NCBI GenBank assembly: GCA_019240395.1
Contig: JAFAYM010000165.1
Coordinates: 1 to 48,316 of the forward strand
Direction: 5' to 3'
Length of the DNA stretch: 48,316 bases
From: Acidisphaera sp.
GTDB taxonomy: Bacteria; Pseudomonadota; Alphaproteobacteria; Acetobacterales; Acetobacteraceae
A program made the position numbers and the translations under genes. The notes beneath the pieces were generated by a model. That model was given only the letters and a program-made list of their open reading frames with translations. It was not told the DNA's origin and ran no database searches. Below are positions 1 through 48,316 of this stretch, in pieces. Numbering within the stretch: position 1 is the stretch's first letter; each line of letters starts with the position of its first letter.

Positions 1-867
<867 letters not shown>

Positions 868-871
<4 letters not shown>

Positions 872-929
872 GCAAGGTGAGGGGCTCTGCCCCTCAACCC
901 CGCTGGGGTCCGTCGACCCCAGACCCCAT
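868..929. repeat. Dispersed two-hairpin intergenic repeat, copy 1
   Basis: Copy of a family also seen near 26481, 43688 and 46891. It consists of a hairpin GAGGGGC-TCT-GCCCCTC followed by a second, CTGGGGTC-cgtc-GACCCCAG, ending in AGACCCCAT. Here it lies inside a transporter operon between permease and ATPase genes, and its outer edge contains the TTG start codon of the ATPase. Confidence 0.85.
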
Positions 930-945
930 TACTTCGGGTCACTCT

Positions 946-1791
946 TCAGAGCTTCATGCGGGGATCGAGCACATCGCGCAGCCCGTCACCCAGCAGATTC
1001 AGCCCGAGCACCACGAGAACGATCGCCAGGCCGGGGAAGATCATCACCCACGGCGCCGTGGTCATGAAATCGCGCCCGCCCGCGATGATGTTGCCGAAGG
1101 TCGGCGTCGGCGGCGGCGGGCCGACGCCGATATAGGACAGCACCGCCTCCGCCAGGATGGCGATCGCGAAGACGTAGCTCAGCCGCACGATCAGCGGCGC
1201 CAGCGCGTTGATCAGCACGTGGCCGAACAGCAGGCGCAGGTCGCTCGCGCCGAGCGCCCGACCGGCCTCGACATACTCCATCTCGCGGACCACCAGCACC
1301 GAGCCGCGGACGATGCGCGCGGTGTGCGGCGCGGTCGCGACGCTGAGCGCGATGACGACGTTGGCGACCGAGGCACCGAGCACCGCGGAGACGACGATCG
1401 CCAGCAGGATGGCGGGAAACGCCATCAGCGCGTCCATCAGGCGCATCAGCGGATTGTCGAGGCGGCGGAAATACCCGGCCAGCGCGCCGATCGCGGTGCC
1501 GATCAACCCGGTCGCCATCACCACCAGCAGCCCGATCTCCAGCGAGACGCGGCCTCCATAGATGACACGCGACAGCAGGTCGCGGCCGAAATGGTCGGTG
1601 CCGAACCAGTGGGCGGCGCCGGGCGGGGCGAGTCGGTCGTGGAAATTGCTGCGCAGCGGATCATACGGCGCGAGCAGCGGCGCCAGGATCGCGGCCAGCG
1701 CCACCGCCAGCACCAGCGTCGCGCCAACGACGAAGGAGCGGTTCTGCCGCAGCCGGCGCAGGAACGGCCGCAGCAATCCTGCCCTACTCAA
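946..1791 (-). CDS. Peptide-type ABC transporter permease (DppC/OppC family)
   Basis: Inner-membrane permease, 281 residues, normal for DppC. It opens with a basic stretch and a first membrane span at about residues 20-42. Next comes the DppC hallmark HWFGTDHFGRDLLSR, then several further spans. The cytoplasmic EAA loop (EAGRALGAS) that docks the ATPase is present, and the protein ends NLLGDGLRDVLDPR. The start is TTG at 1791, overlapping the upstream permease gene by 8 bases, which suggests translational coupling. It pairs with the DppB-like permease at 1784-2728. The sequence shows the family, not the cargo; members of this family carry di- and oligopeptides, opines, nickel or sugars. Confidence 0.94.
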   Translation of the reverse strand: MSRAGLLRPFLRRLRQNRSFVVGATLVLAVALAAILAPLLAPYDPLRSNFHDRLAPPGAAHWFGTDHFGRDLLSRVIYGGRVSLEIGLLVVMATGLIGTAIGALAGYFRRLDNPLMRLMDALMAFPAILLAIVVSAVLGASVANVVIALSVATAPHTARIVRGSVLVVREMEYVEAGRALGASDLRLLFGHVLINALAPLIVRLSYVFAIAILAEAVLSYIGVGPPPPTPTFGNIIAGGRDFMTTAPWVMIFPGLAIVLVVLGLNLLGDGLRDVLDPRMKL

Positions 1792-2728
1792 GGCGCACGC
1801 GCGGATCGACGACGGCGTACAGTATGTCCACCGCCAGATTGACGAGCAGATAGATCAGGGCAAGGAACAGCAGTCCGCCCTGGATCACCGGAAAGTCGCG
1901 GCTGAGGATGGCGCCGATCACCAGCCTGCCGACCCCGGGCAGCGAAAAAACCTGCTCCACCACCACCGCGCCGCCGAGCAGCCCGCCGGCGATGATGCCG
2001 ATCACCGTCAGGATCGGCACCAAGGCGTTCGGCAGGCCGTGCCGCGTCACCACCACGCTCCAGGGCAGGCCCTTGGCGTCGGCAGTGCGGATGAAATCCT
2101 GGTGCAGCACTTCCAGCATGGCCGAGCGCGTCATGCGGGCGATGAAGCCGACCTGCACCGCCGCCAGGGTGAAGGCCGGGAGGGCGATGCTGTGCCACCA
2201 GCCGGAAAGACTTTCGCTCAACGGCACGTAGCCGCTCGCCGGAAACCAGCCGAGTCCGACGGCGAAAACGAAGATGAGCACGAGGCCGAGCCAGAAATCC
2301 GGCACCGACAAGCCGAGCAGCGCCAGCACCATCAGCGACTGGTCGGCCCAGCTGCGGTGGCGCATCGCCGCCAGCAGCCCGGCGAGCACGCCGAGCAGCA
2401 CCGCGAACACCAGGGCCAGGCCGGTGAGCGACAGGGTGACGGGCAGCCGTTCGAGAATGGCGGGGCCAACGCCTCGGTTGAGCAGGATCGATTGGCCGAG
2501 ATCGCCATGCAGGATGCGGCCATACCAGGCGAGCATCTGCAGATAGAAGGGCTGATCGAGGCCGAGCTGGTGACGGATGCGGGCGAGCTGCTCGGGGGTG
2601 GCGCTGGCGTCCAGGAACACCGCCGCCGGATCGCCCGGCACCAGCCAGATCACCCCGAATGCGATCAGCGACACCAGCGCCAGCACCGGCACCGCGCTCA
2701 GCAGGCGCCGCAGGATGAAGCGCCGCAC
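1784..2728 (-). CDS. Peptide-type ABC transporter permease (DppB/OppB family)
   Basis: Inner-membrane permease of 314 residues. I place the start at GTG 2728 (VRRFILRRLLSAVPVL), because a GGAAAG ribosome site lies about 7 bases upstream and the length then fits the family; an in-frame extension to 2818 reads into the binding-protein gene. Typical features are a first span at about residues 8-30, the VPGDPAAVF motif, the EAA-type loop around RTADAKGL, and a closing NLAVDILYAVVDPRVR. It begins 16 bases after the binding-protein stop and overlaps the next permease gene, so the three are one transcription unit. Confidence 0.94.
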   Translation of the reverse strand: MRRFILRRLLSAVPVLALVSLIAFGVIWLVPGDPAAVFLDASATPEQLARIRHQLGLDQPFYLQMLAWYGRILHGDLGQSILLNRGVGPAILERLPVTLSLTGLALVFAVLLGVLAGLLAAMRHRSWADQSLMVLALLGLSVPDFWLGLVLIFVFAVGLGWFPASGYVPLSESLSGWWHSIALPAFTLAAVQVGFIARMTRSAMLEVLHQDFIRTADAKGLPWSVVVTRHGLPNALVPILTVIGIIAGGLLGGAVVVEQVFSLPGVGRLVIGAILSRDFPVIQGGLLFLALIYLLVNLAVDILYAVVDPRVRLE

Positions 2729-2744
2729 GCAGTTGGCTTTCCGT

Positions 2745-4295
2745 TCAGCCCTCCAGCCACACCCCCCAGAGCCTGGGAATGCGGTAGGGGACGAAGTTCT
2801 GCAGCTTCGCGCCGGCAACCTGGAACAGGCCGTAATTGCCGAGCTGCATGGCGACAGCGTTCTCGTACATGTGGGTCTGGAAGCGGGCGAAGATGTCCTT
2901 GCGCTTGCCCTGGTCCATCTCGCCGGTGTAGCCGGCGAAGAGCTGGTCGATCGTCGGGTCGTCCTTCTGCTGCGACACGCCGTTCGCCCAGACGCTCATC
3001 ACCGTGGCCGGCCCCTCATACGGTTCGATGCCGAAGCCGTGCGCCCAGAAATGCCAGCCGGTCGGGGTGAAGCCGATCTTCGACACGGTCGGCCAGTCCG
3101 CCACCTTCAGCTCGACCTTCACGCCGACCCGGCCGAGCTGCTCCTTGATGTCGGTGGCGGTGTCCATGTCCTCGCGCGTGTTGTCCGTCATGAAGGTGAG
3201 CGTCTCGCCCTTGTAGCTGGATTTCCCCAGCAGCTCTTTCGCCTTCGCCGGATCGGCGATGTTGTAGAGATCGAGCCCGGCCTTGCTGTAATAGGGCGAG
3301 TTGCCGAACACCCAGCCGCCGTTCAGCTCGTGGATGTCGGGAAAGGCGATCGACATGATCTCGTCCATGTCGAGGGCGGCGGCGACGGCGCGGCGGAAAT
3401 TCACGTCGTCGCACGGCGCCTGCGCGTGGTTGAATTTCGCCACCTGCAGATAGAAGGGCAGCACTTTGTGCACGGCGAAGGCGGCCTGCCCTTGCAGCTG
3501 CTTGGCGGTCGGGCCGTCCACCGTCTCGACGATCTGCACCTGTCCGGTCTGCAGCGCCGCCAAACGCGACCCGGCCTCCGGCATGAAGCGGAACACCGCC
3601 GTGTCGATGAACACTTCCTTGCGCCCGGCGAAGCCGTCGCGCTTGCGGTAGTTCGGATTCGCCGTGTAGTCGTCGAACCGCGCCAGGGTGACGTGGCTGT
3701 CCGGCGCGTATTCCACGAACTTGAACGGGCCGGTGCCGATGAACTTGAACTCCGCTGCCGGCTTGCTCGCCTCCTCCGCCGGATAGATGGCGATCGGCGC
3801 GCGCGGCGAGGAGAGATTGTCGATGAAGGTGGACTGCACGCGGCTGAGCTTGACCGTCACCTCGAGCGGGCCGGTCGCCTGCACGCTGTCGACGGCGTTG
3901 AGCAGATTGGCCGAGGCGCCGAGCTTGCGGTAGCGCTCGATCGAGGCGACCACGTCGGCCGATCCCATCGTGCCGCCGTTGTGGAACCGGACGCCGGGGC
4001 GCAGCGCGAAGACATAGCCGAGCCCGTCAGCCGAGATCGTCACGCCCTGCGCCAAGTCGGGCACCGGAGCGCCGTTCTCATCGCGGGCGTAGAGCGTCTC
4101 GTAGAGGTGCAGGGTGATGTCGCGCGCGGCGGAGGCGGAGGTCAGCTGCGCGTCGATCGAGGGCGGCGCCTGGTTGATCGCCACGGTGACGGTGCCGCCG
4201 CGTCGCGGCTGGGCGGCGAGCGGCAGGGGCGCGAGGGCGGCGGTCAGCCCCGCCGTGCCGGCCTTCAGTACTCCGCGGCGCGTCCAGCCAGCCAT
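2745..4295 (-). CDS. Peptide-type ABC transporter substrate-binding protein (family 5)
   Basis: Periplasmic binding protein of 516 residues for the permeases downstream. The ATG at 4295 has a strong GGAGG six bases upstream. The N-terminus carries a twin-arginine-like motif (TRRGVLKAG) and a hydrophobic stretch ending LPLAAQ, so export by Tat is likely. The body has SBP family 5 landmarks: an N-terminal lobe opening TVTVAINQAPPSID, the segment GVRFHNGGTMGSADVV, and GTGPFKFVEY. The gene follows the enolase-superfamily enzyme by 11 bases, so the ligand may be that enzyme's substrate or a precursor; this is inference from position. Family 5 proteins also bind sugars and acids, so a peptide ligand should not be assumed. 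Confidence 0.93.
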   Translation of the reverse strand: MAGWTRRGVLKAGTAGLTAALAPLPLAAQPRRGGTVTVAINQAPPSIDAQLTSASAARDITLHLYETLYARDENGAPVPDLAQGVTISADGLGYVFALRPGVRFHNGGTMGSADVVASIERYRKLGASANLLNAVDSVQATGPLEVTVKLSRVQSTFIDNLSSPRAPIAIYPAEEASKPAAEFKFIGTGPFKFVEYAPDSHVTLARFDDYTANPNYRKRDGFAGRKEVFIDTAVFRFMPEAGSRLAALQTGQVQIVETVDGPTAKQLQGQAAFAVHKVLPFYLQVAKFNHAQAPCDDVNFRRAVAAALDMDEIMSIAFPDIHELNGGWVFGNSPYYSKAGLDLYNIADPAKAKELLGKSSYKGETLTFMTDNTREDMDTATDIKEQLGRVGVKVELKVADWPTVSKIGFTPTGWHFWAHGFGIEPYEGPATVMSVWANGVSQQKDDPTIDQLFAGYTGEMDQGKRKDIFARFQTHMYENAVAMQLGNYGLFQVAGAKLQNFVPYRIPRLWGVWLEG

Positions 4296-4306
4296 AACCA
4301 CCCTCC

Positions 4307-5419
4307 TCAGCGCACCAGATATTTCGCGATCACCTCGTCGTTCGGCTCCACGCCGAGACCTGGACCCTCGGGCAGGTGGGCGTAGCCGTCGCGGATCGTC
4401 ACCGGCTGCTTCGCCAGACGCTGCGAAATCTCGCTCGGCTCGACGCAGTATTCCATGACCAGCGCGTTCTCGATGGCGCAGAGGAAGTGCAGCGAGGCCG
4501 CGGTGTTGATGTCGGTGGTGAAATTGTGGTTGCACACCTTGCGGCCGCGCCGCTGCGCATAGGCGGCGATGCGCATCGCCTGGGTGAAGCCGCAGCGCGT
4601 CAGATCGATCTGCACGATGTCGATGCCTCCCTCGTCGATCAGCCGCTCGAAGCCGACCACGGTGCATTCCTGCTCGCCGGCGGCGATGTGCTGCAGGCAG
4701 CTCCGGGACACCTTGCCGTAGCCGGCGTAGTCGTCCGGGTGCAGCGGCTCCTCGATCCAGAACAGCCGATAGGGCTCGAACAGCCGGGCGCGGCGGATCG
4801 TCGTCTTGGCGTCCCAGGCGAGACCGACATCGAGCATGAAATCATTGTCGTCGCCGATCGCCCGGCGGATCGCCTCGACATAGCGCAGATCCATCGCCTC
4901 GTCGCGGCCGAACGGCTCCCAGCCGAACTTCACGCCGGTATGCCCGGTGTCGATCGCCTGCCGTGCCCGCGCCACCGTGTCTTCGACGCTGAACTGGAAC
5001 ATGTTGGAGGAATAGACGCGCATCCTGTCGCGCAGCGCGCCGCCGAGCAGCTCGACGACCGGCTTGCCCAGAGCCTTGCCCTTGATGTCCCACAGCGCGA
5101 TGTCGACCCCGGCCATCGCCTGAATGGCGGCGCCGCTGCGGCCGTAATACAGCGTGGAGGCGTACATTTTGTTCCACAGCCGCGCCGTCGCCAGCGGGTC
5201 CTCGCCGAGCAGGATGGCGCGCAGCCCGTTCACCTGGGTATGGGAGTAGCCGGCCTCGATGACGGCGCGGGCGACTGCAGGGCAGCCGTCCACCTCGCCC
5301 CAGCCGGTGATCCCGGCATCGGTGCTGACCTTGACCAGCAGCGCGTCCTGCGAGCTGTCGGTGCGCTGCTGGATTTCCGGCAGGCGGAGATAGATCGCCT
5401 CGACATCGGTTATTTTCAC
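4307..5419 (-). CDS. Mandelate racemase/enolase-superfamily enzyme, probably an acid-sugar dehydratase
   Basis: Cytoplasmic enzyme of 370 residues, first gene of the minus-strand importer operon. The enolase-superfamily metal ligands are visible as D197 (MLDVG), E223 (WIEEPL) and E249 (AAGEQE). The His/Asp dyad of the mandelate-racemase subgroup appears as D272 (IDLTRCG) and H298 (CNHNF). The base Lys is K164 (GVKFGWEPFG), but the first Lys of the usual KxK motif is Gly162. The dyad argues for sugar-acid dehydration or racemisation rather than dipeptide epimerisation, which uses a second Lys. The start is GTG 5419 with GGGAG upstream. The exact substrate cannot be read from sequence. Confidence 0.9.
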   Translation of the reverse strand: MKITDVEAIYLRLPEIQQRTDSSQDALLVKVSTDAGITGWGEVDGCPAVARAVIEAGYSHTQVNGLRAILLGEDPLATARLWNKMYASTLYYGRSGAAIQAMAGVDIALWDIKGKALGKPVVELLGGALRDRMRVYSSNMFQFSVEDTVARARQAIDTGHTGVKFGWEPFGRDEAMDLRYVEAIRRAIGDDNDFMLDVGLAWDAKTTIRRARLFEPYRLFWIEEPLHPDDYAGYGKVSRSCLQHIAAGEQECTVVGFERLIDEGGIDIVQIDLTRCGFTQAMRIAAYAQRRGRKVCNHNFTTDINTAASLHFLCAIENALVMEYCVEPSEISQRLAKQPVTIRDGYAHLPEGPGLGVEPNDEVIAKYLVR

Positions 5420-5474
5420 CGGCGCCTGCTCCCTCGGCCGATCCCGCCCGGAGCCTGTGCGATGGCCTGGGAAC

Positions 5475-5536
5475 TGTCAATCAAGCCGGGCGCGGGCACC
5501 GACGGTTTTGACAATAGCGGCGCGATCGGCTGGTAT
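5475..5536. promoter_or_regulatory. Possible divergent promoter pair
   Basis: Two perfect TTGACA -35 hexamers face away from each other between divergent genes. One is on the minus strand at 5475-5480 (toward the dehydratase operon) and one on the plus strand at 5508-5513 (toward the binding-protein gene at 5570). The plus copy is followed after 17 bases by TGGTAT (5531-5536), a weak -10; the minus -10 is poorer (CAGGCT at 5452-5457). The same hexamers form an inverted repeat, so a regulator site is an alternative. Confidence 0.4.
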
Positions 5537-5569
5537 CGGGCCGGTTCGATCCGAGCGCAGAGGTGCAGC

Positions 5570-6445
5570 ATGTGGAAAGCCATTGTTGCCGCCATCCTGG
5601 TGCTGATGGCCCGCGGTGCCGTGGCCGCAAACTTCTCGTACGACGGCAAGACCTACCAGTACGAGGCGATGCCGTTCTTCGAGAATTGCGGCGACGCCTC
5701 GCTGCAGAAGGCGCAGCACGACGGCATAACCTTGGGCATCTCGCCATCACCGCCCTATTCATCGATCGACCCGAACACCCAGGCGGCGAGCGGCATCGAC
5801 GTCGACATCAACAACGCCGTGCTCGGCTGGCTCGGCATCACCAAGGTGCATTACGAGGTGATGCCGTTCGGCCAGCTGATTTCCGCCATGCTGGCGCACC
5901 GCGTCGACCTGATCGCGGCGAATATCCACTACACGCCGGACCGCGTGAAGGTGATCGCCTTCACCTCGCCCGGCTGGTGGTACGGCCCGGCGATCGTGGT
6001 GCAGCGCGGCAACCCGCAGCACCTCACCTCCTTCGACGGGCTGAAGGGCAAGCAGGTCGGCGCCATCGCCGGCTCGGCTGCCGACGAATATCTGCGCAAG
6101 GTCGGCGCCGATGTCACGCCGTTCCAGACGGATGCCGAGGAGTTCGCGGCGATCTCCACCGGGCGCGTGCCGGCGATCGTCGAGGACGATGTCAAGGTGA
6201 TCAGCTACCTGCAGGCAAATGCCGGGGCGGCGATCGAGATCGTGCCGAACGTGAGCGTGCCGGATGAGCTGATCTTCGGCTACGGCTATGGCTATGCCCG
6301 CTACGCCACGCGCAAGGAGGATTGCTCGCTGCGCGCCGCCTACAGCCAGGGTCTCGCCGAAAGCCGCGACAACGGCGCGGTCTCGGCGATCCTCAAGCAT
6401 TACGGCCTGTCCAACCGCAATCTGTTCTTCTTCCCCGTGCAGTAG
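5570..6445 (+). CDS. Amino-acid-type ABC transporter substrate-binding protein (family 3)
   Basis: Periplasmic binding protein of 291 residues. The ATG at 5570 has AGAGGT upstream and starts a clear Sec signal peptide (MWKAIVAAILVLMARGAVA, cleavage near residue 19). The mature part has SBP family 3 landmarks: LGISPSPPYSSID, GIDVDINNAV, DLIAANIHYTPDR and the GLKGKQVGAIAGS hinge region. Two cysteines, near residue 41 (ENCGD) and in KEDCSL near the C-terminus, could form a disulfide; this is speculative. It is followed after 18 bases by its permease, but no ATP-binding gene follows. Ligand is unknown; polar amino acids are usual for the family. Confidence 0.92.
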   Translation: MWKAIVAAILVLMARGAVAANFSYDGKTYQYEAMPFFENCGDASLQKAQHDGITLGISPSPPYSSIDPNTQAASGIDVDINNAVLGWLGITKVHYEVMPFGQLISAMLAHRVDLIAANIHYTPDRVKVIAFTSPGWWYGPAIVVQRGNPQHLTSFDGLKGKQVGAIAGSAADEYLRKVGADVTPFQTDAEEFAAISTGRVPAIVEDDVKVISYLQANAGAAIEIVPNVSVPDELIFGYGYGYARYATRKEDCSLRAAYSQGLAESRDNGAVSAILKHYGLSNRNLFFFPVQ

Positions 6446-6463
6446 CCCGCTCGCGCCGACGCC

Positions 6464-7120
6464 GTGAATCTGCTCGATCTCGGCGTCGTCCACGATTACG
6501 GGTTCGTCTTCCTGCGGGGCTTGGGCATCACCACGCTGCTCACCGGCATCGTCATCGTGCTCGCCGGCACGCTGGCGATTCCGATCGCTCTGGCGCGGCT
6601 GGCCGGCGCGCGGGCGATACGCTGGCCGGCGGATTTCCTCGTCGAGTTCATCCGCGCGACGCCGCTGATCCTGCAGCTGATCTACATCTACTACGTGCTG
6701 CCCAGCGCCGGGGTGCGGCTCAACCCCTTCACCGCCGCCGTGCTCGGCCTGACCCTGAACTATTCCGCGTATATGAGCGAGGTCTATCGCAGCGGCATCC
6801 AGGCGGTGCCGCGCGGCCAGCGCGAGGCCGCGCTCAGCCTCGGTCTGCGCGGCTATCCCATCTTCATGAAGATCATCCTGCCGCAGGCGGTGCGCATCGT
6901 GCTGCCCGCGCTCGGCAATTACCTGATCGCGCTGTTCAAGGACACGGCGCTGGCCTCGGTCGTGACGGTGCAGGAGCTGATGTTCAGCGGCCAGATCATC
7001 GCCGCGCGCAACTACCAGTATTTCACGGTCTACACCGTCACCGCCATCCTGTATTTCGCCGTCGGCTATCCCTCGGCGCTGATGGTGCGCGGCCTCGACC
7101 GCCAGCGGCGACCGGCCTGA
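6464..7120 (+). CDS. Amino-acid ABC transporter permease (HisM/GlnP family)
   Basis: Inner-membrane permease of 218 residues, a normal length for this family. The GTG at 6464 starts MNLLDLGVVHDYGFVFLRG. It has membrane spans at about residues 20-45, 60-85 and 180-205, and the family motif FIRATPLILQL. The EAA loop that contacts the ATPase (REAALSLGLRG, about residues 124-134) is intact. It should work with the binding protein just upstream. The cognate ATPase is absent here, because the next gene 9 bases downstream is a nuclease, so an ATPase from elsewhere must be shared or the transporter is incomplete. Confidence 0.93.
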   Translation: MNLLDLGVVHDYGFVFLRGLGITTLLTGIVIVLAGTLAIPIALARLAGARAIRWPADFLVEFIRATPLILQLIYIYYVLPSAGVRLNPFTAAVLGLTLNYSAYMSEVYRSGIQAVPRGQREAALSLGLRGYPIFMKIILPQAVRIVLPALGNYLIALFKDTALASVVTVQELMFSGQIIAARNYQYFTVYTVTAILYFAVGYPSALMVRGLDRQRRPA

Positions 7121-7129
7121 AGGGTCGCC

Positions 7130-7948
7130 GTGAGGATCGCCACCTTCAACGTCAACGGCGTCAACGGCCGCCTTCCCGTGCTGCTGCGCTGGCTCGCCGA
7201 GACCGCGCCCGACGTCGCCTGCCTGCAGGAGCTGAAGGCGCCGGACGACAAATTCCCGCACGCGGCACTTCGCGAGGCCGGCTACGGCGCGCTCTGGCAT
7301 GGCCAGAAAAGCTGGAACGGTGTCGCCATCCTGGCGCGCGGCGCCGAGCCGGTGGAGACGCGGCGCGGCCTGCCGGGCGGGCGGGACGATCCGCAGAGCC
7401 GCTATATCGAGGCGGCGGTCAACGGCGTGCTGATCGGCTGCCTCTATCTGCCCAACGGCAATCCCGCGCCCGGACCGAAATTCGACTACAAGCTGGCCTG
7501 GTTCGAGCGGCTGGCGGCGCACGCGGCGGGGCTGCTGGCCACCGGCATGCCGGTCGTGCTCGCCGGCGACTTCAACGTCATGCCGACCGACCTCGACGTC
7601 TACAAGCCAGAGCGCTGGGTGGACGACGCGCTGTTCCGCCCCGAGGTGCGCGAGGCCTTCCGGCGGCTGGTCGCGCCGGGCTGGACCGATGCGCTACGCA
7701 AGCTGCATCCCGGCGAGCGCATCTACACGTTCTGGGATTATTTCCGCAACGCCTGGGTCCGCGACGCCGGGTTGCGCATCGACCATCTGCTGCTCAGCCC
7801 GGCGATCGCCGACCGCCTCGTCGCGGCCGGCGTCGATCGCGCCGTGCGCGGCTGGGAGCGCGCCAGCGACCATGCCCCGACCTGGATCGAGCTCGCCGCG
7901 CCCGACGCCGGCAAGCCGCGGCGGCCGAGAGCACGAGGAAGGCCCTGA
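7130..7948 (+). CDS. xth: Exodeoxyribonuclease III (AP endonuclease family)
   Basis: DNA repair nuclease of 272 residues that cuts at abasic sites and removes 3' blocking groups. All family catalytic positions are visible: N7/N9 (FNVNG), E34 (QELKAPD), Y106 (LYLPNG), D147/N149 (GDFNV), D218 (RIDHLL) and the terminal D247-H248 pair (SDHAP). GTG start at 7130. It is only 9 bases behind a transporter permease and 1 base before a DUF1810 gene, so it probably shares their transcript although the functions are unrelated. The last 15 residues are a basic tail (KPRRPRARGRP), possibly aiding DNA contact. Confidence 0.94.
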   Translation: MRIATFNVNGVNGRLPVLLRWLAETAPDVACLQELKAPDDKFPHAALREAGYGALWHGQKSWNGVAILARGAEPVETRRGLPGGRDDPQSRYIEAAVNGVLIGCLYLPNGNPAPGPKFDYKLAWFERLAAHAAGLLATGMPVVLAGDFNVMPTDLDVYKPERWVDDALFRPEVREAFRRLVAPGWTDALRKLHPGERIYTFWDYFRNAWVRDAGLRIDHLLLSPAIADRLVAAGVDRAVRGWERASDHAPTWIELAAPDAGKPRRPRARGRP

Positions 7949-7949
7949 A

Positions 7950-8393
7950 ATGCAAGCCACGGATGCCTTTGATCTCGAGCGTTTCGTGACGGCGCAGGCG
8001 CCGGTCTTCGCCGCGGTGCTCGAGGAGCTGAGGGCGGGCCGCAAGCGGAGCCACTGGATGTGGTTTGTCTTTCCGCAGCTGCGCGGCCTCGGGTCTTCGA
8101 GCACGGCCTCGTTCTACGGCATCGCCTCGCTCGACGAGGCGCGTGCGTATCTCGCCCATCCCGTGCTCGGGCCGAGATTGGTGGTCTGCACGCAAAGCGT
8201 CCTGGCGATCGAGGGCAGGTCGCTGCACGACATCTTCGGCTCGCCTGACGACATGAAGTTCGCTTCGTCGATGACCCTGTTCGCGTGCGCGTCGGACGAC
8301 AGGGAAAGCGTTTTCAGGCAGGCGATCGACCGATGCTGCGGCGGGCGCATGGACCAGCGGACGCTGACGCTGCTTGGAGCGCAATCGCCCTGA
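7950..8393 (+). CDS. DUF1810 family protein
   Basis: Small soluble protein of 147 residues. The start is ATG 7950 with a good GAGGAAGG site 7 bases upstream. It matches the DUF1810 pattern: an N-terminal FDLERFVTAQ, the signature HWMWFVFPQLRGLG, then ASFYGIASLDEARAYL, HPVLGPRL and DDMKFASSMTLFA. Homologues are calpastatin-like by fold annotation but have no firmly known bacterial function, and I infer none here. It lies immediately after the exonuclease III gene and before a GC-rich stem (8396-8419) that may end the transcript. Confidence 0.92.
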   Translation: MQATDAFDLERFVTAQAPVFAAVLEELRAGRKRSHWMWFVFPQLRGLGSSSTASFYGIASLDEARAYLAHPVLGPRLVVCTQSVLAIEGRSLHDIFGSPDDMKFASSMTLFACASDDRESVFRQAIDRCCGGRMDQRTLTLLGAQSP

Positions 8394-8421
8394 GAGCCCG
8401 CGGCGCGCTCGGTGCGGGCGC

Positions 8422-8450
8422 TTGACAGGCCGCAGAGGCGCCAGCACGAT
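8422..8450 (+). promoter_or_regulatory. Possible sigma-70 promoter for the M81 peptidase gene
   Basis: TTGACA at 8422-8427, a 17-base spacer, then CACGAT at 8445-8450, about 65 bases before the peptidase start. It directly follows a stem GCCCGC...GCGGGC (8396-8419) that could end the preceding transcript. The -35 is perfect and the -10 poor. Confidence 0.4.
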
Positions 8451-8516
8451 TTCCGGTGCCTGATCGGCTGCGCCGTGCTCGCCGTCCTGCGCCCGAGCCG
8501 TCCCGGAGGAGCGACC

Positions 8517-9986
8517 ATGCGCCTGTTCTCCGCCACCCTGGCCACCGAGACCAACACCTTCTCGCCGCTGCCGACCAGCCTCGATGCGTATCGCGAAAGC
8601 GTCTTCCTGCGTCCCGGAGAGCATCCGGACGAGCATCCGCTGATGTGCACGGCGCCGCTCTGGGTGGCGCGCCGGCGGGCCGCCACCGAGAATTTCTCGC
8701 TCATCGAGGGAAGCTGCTTCGCCGCCAGTCCGGCCGGCACCACCAACCGCGCCGACTACGAGTTCATGCGCGACGAGATTCTCGGCCAGCTTCGCGCGGC
8801 GCTGCCGCTCGACGGCGTGCTGCTCGGCCTGCACGGAGCGATGGTGGCGCACGGCTACGACGACGTGGAGGGCGACATCATCGCCGGCGTGCGCGACATC
8901 GTCGGCCCCGGCTGCGTCATCGGCGTCGAGCTCGATCCGCACTGCCACCTGACGGTGCAGCGGGTGCGGCTGTCCGATGTCGTCATCCTCTACAAGGAGT
9001 TTCCGCACACCGACGTCGTCGAACGCGCCGAGGAAGTGCTGGACATCGTGCTGCGCACCATCCGCGGCGAGATCCGCCCGGTGATGTCGCTCTACGACTG
9101 CCGGCAGATCGGCAGCTATCCCACGACCTTGCCGCTGATGCGCAGCTTCGTCGACAAGGTCAAGGCCATGGAGGGCCATGACGGCATCCTGTCGCTCTCC
9201 ATCGGCCACTGCTTCCCCTATGCCGACGTGCCGGAGCTCGGCGGGCGCATCCTGGCCGTGGCGGATGGCGACAAGGCGCGCGCCGATGCCGCGGCGACGG
9301 CGCTCGGCGAGGAGTTCGTCGCCCTGCGCGGCCGCGGCGCGCCGCCCTATCTCGACGTCGACGCGGCGATCACCGCGGCGCTCGCCGGCAATGCGACGCC
9401 CGTCGTCATGGCCGATCCCGCGGACAATGCCGGCGGCGGCGCGCCCTCGGACAACACCACCATCCTGCGCCGGCTCATCGAGCGGCGCGTCGAGGCGGCG
9501 TGCCTCGGGCCGGTCTGGGACCCGATCGCCGTGCGTCTCTGCTTCGACGCCGGCCTGGGCGCCAGCTTTCCGCTGCGCTTCGGCGGCAAGACCGGGCCGG
9601 CCTCCGGGCCGCCGATCGACGCCGAGGTGACGGTGACCGGCCTGGCGCGCGCGTGCTGGCAGAGCTTCGGACCGACGCAGGTGCCCCTCGGCGATTGCGC
9701 GGCGGTGCGCGTCGGCGGACTGGACATCGTGCTGATCACCAAGCGCACCCAGGCGCTCGGGCTCGAGCTGTTCCGCAATCTCGGCATCGAGCCGACCGAA
9801 CGGAAGATCGTCGTGGTGAAATCGACCAACCACTTCATGGCGGCGTACGGCCCGATTGCCGGGCAGGTGATCTATGTCGATGCCGACGGGCCGCTCAACC
9901 GCGACTATCGCCGTATCCCCTATACCAGGGTGAACCGGCCGATCTGGCCGCTGGACGAGACGGCGCCGCCCGGCCTGATCCTCTGA
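8517..9986 (+). CDS. M81 family metallopeptidase (MlrC-like)
   Basis: Metallopeptidase of 489 residues, related to MlrC, which cleaves linearised microcystin and small peptides. ATG 8517 follows CGGAGGAG. The N-terminal DUF1485 domain shows the family ETNTFSP motif (residues 11-17), HGAM (H106), the metal-site block ELDPHCHLT (D140, H142) and KEFPHTDV (H164). The C-terminal MlrC domain contains ADPADNAGGGAPSDNT and VVVKSTNHF. The residue before ETNTF, His in many members, is Thr here. It is followed, with the same orientation, by a peptide-type importer, suggesting that imported peptides are the substrates; that is inference. No signal peptide is seen, so it acts in the cytoplasm. Confidence 0.92.
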   Translation: MRLFSATLATETNTFSPLPTSLDAYRESVFLRPGEHPDEHPLMCTAPLWVARRRAATENFSLIEGSCFAASPAGTTNRADYEFMRDEILGQLRAALPLDGVLLGLHGAMVAHGYDDVEGDIIAGVRDIVGPGCVIGVELDPHCHLTVQRVRLSDVVILYKEFPHTDVVERAEEVLDIVLRTIRGEIRPVMSLYDCRQIGSYPTTLPLMRSFVDKVKAMEGHDGILSLSIGHCFPYADVPELGGRILAVADGDKARADAAATALGEEFVALRGRGAPPYLDVDAAITAALAGNATPVVMADPADNAGGGAPSDNTTILRRLIERRVEAACLGPVWDPIAVRLCFDAGLGASFPLRFGGKTGPASGPPIDAEVTVTGLARACWQSFGPTQVPLGDCAAVRVGGLDIVLITKRTQALGLELFRNLGIEPTERKIVVVKSTNHFMAAYGPIAGQVIYVDADGPLNRDYRRIPYTRVNRPIWPLDETAPPGLIL

Positions 9987-10101
9987 CGAAGGCCGTTGCA
10001 CGCCCGGGCGGCGGGGGTGTTACATGGTGGGAGGCCCGCGGTCCTGACGCTGTCGTCACCGCGCCGGCACCATCGGCCAGCGAAATCGGAGAGCAGCGCG
10101 C

Positions 10102-11703
10102 ATGAAAACGTCCCGACGCAGCATCGTTCGTGCCGGCCTCGCCGCCGGAGCCATGGCGGGTCTCCCGCGTATCGCCCGAGCGCAGCCGGCGACGTCGGCG
10201 AGAACCCTGCGCGCCGTCATGCAGGCCGATCTGCGCGTCTTCGATCCGATCTGGACCACCGCCAACATCACCGGCTATCACGGCGCACTGATCTACGACA
10301 TGCTGTTCGGCATCGACGCCGATTTCAAGCCGCAGCCGCAGATGGTCGGCAAGTACAGCCTGAGCGACGACAAGAAGCTCTACACGATGGAGCTGCGCGA
10401 CGGCCTCGGCTGGCACGACGGCACGCCGGTGGTCGCCGCCGATTGCGTCGCCTCGCTGCGCCGCTGGGGTTCGGTGGACAGCGGCGGCCAGGCGATGATG
10501 GAGCGGGTGAGCGACATCTCCGCGAAAGACGAAAAAACCTTCGTCATCGCCTTGAAGGAGCCGTTCGGCCTGTTGCTGGACGAGCTCGCCAAGCCGGTGA
10601 CACGCTGCTGCTACATGATGCGCCGGAAGGACGCGGAAAGACCGGCGACGGAGCAGGTCAGCGCGAATATCGGCTCCGGCCCGTTCACCTTCAACCAGGC
10701 GGAAGCCAAGCCGGGGGCGCAATTCGTCTACGACAAGAACCTCCGCTACGTGCCACGGCAGGAACCGCCCTCCGGCCTCGCCGGCGGCAAGATGGTCAAG
10801 CTCGACCGTGTGGTGTGGGAGAATATCGGCGACGAGCAGACCGCGATGGCGGCGCTGCAATCCGGCGAGATCGATTTTTACGAAACCCCGCCGATCGACC
10901 TGATCGGGCAGCTCGAGTCCGACCCCGCCATCAAGGTCGACGTGCTGAACAAGACAGGCAACATCTGCATCCTGCGCATGAACTGGCTGCACAAGCCGTT
11001 CAGCGACGTCCACGCGCGCCAGGCGCTGCTCTATCTCGTCGATCAGAACGCCTTCATGAAGGCGTCCTTCGGCAATCCGAAATACTACCGCACGGTGCCG
11101 TCGATCTTCGGCAACGACACGCCGATGAGCAACGACGAGAACACCGACTGGTTCCGTCACGGCGTCGATCTCGACCGCGCGCGGGACCTGTTCAAGCAGG
11201 CGGGCTATGCCGGCGAGCAGGTGATCGTCCTGCAGGCCACCAACTTCGCTTATATGAGCAACTCCGAGCAGCTGATCGCCGGCCAGCTCAAGAAGATCGG
11301 CGTCAATGCCGAACTGGCGCCGAGCGATTGGGGCGGCGTCGTCACCAGGCGCGCCAACCAGGGCCCCGACGACAAGGGCGGGTGGGATATCTTCGTCACC
11401 GCCGACAGCGACTATTCGCACAGCGATCCGATCGGCGTCTCCTCGCTGTCGATGGCCGGCATGAACTCCTGGTACGGCTGGCCGTCGGACGATGCCTATG
11501 AGGCGCTGCGCCGCAAATGGGCTGACGCCGACACGCTGGATGAGCGCAAGGCGATCGCTCGGCAGATGCAGGGCCTGGCGTGGAATTCCGTCGGCACCGT
11601 GCTGCTTGGGCAATGGCTGGCCCCCGCCGCCTATCGCACCAACGTCAGGGGCGTCATCGGCATTCCCGAAATCATTCCGTTCTGGAATATCGAGAAGAGC
11701 TGA
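10102..11703 (+). CDS. Peptide-type ABC transporter substrate-binding protein (family 5)
   Basis: Periplasmic binding protein of 533 residues for the second importer. ATG 10102 has GGAGAG about 10 bases upstream. The N-terminus has twin arginines (TSRRSIVRAGLAAGAMAG) and a cleavage-like RIARAQ, consistent with Tat export. Typical family 5 elements are LRVFDPIWTT, GLGWHDGTPVVAADCV, GSGPFTF and the C-terminal lobe ending GIPEIIPFWNIEKS. It starts 115 bases after the M81 peptidase and its permease follows after 9 bases. The ligand is unknown; a peptide is suggested by the neighbouring peptidase. Confidence 0.94.
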   Translation: MKTSRRSIVRAGLAAGAMAGLPRIARAQPATSARTLRAVMQADLRVFDPIWTTANITGYHGALIYDMLFGIDADFKPQPQMVGKYSLSDDKKLYTMELRDGLGWHDGTPVVAADCVASLRRWGSVDSGGQAMMERVSDISAKDEKTFVIALKEPFGLLLDELAKPVTRCCYMMRRKDAERPATEQVSANIGSGPFTFNQAEAKPGAQFVYDKNLRYVPRQEPPSGLAGGKMVKLDRVVWENIGDEQTAMAALQSGEIDFYETPPIDLIGQLESDPAIKVDVLNKTGNICILRMNWLHKPFSDVHARQALLYLVDQNAFMKASFGNPKYYRTVPSIFGNDTPMSNDENTDWFRHGVDLDRARDLFKQAGYAGEQVIVLQATNFAYMSNSEQLIAGQLKKIGVNAELAPSDWGGVVTRRANQGPDDKGGWDIFVTADSDYSHSDPIGVSSLSMAGMNSWYGWPSDDAYEALRRKWADADTLDERKAIARQMQGLAWNSVGTVLLGQWLAPAAYRTNVRGVIGIPEIIPFWNIEKS

Positions 11704-11712
11704 GCCCGGGGG

Positions 11713-12654
11713 ATGGGCGCCTACATCGCACGGCGCCTCGTCTCGACGGTCCTGGTGATGGCGATCGTCGGCCTGTTCGTCTTTCTGCTGCTGCATGTCG
11801 CTCCCGGCGATCCCGCCGCCATCATCGCCGGCGACAACGCCACTCCGGCCAACATCGCGGCGATCCGCCAGCGCCTCGGGCTGCAGGACCCGCTCGCCGT
11901 GCAGTTCATGCACTGGACCTGGCGGCTGCTGCATGGCGATCTCGGGATTTCGATCTTTTCCGACGTGCCGGTGATGCGGCTGATCGGCCAGCGCCTGGAG
12001 CCGACGGTCTCGCTCACCCTGGTCACCATCGTCTATTCCGTGCTGATCGCCGTTGCCGCGGGTGTCGTCTCGGCCTGGCGGGCTGGCGGGATCGTCGACC
12101 GGTTCACCATGGGCGTGGCCACGCTCGGCTTCTCGGTTCCGGTCTTCGTGCTGGGCTACGCGCTGATCTACTATTTCGCCATCCGGCTGCGCTGGCTGCC
12201 GGTGCAGGGCTACGTGCCGATCGCGCGCGGCGTCTGGCCGTGGTTCGTCCACCTGATCCTGCCGTCCTTCGCCCTCGGGCTCGCCTACGTGGCGCTGATC
12301 GCGCGCATCACGCGGGCCAGCATGCTGGAGGTGCTCGCCGAGGATTTCATGCGCACCGCCCGGGCCAAGGGCGCCTCGACGGGCGCCATGCTGCTGCGCC
12401 ACGCGCTGAAGAACGCCGGCGTGCCGATCGTCACGGTGATCGGCATCGGCGTCGCCCTGCTGATCAGCGGGGTCGTGATCACCGAGACGGTGTTCAACAT
12501 CCCCGGCGTCGGCCGGCTGATCGTCGATGCCATCAGCAACCGCGACTATCCCATCATCCAGGGCGTGATGATCGTGTTTTCCGGGGTGTACGTGCTGATC
12601 AACCTGGCGGTCGATCTGGTCTATACGGTGATCGATCCACGTATCCGCTACTGA
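11713..12654 (+). CDS. Peptide-type ABC transporter permease (DppB/OppB family)
   Basis: Inner-membrane permease of 313 residues beginning MGAYIARRLVSTVLVMAI. It has the family VAPGDPAAII motif after the first span and an RTARAKGAS EAA-type loop near residues 215-223. Further landmarks are the VITETVFNIPGVG block and the closing NLAVDLVYTVIDPRIRY. It is preceded by the binding-protein gene (9-base gap) but, unlike most such operons, is not followed directly by its DppC partner: a type-1 binding-protein gene intervenes. It should still pair with the permease at 13917-14837. Confidence 0.95.
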   Translation: MGAYIARRLVSTVLVMAIVGLFVFLLLHVAPGDPAAIIAGDNATPANIAAIRQRLGLQDPLAVQFMHWTWRLLHGDLGISIFSDVPVMRLIGQRLEPTVSLTLVTIVYSVLIAVAAGVVSAWRAGGIVDRFTMGVATLGFSVPVFVLGYALIYYFAIRLRWLPVQGYVPIARGVWPWFVHLILPSFALGLAYVALIARITRASMLEVLAEDFMRTARAKGASTGAMLLRHALKNAGVPIVTVIGIGVALLISGVVITETVFNIPGVGRLIVDAISNRDYPIIQGVMIVFSGVYVLINLAVDLVYTVIDPRIRY

Positions 12655-12697
12655 TCGGCGCGGGTCGACGGCACCGCGCCCACCGAAGGAGAACGAC

Positions 12698-13942
12698 ATG
12701 ACGTGCAAGCCGCTGCAGGTCCGGCGCCGACAGCTGCTCTGGCTGACCGCCGCCCCGCTCCTTGCAGCACCGGCCGCCACCACGGCGGCCGAGGAGAGCG
12801 CCCTCTACATCGGGATCAGCGGCGCCTATACCGGCGCTGACGCGGCGAACTCAACGGCGACGCGCAACGGCGCGATGATGGCCATCCGCGAGGCCAATGA
12901 ACGCGGTGGCATCGCCGGGCACCGCATCGAGACGGTGCTGCTGAACGAGGCAACCGCCACCGCCGGCCAGTACGATCCCGCGCAGAGTGCCGACAACGCC
13001 CGAAAATTCGTCGCCGATCCGCGCATCGTCGCGCTGGTCGGACCGGACCACAGCGGCGCCGGCAAGGCGATGGCGCCGATCCTGAGCCAGGGCGATCTGG
13101 CGACAGTGACGCCTGATACGACCAGCCCGGACATCACCTCGCCCAAATTCGCCGCTGAATTCCGGCCGGCCGGCAAGCCGATCTATTTCCGTACTCTGAC
13201 CACCGACGAATACCGCGGTCCCGGAATGGCCCGCTTCTTCGCCAAGACGCTCGGCGCCAGGACCGTCTACATCCTCGACGATTCCGGCAGCTACGGGGTC
13301 GGCCTCGCGGACGCATTTGCCGCTGGTGCGCATGCGGCAGGGATGGAGGTGACCGGCCGCGATTCACTCGATGCGAAACAGCCCGACTACATGGCCGCCC
13401 TGACCAAGATCAAGGCCCTCAACCCTCAGGCACTCTTCTACGGGGGTGATCTTCAGGCCGGGGTGAAAGTGGCGAAGCAGTCCTACGAAGTCGTTCCGAA
13501 GATCATCAAGGGCGGTGGCGGCGGCCTGTATGGCGGCGGCTTAACCCATCAGGTCGGCTTCCCGGCTGCCGAGGGCTGGTTCGTGGCAGTCACCGCGCCC
13601 CATCTTCAAGGCGAGAGGATGACGTCCTGGCAGGGGCGCTACATGAAGATGTGGGGCGCGCCGGCGAGTGACTACTCGGTCACGGCTTATGACGCTGCGG
13701 CAGTCATCCTGGATGCGATCGGGCGCGTGGCGGCGAGCGGCAGGCCGGTCGATCGCCATGCCGTACGCGATGCCATCCAGACGACCGACCTGGACAGCCT
13801 GCAAGGCCCGATCCGCTTCGATGCAAATGGCGACATCACCGATCGTGTCATCAGCATCTTTCAGGTCCGGCATGACCCTGCCTATCCGGACAACGATGCG
13901 TCGCGCCAGTTCGCCTATGTCGGCAGCGCCCCGCAATCCTAG
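12698..13942 (+). CDS. Type-1 periplasmic binding protein (LivK/branched-chain amino-acid-like)
   Basis: Periplasmic binding protein of 414 residues. ATG 12698 follows GAAGGAGA. The signal region (RRRQLLWLTAAPLLAAPAATTAAE) has arginines before a hydrophobic core. The mature protein has the type-1 fold pattern of Leu/Ile/Val-binding proteins: IGISGAYTGADAANS, GAMMAIREANERGG, VGPDHSGAGKAMAPI, DDSGSYGVGLADAF and LYGGGLTHQVGF. It is unrelated to the family 5 binding protein in the same operon and sits between the DppB-like and DppC-like permease genes. Its own LivHMGF partners are absent from the window. It may serve another transporter, a sensor, or be a recent insertion; which of these cannot be decided here. 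Confidence 0.9.
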   Translation: MTCKPLQVRRRQLLWLTAAPLLAAPAATTAAEESALYIGISGAYTGADAANSTATRNGAMMAIREANERGGIAGHRIETVLLNEATATAGQYDPAQSADNARKFVADPRIVALVGPDHSGAGKAMAPILSQGDLATVTPDTTSPDITSPKFAAEFRPAGKPIYFRTLTTDEYRGPGMARFFAKTLGARTVYILDDSGSYGVGLADAFAAGAHAAGMEVTGRDSLDAKQPDYMAALTKIKALNPQALFYGGDLQAGVKVAKQSYEVVPKIIKGGGGGLYGGGLTHQVGFPAAEGWFVAVTAPHLQGERMTSWQGRYMKMWGAPASDYSVTAYDAAAVILDAIGRVAASGRPVDRHAVRDAIQTTDLDSLQGPIRFDANGDITDRVISIFQVRHDPAYPDNDASRQFAYVGSAPQS

Positions 13943-14837
13943 CAACGTTCCGGCGATACTCCTGCAGGGGGAACCGGGGTCCCTGGACGGCCGGGCTCTC
14001 CGCTCCCGCCGCGGCCTGCGCCGCTTCGTGCGGCGCCATCCCACGATCTGTCTGGGCGCCGGCATCATCGCCGTGATGATCGGGCTGGCGCTGGCGGCCC
14101 CGCTGTTCGCCGGCGACGCGCTGAGCATGGACCCGAGCCGCCGGCTGCAGGCGCCGTCCGCGGCGCTGTGGTTCGGCACCGACAATCTCGGCCGCGACGT
14201 CTTCGCGCGCACCGTGTTCGGCGCCCGGGTGTCGCTGCTGGTCGGCTTCAGCGTGGCGATCGGCGCTGTGCTCGGCGGCCTGATCATCGGCCTGGTCGCC
14301 GGCTACTCCCGCCGCTTCGACGGCGCGGTGATGCGGGTGATGGACGGGCTGATGGCGATGCCGTCGATCCTGCTGGCGATCGCGCTGGTGTCGCTCACCC
14401 ATGGCGGCGTCGGCGTCGTCATCGTCGCCATCGTGGTGCCGGAAGTGCCGCGGGCGGTGCGGCTGGTGCGTTCGGTGGTGCTGGGCGCGCGCGAGCAGCC
14501 CTATGTCGAGGCGGCGGTCGCCGGCGGCGCGCGCACCGGCACGATCCTGGTTCGCCACATCCTGCCGAGCACCATCGCGCCGCTGGTGGTGCAGGCGACC
14601 TATGTCTGCGCCAACGCCATCCTGACCGAGGCCGGGCTGAGCTTTCTCGGCGCCGGCATCCCGCCGGAAATCCCGAGCTGGGGCAACATGATCTCCAGTT
14701 CCCGGCTGTTCCTGGGAATCGCCCCCTGGACGGTTTTCGCCCCGGGCATCTGCCTCACCGTCGTGGTGCTGGCAGTCAACCTGCTGGGCGACGGCATGCG
14801 CGACCTGCTCGATCCGCGCCTCGCCCGGAAATTCTGA
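13917..14837 (+). CDS. Peptide-type ABC transporter permease (DppC/OppC family)
   Basis: Inner-membrane permease, 306 residues from ATG 13917; ATG 13896 (313 residues) is possible and neither has a clear ribosome site. Either start overlaps the end of the LivK-like gene, in a different frame, so translation is probably coupled. It shows the DppC pattern: a basic N-terminus, a first span at about residues 45-65, then [15 protein letters not shown]. The EAA loop ([11 protein letters not shown]) and the closing [14 protein letters not shown] are also present. Its stop overlaps the ATPase start by one base (TGATG). Confidence 0.9.
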
Positions 14838-15817
14838 TGGGGCCGCTCCTGGATGTCGAGGATCTGCGCACGCATTTCTTCGCCGAGGACGGCGTCACCC
14901 GCGCGGTGGACGGCGTCAGCTTCGCCATCGGAGGCGGCGAGACGCTGGGCATCGTCGGCGAATCCGGCTGCGGCAAGAGCGTCACCGCGCTCTCCATCCT
15001 GCGGCTGCTGCCGCGGCGCACCGGGCGCATCGTCGGCGGCGCGGTGCGCTTCGAGGGACGCGATCTGCGGCGCCTGACGGAGCGGGAGATGCGTGCGATC
15101 CGCGGCAATCGCATCGCCATAATCTTCCAGGAGCCGATGACCAGCCTCAGCCCGGTACACAGCGTCGGCGAGCAGATCGCCGAAGCGGTGCGCCTGCACC
15201 AGCGCGTCAGCCGCCGGGCAGCGCGCGCCCGCGCCGGCGAGACGCTGCGCGAGGTGCACATCGCCGATGCCGAGCAGCGGCTCGACGACTATCCCCACCA
15301 GTTCTCCGGCGGCATGCGCCAGCGCGCCATGATCGCCATGGCGCTCGCCTGCTCGCCCAGGCTGCTGATCGCCGATGAGCCGACCACCGCGCTCGACGTC
15401 ACCATCCAGGCGCAGATCCTGCGGCTGATGCTCGAATTGAAGGAGCGCATCGGTGCCGCGGTGCTGCTGATCACCCACGATCTCGGCGTCGTCGCGCAGA
15501 CCTGCCAGCGTGTCATCGTCATGTATGCCGGACGGACGGTGGAGGAGGCGCCGGTGCTCGAGCTGTTCGACCACCCCGCGCATCCCTATACGCGCGGCCT
15601 GCTGGCTTCCGTGCCGCGCCGCGCCGCGGCACGGCGCCGCCGACTGCCGGAGATTCCCGGCATCGTGCCGTCGTTGCGCGAGCCGCTCGTCGGCTGCCCC
15701 TTCGCGCCGCGCTGTCCCTTCGTCATCGACCGCTGCCGCAGCGAGACGCCGCCGATGCGTCCGCTCGACGCGAGCCACCGCGCCGCCTGCTGGCGCGCCG
15801 AGGAGGTGGCGGGATGA
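14837..15817 (+). CDS. Peptide-type ABC transporter ATP-binding protein (DppD/OppD family)
   Basis: ATPase of 326 residues coupled to the permease by a TGATG overlap. Walker A (GESGCGKS, residues 41-48), Q-loop ([12 protein letters not shown]), signature (SGGMRQR), Walker B (LLIADEP) and H-loop (LITHDLG) are all present. The C-terminal oligopeptide-transporter region has the cysteine pattern [10 protein letters not shown] and CRSETPP; in some OppD/DppD proteins these cysteines hold an iron-sulfur cluster. Its gene overlaps the second ATPase gene by 4 bases (ATGA). Confidence 0.95.
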
Positions 15818-16854
15818 ACAGCGCTGTTCCGGTGCTCGCGGTGGAGGCTCTGGAGAAGCGCTTCGCCGTGCGGCGCGGCTTCTTCCGTCGCGGCATCGCG
15901 GAGGTGCACGCGGTGAACGGCGTCTCCTTCACGGTGGCGCAGGGCGAGACGCTGTGCATCGTCGGGGAATCCGGCTGCGGCAAATCGACGCTCGGCAAGC
16001 TCGTGCTGCGGCTCATCGAGCCGAGCGGCGGGCGCATCCTCGTCGAGGGCCAGGACGTTACCCGCCTGGACGCGGCGGCAATGCGGCCGTGGCGGCGGCG
16101 CGTGCAGATGGTGTTCCAGGACCCCTACGCCTCGCTGAACCCGCGGCTGAGTGCGGAGAAGATCGTCGTCGAGCCGGTCGGCAACTTCCGCCACCTCGGC
16201 CGTGCCGAGCGCCGGGAGCGTGCGGCGCAATTGCTGGCGCGGGTCGGCTTGCGCAGCGACGCGCTCGATCGCTTTCCCTTCGAGTTCTCCGGCGGCCAGC
16301 GCCAGCGCCTGGCGATCGCCCGTGCGCTGAGTCTGCAACCCGCGCTGATCGTCGCCGACGAGCCGGTCTCGGCGCTCGACGTCTCGGTGCAGGCGCAGGT
16401 GCTGAACCTGCTGCTGGACCTGCAGGAGGAGTACGGCCTGGCCTATCTGTTCATCTCGCACGATCTCGGGGTCGTCGAGCATGTCGCGCATCGCATCGCG
16501 GTGATGTATCTCGGCCGCATCGTCGAGTTGGCGACGCGCGACGCGCTGTTCGCCGCGCCCACGCATCCGTATTCGGAGGCGCTGCTCGCCGCCGCGCCGA
16601 TCCCCGACCCGCGCATCCCGCGGCTCGCCGCCTCGGTGCAAGGCGAAGTGCCGAGCCCGATCGATCCGCCCGCCGGCTGCGCCTTTCATCCGCGCTGTCC
16701 GCTTGCGGTGGCGCGCTGCCGCAGCGAGATCCCCGCCCTGGCGCCGCTGCCCGACGGTAGCCTCGTCGCCTGTCACGTGCGCGCGCCGACATCGGCTTCC
16801 GCAGGCTGCTGCCCCGCTCGCCCGCGTTCCAGCGCCGCCGAAGCTGCTCTGTAA
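15814..16854 (+). CDS. Peptide-type ABC transporter ATP-binding protein (DppF/OppF family)
   Basis: Second ATPase of the importer, 346 residues. It has the DppF-type opening [17 protein letters not shown], Walker A (GESGCGKS, residues 51-58), [14 protein letters not shown], signature (SGGQRQR), Walker B (LIVADEP) and the H-loop (FISHDLG). The cysteine-containing C-terminal region reads [15 protein letters not shown]. Its last 25 residues (after ACHVRAP) look unconserved and run to a TAA at 16854. It is the last gene of the operon beginning at 10102. Confidence 0.95.
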
Positions 16855-17267
16855 TGACGTCAACTCGATCCGACGTGCTGGTCATGACGCCGTCGCGCGC
16901 CTCCACGCTTTGCCAGTGGGAGATCGTGTCCGGCCGGGTCGGGGCAATCTCACCGTCACCGCCATACCTGCAAGGAAAAGACCTTGACCAGTGCGACGGG
17001 ACGGACCAGGATGCGAGTGATCGATCACTCACAGAAAGCCGACGCGGTGCAGTTCGGGATTATCGCTGAGGCCAGCATGGTGCCTGACGGTGGCAATAGA
17101 TCAGTTGCCTAGCGCCGAATACTGAGCTGCGTTCCCGCCCGACCCCTTCGATTCGGAGACCGAGGTAAAGGAAGGCCACGCCTTCATCGAATTCCGCGGC
17201 TTCCAGGCGGAGTGACGGAATGAGGCGCTACGCTTCCGCCTCCTCTCCGGAGTGACGCTCAACGACC
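16855..17267. other. Intergenic stretch, no convincing gene
   Basis: About 410 bases between the importer operon and the low-GC flavoprotein gene. A 71-codon frame starts at 16854 overlapping the ATPase stop, but its composition is not protein-like. A short plus-strand frame near 17140-17216 reads FDSETEVKEGHAFIEFRG before a TGA, protein-like enough to be a decayed gene end, but I cannot assign it. No clear promoter or terminator seen. Confidence 0.5.
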
Positions 17268-19049
17268 ATGCGAGGAAAGATGAGAGCCGAACACATAGAA
17301 GCCGACGTGCTCGTGATTGGGGGTGGCGCAGCCGGCTGCATGGCGGCGCTCCAGGCAAATCGCCTTGGAGCTAAAGTACTGATGGTCGTCAAAGGCAAAA
17401 TGGGGCGCAGTGGAGCTACTCCGCTGGCAAGCGGCATCAGGTTGGGTCCGCTCTCATCCATACCCCCTCGGCTGCTGTCTCCTCTGAAGCGCGTCTACGC
17501 TAACGTCTCCAACTACGTCCGTCTGCCGATGCCAGTTCCCTTCTCGCATTCGCTCGCCGCGGCGGTGACGTCACATTTCGGGTTGGTGGATCAGGAATAC
17601 TTCCTCGACTTCGGTGTCTGGATGCAGAGTTTTCTTCCGTACGTGGAGGAGAGCGGACTCTACCTACGCCGGGACGACCAAGGATCTCTGGTCGCTGCTG
17701 CGCAAACCGGAATCTTTCACTCGCACGGAATGACCGGCTACCAGTTCGGTGAGTCCAGGCGAAAGGAGGTTCTTAGATCTGGCATCGACGTCATCGAGGA
17801 AGCAACCGCATTCACTCTTACCAGTTCGGCGGGCGGGGCGGTAAGCGGCGCGACCGTCCTGGACTATCGTAGGGGTCGACTGCTGGCGATCAGCGCGGGC
17901 GCCACGATCATTGCAACGGGTCACACAGACTGGCTGTCCACACGCGCGACTGCGACGCGCGAGATGGCGGCAAACGGCTTGGCGATGGCAGTTCGAGCCG
18001 GCGCTGAGCTTCACAATCTGGAAATTCAGTGGTTCCACGCCTCCGACATGGCCGCACCAAAAAGCTGGATGAGGCTCCACCACTATCCCAATCCGCTGCA
18101 CGGTAGCGAGCGTCGTGTCGTGATGCGGAACTCAAGCGGCAATGCCTACATGGATACGGCCGAAACAAAGGTGGTGATGCCGTATGCTATCCAAATGAAG
18201 GAATTGTACAAGCAGGTAAAGGTCGGCAACGCGAATTGGGATCATGGAAGCTTCGCCGATTTCAGCGCTGTCGAACCGCGTGTCTTGAAGGAATTCCAGT
18301 ACCACTGGGAGTTCTACAGTCACGCCGGGAAGGATATGAGTCGGGATCCGCTGGAATGCGGAATCACCTGGCACATGTGTGCCGGCGGCATTCGAGCGGA
18401 CCCGAAGACTATGCGGACCCGGGTTCCCGGCCTGTTCATTGCCGGGGGTGTAGGCGGGCATATGCTTGGCTCCATTGTGCTGGCGACGTTCGACGGTGAG
18501 CTTGCGGGTACTTACGCCGTCGAGCACGCTCGCCGGGCCGCTCGACCTGGCTTGGATTCAAAGCAGGTCGGGGTTGCGGAGCGCAAGCTGGGCATCCTGT
18601 CGGAAGTAGCCACCGGCGAAGACCTGTCACCGATAGCCGTGAAGGAGCAGATTCGCGCGGTAGCGTGGGAAAACATGATGTATCGAAAGACCGAGCGGTC
18701 ATTGCTCAACGCGATCTCCGAGCTGTCACGTATACGGAACGACGTAGTGCCCCGGATGCGCGTTCGGTCGCGTAGTCCGATTTATAACTGGGATCTCGTC
18801 GACGCCCTCGACGTGGAAGACATGATCGATGTTTTGGAGATGTCGGCCAATTCGTCCCTCGCGCGAACCGAAAGCAGAGGACCGCATTTCAGAGAGGACT
18901 TTCCGTTTACGGACAATGATAACTGGATCAAACATGTCGTAGTGCGTCGTGAGGGAGGCGAAGTGAAAATCAGCTTCGAGCCTGTACGCCAGAAATACGT
19001 GAGGCTCAAGGCGGGCAGGATTGACTATCTTGCCGATCCCTTGGCCTGA
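17268..19049 (+). CDS. Fumarate-reductase/succinate-dehydrogenase-like flavoprotein, function unknown
   Basis: FAD-dependent oxidoreductase of 593 residues. The N-terminal Rossmann motif VLVIGGGAAGCMAALQAN (residues 14-31), the RSGATPLASG segment and the GLFIAGGVGG FAD motif place it in the SdhA/FrdA/AprA superfamily. Key differences: the covalent-FAD His of SdhA/FrdA is Gly49, the substrate-loop FHPTG is FHASD (H257 kept), and the carboxylate-binding Arg of the NRLGS motif is Met399 (HMLGS). H369 (WHMCAGG) is kept. FAD is therefore probably non-covalent and the substrate is unlikely to be succinate or fumarate. The start is ATG 17268; ATG 17280, preceded by GAGGAAAG, is an alternative. Codon usage is visibly more AT-rich than the flanks. 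Its partner follows after 12 bases. No membrane-anchor genes are nearby. Confidence 0.85.
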   Translation: MRGKMRAEHIEADVLVIGGGAAGCMAALQANRLGAKVLMVVKGKMGRSGATPLASGIRLGPLSSIPPRLLSPLKRVYANVSNYVRLPMPVPFSHSLAAAVTSHFGLVDQEYFLDFGVWMQSFLPYVEESGLYLRRDDQGSLVAAAQTGIFHSHGMTGYQFGESRRKEVLRSGIDVIEEATAFTLTSSAGGAVSGATVLDYRRGRLLAISAGATIIATGHTDWLSTRATATREMAANGLAMAVRAGAELHNLEIQWFHASDMAAPKSWMRLHHYPNPLHGSERRVVMRNSSGNAYMDTAETKVVMPYAIQMKELYKQVKVGNANWDHGSFADFSAVEPRVLKEFQYHWEFYSHAGKDMSRDPLECGITWHMCAGGIRADPKTMRTRVPGLFIAGGVGGHMLGSIVLATFDGELAGTYAVEHARRAARPGLDSKQVGVAERKLGILSEVATGEDLSPIAVKEQIRAVAWENMMYRKTERSLLNAISELSRIRNDVVPRMRVRSRSPIYNWDLVDALDVEDMIDVLEMSANSSLARTESRGPHFREDFPFTDNDNWIKHVVVRREGGEVKISFEPVRQKYVRLKAGRIDYLADPLA

Positions 19050-19061
19050 AAGGATACCCTG

Positions 19062-19976
19062 ATGGTTAGGCTAAAGATTTTTCGCTACGACCCTGGGTTA
19101 TCTATCGGCCCTTATTACGAGGAAGTTTTCGTTCCCAAAACCGAAAACATGCGGGTCCTTGACGCACTGAATCTGGCGTATGAGACCATGAAGCATGGGT
19201 CCTTAGCGCACAGATGGTTTTGTGGGACTAAGAAATGCGGAGAGTGCGCGATCTCCGTGAACGGCAAACCGGTTCTCGCATGCTGGGAGGCCGTATCGGA
19301 TGACATGACATGCGAACCGCTGAGCAATTTTCCTATCATTCGGGATCTGGTGGTCGACACTGAGAACTATGAGAGAGACGTCATCATGAAGCTCCGGCCG
19401 TGGATGGAGCGAAGGTCCGTCCCCCTGTTTCCTGAGAAAGTAGGCCATGAAAAGATGCGCGCGGCCCATGCCTTGTCCAAGTGCATCGAATGCAACGTGT
19501 GTAGCGCCGCAATTCCCGTCGAGGGAGTCACCCCCGCCCGCGTCAAATACGCCGCCGGGGTCGGTACCGCGGCGCTTGTCCGCTTCACCCGCTTCCTACT
19601 TGACCCGCGGGACGAGACGGACCGCCGTCAACTGGCCAAAGCAGAGGGAATGCGTCCGTTTCCGAAGTTCGCCGTTCTAAGAGGCGTCTGTCCGCAAGGG
19701 ATCAACATACTTGACCAGGCGATACTCCCCGCCAACCGTGTTTTGTTTCCGTCGGAAGCCGAGGGAGATGTCGAGGATGGCGGAGAGCCGGCGATTTTCA
19801 TTCGTGCCTCTCATTGGAGCGCGTTCGTCCGACTCGAAGCTCGTGTACGATCTGCGCTTATCGAGGCGGGAGTGTTATCGAGAGTTGCCATCCCGACGCT
19901 ATCCGAGGCGTATGATCTGATAGAGAGCTTCGAGGTGGGTCCTGAGAAGTCCTCCGGAGTTGCTGCGCCTTTGTGA
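19062..19976 (+). CDS. SdhB/FrdB-like iron-sulfur protein lacking the [3Fe-4S] site
   Basis: Partner of the flavoprotein, 304 residues. The N-terminal ferredoxin domain has a complete [2Fe-2S] set with canonical spacing: C54, C59, C62, C74. The C-terminal domain keeps the [4Fe-4S] ligands C141, C144, C147 (KCIECNVC) and C210 (GVCPQG). The three [3Fe-4S] cysteines of SdhB are replaced by I151, F200 and L206. In succinate dehydrogenase that lost cluster passes electrons to quinone, so this protein likely ends its chain at [4Fe-4S]. The conserved PIIRDLVVD segment is present. A tail of about 75 residues after residue 229 has no SdhB counterpart that I recognise. ATG 19062 is used. Codon use (ATT, TTT, TTA, AAA) is unlike the GC-rich surroundings, suggesting acquisition. 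Confidence 0.87.
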   Translation: MVRLKIFRYDPGLSIGPYYEEVFVPKTENMRVLDALNLAYETMKHGSLAHRWFCGTKKCGECAISVNGKPVLACWEAVSDDMTCEPLSNFPIIRDLVVDTENYERDVIMKLRPWMERRSVPLFPEKVGHEKMRAAHALSKCIECNVCSAAIPVEGVTPARVKYAAGVGTAALVRFTRFLLDPRDETDRRQLAKAEGMRPFPKFAVLRGVCPQGINILDQAILPANRVLFPSEAEGDVEDGGEPAIFIRASHWSAFVRLEARVRSALIEAGVLSRVAIPTLSEAYDLIESFEVGPEKSSGVAAPL

Positions 19977-19989
19977 GAGTACCTTCTGT

Positions 19990-20730
19990 CTACAATGGGT
20001 CCGCGCCGCCGTCGCCGAGCAGTCCGCACAGCGGCTGCAGCCCGGATAGGATGAGGTCGGGAGGCGGAACGCTCGGGTCCAGGTCGAGGCCGCGCCGGTT
20101 GATCCAGGCGATGGTGAAGCCGAGCGGCTTGCCGCCCACCATGTCGGTGAACTGCGATTGCCCGGAGTGCAGGATGTGCGAGACGGGCAGCCCCGACGCC
20201 TCGAGGAGGTAGCGGAAGAGCGTTCCGTCCGGCTTGTAGCCGCGCGCCCTCTCGGCGGTGCACACGAGATCGAACTCGCGCCCCAGCGGCGTCATGCCGA
20301 GAAGATCGTCATCGATGTTGGAAACCAGGGCGAGCTGGTGGCCCCGCGCGAGGACATCGAGGGTCGGCAGGACGTCCGGGTAGAGCTCCATCGAGGAAAA
20401 GCAGTCGAAAAAACGCTGTATCGCATCTTCCCGGCCCGTCGCCACGCCGAACCTCTCGTACGCCTCGGAAAGGGAGAGGCGGCATACGTCCTTGTACGTC
20501 CTGTAGGGCTCGCGGTAGTGCGCTATGTTACGCTGCTCCCAGAACGAGTAGAACTCCTCGGGATCCAGGTCGGGCCGCCCCACGTCCGCGAGGATGGCCC
20601 GGAAGGCGCCGACGTTCGCAGGCGGCGTGTTGACCAAGGTGCCGTACACGTCGAACGAGAGCATGCGCGGCTCGAAGCCGTCCGGCAGCCTGGGTTCGGC
20701 AGACGGCGGCTGAGGCGGGCTGACGCTCAC
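19990..20730 (-). CDS. HAD-superfamily hydrolase, 2-haloacid-dehalogenase-like
   Basis: Cytoplasmic hydrolase of 246 residues. HAD motif I is FDVYGTLVN with nucleophile D27. Motif II is the Ser in LALVSNIDDD, motif III the Lys in RGYKPDG, and motif IV lies around GQSQFTDMVGG. The DVYGT form and the GGKPLGFTIAWINR ending resemble type II haloacid dehalogenases, though many such proteins are phosphatases. The start is GTG 20730 with AGGAG 7 bases upstream. It converges on the iron-sulfur gene (13-base gap) and follows the MetE-like gene by 129 bases on the same strand. Composition matches the host, so it is not part of the low-GC block. Confidence 0.88.
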   Translation of the reverse strand: MSVSPPQPPSAEPRLPDGFEPRMLSFDVYGTLVNTPPANVGAFRAILADVGRPDLDPEEFYSFWEQRNIAHYREPYRTYKDVCRLSLSEAYERFGVATGREDAIQRFFDCFSSMELYPDVLPTLDVLARGHQLALVSNIDDDLLGMTPLGREFDLVCTAERARGYKPDGTLFRYLLEASGLPVSHILHSGQSQFTDMVGGKPLGFTIAWINRRGLDLDPSVPPPDLILSGLQPLCGLLGDGGADPL

Positions 20731-20859
20731 GGTCGTTCTCCTGGCAAGGAACTGCGGAAAGGGGGCGGCAGCTCCGGCCGCCGAGGCTGGGAGCAGCGGT
20801 CATGGCCATCCCTGCGGTCGGTCGCGCAGGCGGTAAGCCTCGACTCAAGAGCCGAGCGT

Positions 20860-21894
20860 TCACTGCCCGATTTTGTCGCAGGCCAACCGAGCGCCGAGCG
20901 CTAGCGCCTGCAGCTTGGCCAGCGCGACCGAGCGGTCCATCGGCGCCATGCCGCAATTCGTGCACGGGAACAGCCGCTCCCGCGGTACATAGCGCAGCGC
21001 CTCCGCAATCGTCGCCGCCACTTCGTCTGGCGTCTCCACGGCCTCGCTCGCCACGTCGATCGCGCCGACCATCACATCCTTGCCGGCAAGCAGCGCCATC
21101 AGCCGCGCCGGCACGCGGGAATTGATGCATTCCAAGGACACCGCGTCGATCCGGCTGGCCGCGAGCGCCGGGAACACCTTCTCGTATTGCAGCCACTCCT
21201 CGCCCAGGCCCTCCTTCCAGCGAATGTTGGCCTCGATGCCATAGCCGTAGCAGATGTGCACCGCGGTCCGGCAGCGCAGGCCCTCGGCGGCCAGCTCCAG
21301 CGCGCCGATGCCCCATTCGACCGCCTCGTCCATGTAGACGTTGAAGGCCGGCTCATCGAACTGGATCATGTCGACCCCGTCCGCCTCGAGCCCGCGCGCC
21401 TCCTCGTTCAGCAGGCGGGCGAAGGCGTGGGCCATGCGCACGCGGTCGCCGTAATAGTCGTCGGCCAGCGTATCGACGATCGTCATCGGGCCCGGGAGGG
21501 TGAACTTGATCTTGCGGTCGGTATGCGTCCGCATCAGCCGGGCCTCGGCCTGGTGCGCCCGGCCGCGCAGTCGCAGCGCGCCGGTCACGGTGGGCACCAT
21601 CGCGTCATAGCGGTTGTTGCGGATGCCCATCTTGACCTTGCGGTCAAAGTCGATGCCCTCGACGTATTCCAGGAATCCGTGGACGAAGTGCTGGCGTGAC
21701 TGCTCACCGTCGGTGACGATATCGATCCCGGCATCCTCCTGCGCCTTCAGCCACAGCAGGGTAGCATCGGCCTTCGCCTCCTCCAGCGCCGGTCCAGCCT
21801 GACGCCAGGCTGGCCACAGCGTGCGTGTGTCAGCCAGCCACCCGGGCTTTGGCAGGCTACCGGCGATGGTCGTCTGGAAACGTTGTGTGGCCAT
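20860..21894 (-). CDS. Cobalamin-independent methionine synthase-like protein (MetE C-terminal core)
   Basis: Protein of 344 residues equivalent to the catalytic half of MetE; the N-terminal MetE domain is absent, as in core-MetE and related methyltransferases. Probable zinc ligands are H213 and C215 (VHICYG), E255 (SLEC) and C314 (CTNCGM). Other family blocks are AGSLPKPGWL, DGEQSRQHF, LPGPMTIVDTLAD and DMIQFDEPAFN. ATG 21894 has GGGAGGAC 8 bases upstream. It transfers a methyl group to a thiol; whether the donor is methyltetrahydrofolate or another corrinoid or methyl compound is not shown by the sequence. Confidence 0.88.
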   Translation of the reverse strand: MATQRFQTTIAGSLPKPGWLADTRTLWPAWRQAGPALEEAKADATLLWLKAQEDAGIDIVTDGEQSRQHFVHGFLEYVEGIDFDRKVKMGIRNNRYDAMVPTVTGALRLRGRAHQAEARLMRTHTDRKIKFTLPGPMTIVDTLADDYYGDRVRMAHAFARLLNEEARGLEADGVDMIQFDEPAFNVYMDEAVEWGIGALELAAEGLRCRTAVHICYGYGIEANIRWKEGLGEEWLQYEKVFPALAASRIDAVSLECINSRVPARLMALLAGKDVMVGAIDVASEAVETPDEVAATIAEALRYVPRERLFPCTNCGMAPMDRSVALAKLQALALGARLACDKIGQ

Positions 21895-22113
21895 TTGGTC
21901 GTCCTCCCGCGACGGACCCTACAGCAACCGGCAGATCATGCCGCCCTTTATCGCTCGGGCGTCAGTGCAAGGACGGCTTCGCTCCGTCCCCGTATCCTTT
22001 CCGCCGTCTCGGGCTTCTCGTGCCAGATCGCTTCAAGGACCCGCGTCACGGCGCGCCCCACTCCCTGCAATAACTGAGGTTTCCGGATAGTGGCGGACGC
22101 TGGCGAATGGATT

Positions 22114-22206
<93 letters not shown>

Positions 22207-22262
22207 GGCCGCGCACCTCTTAGGACGAGGGGACCGGCAGGGCAACGCCGCTCGCAAGCCGA

Positions 22263-22290
22263 TTGACAGGAGGCGCGGGGCCGCTATAAC
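22263..22290 (+). promoter_or_regulatory. Sigma-70 promoter for rplU-rpmA
   Basis: TTGACA (22263-22268), 16-base spacer, TATAAC (22285-22290), about 117 bases before the rplU start. Both hexamers are near consensus and it is the only good promoter between the divergent tRNA-Ser gene and rplU. Confidence 0.7.
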
Positions 22291-22406
22291 CCGCCCTCCC
22301 TGGCCGAAGGGGCATCCCGGCAGCCGGCGGCGTGCGTCCCTCTGCCAGGCCAGCCCGGCCGAACACGGGGGCGGGGACCACAGGGGCCGGACCACAGGAA
22401 CGAGCC

Positions 22407-22721
22407 ATGTTCGCAGTCATCCGCACCGGCGGAAAGCAGTATCGCGTCACCCCGAACGCCGTGCTGAAGGTGGAGAAGCTGGAAGCCGAGCCCGGCGCCA
22501 CCGTCACCTTCACCGACGTGCTGGCGGTGGGCGACGCCGGCTCGCTGACCCTCGGCAGCCCGACCGTCGCCGGGGCCAGCGTCACCGCGGCGGTGATCGC
22601 CCAGGACCGGCTCGACAAGATCATCATCTTCAAGAAGCGCCGGCGGCAGAACAGCCGCCGGCGCAACGGCCACCGCCAGCACGTCACCGTGCTGCGTGTC
22701 TCCGGCATAAACGCGGCTTAG
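22407..22721 (+). CDS. rplU: 50S ribosomal protein L21
   Basis: Ribosomal protein of 104 residues that binds 23S rRNA. It opens with the invariant [14 protein letters not shown] and has the basic signature [20 protein letters not shown] near residues 72-91. ATG 22407 follows AGGAACGAG, about 120 bases after a near-consensus promoter. It leads the conserved rplU-rpmA-obgE order, 11 bases before rpmA. Confidence 0.98.
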
Positions 22722-22732
22722 GGGAGGGGGAC

Positions 22733-23002
22733 ATGGCGCACAAGAAGGCTGGCGGCTCGTCGCGCAACGGGCGCGATACCGAGGGCAGGCGCCTCGGCGT
22801 CAAGAAGTTCGGCGGCGAGGCGGTGCTCGCCGGCAACATCATCATCCGCCAGCGCGGCACCAAGGTGAAACCCGGCACCAATGTCGGGCTCGGCCGCGAC
22901 CATACCCTCTTCGCCCTGGTCGACGGCCACGTGCAGTTCCAGCAGAAGGCCGAGGGGCGGGTGCATGTCTCGGTTGTGAAACGCCCGGCGGCGGCCGAAT
23001 AG
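22733..23002 (+). CDS. rpmA: 50S ribosomal protein L27
   Basis: Ribosomal protein of 89 residues located near the peptidyl-transferase centre. The N-terminus [15 protein letters not shown] is the family signature, in the form that needs no leader cleavage as in Gram-negative bacteria. [12 protein letters not shown]-type sequence ([15 protein letters not shown]) and [12 protein letters not shown] follow. ATG 22733 has AGGGGAGGGGGAC upstream. A probable terminator follows before obgE. Confidence 0.98.
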
Positions 23003-25194
<2,192 letters not shown>

Positions 25195-25215
25195 GCGAAT
25201 GGGCATGATGGCCTG

Positions 25216-26478
25216 ATGCACATCGAGACCGATCCCGGCGCGCAGTGGGTGCAGCAGGCGGCTACCGACGCGCGTGCCGCGTCGCGGGTGCTGTCGCGTC
25301 TCCCGGAGGCGGCGCGCAATCGCTGGCTCGCGGCGGCGGCGGCGGCGTTGCGCGCGCGGGCCGGCGACATCCTCACCGCCAATGCCGCCGACCTGGCGGA
25401 GGCCGGCGGCAATGCGGCTTTTCGCGACCGGCTCACCCTGACGCCGGCGCGCGTCGAGGCGATGGCGCGCGGGCTCGAGGACATCTGCGTTCTGCCGGAC
25501 CCGCTCGGCCGGGTGCTGGCGGCGTGGACGCGGCCGAACGGGCTGGCGATCAGCCGGGTGTCCACGGCGATCGGCGTCATCGGCATGATCTATGAGAGCC
25601 GGCCGAATGTCGGCGCCGACGCCGCCGGCCTGTGCGTGAAGTCGGGCAATGCCGTCATTCTGCGCGGCGGATCGGAGAGCCGGCACAGCGCGCGCGCCAT
25701 CCATGCGGCACTTGCCGCGGCGCTGCGCGATACCGGCCTGCCCGAGGCGGCGGTGCAGATCGCGCCCGGGCCGGACCGGTTCTATGTCGCGGCGATGCTG
25801 CGGGCGGCTGGCATGATCGACCTTATCATTCCGCGCGGCGGGCGTTCGCTCATCGAGCGGGTGCAGGGCGAGGCGCGGGTTCCGGTGCTGGCGCACGCGG
25901 CCGGGCTTTGCCACACCTACGTGCATGCGGCGGCCGACCCGGCGATGGCGCGGGCGATCCTGGCCAACGCCAAGATGCGGCGGACGGGAGTGTGCGGGGC
26001 GACGGAGACGCTGCTGATCGACGCGGCGATCGCGCTGGGGCTGCTGCCGGTGCTGGTGGCGGACCTGGCGGCGCTGGGCTGCGCGTTCCGCGGTGATGCG
26101 CGGGCCTGCGCTGTGGTGCCGACGCTGGTTCCGGCGGAGCCGGCGGATTTCGATACGGAATGGCTCGATGCGGTGCTTTCCGTGGCTGTGGTGGATGGCG
26201 TGGCGGGCGCGCTGGCGCACATCGCCCGGCACGGCAGCGGACACACCGATGCCATCGTGACGGAGGACGGGGATGCGGCGCGCGCCTTCCTCGATGGCGT
26301 GGACAGTGCGGTGGCGCTGTGGAATGCGTCGACGCAATTCTGTGATGGCGGCGAGTTCGGTTTCGGTGCGGAGATCGGCATTGCCACCGGCCGCCTGCAT
26401 GCCCGCGGTCCGGTCGGCCTGGAGCAGCTGACGACGTATCGCTACGTGGTAACCGGCAACGGCCAGACGCGCCCTTAA
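25216..26478 (+). CDS. proA: Gamma-glutamyl phosphate reductase
   Basis: Second enzyme of proline synthesis, 420 residues, an aldehyde-dehydrogenase-fold NADPH enzyme. The catalytic Cys is C260 (RRTGVCGATETLL). Other family segments are GMIYESRPNV, KSGNAVILRGGSES, IIPRGGRSLIERV and the C-terminal GRLHARGPVGLEQLTTYRY. ATG 25216 is 21 bases after proB. It is followed by a dispersed hairpin repeat, then nadD. Confidence 0.97.
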   Translation: MHIETDPGAQWVQQAATDARAASRVLSRLPEAARNRWLAAAAAALRARAGDILTANAADLAEAGGNAAFRDRLTLTPARVEAMARGLEDICVLPDPLGRVLAAWTRPNGLAISRVSTAIGVIGMIYESRPNVGADAAGLCVKSGNAVILRGGSESRHSARAIHAALAAALRDTGLPEAAVQIAPGPDRFYVAAMLRAAGMIDLIIPRGGRSLIERVQGEARVPVLAHAAGLCHTYVHAAADPAMARAILANAKMRRTGVCGATETLLIDAAIALGLLPVLVADLAALGCAFRGDARACAVVPTLVPAEPADFDTEWLDAVLSVAVVDGVAGALAHIARHGSGHTDAIVTEDGDAARAFLDGVDSAVALWNASTQFCDGGEFGFGAEIGIATGRLHARGPVGLEQLTTYRYVVTGNGQTRP

Positions 26479-26480
26479 GT

Positions 26481-26552
26481 CATGGGGTCTGGGGTCGACG
26501 GACCCCAGCGGGGTGCCCGTTCTTCAAGAGGGGGGGCAGAGCCCCTCACCTT
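26481..26552. repeat. Dispersed two-hairpin intergenic repeat, copy 2 (inverted)
   Basis: Inverse orientation of the copy at 868: reverse complement gives GAGGGGCTCTGCCCC, an inserted stretch, then the CTGGGGTC-cgtc-GACCCCAG hairpin and AGACCCCATG. It fills the gap between proA and nadD and may end proA transcription. Confidence 0.85.
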
Positions 26553-26581
26553 GCCTTCCTGTCTTCGGCTCGCGTCGCCGC

Positions 26582-27163
26582 GTGCGGATCGGCTTGCTGG
26601 GAGGTTCGTTCAATCCAGCCCATGAAGGGCATCGCCACGTCGCCGAGCAGATGATGCGTCGTCTGCGCCTGCAGCAGGTGTGGCTGCTGGTCTCGCCCGG
26701 CAATCCGCTGAAGCGCGCGGATGGGATGGCAAGTTTTTCCGATCGCCTGGCCTCCGCCCGCGCAATTGCCGACGGGCGCCGGGTGATTGCGACCGACATC
26801 GAGGCGAGACTCGGCACGCGCTACACCGTGGACACGGTGCGCGCGCTGCGGCGACGCTTTCCGTGTGCAAGGTTCGTCTGGCTGATGGGTGCCGACAATC
26901 TGGAGCAGCTGCCGCGCTGGCGCGGCTGGCGCGACATTGTCGGAATGGTGCCCTTTGCGGTGCATCCGCGTCCCTCGTACAATCAGCGGGCGCTGGCCGG
27001 CCGGGCGGCGCGGCGGCTGCGGCAGGCGCGCGTTTCCGAAAGACGGGCGGCGCGGCTGGTGTCGCTGCCCGCACCGGCGTGGGTCTTCCTGCCGGGGGCG
27101 CAACATCAGGCGTCGGCCACCGCGTTGCGGCGCGCCGGCGGAGGAATCGAACGGGGAATTTGA
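26582..27163 (+). CDS. nadD: Nicotinate-nucleotide adenylyltransferase
   Basis: Makes deamido-NAD from nicotinate mononucleotide and ATP. I take GTG 26582 (VRIGLLGGSFNPAHEGH) as start, giving 193 residues and the usual family opening; a GTG at 26513 would start inside the intergenic repeat. Visible motifs are the nucleotidyltransferase GGSFNPAHEGH, SPGNPLK, TRYTVDTVRAL and WLMGADNL. The C-terminal block normally ISSTxIR is SATALRR. The gene overlaps rsfS at its stop and is followed by rlmH, a conserved alphaproteobacterial order. Confidence 0.95.
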   Translation: MRIGLLGGSFNPAHEGHRHVAEQMMRRLRLQQVWLLVSPGNPLKRADGMASFSDRLASARAIADGRRVIATDIEARLGTRYTVDTVRALRRRFPCARFVWLMGADNLEQLPRWRGWRDIVGMVPFAVHPRPSYNQRALAGRAARRLRQARVSERRAARLVSLPAPAWVFLPGAQHQASATALRRAGGGIERGI

Positions 27164-27675
27164 CGATCGCCAGAAAACCGCCGAACGAGGATGCGGCCAG
27201 GCCGCGCCGCCCCGCCAAGCCGGCCGCAGTGCTGGGACGGGGAACGCCGGGAACGCCGCGCAAGAAAGCGACGGTGGCGGGGCCGCGTGCGCGCATCGAG
27301 CGCGACGAACCGGTCGAGGCGCCGCGGCTCGATCTGATGCAGCGACTGATCGTCGGCAGCCTCGAGGACGACAAGGCGGAAGCCATCGTGACGCTCGATC
27401 TCGCTGGCCGCGCCTCTTTCGCCGACCGGATGGTGATCGCGACGGGGCTGGCGGATCGGCAGATCAGCGCCATGGCGACGCATCTGCAGGAGAAGCTGCG
27501 CGACAGCGGCGTGAAGCGCGTGCAGGTGGAGGGTGCCGGCGGTTCGGACTGGGTGCTGATCGATGCCGGCGACATCGTGATCCATCTGTTCAAGCCCGAT
27601 GCGCGGACGCTGTATGCGCTCGAGAAGATGTGGGGCTCGGATCTCGACGCGCCCGGACTTGAAGGAGCGGGGTGA
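27160..27675 (+). CDS. rsfS: Ribosomal silencing factor
   Basis: RsfS/YbeB protein that binds L14 and blocks subunit joining in slow growth. The conserved core starts near residue 60 ([19 protein letters not shown]) and ends [25 protein letters not shown]. With a TTG start at 27160, overlapping the nadD stop (TTGA), it has 171 residues and a 55-residue basic, Pro/Ala-rich N-terminal extension. An internal ATG at 27337 would give a 113-residue core protein. The continuous frame favours the long form, but I am not sure of the start. Its stop overlaps the rlmH start (GTGA). Confidence 0.9.
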
Positions 27676-28136
27676 GTGGCTGGCGCCTGATCGCCGTCGG
27701 CCGGCTGCGCAGCGGCCCCGAGGCGGAGCTGTTCGCGCGCTACAACGGGCGCCTGCGTCCGCCGCTGGCGGTGACCGAGATCGCCGAGGCGCGCGGCGCA
27801 CCCCCCGAAATCCGCCGGCGTGAGGCCGAGAGGCTGCTCGCGGCGCTGCCGTCGGATGCGCTTGCCGTCGTTCTCGATCTCGGCGGGCGGTCAGCGGACA
27901 GCGAGCATTTCGCGGCGCTGCTCGAACAATGGCGGGCGCTCGCACGGCCGCTCTGCTTCCTGATCGGCGGCGCCGAGGGGTTGGACAGGAGCGTCATCGC
28001 CAGGGGTGACGAGGTGCTCGCGCTCGGGCCGATGACCTGGCCGCACTTCATGGTGCGGCCCATGCTCGCCGAGCAGCTCTATCGGGCGCAGGCGATTGCC
28101 GCTGGCCATCCGTATCACCGGAATGCACGGAGCTAA
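27672..28136 (+). CDS. rlmH: 23S rRNA (pseudouridine-1915-N3) methyltransferase
   Basis: SPOUT-class methyltransferase of 154 residues. The knot that binds S-adenosylmethionine is visible as [10 protein letters not shown] and [18 protein letters not shown], ending [14 protein letters not shown], the invariant RlmH C-terminus. GTG start at 27672 overlaps the rsfS stop, with GAAGGAG upstream. Last gene of the proBA-nadD-rsfS-rlmH run. Confidence 0.96.
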
Positions 28137-28172
28137 TACGAGGTCCCACAGAGCGCCACCCATTATCAGTCA

Positions 28173-28190
28173 CCCCCGCGAAAGCGGGGG
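28173..28190. repeat. Perfect GC hairpin with GAAA tetraloop
   Basis: CCCCCGC-GAAA-GCGGGGG, 37 bases after rlmH. No T-run follows; it resembles the mobile hairpin repeats common in alphaproteobacterial intergenic DNA and may also weaken readthrough from rlmH. Confidence 0.75.
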
Positions 28191-28200
28191 TCCACGCGGC

Positions 28201-28262
28201 ACATGGGGATCCCGCTTCGCTGATATGACGGTCATGAGTCGGCGCGCCTGAGAACTGGTATG
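28201..28262. repeat. Dispersed 60-base repeat, copy 1
   Basis: Near-identical to 36471-36530: both run ACATGG, then CCCGCTTCGCTGATATGACG, CATGAGTCGGCGCGCC and GAGAACTGGTAT, differing at a few positions. Not coding in any plausible frame. It lies upstream of the orphan BrnA gene. Confidence 0.85.
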
Positions 28263-28330
28263 GACCGATGCAAAATTTGTGACCACGGCTTTTGTGGCTA
28301 CGATAGCCTCTCCAAAGAGAAGCAAGCGCT

Positions 28331-28612
28331 ATGGCAAGGAAGCTTGAGCCGCCTCCACCTGGGTTTGATGACAATCCGGAGTGGACAGAGGAGAACTTCG
28401 CCCGCGCAAAGCCATTCAGCGAGGTCTTTCCCGAGCAATATGCATCGTGGAAGAAGAACAAGGGTGGACGCCCGCCGGTCGAGCAGCCCAAGGTGCATAT
28501 CGGGTTCCGACTCGCCGCCGATGTGGTGAAGGGCGTCCGCGCCACCGGGCCCGGCTACAATGCCCGCGTCGAGAAGGTGTTGCGCGAGGCTTTGGCCAAG
28601 GGAAGGTTTTAA
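28331..28612 (+). CDS. brnA: BrnA-family antitoxin, orphan
   Basis: Protein of 93 residues resembling BrnA antitoxins: the N-terminal DDNPEWTEENFARAKPF, a middle GRPPVEQPKVHIGFRLAADV and the ribbon-helix-helix-like C-terminal PGYNARVEKVLREALAKG. BrnA neutralises the BrnT RNase toxin and represses its own operon. BrnT is normally encoded directly upstream, but the preceding 190 bases hold only repeats and no toxin-like frame. It may be a relic, a repressor, or an antitoxin against a toxin elsewhere. ATG 28331 has GAGAAG about 8 bases upstream. It interrupts the rlmH-gpmI gene order. Confidence 0.82.
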   Translation: MARKLEPPPPGFDDNPEWTEENFARAKPFSEVFPEQYASWKKNKGGRPPVEQPKVHIGFRLAADVVKGVRATGPGYNARVEKVLREALAKGRF

Positions 28613-28623
28613 GGAGAAGTATA

Positions 28624-28675
28624 AGGCGAGGGCTCCGCCCTCGAACCCGGCAGGGGCAATGCCCCTGCACCCCTT
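28624..28675. repeat. Double-hairpin intergenic repeat, variant form
   Basis: Two consecutive stems, GGCGAGGGCT-ccg-CCCTCG and GCAGGGGC-aat-GCCCCTGC, between brnA and gpmI. Same architecture as the copies at 868 and 46891 but with a different second stem. Confidence 0.7.
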
Positions 28676-28690
28676 AACCAAGGAAGATTC

Positions 28691-30220
28691 ATGGCACAGC
28701 GGCCGGTGATGCTGGTCATCCTCGACGGATGGGGGTGGCGCGAGGGCGGCGCGGACAATGCCGTCCACCTCGCCGCCACGCCGAATTTCGATCGGCTGAT
28801 GCGCGAGCATCCGCACGCTCTGCTGCGCACCTCCGGCGAAGACGTCGGCCTGCCGGAGGGCCAGATCGGCAATTCCGAGGTCGGCCACCTCAACATCGGC
28901 GCCGGCCGCGTGGTGCGCCAGGAGCTGCCGCGCATCTCCGCCGCGATCGCCGACGGCAGCCTCGGCACGCTGCCGGCCCTGACCCGTCTCATCGACGCGC
29001 TCAAGCGCTCCGAGGGCACCTGTCACCTCATCGGACTGGTCTCGACGGGGGGCGTGCACTCGCATCTCGGCCACTGCGCGGCGCTGGCCCGGCACCTCGT
29101 GCAGGCCGGCGTGCTGGTGCAGGTGCACGCCATCATGGACGGGCGCGATACGCTGCCGCAATCCGGCGCCGAACACCTGCAGACGCTGCTCGCCGCGCTG
29201 CCCGACGATGTCGGCATCGGCACCGTCTGCGGCCGCTACTACGCCATGGACCGCGATCACCGCTGGGATCGCGTGGAAAAAGCCTACGCCGCCCTGGCGC
29301 TCGGCCAGGGCGCCCATTTCACCGACGCTGCCGCGGCCATCGCCGACGCCTACGCCGCCAATCTCACGGACGAGTTCATTTCCCCTTCGGTGATCGAGGG
29401 GTTTTCCGCCATGCAGGACGGCGACGGCCTGCTCTGTTTCAACTTCCGCGCCGATCGCGTCCGCGAACTCCTCGCCGCCCTGCTCGATCCGGATTTTTCC
29501 GGGTTTGCGCGTCCGCGCCGTCCGCAGTTCGCGGCGGCGGTCGGCATGACCAGCTACAGCACCGAACTCGCGGAAAGACTGGAGACCCTGTTTCCGCCGC
29601 AGCCGATGGAGAACCTGCTCGGCGAGGTCGTGGCCGCCGCCGGGCTGCGGCAACTGCGGATGGCGGAGACGGAGAAATACGCCCACGTCACGTATTTCTT
29701 CAACGGCGGCAAGGAGACGCCGAATCCCGGGGAGCAGCGCATCCTGGTGCCCTCGCCGCAGGTCGCGACCTACGACCTGCAGCCGGAAATGTCCGCGCCG
29801 GAGCTGACGGACCGGGCGGTGGCGGCGATCGTCTCGGGCAGCTACGACCTGATCGTGCTGAACTACGCCAACCCCGACATGGTCGGCCACACCGGCAGTC
29901 TCGAGGCGACGATCCGTGCGGTGGAGGCGGCCGATGCCGGGCTCGGCCGCCTCGCCGACGCGGTGGCGCAAGCCGGCGGCGCCCTGCTGGTCACCGCCGA
30001 CCATGGCAATGCCGAAATGATGCGCGACCCGCAAGGCGGCGGCCCGCACCCCGCGCACACCACGAACCCGGTTCCGGTGGTGCTGGCCGGCGGCCCCGGC
30101 GACGGGCTGCGTGACGGGCGGCTCGCCGACATCGCCCCGACGCTGCTGGCCCTGCTGGGCCTGCCGCAGCCGGCCGAGATGACCGGGCACCCGCTGCTGC
30201 CCGGCGATGCGGCGGCTTAG
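28691..30220 (+). CDS. gpmI: 2,3-bisphosphoglycerate-independent phosphoglycerate mutase
   Basis: Glycolytic enzyme interconverting 3- and 2-phosphoglycerate with two manganese ions. It has 509 residues. Metal and catalytic residues are visible: D12 (LDGWGWRE), the phosphorylated Ser S62 (GNSEVGHLNIGAGR), the transferase-domain blocks GGVHSHLGH and DGRDTLP, and the phosphatase-domain NYANPDMVGHTG and TADHGNAE. ATG 28691 with AAGGAAG upstream. Its TAG stop lies at the edge of a hairpin repeat. It heads the gpmI-envC-ctpA-yibQ-rppH run. Confidence 0.97.
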   Translation: MAQRPVMLVILDGWGWREGGADNAVHLAATPNFDRLMREHPHALLRTSGEDVGLPEGQIGNSEVGHLNIGAGRVVRQELPRISAAIADGSLGTLPALTRLIDALKRSEGTCHLIGLVSTGGVHSHLGHCAALARHLVQAGVLVQVHAIMDGRDTLPQSGAEHLQTLLAALPDDVGIGTVCGRYYAMDRDHRWDRVEKAYAALALGQGAHFTDAAAAIADAYAANLTDEFISPSVIEGFSAMQDGDGLLCFNFRADRVRELLAALLDPDFSGFARPRRPQFAAAVGMTSYSTELAERLETLFPPQPMENLLGEVVAAAGLRQLRMAETEKYAHVTYFFNGGKETPNPGEQRILVPSPQVATYDLQPEMSAPELTDRAVAAIVSGSYDLIVLNYANPDMVGHTGSLEATIRAVEAADAGLGRLADAVAQAGGALLVTADHGNAEMMRDPQGGGPHPAHTTNPVPVVLAGGPGDGLRDGRLADIAPTLLALLGLPQPAEMTGHPLLPGDAAA

Positions 30221-30320
30221 AGCAATATCGGCCTAACTGAATCGCTTTGCGATTTCAGGCCGATGAAATTGCTCGCGAAATATGGGGTAGAGCAGGTTCG
30301 CCTCGCGCGAACATGCTCTA
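30220..30320. repeat. Tandem hairpin repeats spanning the gpmI stop and envC start
   Basis: First stem: GAGCAAT at 30220 through ATTGCTC at 30274, with inner arms around a TTT loop (CTGAATCGC/GCGATTTCAG). Second stem: 30288-30320, TAGAGCAGGTTCG / CGAACATGCTCTA with one mismatch. The second stem shares about 20 bases, inverted, with 36447-36467. The envC start codon (30263) is inside the first stem. Confidence 0.8.
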
Positions 30321-31531
30321 GCGCGGCACTCTCCCTCCTGCTCCTGGCGGCGGCGGCGCCGGGGCCCCAGGCGGCGCGCCAGGCGCTGGAACAGGCCGAG
30401 CGCGACCGCGCCGCCCAGCTCGCGGCCCAGCAGCAGGCCGCCCTCCGGCTGCGCGAGGCGCAGGCCGCGGCGGCCCGCCTCGCCGCCGAGCGGGTCGCCG
30501 CGGCCTCCCGCCTGCGCCAGGCCGAAAGCGCCACCGCAGACGCCGCCGCGCGCATGTCGGCGCTGGCCGGCCAGCGGCGGGATGCCGAGGCCCGCCTCGC
30601 CGTGCGCGCCGCCGACCTGGCGCCGCTGCTGCCGGTGATCGAGCGGCTCTCGCTGTTTCCCGCGGAAACCCTGCTGGCCGTGCCGGCGCCGCCGGAGGCC
30701 GCGCTGCGCGGGGTGCTGGTGCTGCAGGGCATCACCGGCGAGCTCGAGCACGAGGCGGAGGCCCTGCGCCGCGAGCAGGCCGACGTGGCAGCGCTGGCCG
30801 CCGCCATGCAGGAAGAGGCGCCGCGGCTGGCGGCCGCGCAGGCGGCGCAGGCGATCCAGGCGGCGGCGCTGGACGCGCAGATACAGGCCGCCGGACAGAT
30901 GGTGCATGCGGCCGAGGACATGGGCGCCGAGGCGGAGCGCCGGGCCGCCGCCGAGGCCGCCCGCGCCGACACCCTGCGCGGCGCCCTCGCCGCGCTGGAG
31001 ACAGAGCGTCGCGCCGCCGAGGCGCGCGCCCGCGATGACGCGCTGCGCGCCGGACGGCAGAAGCACGACGCCGAGGCCGACGCCGCCCGGCAGCGCCAGC
31101 TCGCCCTGGCGCGGCCCGCCGGCCCCGGCCTCGCCGAGCCGCGCGGACAGTTGACCGCACCGGTGGCGGGAACCGTGGTTCGATCCTGGGGTGAAGCAAC
31201 CGACGCCGGCCCGGCCAACGGGCTCTCGTACCAGGCGCCGCCGAGCGCGCGCGTCGTCTCCCCGTGCGGCGGCAAGGTGGTATTCGCCGCACCCTTCCGC
31301 AGCTACGGGTTGCTGTTGATCGTGGATTGCGGGGGCGGCTACCATTTCGTCCTGGCCGGTCTGGACCGGCTCGACGCGCAGGTCGGGAGCAGTGTGCAGG
31401 CCGGCGAGCCGGTGGGCGTCATGCCGGGCTGGGACCCGCGGACACCGGGGGATCGGCCCGCGCTCTATGTCGAGCTGCGCCATGACGGCCAGCCCGTGAA
31501 CCCGGCGCCCTGGCTGCGGGCGCGTGGCTGA
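30263..31531 (+). CDS. envC: EnvC-like murein hydrolase activator (coiled coil plus degenerate M23 domain)
   Basis: Periplasmic protein of 422 residues. A signal peptide (hydrophobic SLLLLAAAAP, residues 24-33) is followed by a long Ala/Arg/Glu-rich coiled coil (about 35-290) and a C-terminal LytM/M23 domain (about 295-420). The M23 zinc ligands are missing: the first-His segment reads NGLSYQAP and the closing HxH becomes LYVELRHDG. It therefore should not cut peptidoglycan itself but activate amidases during division, as EnvC does. The only usable start, ATG 30263, lies inside a hairpin repeat, so the first 20 residues are repeat-encoded. It is followed by ctpA, the usual alphaproteobacterial arrangement. 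Confidence 0.88.
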   Translation: MKLLAKYGVEQVRLARTCSSAALSLLLLAAAAPGPQAARQALEQAERDRAAQLAAQQQAALRLREAQAAAARLAAERVAAASRLRQAESATADAAARMSALAGQRRDAEARLAVRAADLAPLLPVIERLSLFPAETLLAVPAPPEAALRGVLVLQGITGELEHEAEALRREQADVAALAAAMQEEAPRLAAAQAAQAIQAAALDAQIQAAGQMVHAAEDMGAEAERRAAAEAARADTLRGALAALETERRAAEARARDDALRAGRQKHDAEADAARQRQLALARPAGPGLAEPRGQLTAPVAGTVVRSWGEATDAGPANGLSYQAPPSARVVSPCGGKVVFAAPFRSYGLLLIVDCGGGYHFVLAGLDRLDAQVGSSVQAGEPVGVMPGWDPRTPGDRPALYVELRHDGQPVNPAPWLRARG

Positions 31532-31653
31532 GCCGGCGCTTTTCCTGGCGGGATGAGGGTGGCCGGGATGAGGGTGTTTTAACCCGTGCCGGTCGAGAGT
31601 ATGTGCTTCAAACGCCTCTCCGCGGAGAGCGCAAGCGGGCGAGGGGATTTCGC

Positions 31654-33033
31654 ATGACACGACGGACCGGGCTGCTACTGACCACTGCCTTCATGGTGGG
31701 GGTCGCCACCGGCCCTGCCTCCAGCCTGCTGGCCCGCCAATTCGGTTTCCTGCCAGAGGCCTTCGCCCAGGACAGCGACAACGCCGAGACCTACCGGCTG
31801 CTCAGCCTGTTCGGCGACGTCTTCGAGCGGGTGCGCGCCGAATACGTCGAACCCGTCAACGACCGCGACCTCATCAACAACGCCCTGAACGGCATGCTGT
31901 CGGGCCTCGACCCGCACAGCAACTACATGGATTCCAAGGCTTTCCGCGACATGCAGGTGCAGACCCGGGGCGAGTTCGGCGGCCTCGGCATCGAGGTGAC
32001 GCAGGATAACGGCTTCATCAAGGTGATCACGCCGATCGACGACACCCCGGCCTCGCGCGCCGGCGTCAAGCCGGGCGACCTGATCCTCGCCCTCGACGGC
32101 ATGACGGTGCAGGGGCTGACCCTGAACGATGCGGTGGACCGGATGCGCGGGCCGCCCAACTCGACCATCAAGCTCACCATCAAGCGCGAGGGTGTCGACA
32201 AGCCGATCGAGCTGACCATGCAGCGCGAGGTGATCCATATCGAGGTGGTGCGCTCCCATCTCGAGGGCGACGTCGGCTATATCAGGCTGACCCAGTTCAA
32301 CGAGCAGACCGACGCCGGCCTGCGCCACGCCGTGCAGCAGCTGAAGGCGCAGGCCGGCGACAAGCTGCGCGGCTTCGTGCTCGACCTGCGCAACAACCCG
32401 GGTGGCCTGCTCGACCAGGCGGTCTCGGTGTCCGACGATTTCCTCGATCACGGCGAGATCGTCTCGACCCGCGCCCGCCACCCCGACGACAGCCAGCGCT
32501 GGGACGCCAAGCCCGGCGACATCACCGGCGGCCTGCCGGTGGTGGTGCTGATCAACAACGGCTCGGCTTCGGCGAGCGAGATCGTCGCCGGCGCGCTGCA
32601 GGACAACCGCCGGGCGATCCTGGTCGGCGAGCGCAGCTTCGGCAAAGGCAGCGTGCAGACCGTCATCCCGCTGCCCGGCAACGGCGCCATGCGGCTGACC
32701 ACGGCGCGCTACTACACGCCTTCGGGCCGCTCGATACAGGGGCTCGGCATCGCCCCGGACGTGCCAGTGGCGGAGAGCCGCACCAGCCAGCCGCATTTCG
32801 GGCCGGAGCGCGAGGCCGACCTCAACCACGTGCTGAGCAACAGCGGCGGCACCCCGCCGGCCGCGGCGCCGGCGCGCAACGACCTGCCCGCTATCGTCAA
32901 GGACATTCCGAAGACCCCGCCGGCGGCGTTCCCGGACTACGATCCGGCGAAGCCGGCCACCGATTTCCAGCTGCAGGAGGGTCTCGTCGTGCTCCACGCC
33001 ATGGCCCCCACGCGGCGCGCCTCGGCCAACTGA
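31654..33033 (+). CDS. ctpA: S41 family carboxy-terminal processing peptidase
   Basis: Periplasmic serine protease of 459 residues. ATG 31654 has GAGGGG 8 bases upstream, ahead of a signal or anchor segment (RRTGLLLTTAFMVGVATG). A PDZ domain (about 100-190; RGEFGGLGIEV, AGVKPGDLILALDG) precedes the S41 domain with the catalytic Ser306/Lys331 dyad (NNGSASASEIVAG, FGKGSVQT). The last 70 residues are Pro/Ala-rich. It lies between envC and yibQ, both cell-envelope genes, suggesting a role in peptidoglycan-hydrolase turnover. Confidence 0.96.
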   Translation: MTRRTGLLLTTAFMVGVATGPASSLLARQFGFLPEAFAQDSDNAETYRLLSLFGDVFERVRAEYVEPVNDRDLINNALNGMLSGLDPHSNYMDSKAFRDMQVQTRGEFGGLGIEVTQDNGFIKVITPIDDTPASRAGVKPGDLILALDGMTVQGLTLNDAVDRMRGPPNSTIKLTIKREGVDKPIELTMQREVIHIEVVRSHLEGDVGYIRLTQFNEQTDAGLRHAVQQLKAQAGDKLRGFVLDLRNNPGGLLDQAVSVSDDFLDHGEIVSTRARHPDDSQRWDAKPGDITGGLPVVVLINNGSASASEIVAGALQDNRRAILVGERSFGKGSVQTVIPLPGNGAMRLTTARYYTPSGRSIQGLGIAPDVPVAESRTSQPHFGPEREADLNHVLSNSGGTPPAAAPARNDLPAIVKDIPKTPPAAFPDYDPAKPATDFQLQEGLVVLHAMAPTRRASAN

Positions 33034-33056
33034 GGATCGCGCCGGGCGTAGCGACG

Positions 33057-34118
33057 GTGCGTCCAGGCGATTCCGGGCTGAAGCCGTCGCTGGCCGGGCC
33101 GGTTCTGGCAGGGTTCTGGATCGTCCTGCTGCTCTGCGCCGCCGCCGGGGCGATCACCTTGCAGACACTCGGACCCCCGGCAGCCGTCAAGTCGGCTGGC
33201 CGCGCCGCGGCGAGCCCGGCCGCGGCCACGCCCACCACATCGCCGACCGGCGCCGGCGACCAGGCGGCCGGGGCGGGGCAGCAAGCCGCGGCCCCGGGGG
33301 CGGCGATCGCGGCGCCGGACCCGGCGCTGCTGGAGGCATCGCATGACTACCCCGACGCGCAGCTGCCGCGCATCGGCGCCGATGGGCGCACGCCGATGCG
33401 CGCCTATGCCGCCGGTGCCGGGCCGCACGACGGCAGGCCGCGTGTCGCCGTGATCATCGGCGGCATCGGCCTGGCCGAAACCGACAGCGACGAGGCGATC
33501 TGGCAGACCCCGGCGGCGGTCGACCTGGCGGTCTCGCCCTATGCCGCGCATCTCGAAGGACTGCTGGCGGCAGCCCGCGCCCGCGGCCACGAGCTGCTGA
33601 TCGCGATTCCGATGGAACCCCAGGGCTATCCGCTGAACGACGAGGGGCCGCAGGCGCTGCTGACCGGCTCGCCGCCGGCGGAGAATGCCCGGCGGCTGGA
33701 GTGGGTGCTCTCGCGTATCACCGGCTACGCCGGCGCGACCGGAGCCAGCGACGGGCTGCGCGGCGAGCGCTACGCCGCCGACCCGGATCTGCTCGGCGGG
33801 GTGGAGGACGAGCTGTCGGCCCGCGGCCTTTTCTATGTCGACCCGCGGCCCGGCCAGGCGCCGCCGGCGCGGGTCGCCGGGCTGAGCGTCGACCTGGTGC
33901 TGGACGAGCCGGCGGTGCGGACGGAGATCGATGCCAGGCTGGCCAAGCTCGAGCAGATGGCCAGGGATCGCGGCGCGGCGCTGGGCCTCGCCGGCCTGCC
34001 GCGCCCGGTCACCGTCGACCGGCTCGCCGCCTGGACCGGCCAGCTCGCCTCGCACGGCCTCGCCCTGGTGCCGGTCAGCGCTCTGGTGAAACCGCCGGCG
34101 GCAACCGCCGCGAAATGA
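33057..34118 (+). CDS. Divergent polysaccharide deacetylase (YibQ/DUF610 family)
   Basis: Membrane-anchored periplasmic protein of 353 residues. One N-terminal span (GFWIVLLLCAAAGAITL, about residues 19-35) is followed by a Pro/Ala/Gly-rich linker (about 40-90) and the deacetylase-like domain (about 125-345). The metal-binding Asp pair of true deacetylases is Gly-Gly here (VAVIIGGIGLAETDSDEAI), so catalysis is doubtful. AIPMEPQGYP and GLFYVDPRP are family segments. GTG start 33057; its stop overlaps rppH (ATGA). Location after envC and ctpA is the normal alphaproteobacterial order. Confidence 0.9.
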   Translation: MRPGDSGLKPSLAGPVLAGFWIVLLLCAAAGAITLQTLGPPAAVKSAGRAAASPAAATPTTSPTGAGDQAAGAGQQAAAPGAAIAAPDPALLEASHDYPDAQLPRIGADGRTPMRAYAAGAGPHDGRPRVAVIIGGIGLAETDSDEAIWQTPAAVDLAVSPYAAHLEGLLAAARARGHELLIAIPMEPQGYPLNDEGPQALLTGSPPAENARRLEWVLSRITGYAGATGASDGLRGERYAADPDLLGGVEDELSARGLFYVDPRPGQAPPARVAGLSVDLVLDEPAVRTEIDARLAKLEQMARDRGAALGLAGLPRPVTVDRLAAWTGQLASHGLALVPVSALVKPPAATAAK

Positions 34119-34630
34119 GCGGGTCGCTGCCCTATCGCCCGAATGTCGGCGCGGTACTGTTCGACACGCAGGGCCGGGTGTTCGTCGCCCGGCGCGCGCA
34201 GTTTCCCAATGCCGAGGGCCCGGCGGGCGGCTGGCAGTTGCCGCAGGGCGGCATCGACCCGGACGAGGACCCGCGCCGCGCGGTGCTGCGCGAGCTGGCC
34301 GAGGAGATCGGCACCGACCGTGCCGAGATCATCGACGAGCATCCGGAGTGGCTGACCTACGAGCTGCCGCCCGAGCTGCTGGGCCGGGCGCTGGGCGGGC
34401 GCTATCGCGGCCAGCGCCAGCGCTGGTTCGCGCTGCGCTTCCTCGGGAGCGACGCCGACATCCGGCTCGATGCGGACCCGAACCCGGAGTTCGACGCCTG
34501 GCGGTGGGTGGCGCTGGCTGAGCTGCCCGGGCTGGCGGTGGCGTTCAAGCGGCCGATCTACGAAACCCTCGCCGTCGCCTTCGCCAGGCACGCGCGGCCC
34601 CACTCGCCGGCAAGCGAGCGTCCGGCATGA
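34115..34630 (+). CDS. rppH: RNA pyrophosphohydrolase (Nudix)
   Basis: Nudix hydrolase of 171 residues that removes pyrophosphate from mRNA 5' ends and starts decay. The complete Nudix box is GGIDPDEDPRRAVLRELAEE, residues 47-66, continuing IG. YRPNVGAVLFD and GQRQRWFALRFLG are RppH-specific segments. ATG 34115 overlaps the yibQ stop, and its own stop overlaps the next gene, both by 4 bases. Confidence 0.96.
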   Translation: MSGSLPYRPNVGAVLFDTQGRVFVARRAQFPNAEGPAGGWQLPQGGIDPDEDPRRAVLRELAEEIGTDRAEIIDEHPEWLTYELPPELLGRALGGRYRGQRQRWFALRFLGSDADIRLDADPNPEFDAWRWVALAELPGLAVAFKRPIYETLAVAFARHARPHSPASERPA

Positions 34631-35520
34631 AATGGTATTTCGCGCTGAACGAGGCGGGCGCGCTGGGCGATCTCGGCCTGCACGCCAAGCTCGCCCTGCT
34701 CTCGGCCCGGCAGGTCGGCGGGCTCGAGCCGCGTCTGCTCTATCACGGCGCGCGCAACGGCTTCACCGAGTGGATGGAGGCTCGCGACGTGCCGGTGATC
34801 GACGCGGCGCCGCGCTTCCTGGCGGCGCTGCAGGCGACGGCCGGCGAGCAGCCCTCACCGCTGCTCGGCCACTGGCTGCGCGTCGGCATCTGCCTGCTCG
34901 AGGCGGACGATCCCTTCGTGCTCTATACCGACTGCGACGTGGTGTTCCGCCGCCGCATCAACTTCACCCCTTGCCAGCCCGAATATTTCGCCTGCGGGCC
35001 GGAGCGTACGCCGGAGGACTGGAGCTTCGTCAACACCGGCGTGATGGTTCAGAACGTCGCCGGCCTGCGGTCGGACTACCCCGCTTTCGAGGCGTTCATC
35101 GAAGCCACGCTGGCCGGGGCGGGCGGCGCAGAGCTGAACGATCAGCACGTCTACAACGTGTTCTATAACGGGCGCTGGTCGCGCCTGCATCCGCTGCTGA
35201 ACTGGAAACCGTATTGGGGCTTCCACCGGGACGCCCCGATCGTGCATTTCCATGGCCCGAAGCTCGGCCACATGCGCATGGCGCTCGACGGCCGGGTCGA
35301 CTGGAATGTCAAGATCCTGCGCCTCTACGCCAGCCTGTTCCTGGCCAACCTGCCGCACTACGCCGCGACGCTCGAGGAGATGCTGCCGCTGCTGGAGGGC
35401 GAGCCGGAGGCGCGCGGGCTGGTCGAGGGCATCGTGCGCGACGCCCGTGCGCTGCATGGCGTGGTGCCGTATGACGTGATCGCGGCGTCGCTGGCGGCGC
35501 GCGCGGCAGGGCGCGACTGA
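34627..35520 (+). CDS. GT8-like glycosyltransferase
   Basis: Protein of 297 residues with a GT-A fold signature. A DxD-type metal site is seen at D102-C-D104 (LYTDCDVVF). A FVNTGVMVQN block, an LNDQHVYN segment and a C-terminal HFHGPKLGH (GT8-style histidine/glycine motif) follow. It would use a nucleotide sugar in the cytoplasm; acceptor and sugar are unknown. ATG 34627 overlaps the rppH stop (ATGA), so it is cotranscribed with housekeeping genes. A repeat-rich region follows it. Confidence 0.78.
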   Translation: MKWYFALNEAGALGDLGLHAKLALLSARQVGGLEPRLLYHGARNGFTEWMEARDVPVIDAAPRFLAALQATAGEQPSPLLGHWLRVGICLLEADDPFVLYTDCDVVFRRRINFTPCQPEYFACGPERTPEDWSFVNTGVMVQNVAGLRSDYPAFEAFIEATLAGAGGAELNDQHVYNVFYNGRWSRLHPLLNWKPYWGFHRDAPIVHFHGPKLGHMRMALDGRVDWNVKILRLYASLFLANLPHYAATLEEMLPLLEGEPEARGLVEGIVRDARALHGVVPYDVIAASLAARAAGRD

Positions 35521-35532
35521 CGGCGCTGGCGA

Positions 35533-35789
35533 GTGTGGTCCTGGCTGCGGGACGCCCTCAAGCCCTCGGCTGCGCCGACCCCTGCGGGGCTTCGGGGCTT
35601 GACCGCGTCCCACACCCAGGACCAAGCGCTGACATGCCGTAAATGGCACGAAACAGTCGCTTGGGACTCACCTCGCCATAAACGGCATGTCGGCGCCTGG
35701 TTTCGGGCGGACCTCGCGGTCAAGCCCCGCAGCCGCGAAGCGGTCGGCGAAGCCGAGGGCTTGAGGGCGAGGGCCGACCGGAACCACAC
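35533..35789. repeat. Long imperfect inverted repeat (about 115-base arms)
   Basis: The left arm runs 35533-35647 and the right arm 35675-35789, around a 27-base centre. Matching blocks include GCCCTCAAGCCCTCGGC, CTGCGGGGCTT, GGGCTTGACCGCG and GACATGCCGT. The stretch 35521-36019 between the GT8-like gene and the lipoprotein gene holds no convincing gene; this structure and the hairpins at 35846 occupy most of it. Confidence 0.85.
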
Positions 35790-35845
35790 TCGTCAGGCCG
35801 TGCGTCCCGGCGCCTTGCGGGGATTCCCCTGCCGCATGATCTGTC

Positions 35846-35978
35846 CTAGTGTCCCGAATCTGAAGTTCGTCATGCCTGACGAACTTCAGATTTCGGGCCA
35901 CTAGAAGCCTTTTTTCAGCGTGCCGACCGCCCAGAAGCCCGTCGCGAAGTGCGACGAACTTCTGAACCGGCACACTAG
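35846..35978. repeat. Two tandem related hairpins, CTAG-bounded
   Basis: First: 35846-35904, bounded by CTAG at both ends, with the perfect inner arms AATCTGAAGTTCGTCA / TGACGAACTTCAGATT; AAGCCTTTTTT follows. Second: 35920-35973, arms starting GTGCCG and ending CGGCAC, with CAGAAG and CGTCGC blocks shared with the first, and ACTAG after it. The T-run after the first stem could make it a terminator for the GT8-like gene. Confidence 0.8.
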
Positions 35979-36019
35979 CCTAGCGTGCGTCCCCCCAACC
36001 GCCGAAGGACCAGCCCTGC

Positions 36020-36442
36020 ATGCCTCGCACCCTCGTCCGCGCTGTCGCCTTGCTGCCGCTGCTCGCGGGCTGCGGCGTGCAGGACTCCCGCGTCGCCCAT
36101 CGTGCGCAGACCAATCTCCTCGGCATGTCCACCGAGGACCTCCAGGCCTGCGTCGGCGCGCCCGATAAGCGCACCAAGATCGGCGACGACGAGATCCTCA
36201 CCTACTTCGCCAGTTCGAACAGCGCCGGCGGCATCGACCTGACGCTGCCGATCGTCGGCGGCATCAACTTCTCCGGCGGCGGCTACTGCCACGCCACGTT
36301 CAAGCTGGTCGGCGGCCACGTCACCGAATTGCGCTACACCGGCGACAACAGCGAGCTGCTGGGCCCGCAAGGCGTGTGCGCGCCCATCGTGCGCGACTGC
36401 CTCAACCACCCCGAGCCGCTCCAATCCGCTCCGGCCCGCTGA
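36020..36442 (+). CDS. Small lipoprotein, BamE/SmpA-like
   Basis: Predicted outer-membrane or periplasmic lipoprotein of 140 residues. The signal peptide ends in a lipobox LLAGC with Cys18. The middle, LLGMSTEDLQACVGAP, followed by a beta-rich stretch (EILTYFASSN, HATFKLVGGHVTELRY) resembles the short SmpA/OmlA (BamE-like) fold in which a helix-turn with GxP precedes strands. Two additional Cys near the C-terminus (GVCAPIVRDC) may form a disulfide. ATG 36020 has AAGGA upstream. No linked gene suggests its partner. Confidence 0.78.
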   Translation: MPRTLVRAVALLPLLAGCGVQDSRVAHRAQTNLLGMSTEDLQACVGAPDKRTKIGDDEILTYFASSNSAGGIDLTLPIVGGINFSGGGYCHATFKLVGGHVTELRYTGDNSELLGPQGVCAPIVRDCLNHPEPLQSAPAR

Positions 36443-36444
36443 TC

Positions 36445-36530
36445 GAGAGCATGTTCGCGCGAGGCGAGGCACATGGATTCCCGCTTCGCTGATATGACGG
36501 CCATGAGTCGGCGCGCCCGAGAACTGGTAT
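36445..36530. repeat. Composite repeat: hairpin fragment plus 60-base repeat copy 2
   Basis: 36447-36467 is the inverse of the arm at 30297-30318 (GAGCATGTTCGCGCGAGGCG). 36471-36530 is the second copy of the repeat at 28201. No gene in this gap between the lipoprotein gene and the DUF4169 gene. Confidence 0.82.
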
Positions 36531-36562
36531 CAGAGACGTGATGGCTTCGAGCCGCTCTTGCT

Positions 36563-36748
36563 CTAGCCGCCGTCTTCATCGCGTCGTGCACCGTCGAGCA
36601 GCTTGCGGCGCAGCGCCTCCGCCGCTTCGTCGCGCTGCCGCTCGGCCTTGCTGCGGCCGTGCCTGGCGCGGTTCTCCTCGGCCGCTCGCAGCGCCGCCTC
36701 GCGGAGTTTGCGCCGCCGCGCGCGGTGCAGATTGACGATCTCGGCCAT
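36563..36748 (-). CDS. DUF4169 family protein
   Basis: Very small, highly charged protein of 61 residues. It starts [20 protein letters not shown] and has the family [19 protein letters not shown], followed by an acidic tail. DUF4169 proteins are widespread in Alphaproteobacteria and have no known function. It should be a single amphipathic helix. ATG 36748; an AGGGG lies about 10 bases upstream. It is divergent from cysD, the two starts being 36 bases apart, so their promoters must overlap. Confidence 0.85.
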
Positions 36749-36784
36749 GCCGTCACCCCTTCACGTCAGATGCGGTCATCCCTC

Positions 36785-37684
36785 ATGACCGCCGCCCTGA
36801 GGCACCTCGAGAACGAGAGCGTGCACATCTTCCGCGAGGCGGTGGCGGAAAGCCGCAAGCCGGTCCTGCTGTACTCCGTCGGCAAGGATTCCTCGGTGCT
36901 CCTGCACCTCGCGCTGAAAGCCTTCCGTCCCGCCCGGCTGCCGTTCCCGCTGCTGCACATCGACACCGGCTGGAAATTCCGCGACATGATCGCGCATCGC
37001 GATGCGACCGCACGCCGGCTCGGCGTCGAGCTGATCGTGCACCGCAACCCCGAAGGCCTCAATCCCTTCGAGCACGGCTCGGCCCACTACACGAGGGTGA
37101 TGAAGACCGAGGCGCTGAAACAGGCGCTGCACGCCGGTGGCTACGACGTCATTTTCGGCGGCGCGCGTCGCGACGAGGAGAAGTCGCGCGCCAAGGAACG
37201 CATCTTCTCCATCCGCTCACCGGCGCATGCCTGGGACCCCAAGCGCCAGCGGCCGGAGCTGTGGGACCTGTTCAATACCCGGCTTTCCCCCGGCGAGACG
37301 GCGCGCGTATTTCCCCTCTCGAACTGGACCGAGCGCGATGTCTGGCGCTACATCCTTCAGGAGAGCATTCCGGTGGTGCCGCTGTACTTCGCCGCCGAAC
37401 GGCCGGTTGTGGAACGGCCGGCCGGGGAGAGCGGAGGCGGATTGATCGTCGTCGATGATGATCGTATGCCGTTGCGGCCGGGAGAGCGTCCGGTAGAGCG
37501 CATGGTGCGCTTCCGCACTCTGGGTTGCTATCCGCTGACTTTTGCAACCGCCTCCACGGCCTCGGGCGTGTCTGAACTCCTTGAGGAGCTGCGCGCGGCG
37601 CAGATTTCCGAACGCAGCTTCCGGCTGATCGATCACGATGAGCCGGCATCGATGGAACGCAAGAAGCGGGAAGGCTATTTCTGA
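36785..37684 (+). CDS. cysD: Sulfate adenylyltransferase small subunit
   Basis: ATP sulfurylase catalytic subunit of 299 residues, which makes adenylyl sulfate with the GTPase CysN. Visible motifs are the PP-loop-like [58 protein letters not shown] and the C-terminal [12 protein letters not shown] choose ATG 36785, whose opening [14 protein letters not shown] fits the family; ATG 36770 is an alternative, and neither has a ribosome site. CysN or CysNC normally follows, but the next gene, 91 bases on, is a glycosyltransferase. CysN must lie elsewhere. Confidence 0.95.
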
Positions 37685-37775
37685 CCCGGATCGCCGGGTC
37701 CCTCTCCCTGCGTCCGCGTTGGCAGTTCAGCAAACGATCAGCGATTAGCATCACCCCTCAGCGTCCCAACCCGGC

Positions 37776-40028
37776 ATGTCGGATCAACCACCGCTACAAC
37801 GTCTCTGCATCGACCTCGCCTACTTCGAGCAGGGTTGCCTGTTCGTCTTCGGCTGGATGGTGGAGCCGGGCCCCCCACTGGTCGGGGTGCGTCTGCATGT
37901 CGGCGCGCGCGCGATCGACCTCTCGCGCGGCCTGCTGCGCTTTGCCCGGCCGGACGTGGCGGAGCATTGGCCAGGGGTGGCCCGGGGCATCGATCACGGT
38001 CTGCTCATCGCCGCTTGTCCGCCGGGCGAGATAGATGCCTCGGGGTGCTCGCTTTCCCTTATCTTGGCCGATGGCACCGCCTGGGATGCCACGGCGGAGC
38101 TCTCGCGCGACCGCGACCGCTTTGCGGGCTTTGCCGAGGGGCACGCCGGCGCGCTCGAGCGGCTGTTCGCCATGCTCGACACGCAGACCGCCGATCGGCT
38201 GCGCGCCGTGGCCGGGGTGGGCGGCGGCGCAGCCCTCGCGGCGCCGCGCATCGACCTGATCTGCCTGCCGGTGCGCAACACGCTGCTGGTGCTCGGCGGC
38301 GATCTCGACCCGGCTGTCGAGACGATCGGCCTGCAGGGTGTGGCCGCGGTTGCCCGGCCGCTGCGCTTCCGGCGCGAGGTCGCCCCCGGGGTCGTACGCC
38401 AGGGCGCGTCCGGCGATTTCGTCGCGATCATCGACTTCGACGAAGCACAAGGGCTGGCCGGCGATCTCGTGCTGGTGCTGGCCGGCGGCGATCGCCTCCG
38501 GCGGCAGCCGCTGGGCGTCCCCGCCGCGCTCGATCGCGGGCTCGCCGCCCTCGAGCGGCACCTGCGCACGTTCGACGCCGACAGCCGCCTGGTCGTCCTC
38601 GGGGCGATGGCGGCCGGCATCGCCCGATGGCAGGTGCCGCCGGCAATCGCCGCCCGGCTCGCCACGCTCCGGGACCTCGCGGTGGCGGAGCTGCCGAGCC
38701 GGCTCGATCGCCCCGATCTCGGCGTCCGGCTGACCCTCGACCTCGTCCATCCCGTCGGGCAGGAGGGCGTGTTCCTCGCGGGCTGGGCGGTGCTGGAGAC
38801 CGACCGCGTCGAGCAGGTGAATTTCCGGCTCGCCGACGAGCCCGGCACCGACATCCTGGCGCACTGGGTGGCGCATCAGCGGCCGGATGTCTGGCGTTCG
38901 CTGAAGCGCGAGGGGGCGCTGCTGGAAACCGACGAGCTCGGCTTCATCTGCTTCATTCCCCAGCCGATCGCGCCCGACCGCAAGCAGGCCGCCATCGCCG
39001 TGCGCTGCCGCGACCACGTCAGTCTGCACATGCGCGTCGATCTGCCGCCGGCGATCGCCGATCCCGTCGAGGCGATCAAGCCGATCCTGACGTCGTTTCA
39101 CCAGACCCACCGGATGCTGCGCCGGCTGCTCGACCGGCATATCGGTCCGGCGGTGCAGGCCGCCTGGTCGTCGCGAAAGCTCGCGGCCGCCGCGCCGGTC
39201 ATCGAGGATTTCGGCGCACCACCCGCCGACCCCGAGGTTTCGCTGGTCATCCCGCTCTACGCCCGCTTCGACTTCGTCGAGCACCAGCTCGCGCAGTTCG
39301 TCGATGACGCCTATCTGCGCCGCTGCGAAATCCTCTACGTCGTCGACGATCCCGCGATCTACGACGAATGCCGCCTCGCCTGCCTGGAGCTTTCCCGCTT
39401 CTACGAGGTGCCGTTCCGGCTGGTGTACAACCGCTGCAACGCCGGTTTCGCCGCAGCGACCAATCTCGGGGCGTCGCTGGCGCGCGGCCGCTACATCCTG
39501 ATGATGAACTCCGACGTGTTGCCGGATCGGCCGGGCTGGCTGGCCGAGCTGGTCGCGGCGCATCGCGCCCTGCCGGAGGCCGGCGCCGTCGCACCGAAGC
39601 TGCTCTACGAGGACGGCGGCATCCAACATGCCGGCATGCGGTTCATGCGCCTGCCGCTCTGGGGCGGTCTCTGGGTGAACGACCATCCGCGCAAGGGACA
39701 GCCGAACCAGGCCGGCACCGAGCCGGCGGAGTTCATGGCGCTGACCGGCGCCTGCCTGCTGATCCGCACCGCGCTGTGGCGCGAGGTCGGCGGGCTTTCC
39801 GAGGAATACGTGATCGGCGATTTCGAGGACAGCGATCTCTGCCTGAAGCTGCTGCGCGCCGGGCGCCGCAACTGGCTGGTGCCGGCGATCGAGCTCTACC
39901 ATCTCGAGCGGCAGTCGCAGGACCGCATCGGCGACGCCAGCTGGCGGCGCAATCTCTCGCTCTACAATTGCTGGACGCACACGCAGCGCTGGGACGGCGA
40001 GATTTCGCGCCGGCTCGAGGCGTCATGA
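37776..40028 (+). CDS. Large family-2 glycosyltransferase with duplicated N-terminal domain
   Basis: Protein of 750 residues. The C-terminal GT2 domain (about 486-750) starts VSLVIPLYARFDFVEHQL and has NRCNAGFAAATNLGA, the DxD-like MMNSDVLPD, and the acceptor-side GDFEDSDLCLKLLRAGRRN. The N-terminal 480 residues contain two similar modules. Module one has W27 (FVFGWMVE) and R58-PDV; module two has W337 (FLAGWAVLE) and R369-PDV, each with about 31 residues between. They may be beta-sandwich or carbohydrate-contact domains; I do not recognise them. No membrane span is seen. It overlaps the GT4 gene by 4 bases, so the pair probably builds one surface glycan. Confidence 0.85.
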   Translation: MSDQPPLQRLCIDLAYFEQGCLFVFGWMVEPGPPLVGVRLHVGARAIDLSRGLLRFARPDVAEHWPGVARGIDHGLLIAACPPGEIDASGCSLSLILADGTAWDATAELSRDRDRFAGFAEGHAGALERLFAMLDTQTADRLRAVAGVGGGAALAAPRIDLICLPVRNTLLVLGGDLDPAVETIGLQGVAAVARPLRFRREVAPGVVRQGASGDFVAIIDFDEAQGLAGDLVLVLAGGDRLRRQPLGVPAALDRGLAALERHLRTFDADSRLVVLGAMAAGIARWQVPPAIAARLATLRDLAVAELPSRLDRPDLGVRLTLDLVHPVGQEGVFLAGWAVLETDRVEQVNFRLADEPGTDILAHWVAHQRPDVWRSLKREGALLETDELGFICFIPQPIAPDRKQAAIAVRCRDHVSLHMRVDLPPAIADPVEAIKPILTSFHQTHRMLRRLLDRHIGPAVQAAWSSRKLAAAAPVIEDFGAPPADPEVSLVIPLYARFDFVEHQLAQFVDDAYLRRCEILYVVDDPAIYDECRLACLELSRFYEVPFRLVYNRCNAGFAAATNLGASLARGRYILMMNSDVLPDRPGWLAELVAAHRALPEAGAVAPKLLYEDGGIQHAGMRFMRLPLWGGLWVNDHPRKGQPNQAGTEPAEFMALTGACLLIRTALWREVGGLSEEYVIGDFEDSDLCLKLLRAGRRNWLVPAIELYHLERQSQDRIGDASWRRNLSLYNCWTHTQRWDGEISRRLEAS

Positions 40029-41386
40029 CCCGCATCCTGATGATTGCGCATGGCCATCCCGATCTCGGCGTCGGCGGCGGCGAGATTGCGGCGTACCGGC
40101 AATGCCAGGAGCTGCGCGCCCAGGGCCACGAGGTGCTGTTCATGGGCCGCATCGCCGAGCCGAGCGGCCATGGCGGCACGGTGTTTTCGGTGCGCGATGC
40201 CGGCCTGTCGGTGCCCGATCCGAGCCGGCAGGACGTGCTGTTCCACAGTCCGGATTTCGACCATTTCCGCTTCTCGCAGCGGGCGAAATGGGCGGTCTAC
40301 AAGGAGTTCCGCAGCCTGCTCGACCGCTTCGCGCCGGAGGTCGTGCACTTCCACCATTATGTGCATCTCGGCCTGGAGCTGATCCGCGAGGTGCGGAAGT
40401 ATTCCGGGGCCGTGCCGATCGTGCTGACGCTGCACGAGTATCTCGCGATCTGCAACAACCACGGCCAGATGATCAAGACGGAGGCCGCCAAGGCGCCCGG
40501 CCGGCTATGCGATCGCGCCGGCCCGGCCGACTGCCACGCCTGCTATCCCGACCGCTCGCCGCAGGATTTCTTCCTGCGCGAGCGCTTCATCAAGTCCTTC
40601 TTCAGCCTGGTGGACGCGTTCGTGTGTCCGAGCGAATTCCTGCTCGGCCGGTATGCGCAATGGGGCATCGCGCGCGAGAAGCTGGTGCTGCTCGAGAATG
40701 GCCAACCCGCGATTCCCGCGGACACGAGCGGGGATACGCAGGCTGAAAGTCTGTGCCGCCGCTTCGCTTTTTTCGGCCAGGTCTCCGAGCTGAAGGGCGT
40801 GCCGCTGTTCCTCGATGCGATCGATGCTCTGCCCGACACGCTGCGCGAGCGCCTCGCCTTCGACATCCACGGCACCTTGCATCATCAGTCCGAGGAGTTC
40901 CGCCGGAATTTCGCGGCGCGGGTCGCCGCATCCGGCGATGGCGTGCGCTTTCACGGCGGCTATCGGCCGGCGGATCTCTCGACATTGATGCGGCGGATCG
41001 GCTGGGTGGTCGTGCCCTCGATATGGTGGGAGAACTCGCCCCTGGTGATCCAGGAGGCGTTCAACCATGGCCGGCCGGTGATCTGCAGCAACATCGGCGG
41101 TCCCGCCGAGAAGGTCGCCGACGGGGTGACCGGCCTGCACTTCATCGCCGGTGATGCCGGCGACCTCGCAGAGCGCATCGGACAGGCGGCTGACGCCGGG
41201 CTCTGGGCGTCGCTGCGCCGCAACATCCGCCCCCCGCTCTCGATCGGCGAGGCGGCGCAGCGTCATTTGGATCTCTATCAGCGGCTGGCGCTACGGCGTG
41301 CCCCGGCCCCGTCGCCCGTCCCGACGCCGGCCGCGGCGGCCGCGGCGAGTGCCCCGGCGCGCCGCCTGGCGAGACGGGCGAAATAG
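40025..41386 (+). CDS. Family-4 glycosyltransferase
   Basis: GT-B-fold transferase of 453 residues. The N-terminal domain has the glycine-rich GVGGGEIAAYRQCQEL and HFHHYVHLGLELI; the C-terminal domain has FFGQVSELKG and the GT4 motif region SIWWENSPLVIQEAF with GRPVICSNIGGPAEKV. A cysteine-rich insert (CDRAGPADCHACY, about residues 160-172) is typical of some GT4 proteins acting in capsule or cell-wall synthesis. A Pro/Ala/Arg tail ends the protein. ATG 40025 overlaps the GT2 stop. No further sugar genes follow. Confidence 0.9.
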   Translation: MTRILMIAHGHPDLGVGGGEIAAYRQCQELRAQGHEVLFMGRIAEPSGHGGTVFSVRDAGLSVPDPSRQDVLFHSPDFDHFRFSQRAKWAVYKEFRSLLDRFAPEVVHFHHYVHLGLELIREVRKYSGAVPIVLTLHEYLAICNNHGQMIKTEAAKAPGRLCDRAGPADCHACYPDRSPQDFFLRERFIKSFFSLVDAFVCPSEFLLGRYAQWGIAREKLVLLENGQPAIPADTSGDTQAESLCRRFAFFGQVSELKGVPLFLDAIDALPDTLRERLAFDIHGTLHHQSEEFRRNFAARVAASGDGVRFHGGYRPADLSTLMRRIGWVVVPSIWWENSPLVIQEAFNHGRPVICSNIGGPAEKVADGVTGLHFIAGDAGDLAERIGQAADAGLWASLRRNIRPPLSIGEAAQRHLDLYQRLALRRAPAPSPVPTPAAAAAASAPARRLARRAK

Positions 41387-41448
41387 GGCGCCCCTGGTCT
41401 TTGCGGCCCCGAGGCCGTAGAGCAATGTCCGCCTCTCCCGAAGATCCT

Positions 41449-41802
41449 CTAATCAGGCCCGACTGGGGCGTCGCCAAGTGGTAAGGCAGCGGATTTTGAT
41501 TCCGCCATGCGGAGGTTCGAATCCTCCCGCCCCAACCGTACGGCCGCCACGCCCGCCGGAGTGAGCTCCAAATGCCAATGGCATTGCAGCGCCCCTTGCG
41601 GCAGGCGCACCGGGTCGCGGATCAGGCCGCCGGCCAGGCAGGCCGCGAGTGCCGCGTGGAACGCATCCGCATCGAGCGCCAGGCCCGTGATTTCCTGAAA
41701 CCGGTTCAGCCCTGCGGCGAAATCCGGCTCGCTGATCCGATGATGAAAGGCGGTTTGCAGGATCTGCCACGCAATCGTGCGGTGATCACGCTCTAGATCC
41801 AC
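41449..41802 (-). CDS. Small hypothetical protein running antisense through tRNA-Gln
   Basis: Frame of 117 residues starting GTG 41802, overlapping the end of the CsbD gene by 10 bases, which suggests coupling. Residues 1-90 (RTIAWQILQTAFHHRISEPD, QEITGLALDADAFHAALAAC) look like a helical cytoplasmic protein of unknown family. The last 27 residues are encoded by the complement of tRNA-Gln (GREDSNLRMAESKSAALPLG), a sequence that often appears as an artefact, but here the frame leads into it without an earlier stop. I do not recognise the family. Confidence 0.6.
   Translation of the reverse strand: MDLERDHRTIAWQILQTAFHHRISEPDFAAGLNRFQEITGLALDADAFHAALAACLAGGLIRDPVRLPQGALQCHWHLELTPAGVAAVRLGREDSNLRMAESKSAALPLGDAPVGPD
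41464..41535 (+). tRNA. tRNA-Gln (anticodon TTG)
   Basis: Acceptor TGGGGCG/CGCCCCA, D-arm GCC...GGC, anticodon stem GCGGA/TCCGC around loop TTTTGAT (anticodon TTG), 5-base variable region, T-arm GGAGGTTCGAATCCTCC, discriminator A. The CCA end is not encoded. The minus strand of this tRNA is part of the frame at 41449-41802. Confidence 0.96.
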
Positions 41803-42065
41803 CGCCCGATGCGTCCGATCAGGTATCCGATGATCACCGCCGTGAGCACGGTGGTGAGCGGCTGCTCCCGCGTCCGCGTGCTCAGCCGGTCCATGGCGTC
41901 GCAAGCGCTGTCCATCAGCGCGCCGTAGCTGTCCTGCAGCCGTCCGGCCGCCTGGTCGATCTTGCCCTGGGCTTGGGTCTTGGCGTCACCGGTGAAGCGA
42001 CCAGCGGCTTCCTCGACATTGCCGGCCGCGGTCCTGGCGGCTCCCTCGAAGCGGTTCCCACTCAT
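41793..42065 (-). CDS. CsbD-like stress protein with C-terminal membrane segment
   Basis: Protein of 90 residues. The first half matches CsbD-type repeats (NRFEGAARTAAGNVEEAAGR and KTQAQGKIDQAAGRLQD). The C-terminus has a glycine-zipper-like membrane segment (TTVLTAVIIGYLIGRIGRW), so it probably sits at the inner membrane. CsbD proteins are general-stress induced with unknown mechanism. ATG 42065 has GGGAG 9 bases upstream, and an EcfG-like promoter lies just ahead. It overlaps the small gene downstream. Confidence 0.86.
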   Translation of the reverse strand: MSGNRFEGAARTAAGNVEEAAGRFTGDAKTQAQGKIDQAAGRLQDSYGALMDSACDAMDRLSTRTREQPLTTVLTAVIIGYLIGRIGRWI

Positions 42066-42101
42066 CTGGAGTTCTCCCGATTGGATGCCTGGTGCCATAC
42101 T

Positions 42102-42127
42102 AACGCCGCACCGCCGCCTCGGCTTCC
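42102..42127 (-). promoter_or_regulatory. EcfG-type (general stress) promoter for the csbD-like gene
   Basis: On the minus strand, GGAAG (42127-42123), exactly 17 bases, CGTT (42105-42102), about 37 bases before the ATG. The alphaproteobacterial general-stress sigma EcfG recognises GGAAC-N17-CGTT, so one base differs. A CsbD-like stress gene is a fitting target. Confidence 0.6.
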
Positions 42128-42377
42128 CCGATGTGCCAGCATTATGGGACGGCTCAGGCCCGATCAATACAGTCCAGCCCGCAGCAGCCAACCATAGTAG
42201 AAGAAGCTTCCCGGACTGAACGGAACCGGGCGCCGGAGTAACAATTTCTCGACTGCCCGATCATACGGCATTGGACCAGGCGCGATTTACAGAACCAGTA
42301 TGGTGCTTCGGCCAAATCGACCGGTGCCGCGCAGATTTGATCTGGCGCATTCCCCGGCTCTTGCTAACACTCCCCCG
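42128..42377. other. Divergent intergenic region
   Basis: Between the csbD-like gene and the GH1-like gene. Apart from the EcfG-like promoter just before it I see no convincing element. A frame extending the GH1-like gene back to ATG 42300 lacks a ribosome site. Confidence 0.5.
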
Positions 42378-43688
42378 ATGAAATCCCGGACCCCGGTCGT
42401 TCCCCCCTTGTCACTGTGGGGCGGCATCGAGTGCAGCATGGTCCGGGTCGGCGACACTTGGCGCGACCAGTTGCGCGAGACCGGCCACTACGACCGTCCG
42501 GAAGACCTCGACACCATCGCCGCCCTCGGCCTGCGCACCCTGCGCTACCCCGTGCTGTGGGAGCACGTGGCGCCCCGGCACCCGGCCGAGCGCGATTGGC
42601 ACTGGCACGACGACCGCCTGCAGCGGTTGCTTTCCCTCGGCGTCGCGCCGATCGCCGGCCTGGTGCACCACGGGTCCGGCCCCCGCTACACCAGCCTGGC
42701 CGACCCCGGCTTCGGCGAGGGCCTGGCGCGGCACGCGGCGGCGGTGGCGCGGCGCTATCCCTGGATCGCCGACTGGACGCCGGTCAACGAGCCGCTCACC
42801 ACGGCCCGCTTCTCCGGCCTCTACGGGCACTGGTACCCGCACCAGCGCGACCCCTATCTGTTCTTGCGCATGGTGGCCAACCAGTGCCACGCCACCCTGC
42901 TGGCCATGCGGGCGATCCGCCGCGAGGTGCCGCACGCCCGACTCGTGCAGACCGAGGACATCGGCAAGACCTTCGCCACGTCGCGCCTCGCCTATCAGGC
43001 CGAGCACGACAACGCCCGCCGCTGGCTCAGCTTCGACCTGCTCTGCGGCCATCTCGACCGTAACCACCCCTGGTGGAACAACCTGCTCGAGGCCGGGGTG
43101 CCGCAGCGCCAGCTCGAAGACCTGCTGAGCGGGGAGGCGGCGCCCGCCCTCATCGGCGTGAACCACTATGCCACCAGCGACCGCTTCCTCGATGACCGGA
43201 TCTCGCTCTATCCGCCGGCGCTGCGCGGCGGCAACGGGCAGGAACGCTACGTCGATACCGAGGCGGTCCGCGTCCTGACCGGCGAAGGACTCGGCTGGAG
43301 CGCACGGCTGCAGGAGGTCTGGGAGCGCTACCGGCTGCCGCTCGCCGCGACCGAAATCCACCTCGGCGACGGCGAGGCGGAACAGATCCGCTGGCTGCAC
43401 GAGGCTTGGCAGGCCGCCGTCGCCCTGCGGGCGCAGGGTGTCGACATGCGCGCCGCCACCGTCTGGGCCCTGTTCGGCTCGATGGACTGGAACAGCCTGC
43501 TGACCGGCAAGGCCGGGCACTACGAGCCGGGCGCCTTCGATGCGCGCCACTCCCCGCCGCGCGCGACCCTGCTCGCCGAGGCGGTCAGCGCCCTCGCCCA
43601 GACCGGACACTTCTCGCATGCGCTCCTCGCCGACGAGGGATGGTGGCGGCGGGAGGATCGGTTGCACGTGCGGGTGGCGCGGGGGTAA
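42378..43688 (+). CDS. GH1-like glycoside hydrolase (TIM barrel)
   Basis: Protein of 436 residues resembling the family-1 glycosidase-like proteins of sugar-nucleotide clusters. The probable acid/base is E138 (WTPVNEPLT) and the probable nucleophile E326 (LAATEIHLGD). Other barrel segments are LWGGIECSMVRVGD, LRTLRYPVLWEHV, LVHHGSGP and IGVNHYATSDRF. It is shorter than typical GH1 enzymes and lacks the full aglycone loops, so activity is plausible but unproven. The chosen start (ATG 42378) puts the conserved LSLWGG block near the N-terminus; no ribosome site is obvious. No signal peptide is visible. A dispersed repeat separates it from the aminotransferase gene. Confidence 0.8.
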   Translation: MKSRTPVVPPLSLWGGIECSMVRVGDTWRDQLRETGHYDRPEDLDTIAALGLRTLRYPVLWEHVAPRHPAERDWHWHDDRLQRLLSLGVAPIAGLVHHGSGPRYTSLADPGFGEGLARHAAAVARRYPWIADWTPVNEPLTTARFSGLYGHWYPHQRDPYLFLRMVANQCHATLLAMRAIRREVPHARLVQTEDIGKTFATSRLAYQAEHDNARRWLSFDLLCGHLDRNHPWWNNLLEAGVPQRQLEDLLSGEAAPALIGVNHYATSDRFLDDRISLYPPALRGGNGQERYVDTEAVRVLTGEGLGWSARLQEVWERYRLPLAATEIHLGDGEAEQIRWLHEAWQAAVALRAQGVDMRAATVWALFGSMDWNSLLTGKAGHYEPGAFDARHSPPRATLLAEAVSALAQTGHFSHALLADEGWWRREDRLHVRVARG

Positions 43689-43764
43689 CAAGCAAGGAAG
43701 GCGAGGGCGCTGCCCCAACTCTAGAAGGGTGGGCCCGCTGGGGCCCGTCGGCCCCAGACCCCAT
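43688..43764. repeat. Dispersed two-hairpin intergenic repeat, copy 3
   Basis: Starts AACAAGCAAGG like the copy at 868, then GCGAGGGCGCTGCCCC, an 18-base insert, GCTGGGGCCCGTCGGCCCC and AGACCCCATGAC. The stem pairs co-vary with the other copies (GGGGCC/GGCCCC instead of GGGGTC/GACCCC), supporting a selected structure. Confidence 0.8.
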
Positions 43765-43783
43765 GACTCAAGAGAGAAAGCAC

Positions 43784-44689
43784 ATGAGCTGGGCGACCGG
43801 AGCAGCGTACAAGGACGGGCGCATCATGCCGGTCCCGGAGGCGACCATTCCCGTCACGGAATGGGGGTATCGGCGCTCCGACGTGACCTATGACGTGGTC
43901 AGCGTCTGGGGCGGCGCGTTCTTCCGCCTGGCTGACCATATCAGCCGCTTTCGCGCTTCCATGCAGACCTTCCGGCTGACCCCGCGCGAGACCGACGAGG
44001 ACATCCGCAGCATCCTGCATGAGCTGGTGCGGCGGACCGGGCTGCGCGAGGCCTACGTCGCCATGGACTGCCTGCGCAACCGCCCGCCGCCCGGCACCCG
44101 GCTGCATCCCGCCAACGCCACCTGCACCCTGCTGGCATTCGCCGTGCCCTATGTCTGGCTGATGCCGCGCGAGACCATCGAGCGCGGCGTGCACCTCATC
44201 ATCTCCTCCACACCGCGCATCCCCGAGATCTGCCTCGATCCTCGCGCGAAGAACTTCCATTGGGCCGACATGACGCGTTCGCTGTTCGAGGCGGAGGAGA
44301 AGGGTGCGGACAATCCCGTCCTGCTCGACCTCGACGGCAACGTCACCGAAGGCCCCGGCTTCAACGTCTTCGCCGTCACCAACGGCGTGGTCGCCACACC
44401 GGATCGCGGCGTGCTCGAAGGCATCACCCGCCTGTCGGTGATCGAGCTGTGCGGCAAGCTGGATATTCCCTGCGAGATCCGCCCGGTGCCGGCTGACGAG
44501 CTGCGCCAGGCCGACGAGATCTTCATCAGCTCGACGGCCGGCGGCGTCATGGGCGTCACCAGGCTGGATCGCCGCGTCCTCGGCAACGATCGGCCGGGAC
44601 CGCTCACCGAAAGAATGCGCGAGGCCTACTGGCGCTTCCGCAAGGAGGGCTGGCACGCCGACCCCGTCACCTACGATCTGGCTGCCTGA
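43784..44689 (+). CDS. Class IV PLP-dependent aminotransferase
   Basis: Fold-type IV enzyme of 301 residues, related to branched-chain and D-amino-acid aminotransferases. The PLP Lys is K156 (DPRAKNFHWADM). Others are the N-terminal EWGYRRSDVTYDVV, R in DHISRFRAS, the phosphate-site LDGNVTEGPGFNVF and EGITRLSVIEL, and EIFISSTAGGVM. ATG 43784 with AGAGAAAG upstream; an ATG at 43763 in the repeat's end is in frame and possible. The substrate is undefined. PanE-like reductase follows after 6 bases, so both may act on one branched-chain or pantothenate-type keto acid. Confidence 0.9.
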   Translation: MSWATGAAYKDGRIMPVPEATIPVTEWGYRRSDVTYDVVSVWGGAFFRLADHISRFRASMQTFRLTPRETDEDIRSILHELVRRTGLREAYVAMDCLRNRPPPGTRLHPANATCTLLAFAVPYVWLMPRETIERGVHLIISSTPRIPEICLDPRAKNFHWADMTRSLFEAEEKGADNPVLLDLDGNVTEGPGFNVFAVTNGVVATPDRGVLEGITRLSVIELCGKLDIPCEIRPVPADELRQADEIFISSTAGGVMGVTRLDRRVLGNDRPGPLTERMREAYWRFRKEGWHADPVTYDLAA

Positions 44690-44695
44690 TACGCC

Positions 44696-45619
44696 ATGCG
44701 CATCCTCGTGGTCGGTGCCGGATCGACCGGCGGCTATTTCGGAGGCCGCCTGGCTCAGGCCGGGCGCGACGTTACCTTTCTCGTCCGGCCCGCCCGCGCA
44801 CGGCACCTGCGCGAGCACGGCCTGCAGATCGTCAGCCCGCACGGCGATGCCGCCCTGGCGCCGGCCATCGTGACCGCACCGGAGATCGCGGCGCCGTTCG
44901 ATGTCGTGCTGCTGGCCGTCAAGGCCTTCGCCCTCGATGCGGCGCTCGACGACATGGCTCCCGCGGTCGGCGCCGGGACGATGATCGTGCCGACCTTGAA
45001 CGGCATGCGGCATGTGGATGCGCTGCGCGCCCGCTTCGGCGAGCCTTGCGTGCTCGGCGGCGTCTGCAAGATCGCCGCGACCGTCGACGAGCAGGGCCGC
45101 ATCGTCCAGCTCGCGAAATTCCAGGAGCTCGCCTATGGCGAACTGAGCGGCGAGACCTCCGATCGCACAAGCCGGCTCGATGCGGTGATGCAGGGCGCGG
45201 GGTTCGAGGCCCGGCTCTCGCCGATGATCGAGCGCGAGATGTGGGAGAAATGGGTGCTCCTCGCCGCGCTCGGCGCGATCACCTGCCTGATGCGCGGCAC
45301 GGTCGGCGAGATCGAGGCGGCGCCGGGCGGCATCGACTTCGCCCTCGGCGTGCTGGCCGAATGCGTCGCGATTGCCGCGGCCTCGGGGCAGCCGCCGCGC
45401 GATGACGTCGTGGCGAATGCCCGAGCGACGCTGACCGCCAAGGGCTCGTCCTTCGCCTCATCGATGTACCGCGACCTCGTGCAGGGAAGCGCGATCGAGG
45501 CCGACCAGATCGTCGGCGACATGCTGGCCCGCGCGCGCCGCGCCAGCGTGTCCACGCCGCTGCTGGCGACGGCCTACACGCATCTCGCCGTCTATCAGAA
45601 CCGGCTCTCCGCCCGATGA
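44696..45619 (+). CDS. 2-dehydropantoate 2-reductase family protein (PanE/ApbA-like)
   Basis: NADPH-dependent keto-acid reductase of 307 residues. The Rossmann motif is GAGSTGGYFGGRLAQAG (residues 7-23) with VTFLVRP after it. Conserved lysine segments LLAVKAFALDAAL and EMWEKWVLLAALGAITC follow, and the C-terminal half has SSFASSMYRDLVQGSAIEAD. Several paralogues of PanE act on other 2-keto acids, and the adjacent aminotransferase suggests a catabolic variant, so I leave the symbol blank. ATG 44696; its stop overlaps the next gene (ATGA). Confidence 0.92.
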   Translation: MRILVVGAGSTGGYFGGRLAQAGRDVTFLVRPARARHLREHGLQIVSPHGDAALAPAIVTAPEIAAPFDVVLLAVKAFALDAALDDMAPAVGAGTMIVPTLNGMRHVDALRARFGEPCVLGGVCKIAATVDEQGRIVQLAKFQELAYGELSGETSDRTSRLDAVMQGAGFEARLSPMIEREMWEKWVLLAALGAITCLMRGTVGEIEAAPGGIDFALGVLAECVAIAAASGQPPRDDVVANARATLTAKGSSFASSMYRDLVQGSAIEADQIVGDMLARARRASVSTPLLATAYTHLAVYQNRLSAR

Positions 45620-46299
45620 CGGGCTGGCGGATCGCGGCTGCGGCCGCCGCGATCGCGCTGCTGGGCGGCCGGGCGGACGCGCAGACGCCACCGCCATCCG
45701 ACACGCTGCTGCACCTCTCGACGACCGGCACCGTGCAGGTGTCGCCCGACCAGCTGGTCGCCGATCTGGTGGCGCAGAGCACGTCCCCCTCCGCCGCGGC
45801 GGCGCAGCGCCGGGTCAACGCGCTGATCGCCGACGGCATGAAAATGGCACAGGGTATTGCCGGCGTGGACGTTCGCGCGATCGGCTACTCGGTTGCACCG
45901 GGCGACGACAAGCGCACGAGTTGGGTGGCACAGCAGACCCTGGAGCTGCGCGGCGCGGACGGGCCGTCGCTGCTCGATCTCGCCGGCCGGCTGCAGGAGC
46001 ACGGTCTGGCGGCGGCGGCACTCGACTGGCAGCTTTCGCCGGCGCTGCGCCGCCGTGCGCATGACGATGCGACCATCGCGGCGCTCAAGGAGATGCAGGC
46101 GCGCGCGGCATCGGCGGCGGCGGCGCTCGGCCTGCACATCGACCATCTCCAGGACGTTCGCCTCGACGGTCCGGTGTATCAGCCGCGGCCGATGATGGCG
46201 ATGGCGCGAGCGGCCTCTCCGGCGCCGGCGCCGCAGGCCACCGCCGCACCGGAGGACGTGACGGCCAACGTCTCCGCCGATCTGGTGCTGCGGCCCTAA
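45616..46299 (+). CDS. SIMPL-domain periplasmic protein
   Basis: Protein of 227 residues with a signal peptide (WRIAAAAAAIALLGGRADAQ, cleavage near residue 23). The SIMPL domain follows: LLHLSTTGTVQVSPDQL, then VRAIGYSVAPGDDKR, a LQEHGLAAAALDWQLS block and EMQARAASAAAALGLHID. The C-terminus is Pro/Ala-rich. SIMPL proteins are poorly understood periplasmic or outer-membrane-linked proteins. It overlaps the PanE-like gene by 4 bases and shares its stop bases with the convergent Uma2 gene. Confidence 0.88.
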   Translation: MTGWRIAAAAAAIALLGGRADAQTPPPSDTLLHLSTTGTVQVSPDQLVADLVAQSTSPSAAAAQRRVNALIADGMKMAQGIAGVDVRAIGYSVAPGDDKRTSWVAQQTLELRGADGPSLLDLAGRLQEHGLAAAALDWQLSPALRRRAHDDATIAALKEMQARAASAAAALGLHIDHLQDVRLDGPVYQPRPMMAMARAASPAPAPQATAAPEDVTANVSADLVLRP

Positions 46300-46862
46300 T
46301 CGGGCTCGGCCGCGAGCTCGATGTCGGCGTAGATCTCGGCCAGCGGAAGCTCGATGCCGATCTCCGGCATGCGCAGAACCGCCGCAGTGTCGGCGGCGAT
46401 CTCGGCGACCCAGTCCTCGCCCTTGCGCGCAAAGACGATCGCGCCGGCATGGCTCTGCTGCAGAACGACGTAGCGCTGGATGGACGGCGTGGCGCGATAC
46501 TCCGCGTTCTTCACCACCAGATCGTCGTTGGCGGTGCTGTCGCTCAGGATCTCGAACACGACGACGGGTTCGGCAACCACTTTGGCGCGTGGCTCGACCG
46601 GGGTGCAGACGACGAAGGCATCGGGATAGCGGATGCGACCGGCGACGGCGATCTTGAGCTCGCTGCCGTAGACGCGGCACGGCCTTCCCCGCAAGGCCGT
46701 CCGCAGAGCGCCGATCAGGTTCACCTGGATGCCGGCGTGGGCTGCCGTCACTCCGACCATCGCGACCGGTCGAAAGCCGTCGAACTCGTAGCGCAGCTCC
46801 TGCCGATCCTCCCAGGCGAGGAACTGCTGGACAGTCATCGGCTTCTGCAGCGCGATGTTCAT
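46296..46862 (-). CDS. Uma2 (DUF820) family putative nuclease
   Basis: Protein of 188 residues with the PD-(D/E)xK-like Uma2 core. It opens MTVQQFLAWEDRQELRYEF; nuclease-site segments are YPDAFVVCTP and VVFEILSDST followed by a VVKNAEY lysine. Uma2 proteins are very common in cyanobacteria and some others, and their role is unknown. ATG 46862 lacks a ribosome site; the second Met (46838) is possible. It converges on the SIMPL gene with the two stops sharing CTAA. A repeat region precedes it. Confidence 0.85.
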   Translation of the reverse strand: MNIALQKPMTVQQFLAWEDRQELRYEFDGFRPVAMVGVTAAHAGIQVNLIGALRTALRGRPCRVYGSELKIAVAGRIRYPDAFVVCTPVEPRAKVVAEPVVVFEILSDSTANDDLVVKNAEYRATPSIQRYVVLQQSHAGAIVFARKGEDWVAEIAADTAAVLRMPEIGIELPLAEIYADIELAAEPD

Positions 46863-46890
46863 GGTGTAGTGTAACACTCGTGAGAAAGAC

Positions 46891-47020
46891 AGGCGAGGGG
46901 CTCTGCCCCTCGACCCCGCTGGTGTCCGTCGACCCCAGACCCCATCACTAAGTAACGGATTCCAAAGGCTACGCCTTTGGTGGGGGGTCGAGGGGGGCAA
47001 AGCCCCCTCGCCTCGCTTCC
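46891..47020. repeat. Compound intergenic repeat: copies 4 and 5 around a hairpin
   Basis: 46891-46945 matches the 868 copy (GAGGGGCTCTGCCCCTCGA, GCTGGTGTCCGTCGACCCC, AGACCCCAT). 46962-46980 is a perfect hairpin CCAAAGGC-TAC-GCCTTTGG. 46981-47020 is an inverted GGGGGGCAAAGCCCCCTCG form. The gap 46863-47066 contains nothing else but the ribosome site GGAGGA before 47067. Confidence 0.82.
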
Positions 47021-47066
47021 TTCTTGGTTGCACTATGACCGGCACACACGCCCCGGAGGAAAACAC

Positions 47067-47996
47067 ATGACACCGTCACCTGGCCGGCAGCTCAAGGAGC
47101 TGATCAACGCCCCCGGCATCCTCGTCATGCCGGGCGTGTTCGACGGCTTCAGCGCGCGCCTTGTCGAGAGCCTGGGCTACAAGGCGGGCAGCGTGTCCGG
47201 CGCCGGATTGAGCGAGACCAATCTCGGCTGGGCCGATGTCGGCGTCATGGGATACGAGGAGAACTTGCACGCCTCCGCCGCCCTCGCCGCATGCTGCTCC
47301 ATTCCGCTGCAGGCCGACGGCGACACCGGCTACGGCAACGCCATCAACGTCTACTTCACCGTGCAGGGTTTCGAGCGCGCCGGCCTCGCCGGGCTGATGA
47401 TCGAGGACCAGGTCTGGCCCAAGCGCTGCGGCCACATGGCGGGCAAGCAGGTGATCTCGGCGGAGGAGGGCAGGGAGAAGATCCAGGCCGCCGCCGAAGC
47501 GCGCCGCGACCCCGATTTCGTCATCAAGGCGCGCACCGACGCGACCGCCATCCACGGCGTCGGCGAAGCGATCCGCCGGCTCAACCTCTACGCCGAGGCC
47601 GGCGCCGATCTGCTGTTCGCCGACGCCCTGCTCTCCGCCGAGGACATCCGCACGGTGGCGCAGAACGTCGCCAAGCCGCTCGCCGTCAACATGGGCTTCG
47701 GCATCCGCCAGCGGCCGACCACGCCGCTGCTCTCCGCCCGCCAGCTCGAAGACATGGGCGTCGCCGCCGTCTCCTATCCGCGCCTGCTGACCGCCGCGGC
47801 CATCCAGGGCATGAAGAACGCGCTGGCGGTGCTGGATCAGTCGCTGACCGAAGGGCGGGTGATCGACCGGCCGGACCTGCTGGTCTCCTTCGACGAGCTA
47901 AACACGCTCATGGGGCTGCCGAAGATCCGCGAAATGGAGCAGCGGTTCCTCGGCGCGTCGGCCCCGGCCGAAGCACCCGAGCGGAAGCGCGCCTGA
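47067..47996 (+). CDS. Isocitrate lyase/PEP mutase family enzyme (methylisocitrate-lyase-like)
   Basis: TIM-barrel lyase of 309 residues. The family catalytic signature KRCGHM (residues 118-123 region, K-R/K-C-G-H) and the metal-binding ADGDTGYGN are both present. Other segments are PGVFDGFSARLVES, GLMIEDQVWPKRC and DFVIKARTDAT. It cleaves a carbon-carbon bond or decarboxylates an oxaloacetate-type acid; 2-methylisocitrate lyase is one option, oxaloacetate decarboxylase or carboxyphosphonoenolpyruvate-type enzymes are others. ATG 47067 has GGAGGA. Its stop overlaps the aconitase start (TGATG), pointing to a linked tricarboxylate route. Confidence 0.9.
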   Translation: MTPSPGRQLKELINAPGILVMPGVFDGFSARLVESLGYKAGSVSGAGLSETNLGWADVGVMGYEENLHASAALAACCSIPLQADGDTGYGNAINVYFTVQGFERAGLAGLMIEDQVWPKRCGHMAGKQVISAEEGREKIQAAAEARRDPDFVIKARTDATAIHGVGEAIRRLNLYAEAGADLLFADALLSAEDIRTVAQNVAKPLAVNMGFGIRQRPTTPLLSARQLEDMGVAAVSYPRLLTAAAIQGMKNALAVLDQSLTEGRVIDRPDLLVSFDELNTLMGLPKIREMEQRFLGASAPAEAPERKRA

Positions 47997-48316
47997 TGCA
48001 ACGCGACAGCTTCGCGACGCGCCGGCAGCTGGCCGTCGGCGATGCCCGCTACACCTATTTCAGCCTGCCGGATCTGGCCCGCGCCACCGGGGCCGCGCTC
48101 GATCGCCTGCCCTTCTCGCTTCGGGTGCTGCTGGAAAACCTGCTGCGCAACGAGGACGGGATCACCGTCAGCCCCGAGGAAATCCGCGCCCTGGCCGCCT
48201 GGAGCCCGGATGCCGCGGGCGCGGAGCAGGAGGTCGCGTTCTACCCGGCGCGTGTCCTGATGCCGGATTCCTCGGGCGTGCCGCTGCTCGTCGATCTGGC
48301 GGCGCTGCGCGACGCG
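47996..48316 (+). CDS. Aconitase family protein (AcnA-like), N-terminal part only
   Basis: First 107 residues, cut by the right edge. It matches the AcnA N-terminus: YTYFSLPDLARATG, LPFSLRVLLENLLRNEDG and EEIRALAAWSPD. Where normal AcnA has RVLMQDFTGVPAVVD, this reads RVLMPDSSGVPLLVD. The Gln of MQD corresponds to an active-site residue of mitochondrial aconitase (Gln72), here Pro, so the substrate is probably not plain citrate. It overlaps the upstream lyase by one base. The iron-sulfur cysteines lie beyond the edge. It is likely a paralogue of the house-keeping aconitase. Confidence 0.85.
   Translation, partial: MQRDSFATRRQLAVGDARYTYFSLPDLARATGAALDRLPFSLRVLLENLLRNEDGITVSPEEIRALAAWSPDAAGAEQEVAFYPARVLMPDSSGVPLLVDLAALRDA

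Follow-up and report, generated by a model that had tools for sequence, protein, structure and literature searches.

The relatives of complex II are commonly regarded as wires of three clusters, and a natural iron-sulfur subunit that is short of exactly one cluster would be a test of how much of that wire is required and, in addition, of whether the distal cluster serves only the anchor or the SdhE partner. In TfrAB, the thiol:fumarate reductase of methanogens, the iron-sulfur subunit TfrB carries HdrB-type cysteines after its ferredoxin part. In the E-type complex II, SdhABE, which includes the 8-methylmenaquinol:fumarate reductase of Wolinella and the SQR of Acidianus, the iron-sulfur subunit is recognised, as is that of TfrAB, by two copies of the motif CxxCxxCxxxCP, and according to an excerpt of PMC2680327 this cysteine pattern implies a second [4Fe-4S] cluster that replaces the [3Fe-4S] cluster. 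It is also noted in an excerpt of PMC10238741 that the anchors of the class E enzymes are possibly peripheral and that some homologues of complex II are fully soluble; L-aspartate oxidase is named there as a soluble homologue of SDHA, and no iron-sulfur subunit with two clusters is named in that excerpt. A literature search on loss of the 3Fe-4S cluster in SdhB gave no case, which is a weak negative, the bracketed cluster names having probably hampered the matching.

Here we analyse a gene pair, A and B, in the window, i.e., the whole stretch of 48,316 nucleotides from Acidisphaera sp. that was studied, with all features discussed below lying on the forward strand. Gene A (17268–19049) encodes a flavoprotein subunit of the SdhA/TfrA type with 593 residues, as assigned by Pfam, NCBIfam and an alignment with SdhA (1nek_A), and gene B (19062–19976), which starts after a spacing of 12 nt from the stop codon of A and has an intact frame across 304 codons, encodes an iron-sulfur subunit of the SdhB/TfrB type, as assigned by Pfam, NCBIfam and PDB alignments. 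A matches FAD_binding_2 and Succ_DH_flav_C in Pfam, and residues 4–103 of B match Fer2_3. The best NCBIfam matches of both are to TfrAB and are far under the cut-offs, with A scoring 172.8 bits against TfrA (PRK06263, cut-off 718) and B scoring 130.4 bits against TfrB (PRK06259, cut-off 385); against MFR_FeS_SdhB the score of B is 33.1 bits, below the cut-off of 600. The B protein of one relative that has all the cysteines (L041) likewise stays below both cut-offs, at 90.3 bits for MFR_FeS_SdhB and 199 bits for TfrB. With 125.7 bits against TIGR00384 dhsB, above the cut-off of 88, and with a fold that matches SdhB/FrdB over residues 1–232 (Z up to 16.0, rmsd 4.7, 218 aligned residues), B belongs to the SdhB/FrdB iron-sulfur subunit superfamily. 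The fold was modelled with AlphaFold2 on 24 sequences with a mean pLDDT of 69.4, compared with 57.8 in an earlier model. The pair is flanked by DppF upstream and a convergent HAD-type hydrolase gene downstream, and among these Pfam-checked neighbours no SdhC or SdhD anchor gene adjoins A-B, in agreement with the first-pass annotation of this DNA. Neither subunit has a long hydrophobic helix, the maximum KD19 being 1.62 for A and 1.14 for B.

B shares with classical SdhB/FrdB the ligands of the [2Fe-2S] cluster, C54, C59, C62 and C74 (19221–19283), which are invariant in the 8-row family alignment, and those of the [4Fe-4S] cluster, C141, C144 and C147 (19482–19502) and the last one, C210 (19689–19691), as seen by alignment and codon reading. 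Unlike the classical subunit it has no [3Fe-4S] ligands, and of the two CxxCxxCxxxCP motifs of SdhABE and TfrAB it keeps only C141/C144/C147 and C210; it has neither the HdrB-type cysteines nor the cluster II of TfrB. By alignment and codon reading, I151 (19512–19514) stands where the first motif has its fourth cysteine, and F200, F203 and L206 (19659–19679) stand where the second motif has three. The first-pass annotation had already read the eight retained cysteines, with I151, F200 and L206 at the positions of the three [3Fe-4S] cysteines of SdhB, and the PDB alignments and the 24-row alignment from which we assigned the ligand positions bear out both readings. The loss of three ligands is thus real, but the family site has four cysteines, the fourth corresponding to F203, and relative to the family B has lost the ligands at the four positions I151, F200, F203 and L206, i.e., all of cluster II. 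By a crude chance estimate, a random loss of four out of the family's 12 ligands would remove one complete cluster in 3/495 cases. The codons are ATT for I151, TTT for F200 and CTA for L206, and since ATT and CTA are at least two base changes away from a cysteine codon (TGT/TGC), they argue for more than a fresh hit.

Could another residue have taken over the vacated site? B has nine cysteines in total and neither cysteine nor histidine in residues 148–209; the only spare cysteine is C84, which lies within the [2Fe-2S] domain, and a substitute cysteine filling the site is thereby ruled out. A frameshift hiding the cysteines is ruled out as well, the +1 and +2 frames over residues 130–175 and 180–225 containing no motif. 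The four vacated positions are all occupied by large hydrophobic residues (Ile, Phe, Phe and Leu), and from the sequence the site may have been repacked as a hydrophobic core. The structure model is poor exactly at this site, with pLDDT <50 at residues 148–167, and gives nothing firm on how it is packed.

Which kind of enzyme the pair descends from can be seen from its relatives. We found eight distinct relatives of A (L035–L041 and L062), and B follows A directly in 8/8, as in the window; the identity to the window proteins is 36.7–41.5% for A and 31.6–39.0% for B. Seven of them (L035–L041) came from a scan of a species-genome collection, which was based on two aligned A proteins, used two narrow peptide patterns and is hence not exhaustive, and the eighth (L062) came from a further genome. 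In contrast to the window B, the B proteins of 8/8 relatives have the CxxCxxCxxxCP motif twice, which is the E-type/TfrB pattern with both [4Fe-4S] sites. An SdhE/HdrB-like gene lies right after B in six of the eight (L035, L036, L037, L038, L039 and L041), being recognised by Pfam CCG in L035, L038 and L041 and read from sequence in the remainder, and the third genes of L035 and L038 match MFR_anch_SdhE with 227–232 bits, under the cut-off of 500. These close relatives, E-type or TfrB-like with a second [4Fe-4S] cluster, are at odds with the parent enzyme of the SdhC/SdhD type that was supposed in the first-pass annotation. The other two relatives, L040 and L062, are A-B pairs with no adjacent SdhE gene, yet they keep all eight [4Fe-4S]-motif cysteines, so that loss of the partner gene alone does not explain loss of the cluster.

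Among 132 other SdhB-like proteins that we read (30 ordinary SdhB from the genome itself and a family sample, the eight relatives, eight other SdhB-like proteins and 86 further ones), 129 keep the three SdhB cysteines, including 83 of the further 86, and a second B without the third site was not found. The three exceptions are two proteins cut by a contig end (L118 and L184) and one that runs out of frame (L182); the latter, an SdhB-like gene on contig C1 of genome G102 with a frame shift in mid-gene, is either an artefact or a broken gene. The ordinary SdhB of the genome itself, which lies on another contig (C5) and has all its ligands, is ruled out as the protein studied here. Of the 16 SdhB proteins from IMG/VR added to the alignment, 15 span the site and keep the cysteines and one (L079) ends inside it; two scans of viral contigs gave no relative of the window B, and the 152 plasmid records with B-like matches are all below 60% identity. 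With B as the query (P0001), 102/120 family genomes were matched at 1e-10. At 1e-25, the matches were 2/385 in the class (the genome itself and G245, whose match is on the same contig as L039 and is counted once), 2/349 in the order of G1084 and 2/297 in the order of G1088, the latter two each including the centre genome. With A as the query (P0002), the genome itself was the only match at 1e-45 among 299 genomes of the order and 398 of the phylum, and 2/43 genomes were matched in the order of G1087 with G1087 included. The genus is represented by one further genome, which is 72% complete, and A was not found there. The genome samples overlap.

No SdhE/HdrB-type CCG gene stands beside A-B in the window, where the convergent HAD gene follows B instead, and because an SdhE/HdrB-like gene accompanies B in six of the eight relatives, the missing partner of B is most likely SdhE. 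The genome itself has four CCG matches, which fall in two proteins on contigs C135 and C155, and one may suppose that a partner encoded elsewhere, either SdhE/HdrB-like or another anchor, docks on B and takes the electrons directly from the [4Fe-4S] cluster, with the path ending at quinone. By gene order and sequence, however, the neighbours of the two CCG proteins look like those of a LutA protein in a LutAB-like operon and of GlcF in a GlcDEF-like glycolate oxidase operon, each with a role of its own, and we regard such a partner in trans as very unlikely. The C-terminal tail of B (residues 227–304; 19740–19973), for which two helices are predicted at low confidence, had been considered a 75-residue extension that could be a docking site. 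Its length is normal for the family, with 93 residues after the last CP compared with 98–101 in the six SdhE-linked relatives (43 and 54 in L040 and L062), and its sequence is unlike that of the family. The tail is therefore not extra, and nothing singles it out for docking.

We now turn to the active site of A. In a profile alignment with E. coli SdhA (1nek_A), H242 and H354 of SdhA are matched by H257 and H369 of A. By contrast, R286 aligns with Y306 and R399 falls within a segment that is absent from the profile of the A family, these two being the dicarboxylate-binding and proton-transfer arginines of SdhA; T254/E255 align with P274/N275, with the gap placement near T254 uncertain. This distinguishes A from the flavoproteins of both classical SdhAB/FrdAB and E-type SdhABE. 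Since the missing succinate/fumarate arginines are a trait of the A family and not of the window A alone, A-B is, as far as the alignment goes, not a succinate dehydrogenase, and what emerges is an SdhABE-like gene family near uptake transporters whose active site does not allow its members to be succinate dehydrogenases. G49 of A aligns with the histidine of SdhA that links the FAD, and A is expected to bind FAD non-covalently. It is also seen that the window A diverges from its own family near the flavin, the FAD loop at residues 47–53 being RSGATPL in the window and KSGCSIF or RSGCSIF in 8/8 relatives.

In the window and in seven of the eight relatives, genes of uptake transporters are present at a distance of up to about 8 kb from A/B, the flanks of L039 having none, and a small imported molecule is thus suggested as the substrate. 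The transporters are of various types: by Pfam, TctC receptors in L036 and L037, a family-1/8 binding protein in L041 and the dpp type in the window, and, as read from sequence, Pot-like ABC transporters in L035, L040 and L062 and a branched-chain-type ABC transporter in L038. In the window, the dpp-type ABC importer genes (10102–16854; Pfam, NCBIfam and context) are separated from A by a gap of 413 nt (16855–17267) of intermediate GC (0.617), in which neither a promoter-like site nor an RNA-family match was found; an RNA-family scan of 16500–22400 gave one match, a tRNA at 22119–22206. The importer genes and A-B are at most a candidate shared operon.

Based on these results, we propose that A and B together would be a soluble oxidoreductase of the flavo-iron-sulfur type with an SdhABE/TfrAB-like enzyme as its ancestor. 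In this descent, B would have discarded all of its distal [4Fe-4S] site, and the partner gene of the SdhE type would have gone. The electrons would pass along the path of substrate, FAD, [2Fe-2S] and [4Fe-4S], with the substrate being probably a small imported molecule that is neither succinate nor fumarate, and the [4Fe-4S] cluster would exchange electrons with a carrier encoded away from A-B, e.g., ferredoxin, ETF or a cytochrome. We put the probability that A-B is a soluble two-cluster flavo-iron-sulfur dehydrogenase with [4Fe-4S] exchange to an unlinked carrier at roughly 0.5. More tentatively, the pair may represent a working branch of the complex II superfamily with two clusters, soluble, with a hydrophobic core in place of the distal cluster, with the [4Fe-4S] cluster passing electrons to a soluble carrier and with a substrate other than succinate. 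That the first-pass annotation had a soluble chain ending at [4Fe-4S] with another partner is borne out in so far as two clusters are kept and the third site is emptied, so that the chain can end only there; the new partner would be, as above, a conjecture. A different use of B can also be considered, in which B is mainly structural or stores electrons and A is reoxidised via its own FAD by oxygen or a soluble acceptor, as in L-aspartate oxidase, a homologue of A that works without a B subunit. From the geometry of complex II, the [4Fe-4S] cluster should sit deeper below the surface when cluster II is gone, and this speaks for such a use; the strict retention of eight ligands over a deep branch would be hard to explain with no electron flow through B, and we consider this explanation distinctly improbable.

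The main rival of the proposed two-cluster dehydrogenase is that B is degenerating, i.e., that the pair entered another genome with no SdhE, where the distal half of B came under weak or no selection, with A using another acceptor or the pair being useless. The two are compared on a single sequence, which does not separate them. The [2Fe-2S] N-domain of B has 45–50% identity to the relatives, with 50–57% between deep branches of the relatives, whereas the C-domain has 30–35%, compared with 39–50% between the other deep branches, and for the tail the value is 12–24%. B lies on a longer branch than A (1.49 vs about 1.0), and A-B forms a deep, lone branch, the placement being unsure because the window received a long-branch warning from the tree program. 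At sites invariant in the family, B deviates in 5/41 cases over residues 1–147 and in 9/24 over 148–226 (Fisher p 0.027), as would be expected from degeneration, but with the four cysteines left out the same test gives 5/41 and 5/20, with p 0.27, which is not significant, and the excess deviation in the C-half beyond the ligands is suggestive only. The absence of an adjacent SdhE and the LutA- and GlcF-type appearance of the operons of the two CCG proteins also fit with degeneration. The first-pass annotation had named homologues that carry the cysteines, with B as a lone decayed copy, as evidence against its reading. Half of this applies, in that the cysteines are present in 8/8 relatives and the survey gave no second copy without them. 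Decay of B would be a conjecture, with the unbroken reading frame, the retention of all eight ligands of the other two clusters, the conserved N-domain and the large hydrophobic residues at all four vacated positions speaking against it. We consider degeneration the less likely of the two. It is noted that the two-cluster dehydrogenase is proposed from the one B sequence, that its long branch and divergent C-domain are also expected under relaxed selection, and that the SdhE-less L040 and L062 speak against it by their full set of cysteines.

The composition of the pair bears on its origin. The GC content is 0.585 for A and 0.566 for B, compared with 0.687 for the window, and the third-position GC is 0.68 and 0.64, compared with 0.88–0.93 in four other window genes. 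By GC the pair looks foreign, which fits with degeneration after a move, and, with A absent from the other genome of the genus and from the rest of the order sample at 1e-45, the low-GC stretch looks like transferred DNA, although the contig may instead be chimeric there. In the case of a transfer, there may be a donor lineage that has this same B. For an empty-site comparison of the stretch, a search with the HAD gene at 1e-40 gave the genome itself alone among 95 genomes, which left nothing to compare; no tRNA lies at the borders of the stretch, and the repeats there are short and two-copy.

Finally, we note several features of the gene neighbourhoods. The SdhE-less pairs of L040 and L062 (990–12887) lie among Pot-like transporter genes together with an amidohydrolase, which is of the TRZ/ATZ type by family match in L040 and is read from sequence in L062; L062 also encodes a cyanuric acid amidohydrolase, with 441 bits against a cut-off of 360, and the two neighbourhoods hint at heterocycle catabolism. 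In L035, a gene for a UbiD-family decarboxylase (6335–7714; TIGR00148, 361 bits) is immediately upstream of the A-B-SdhE genes. In the window, the dpp-type cluster contains two dissimilar binding-protein genes, SBP_bac_5 (10102–11697) and a LivJ-type Peripla_BP_6 (12698–13936), with the latter sitting between the two permease genes of the cluster.
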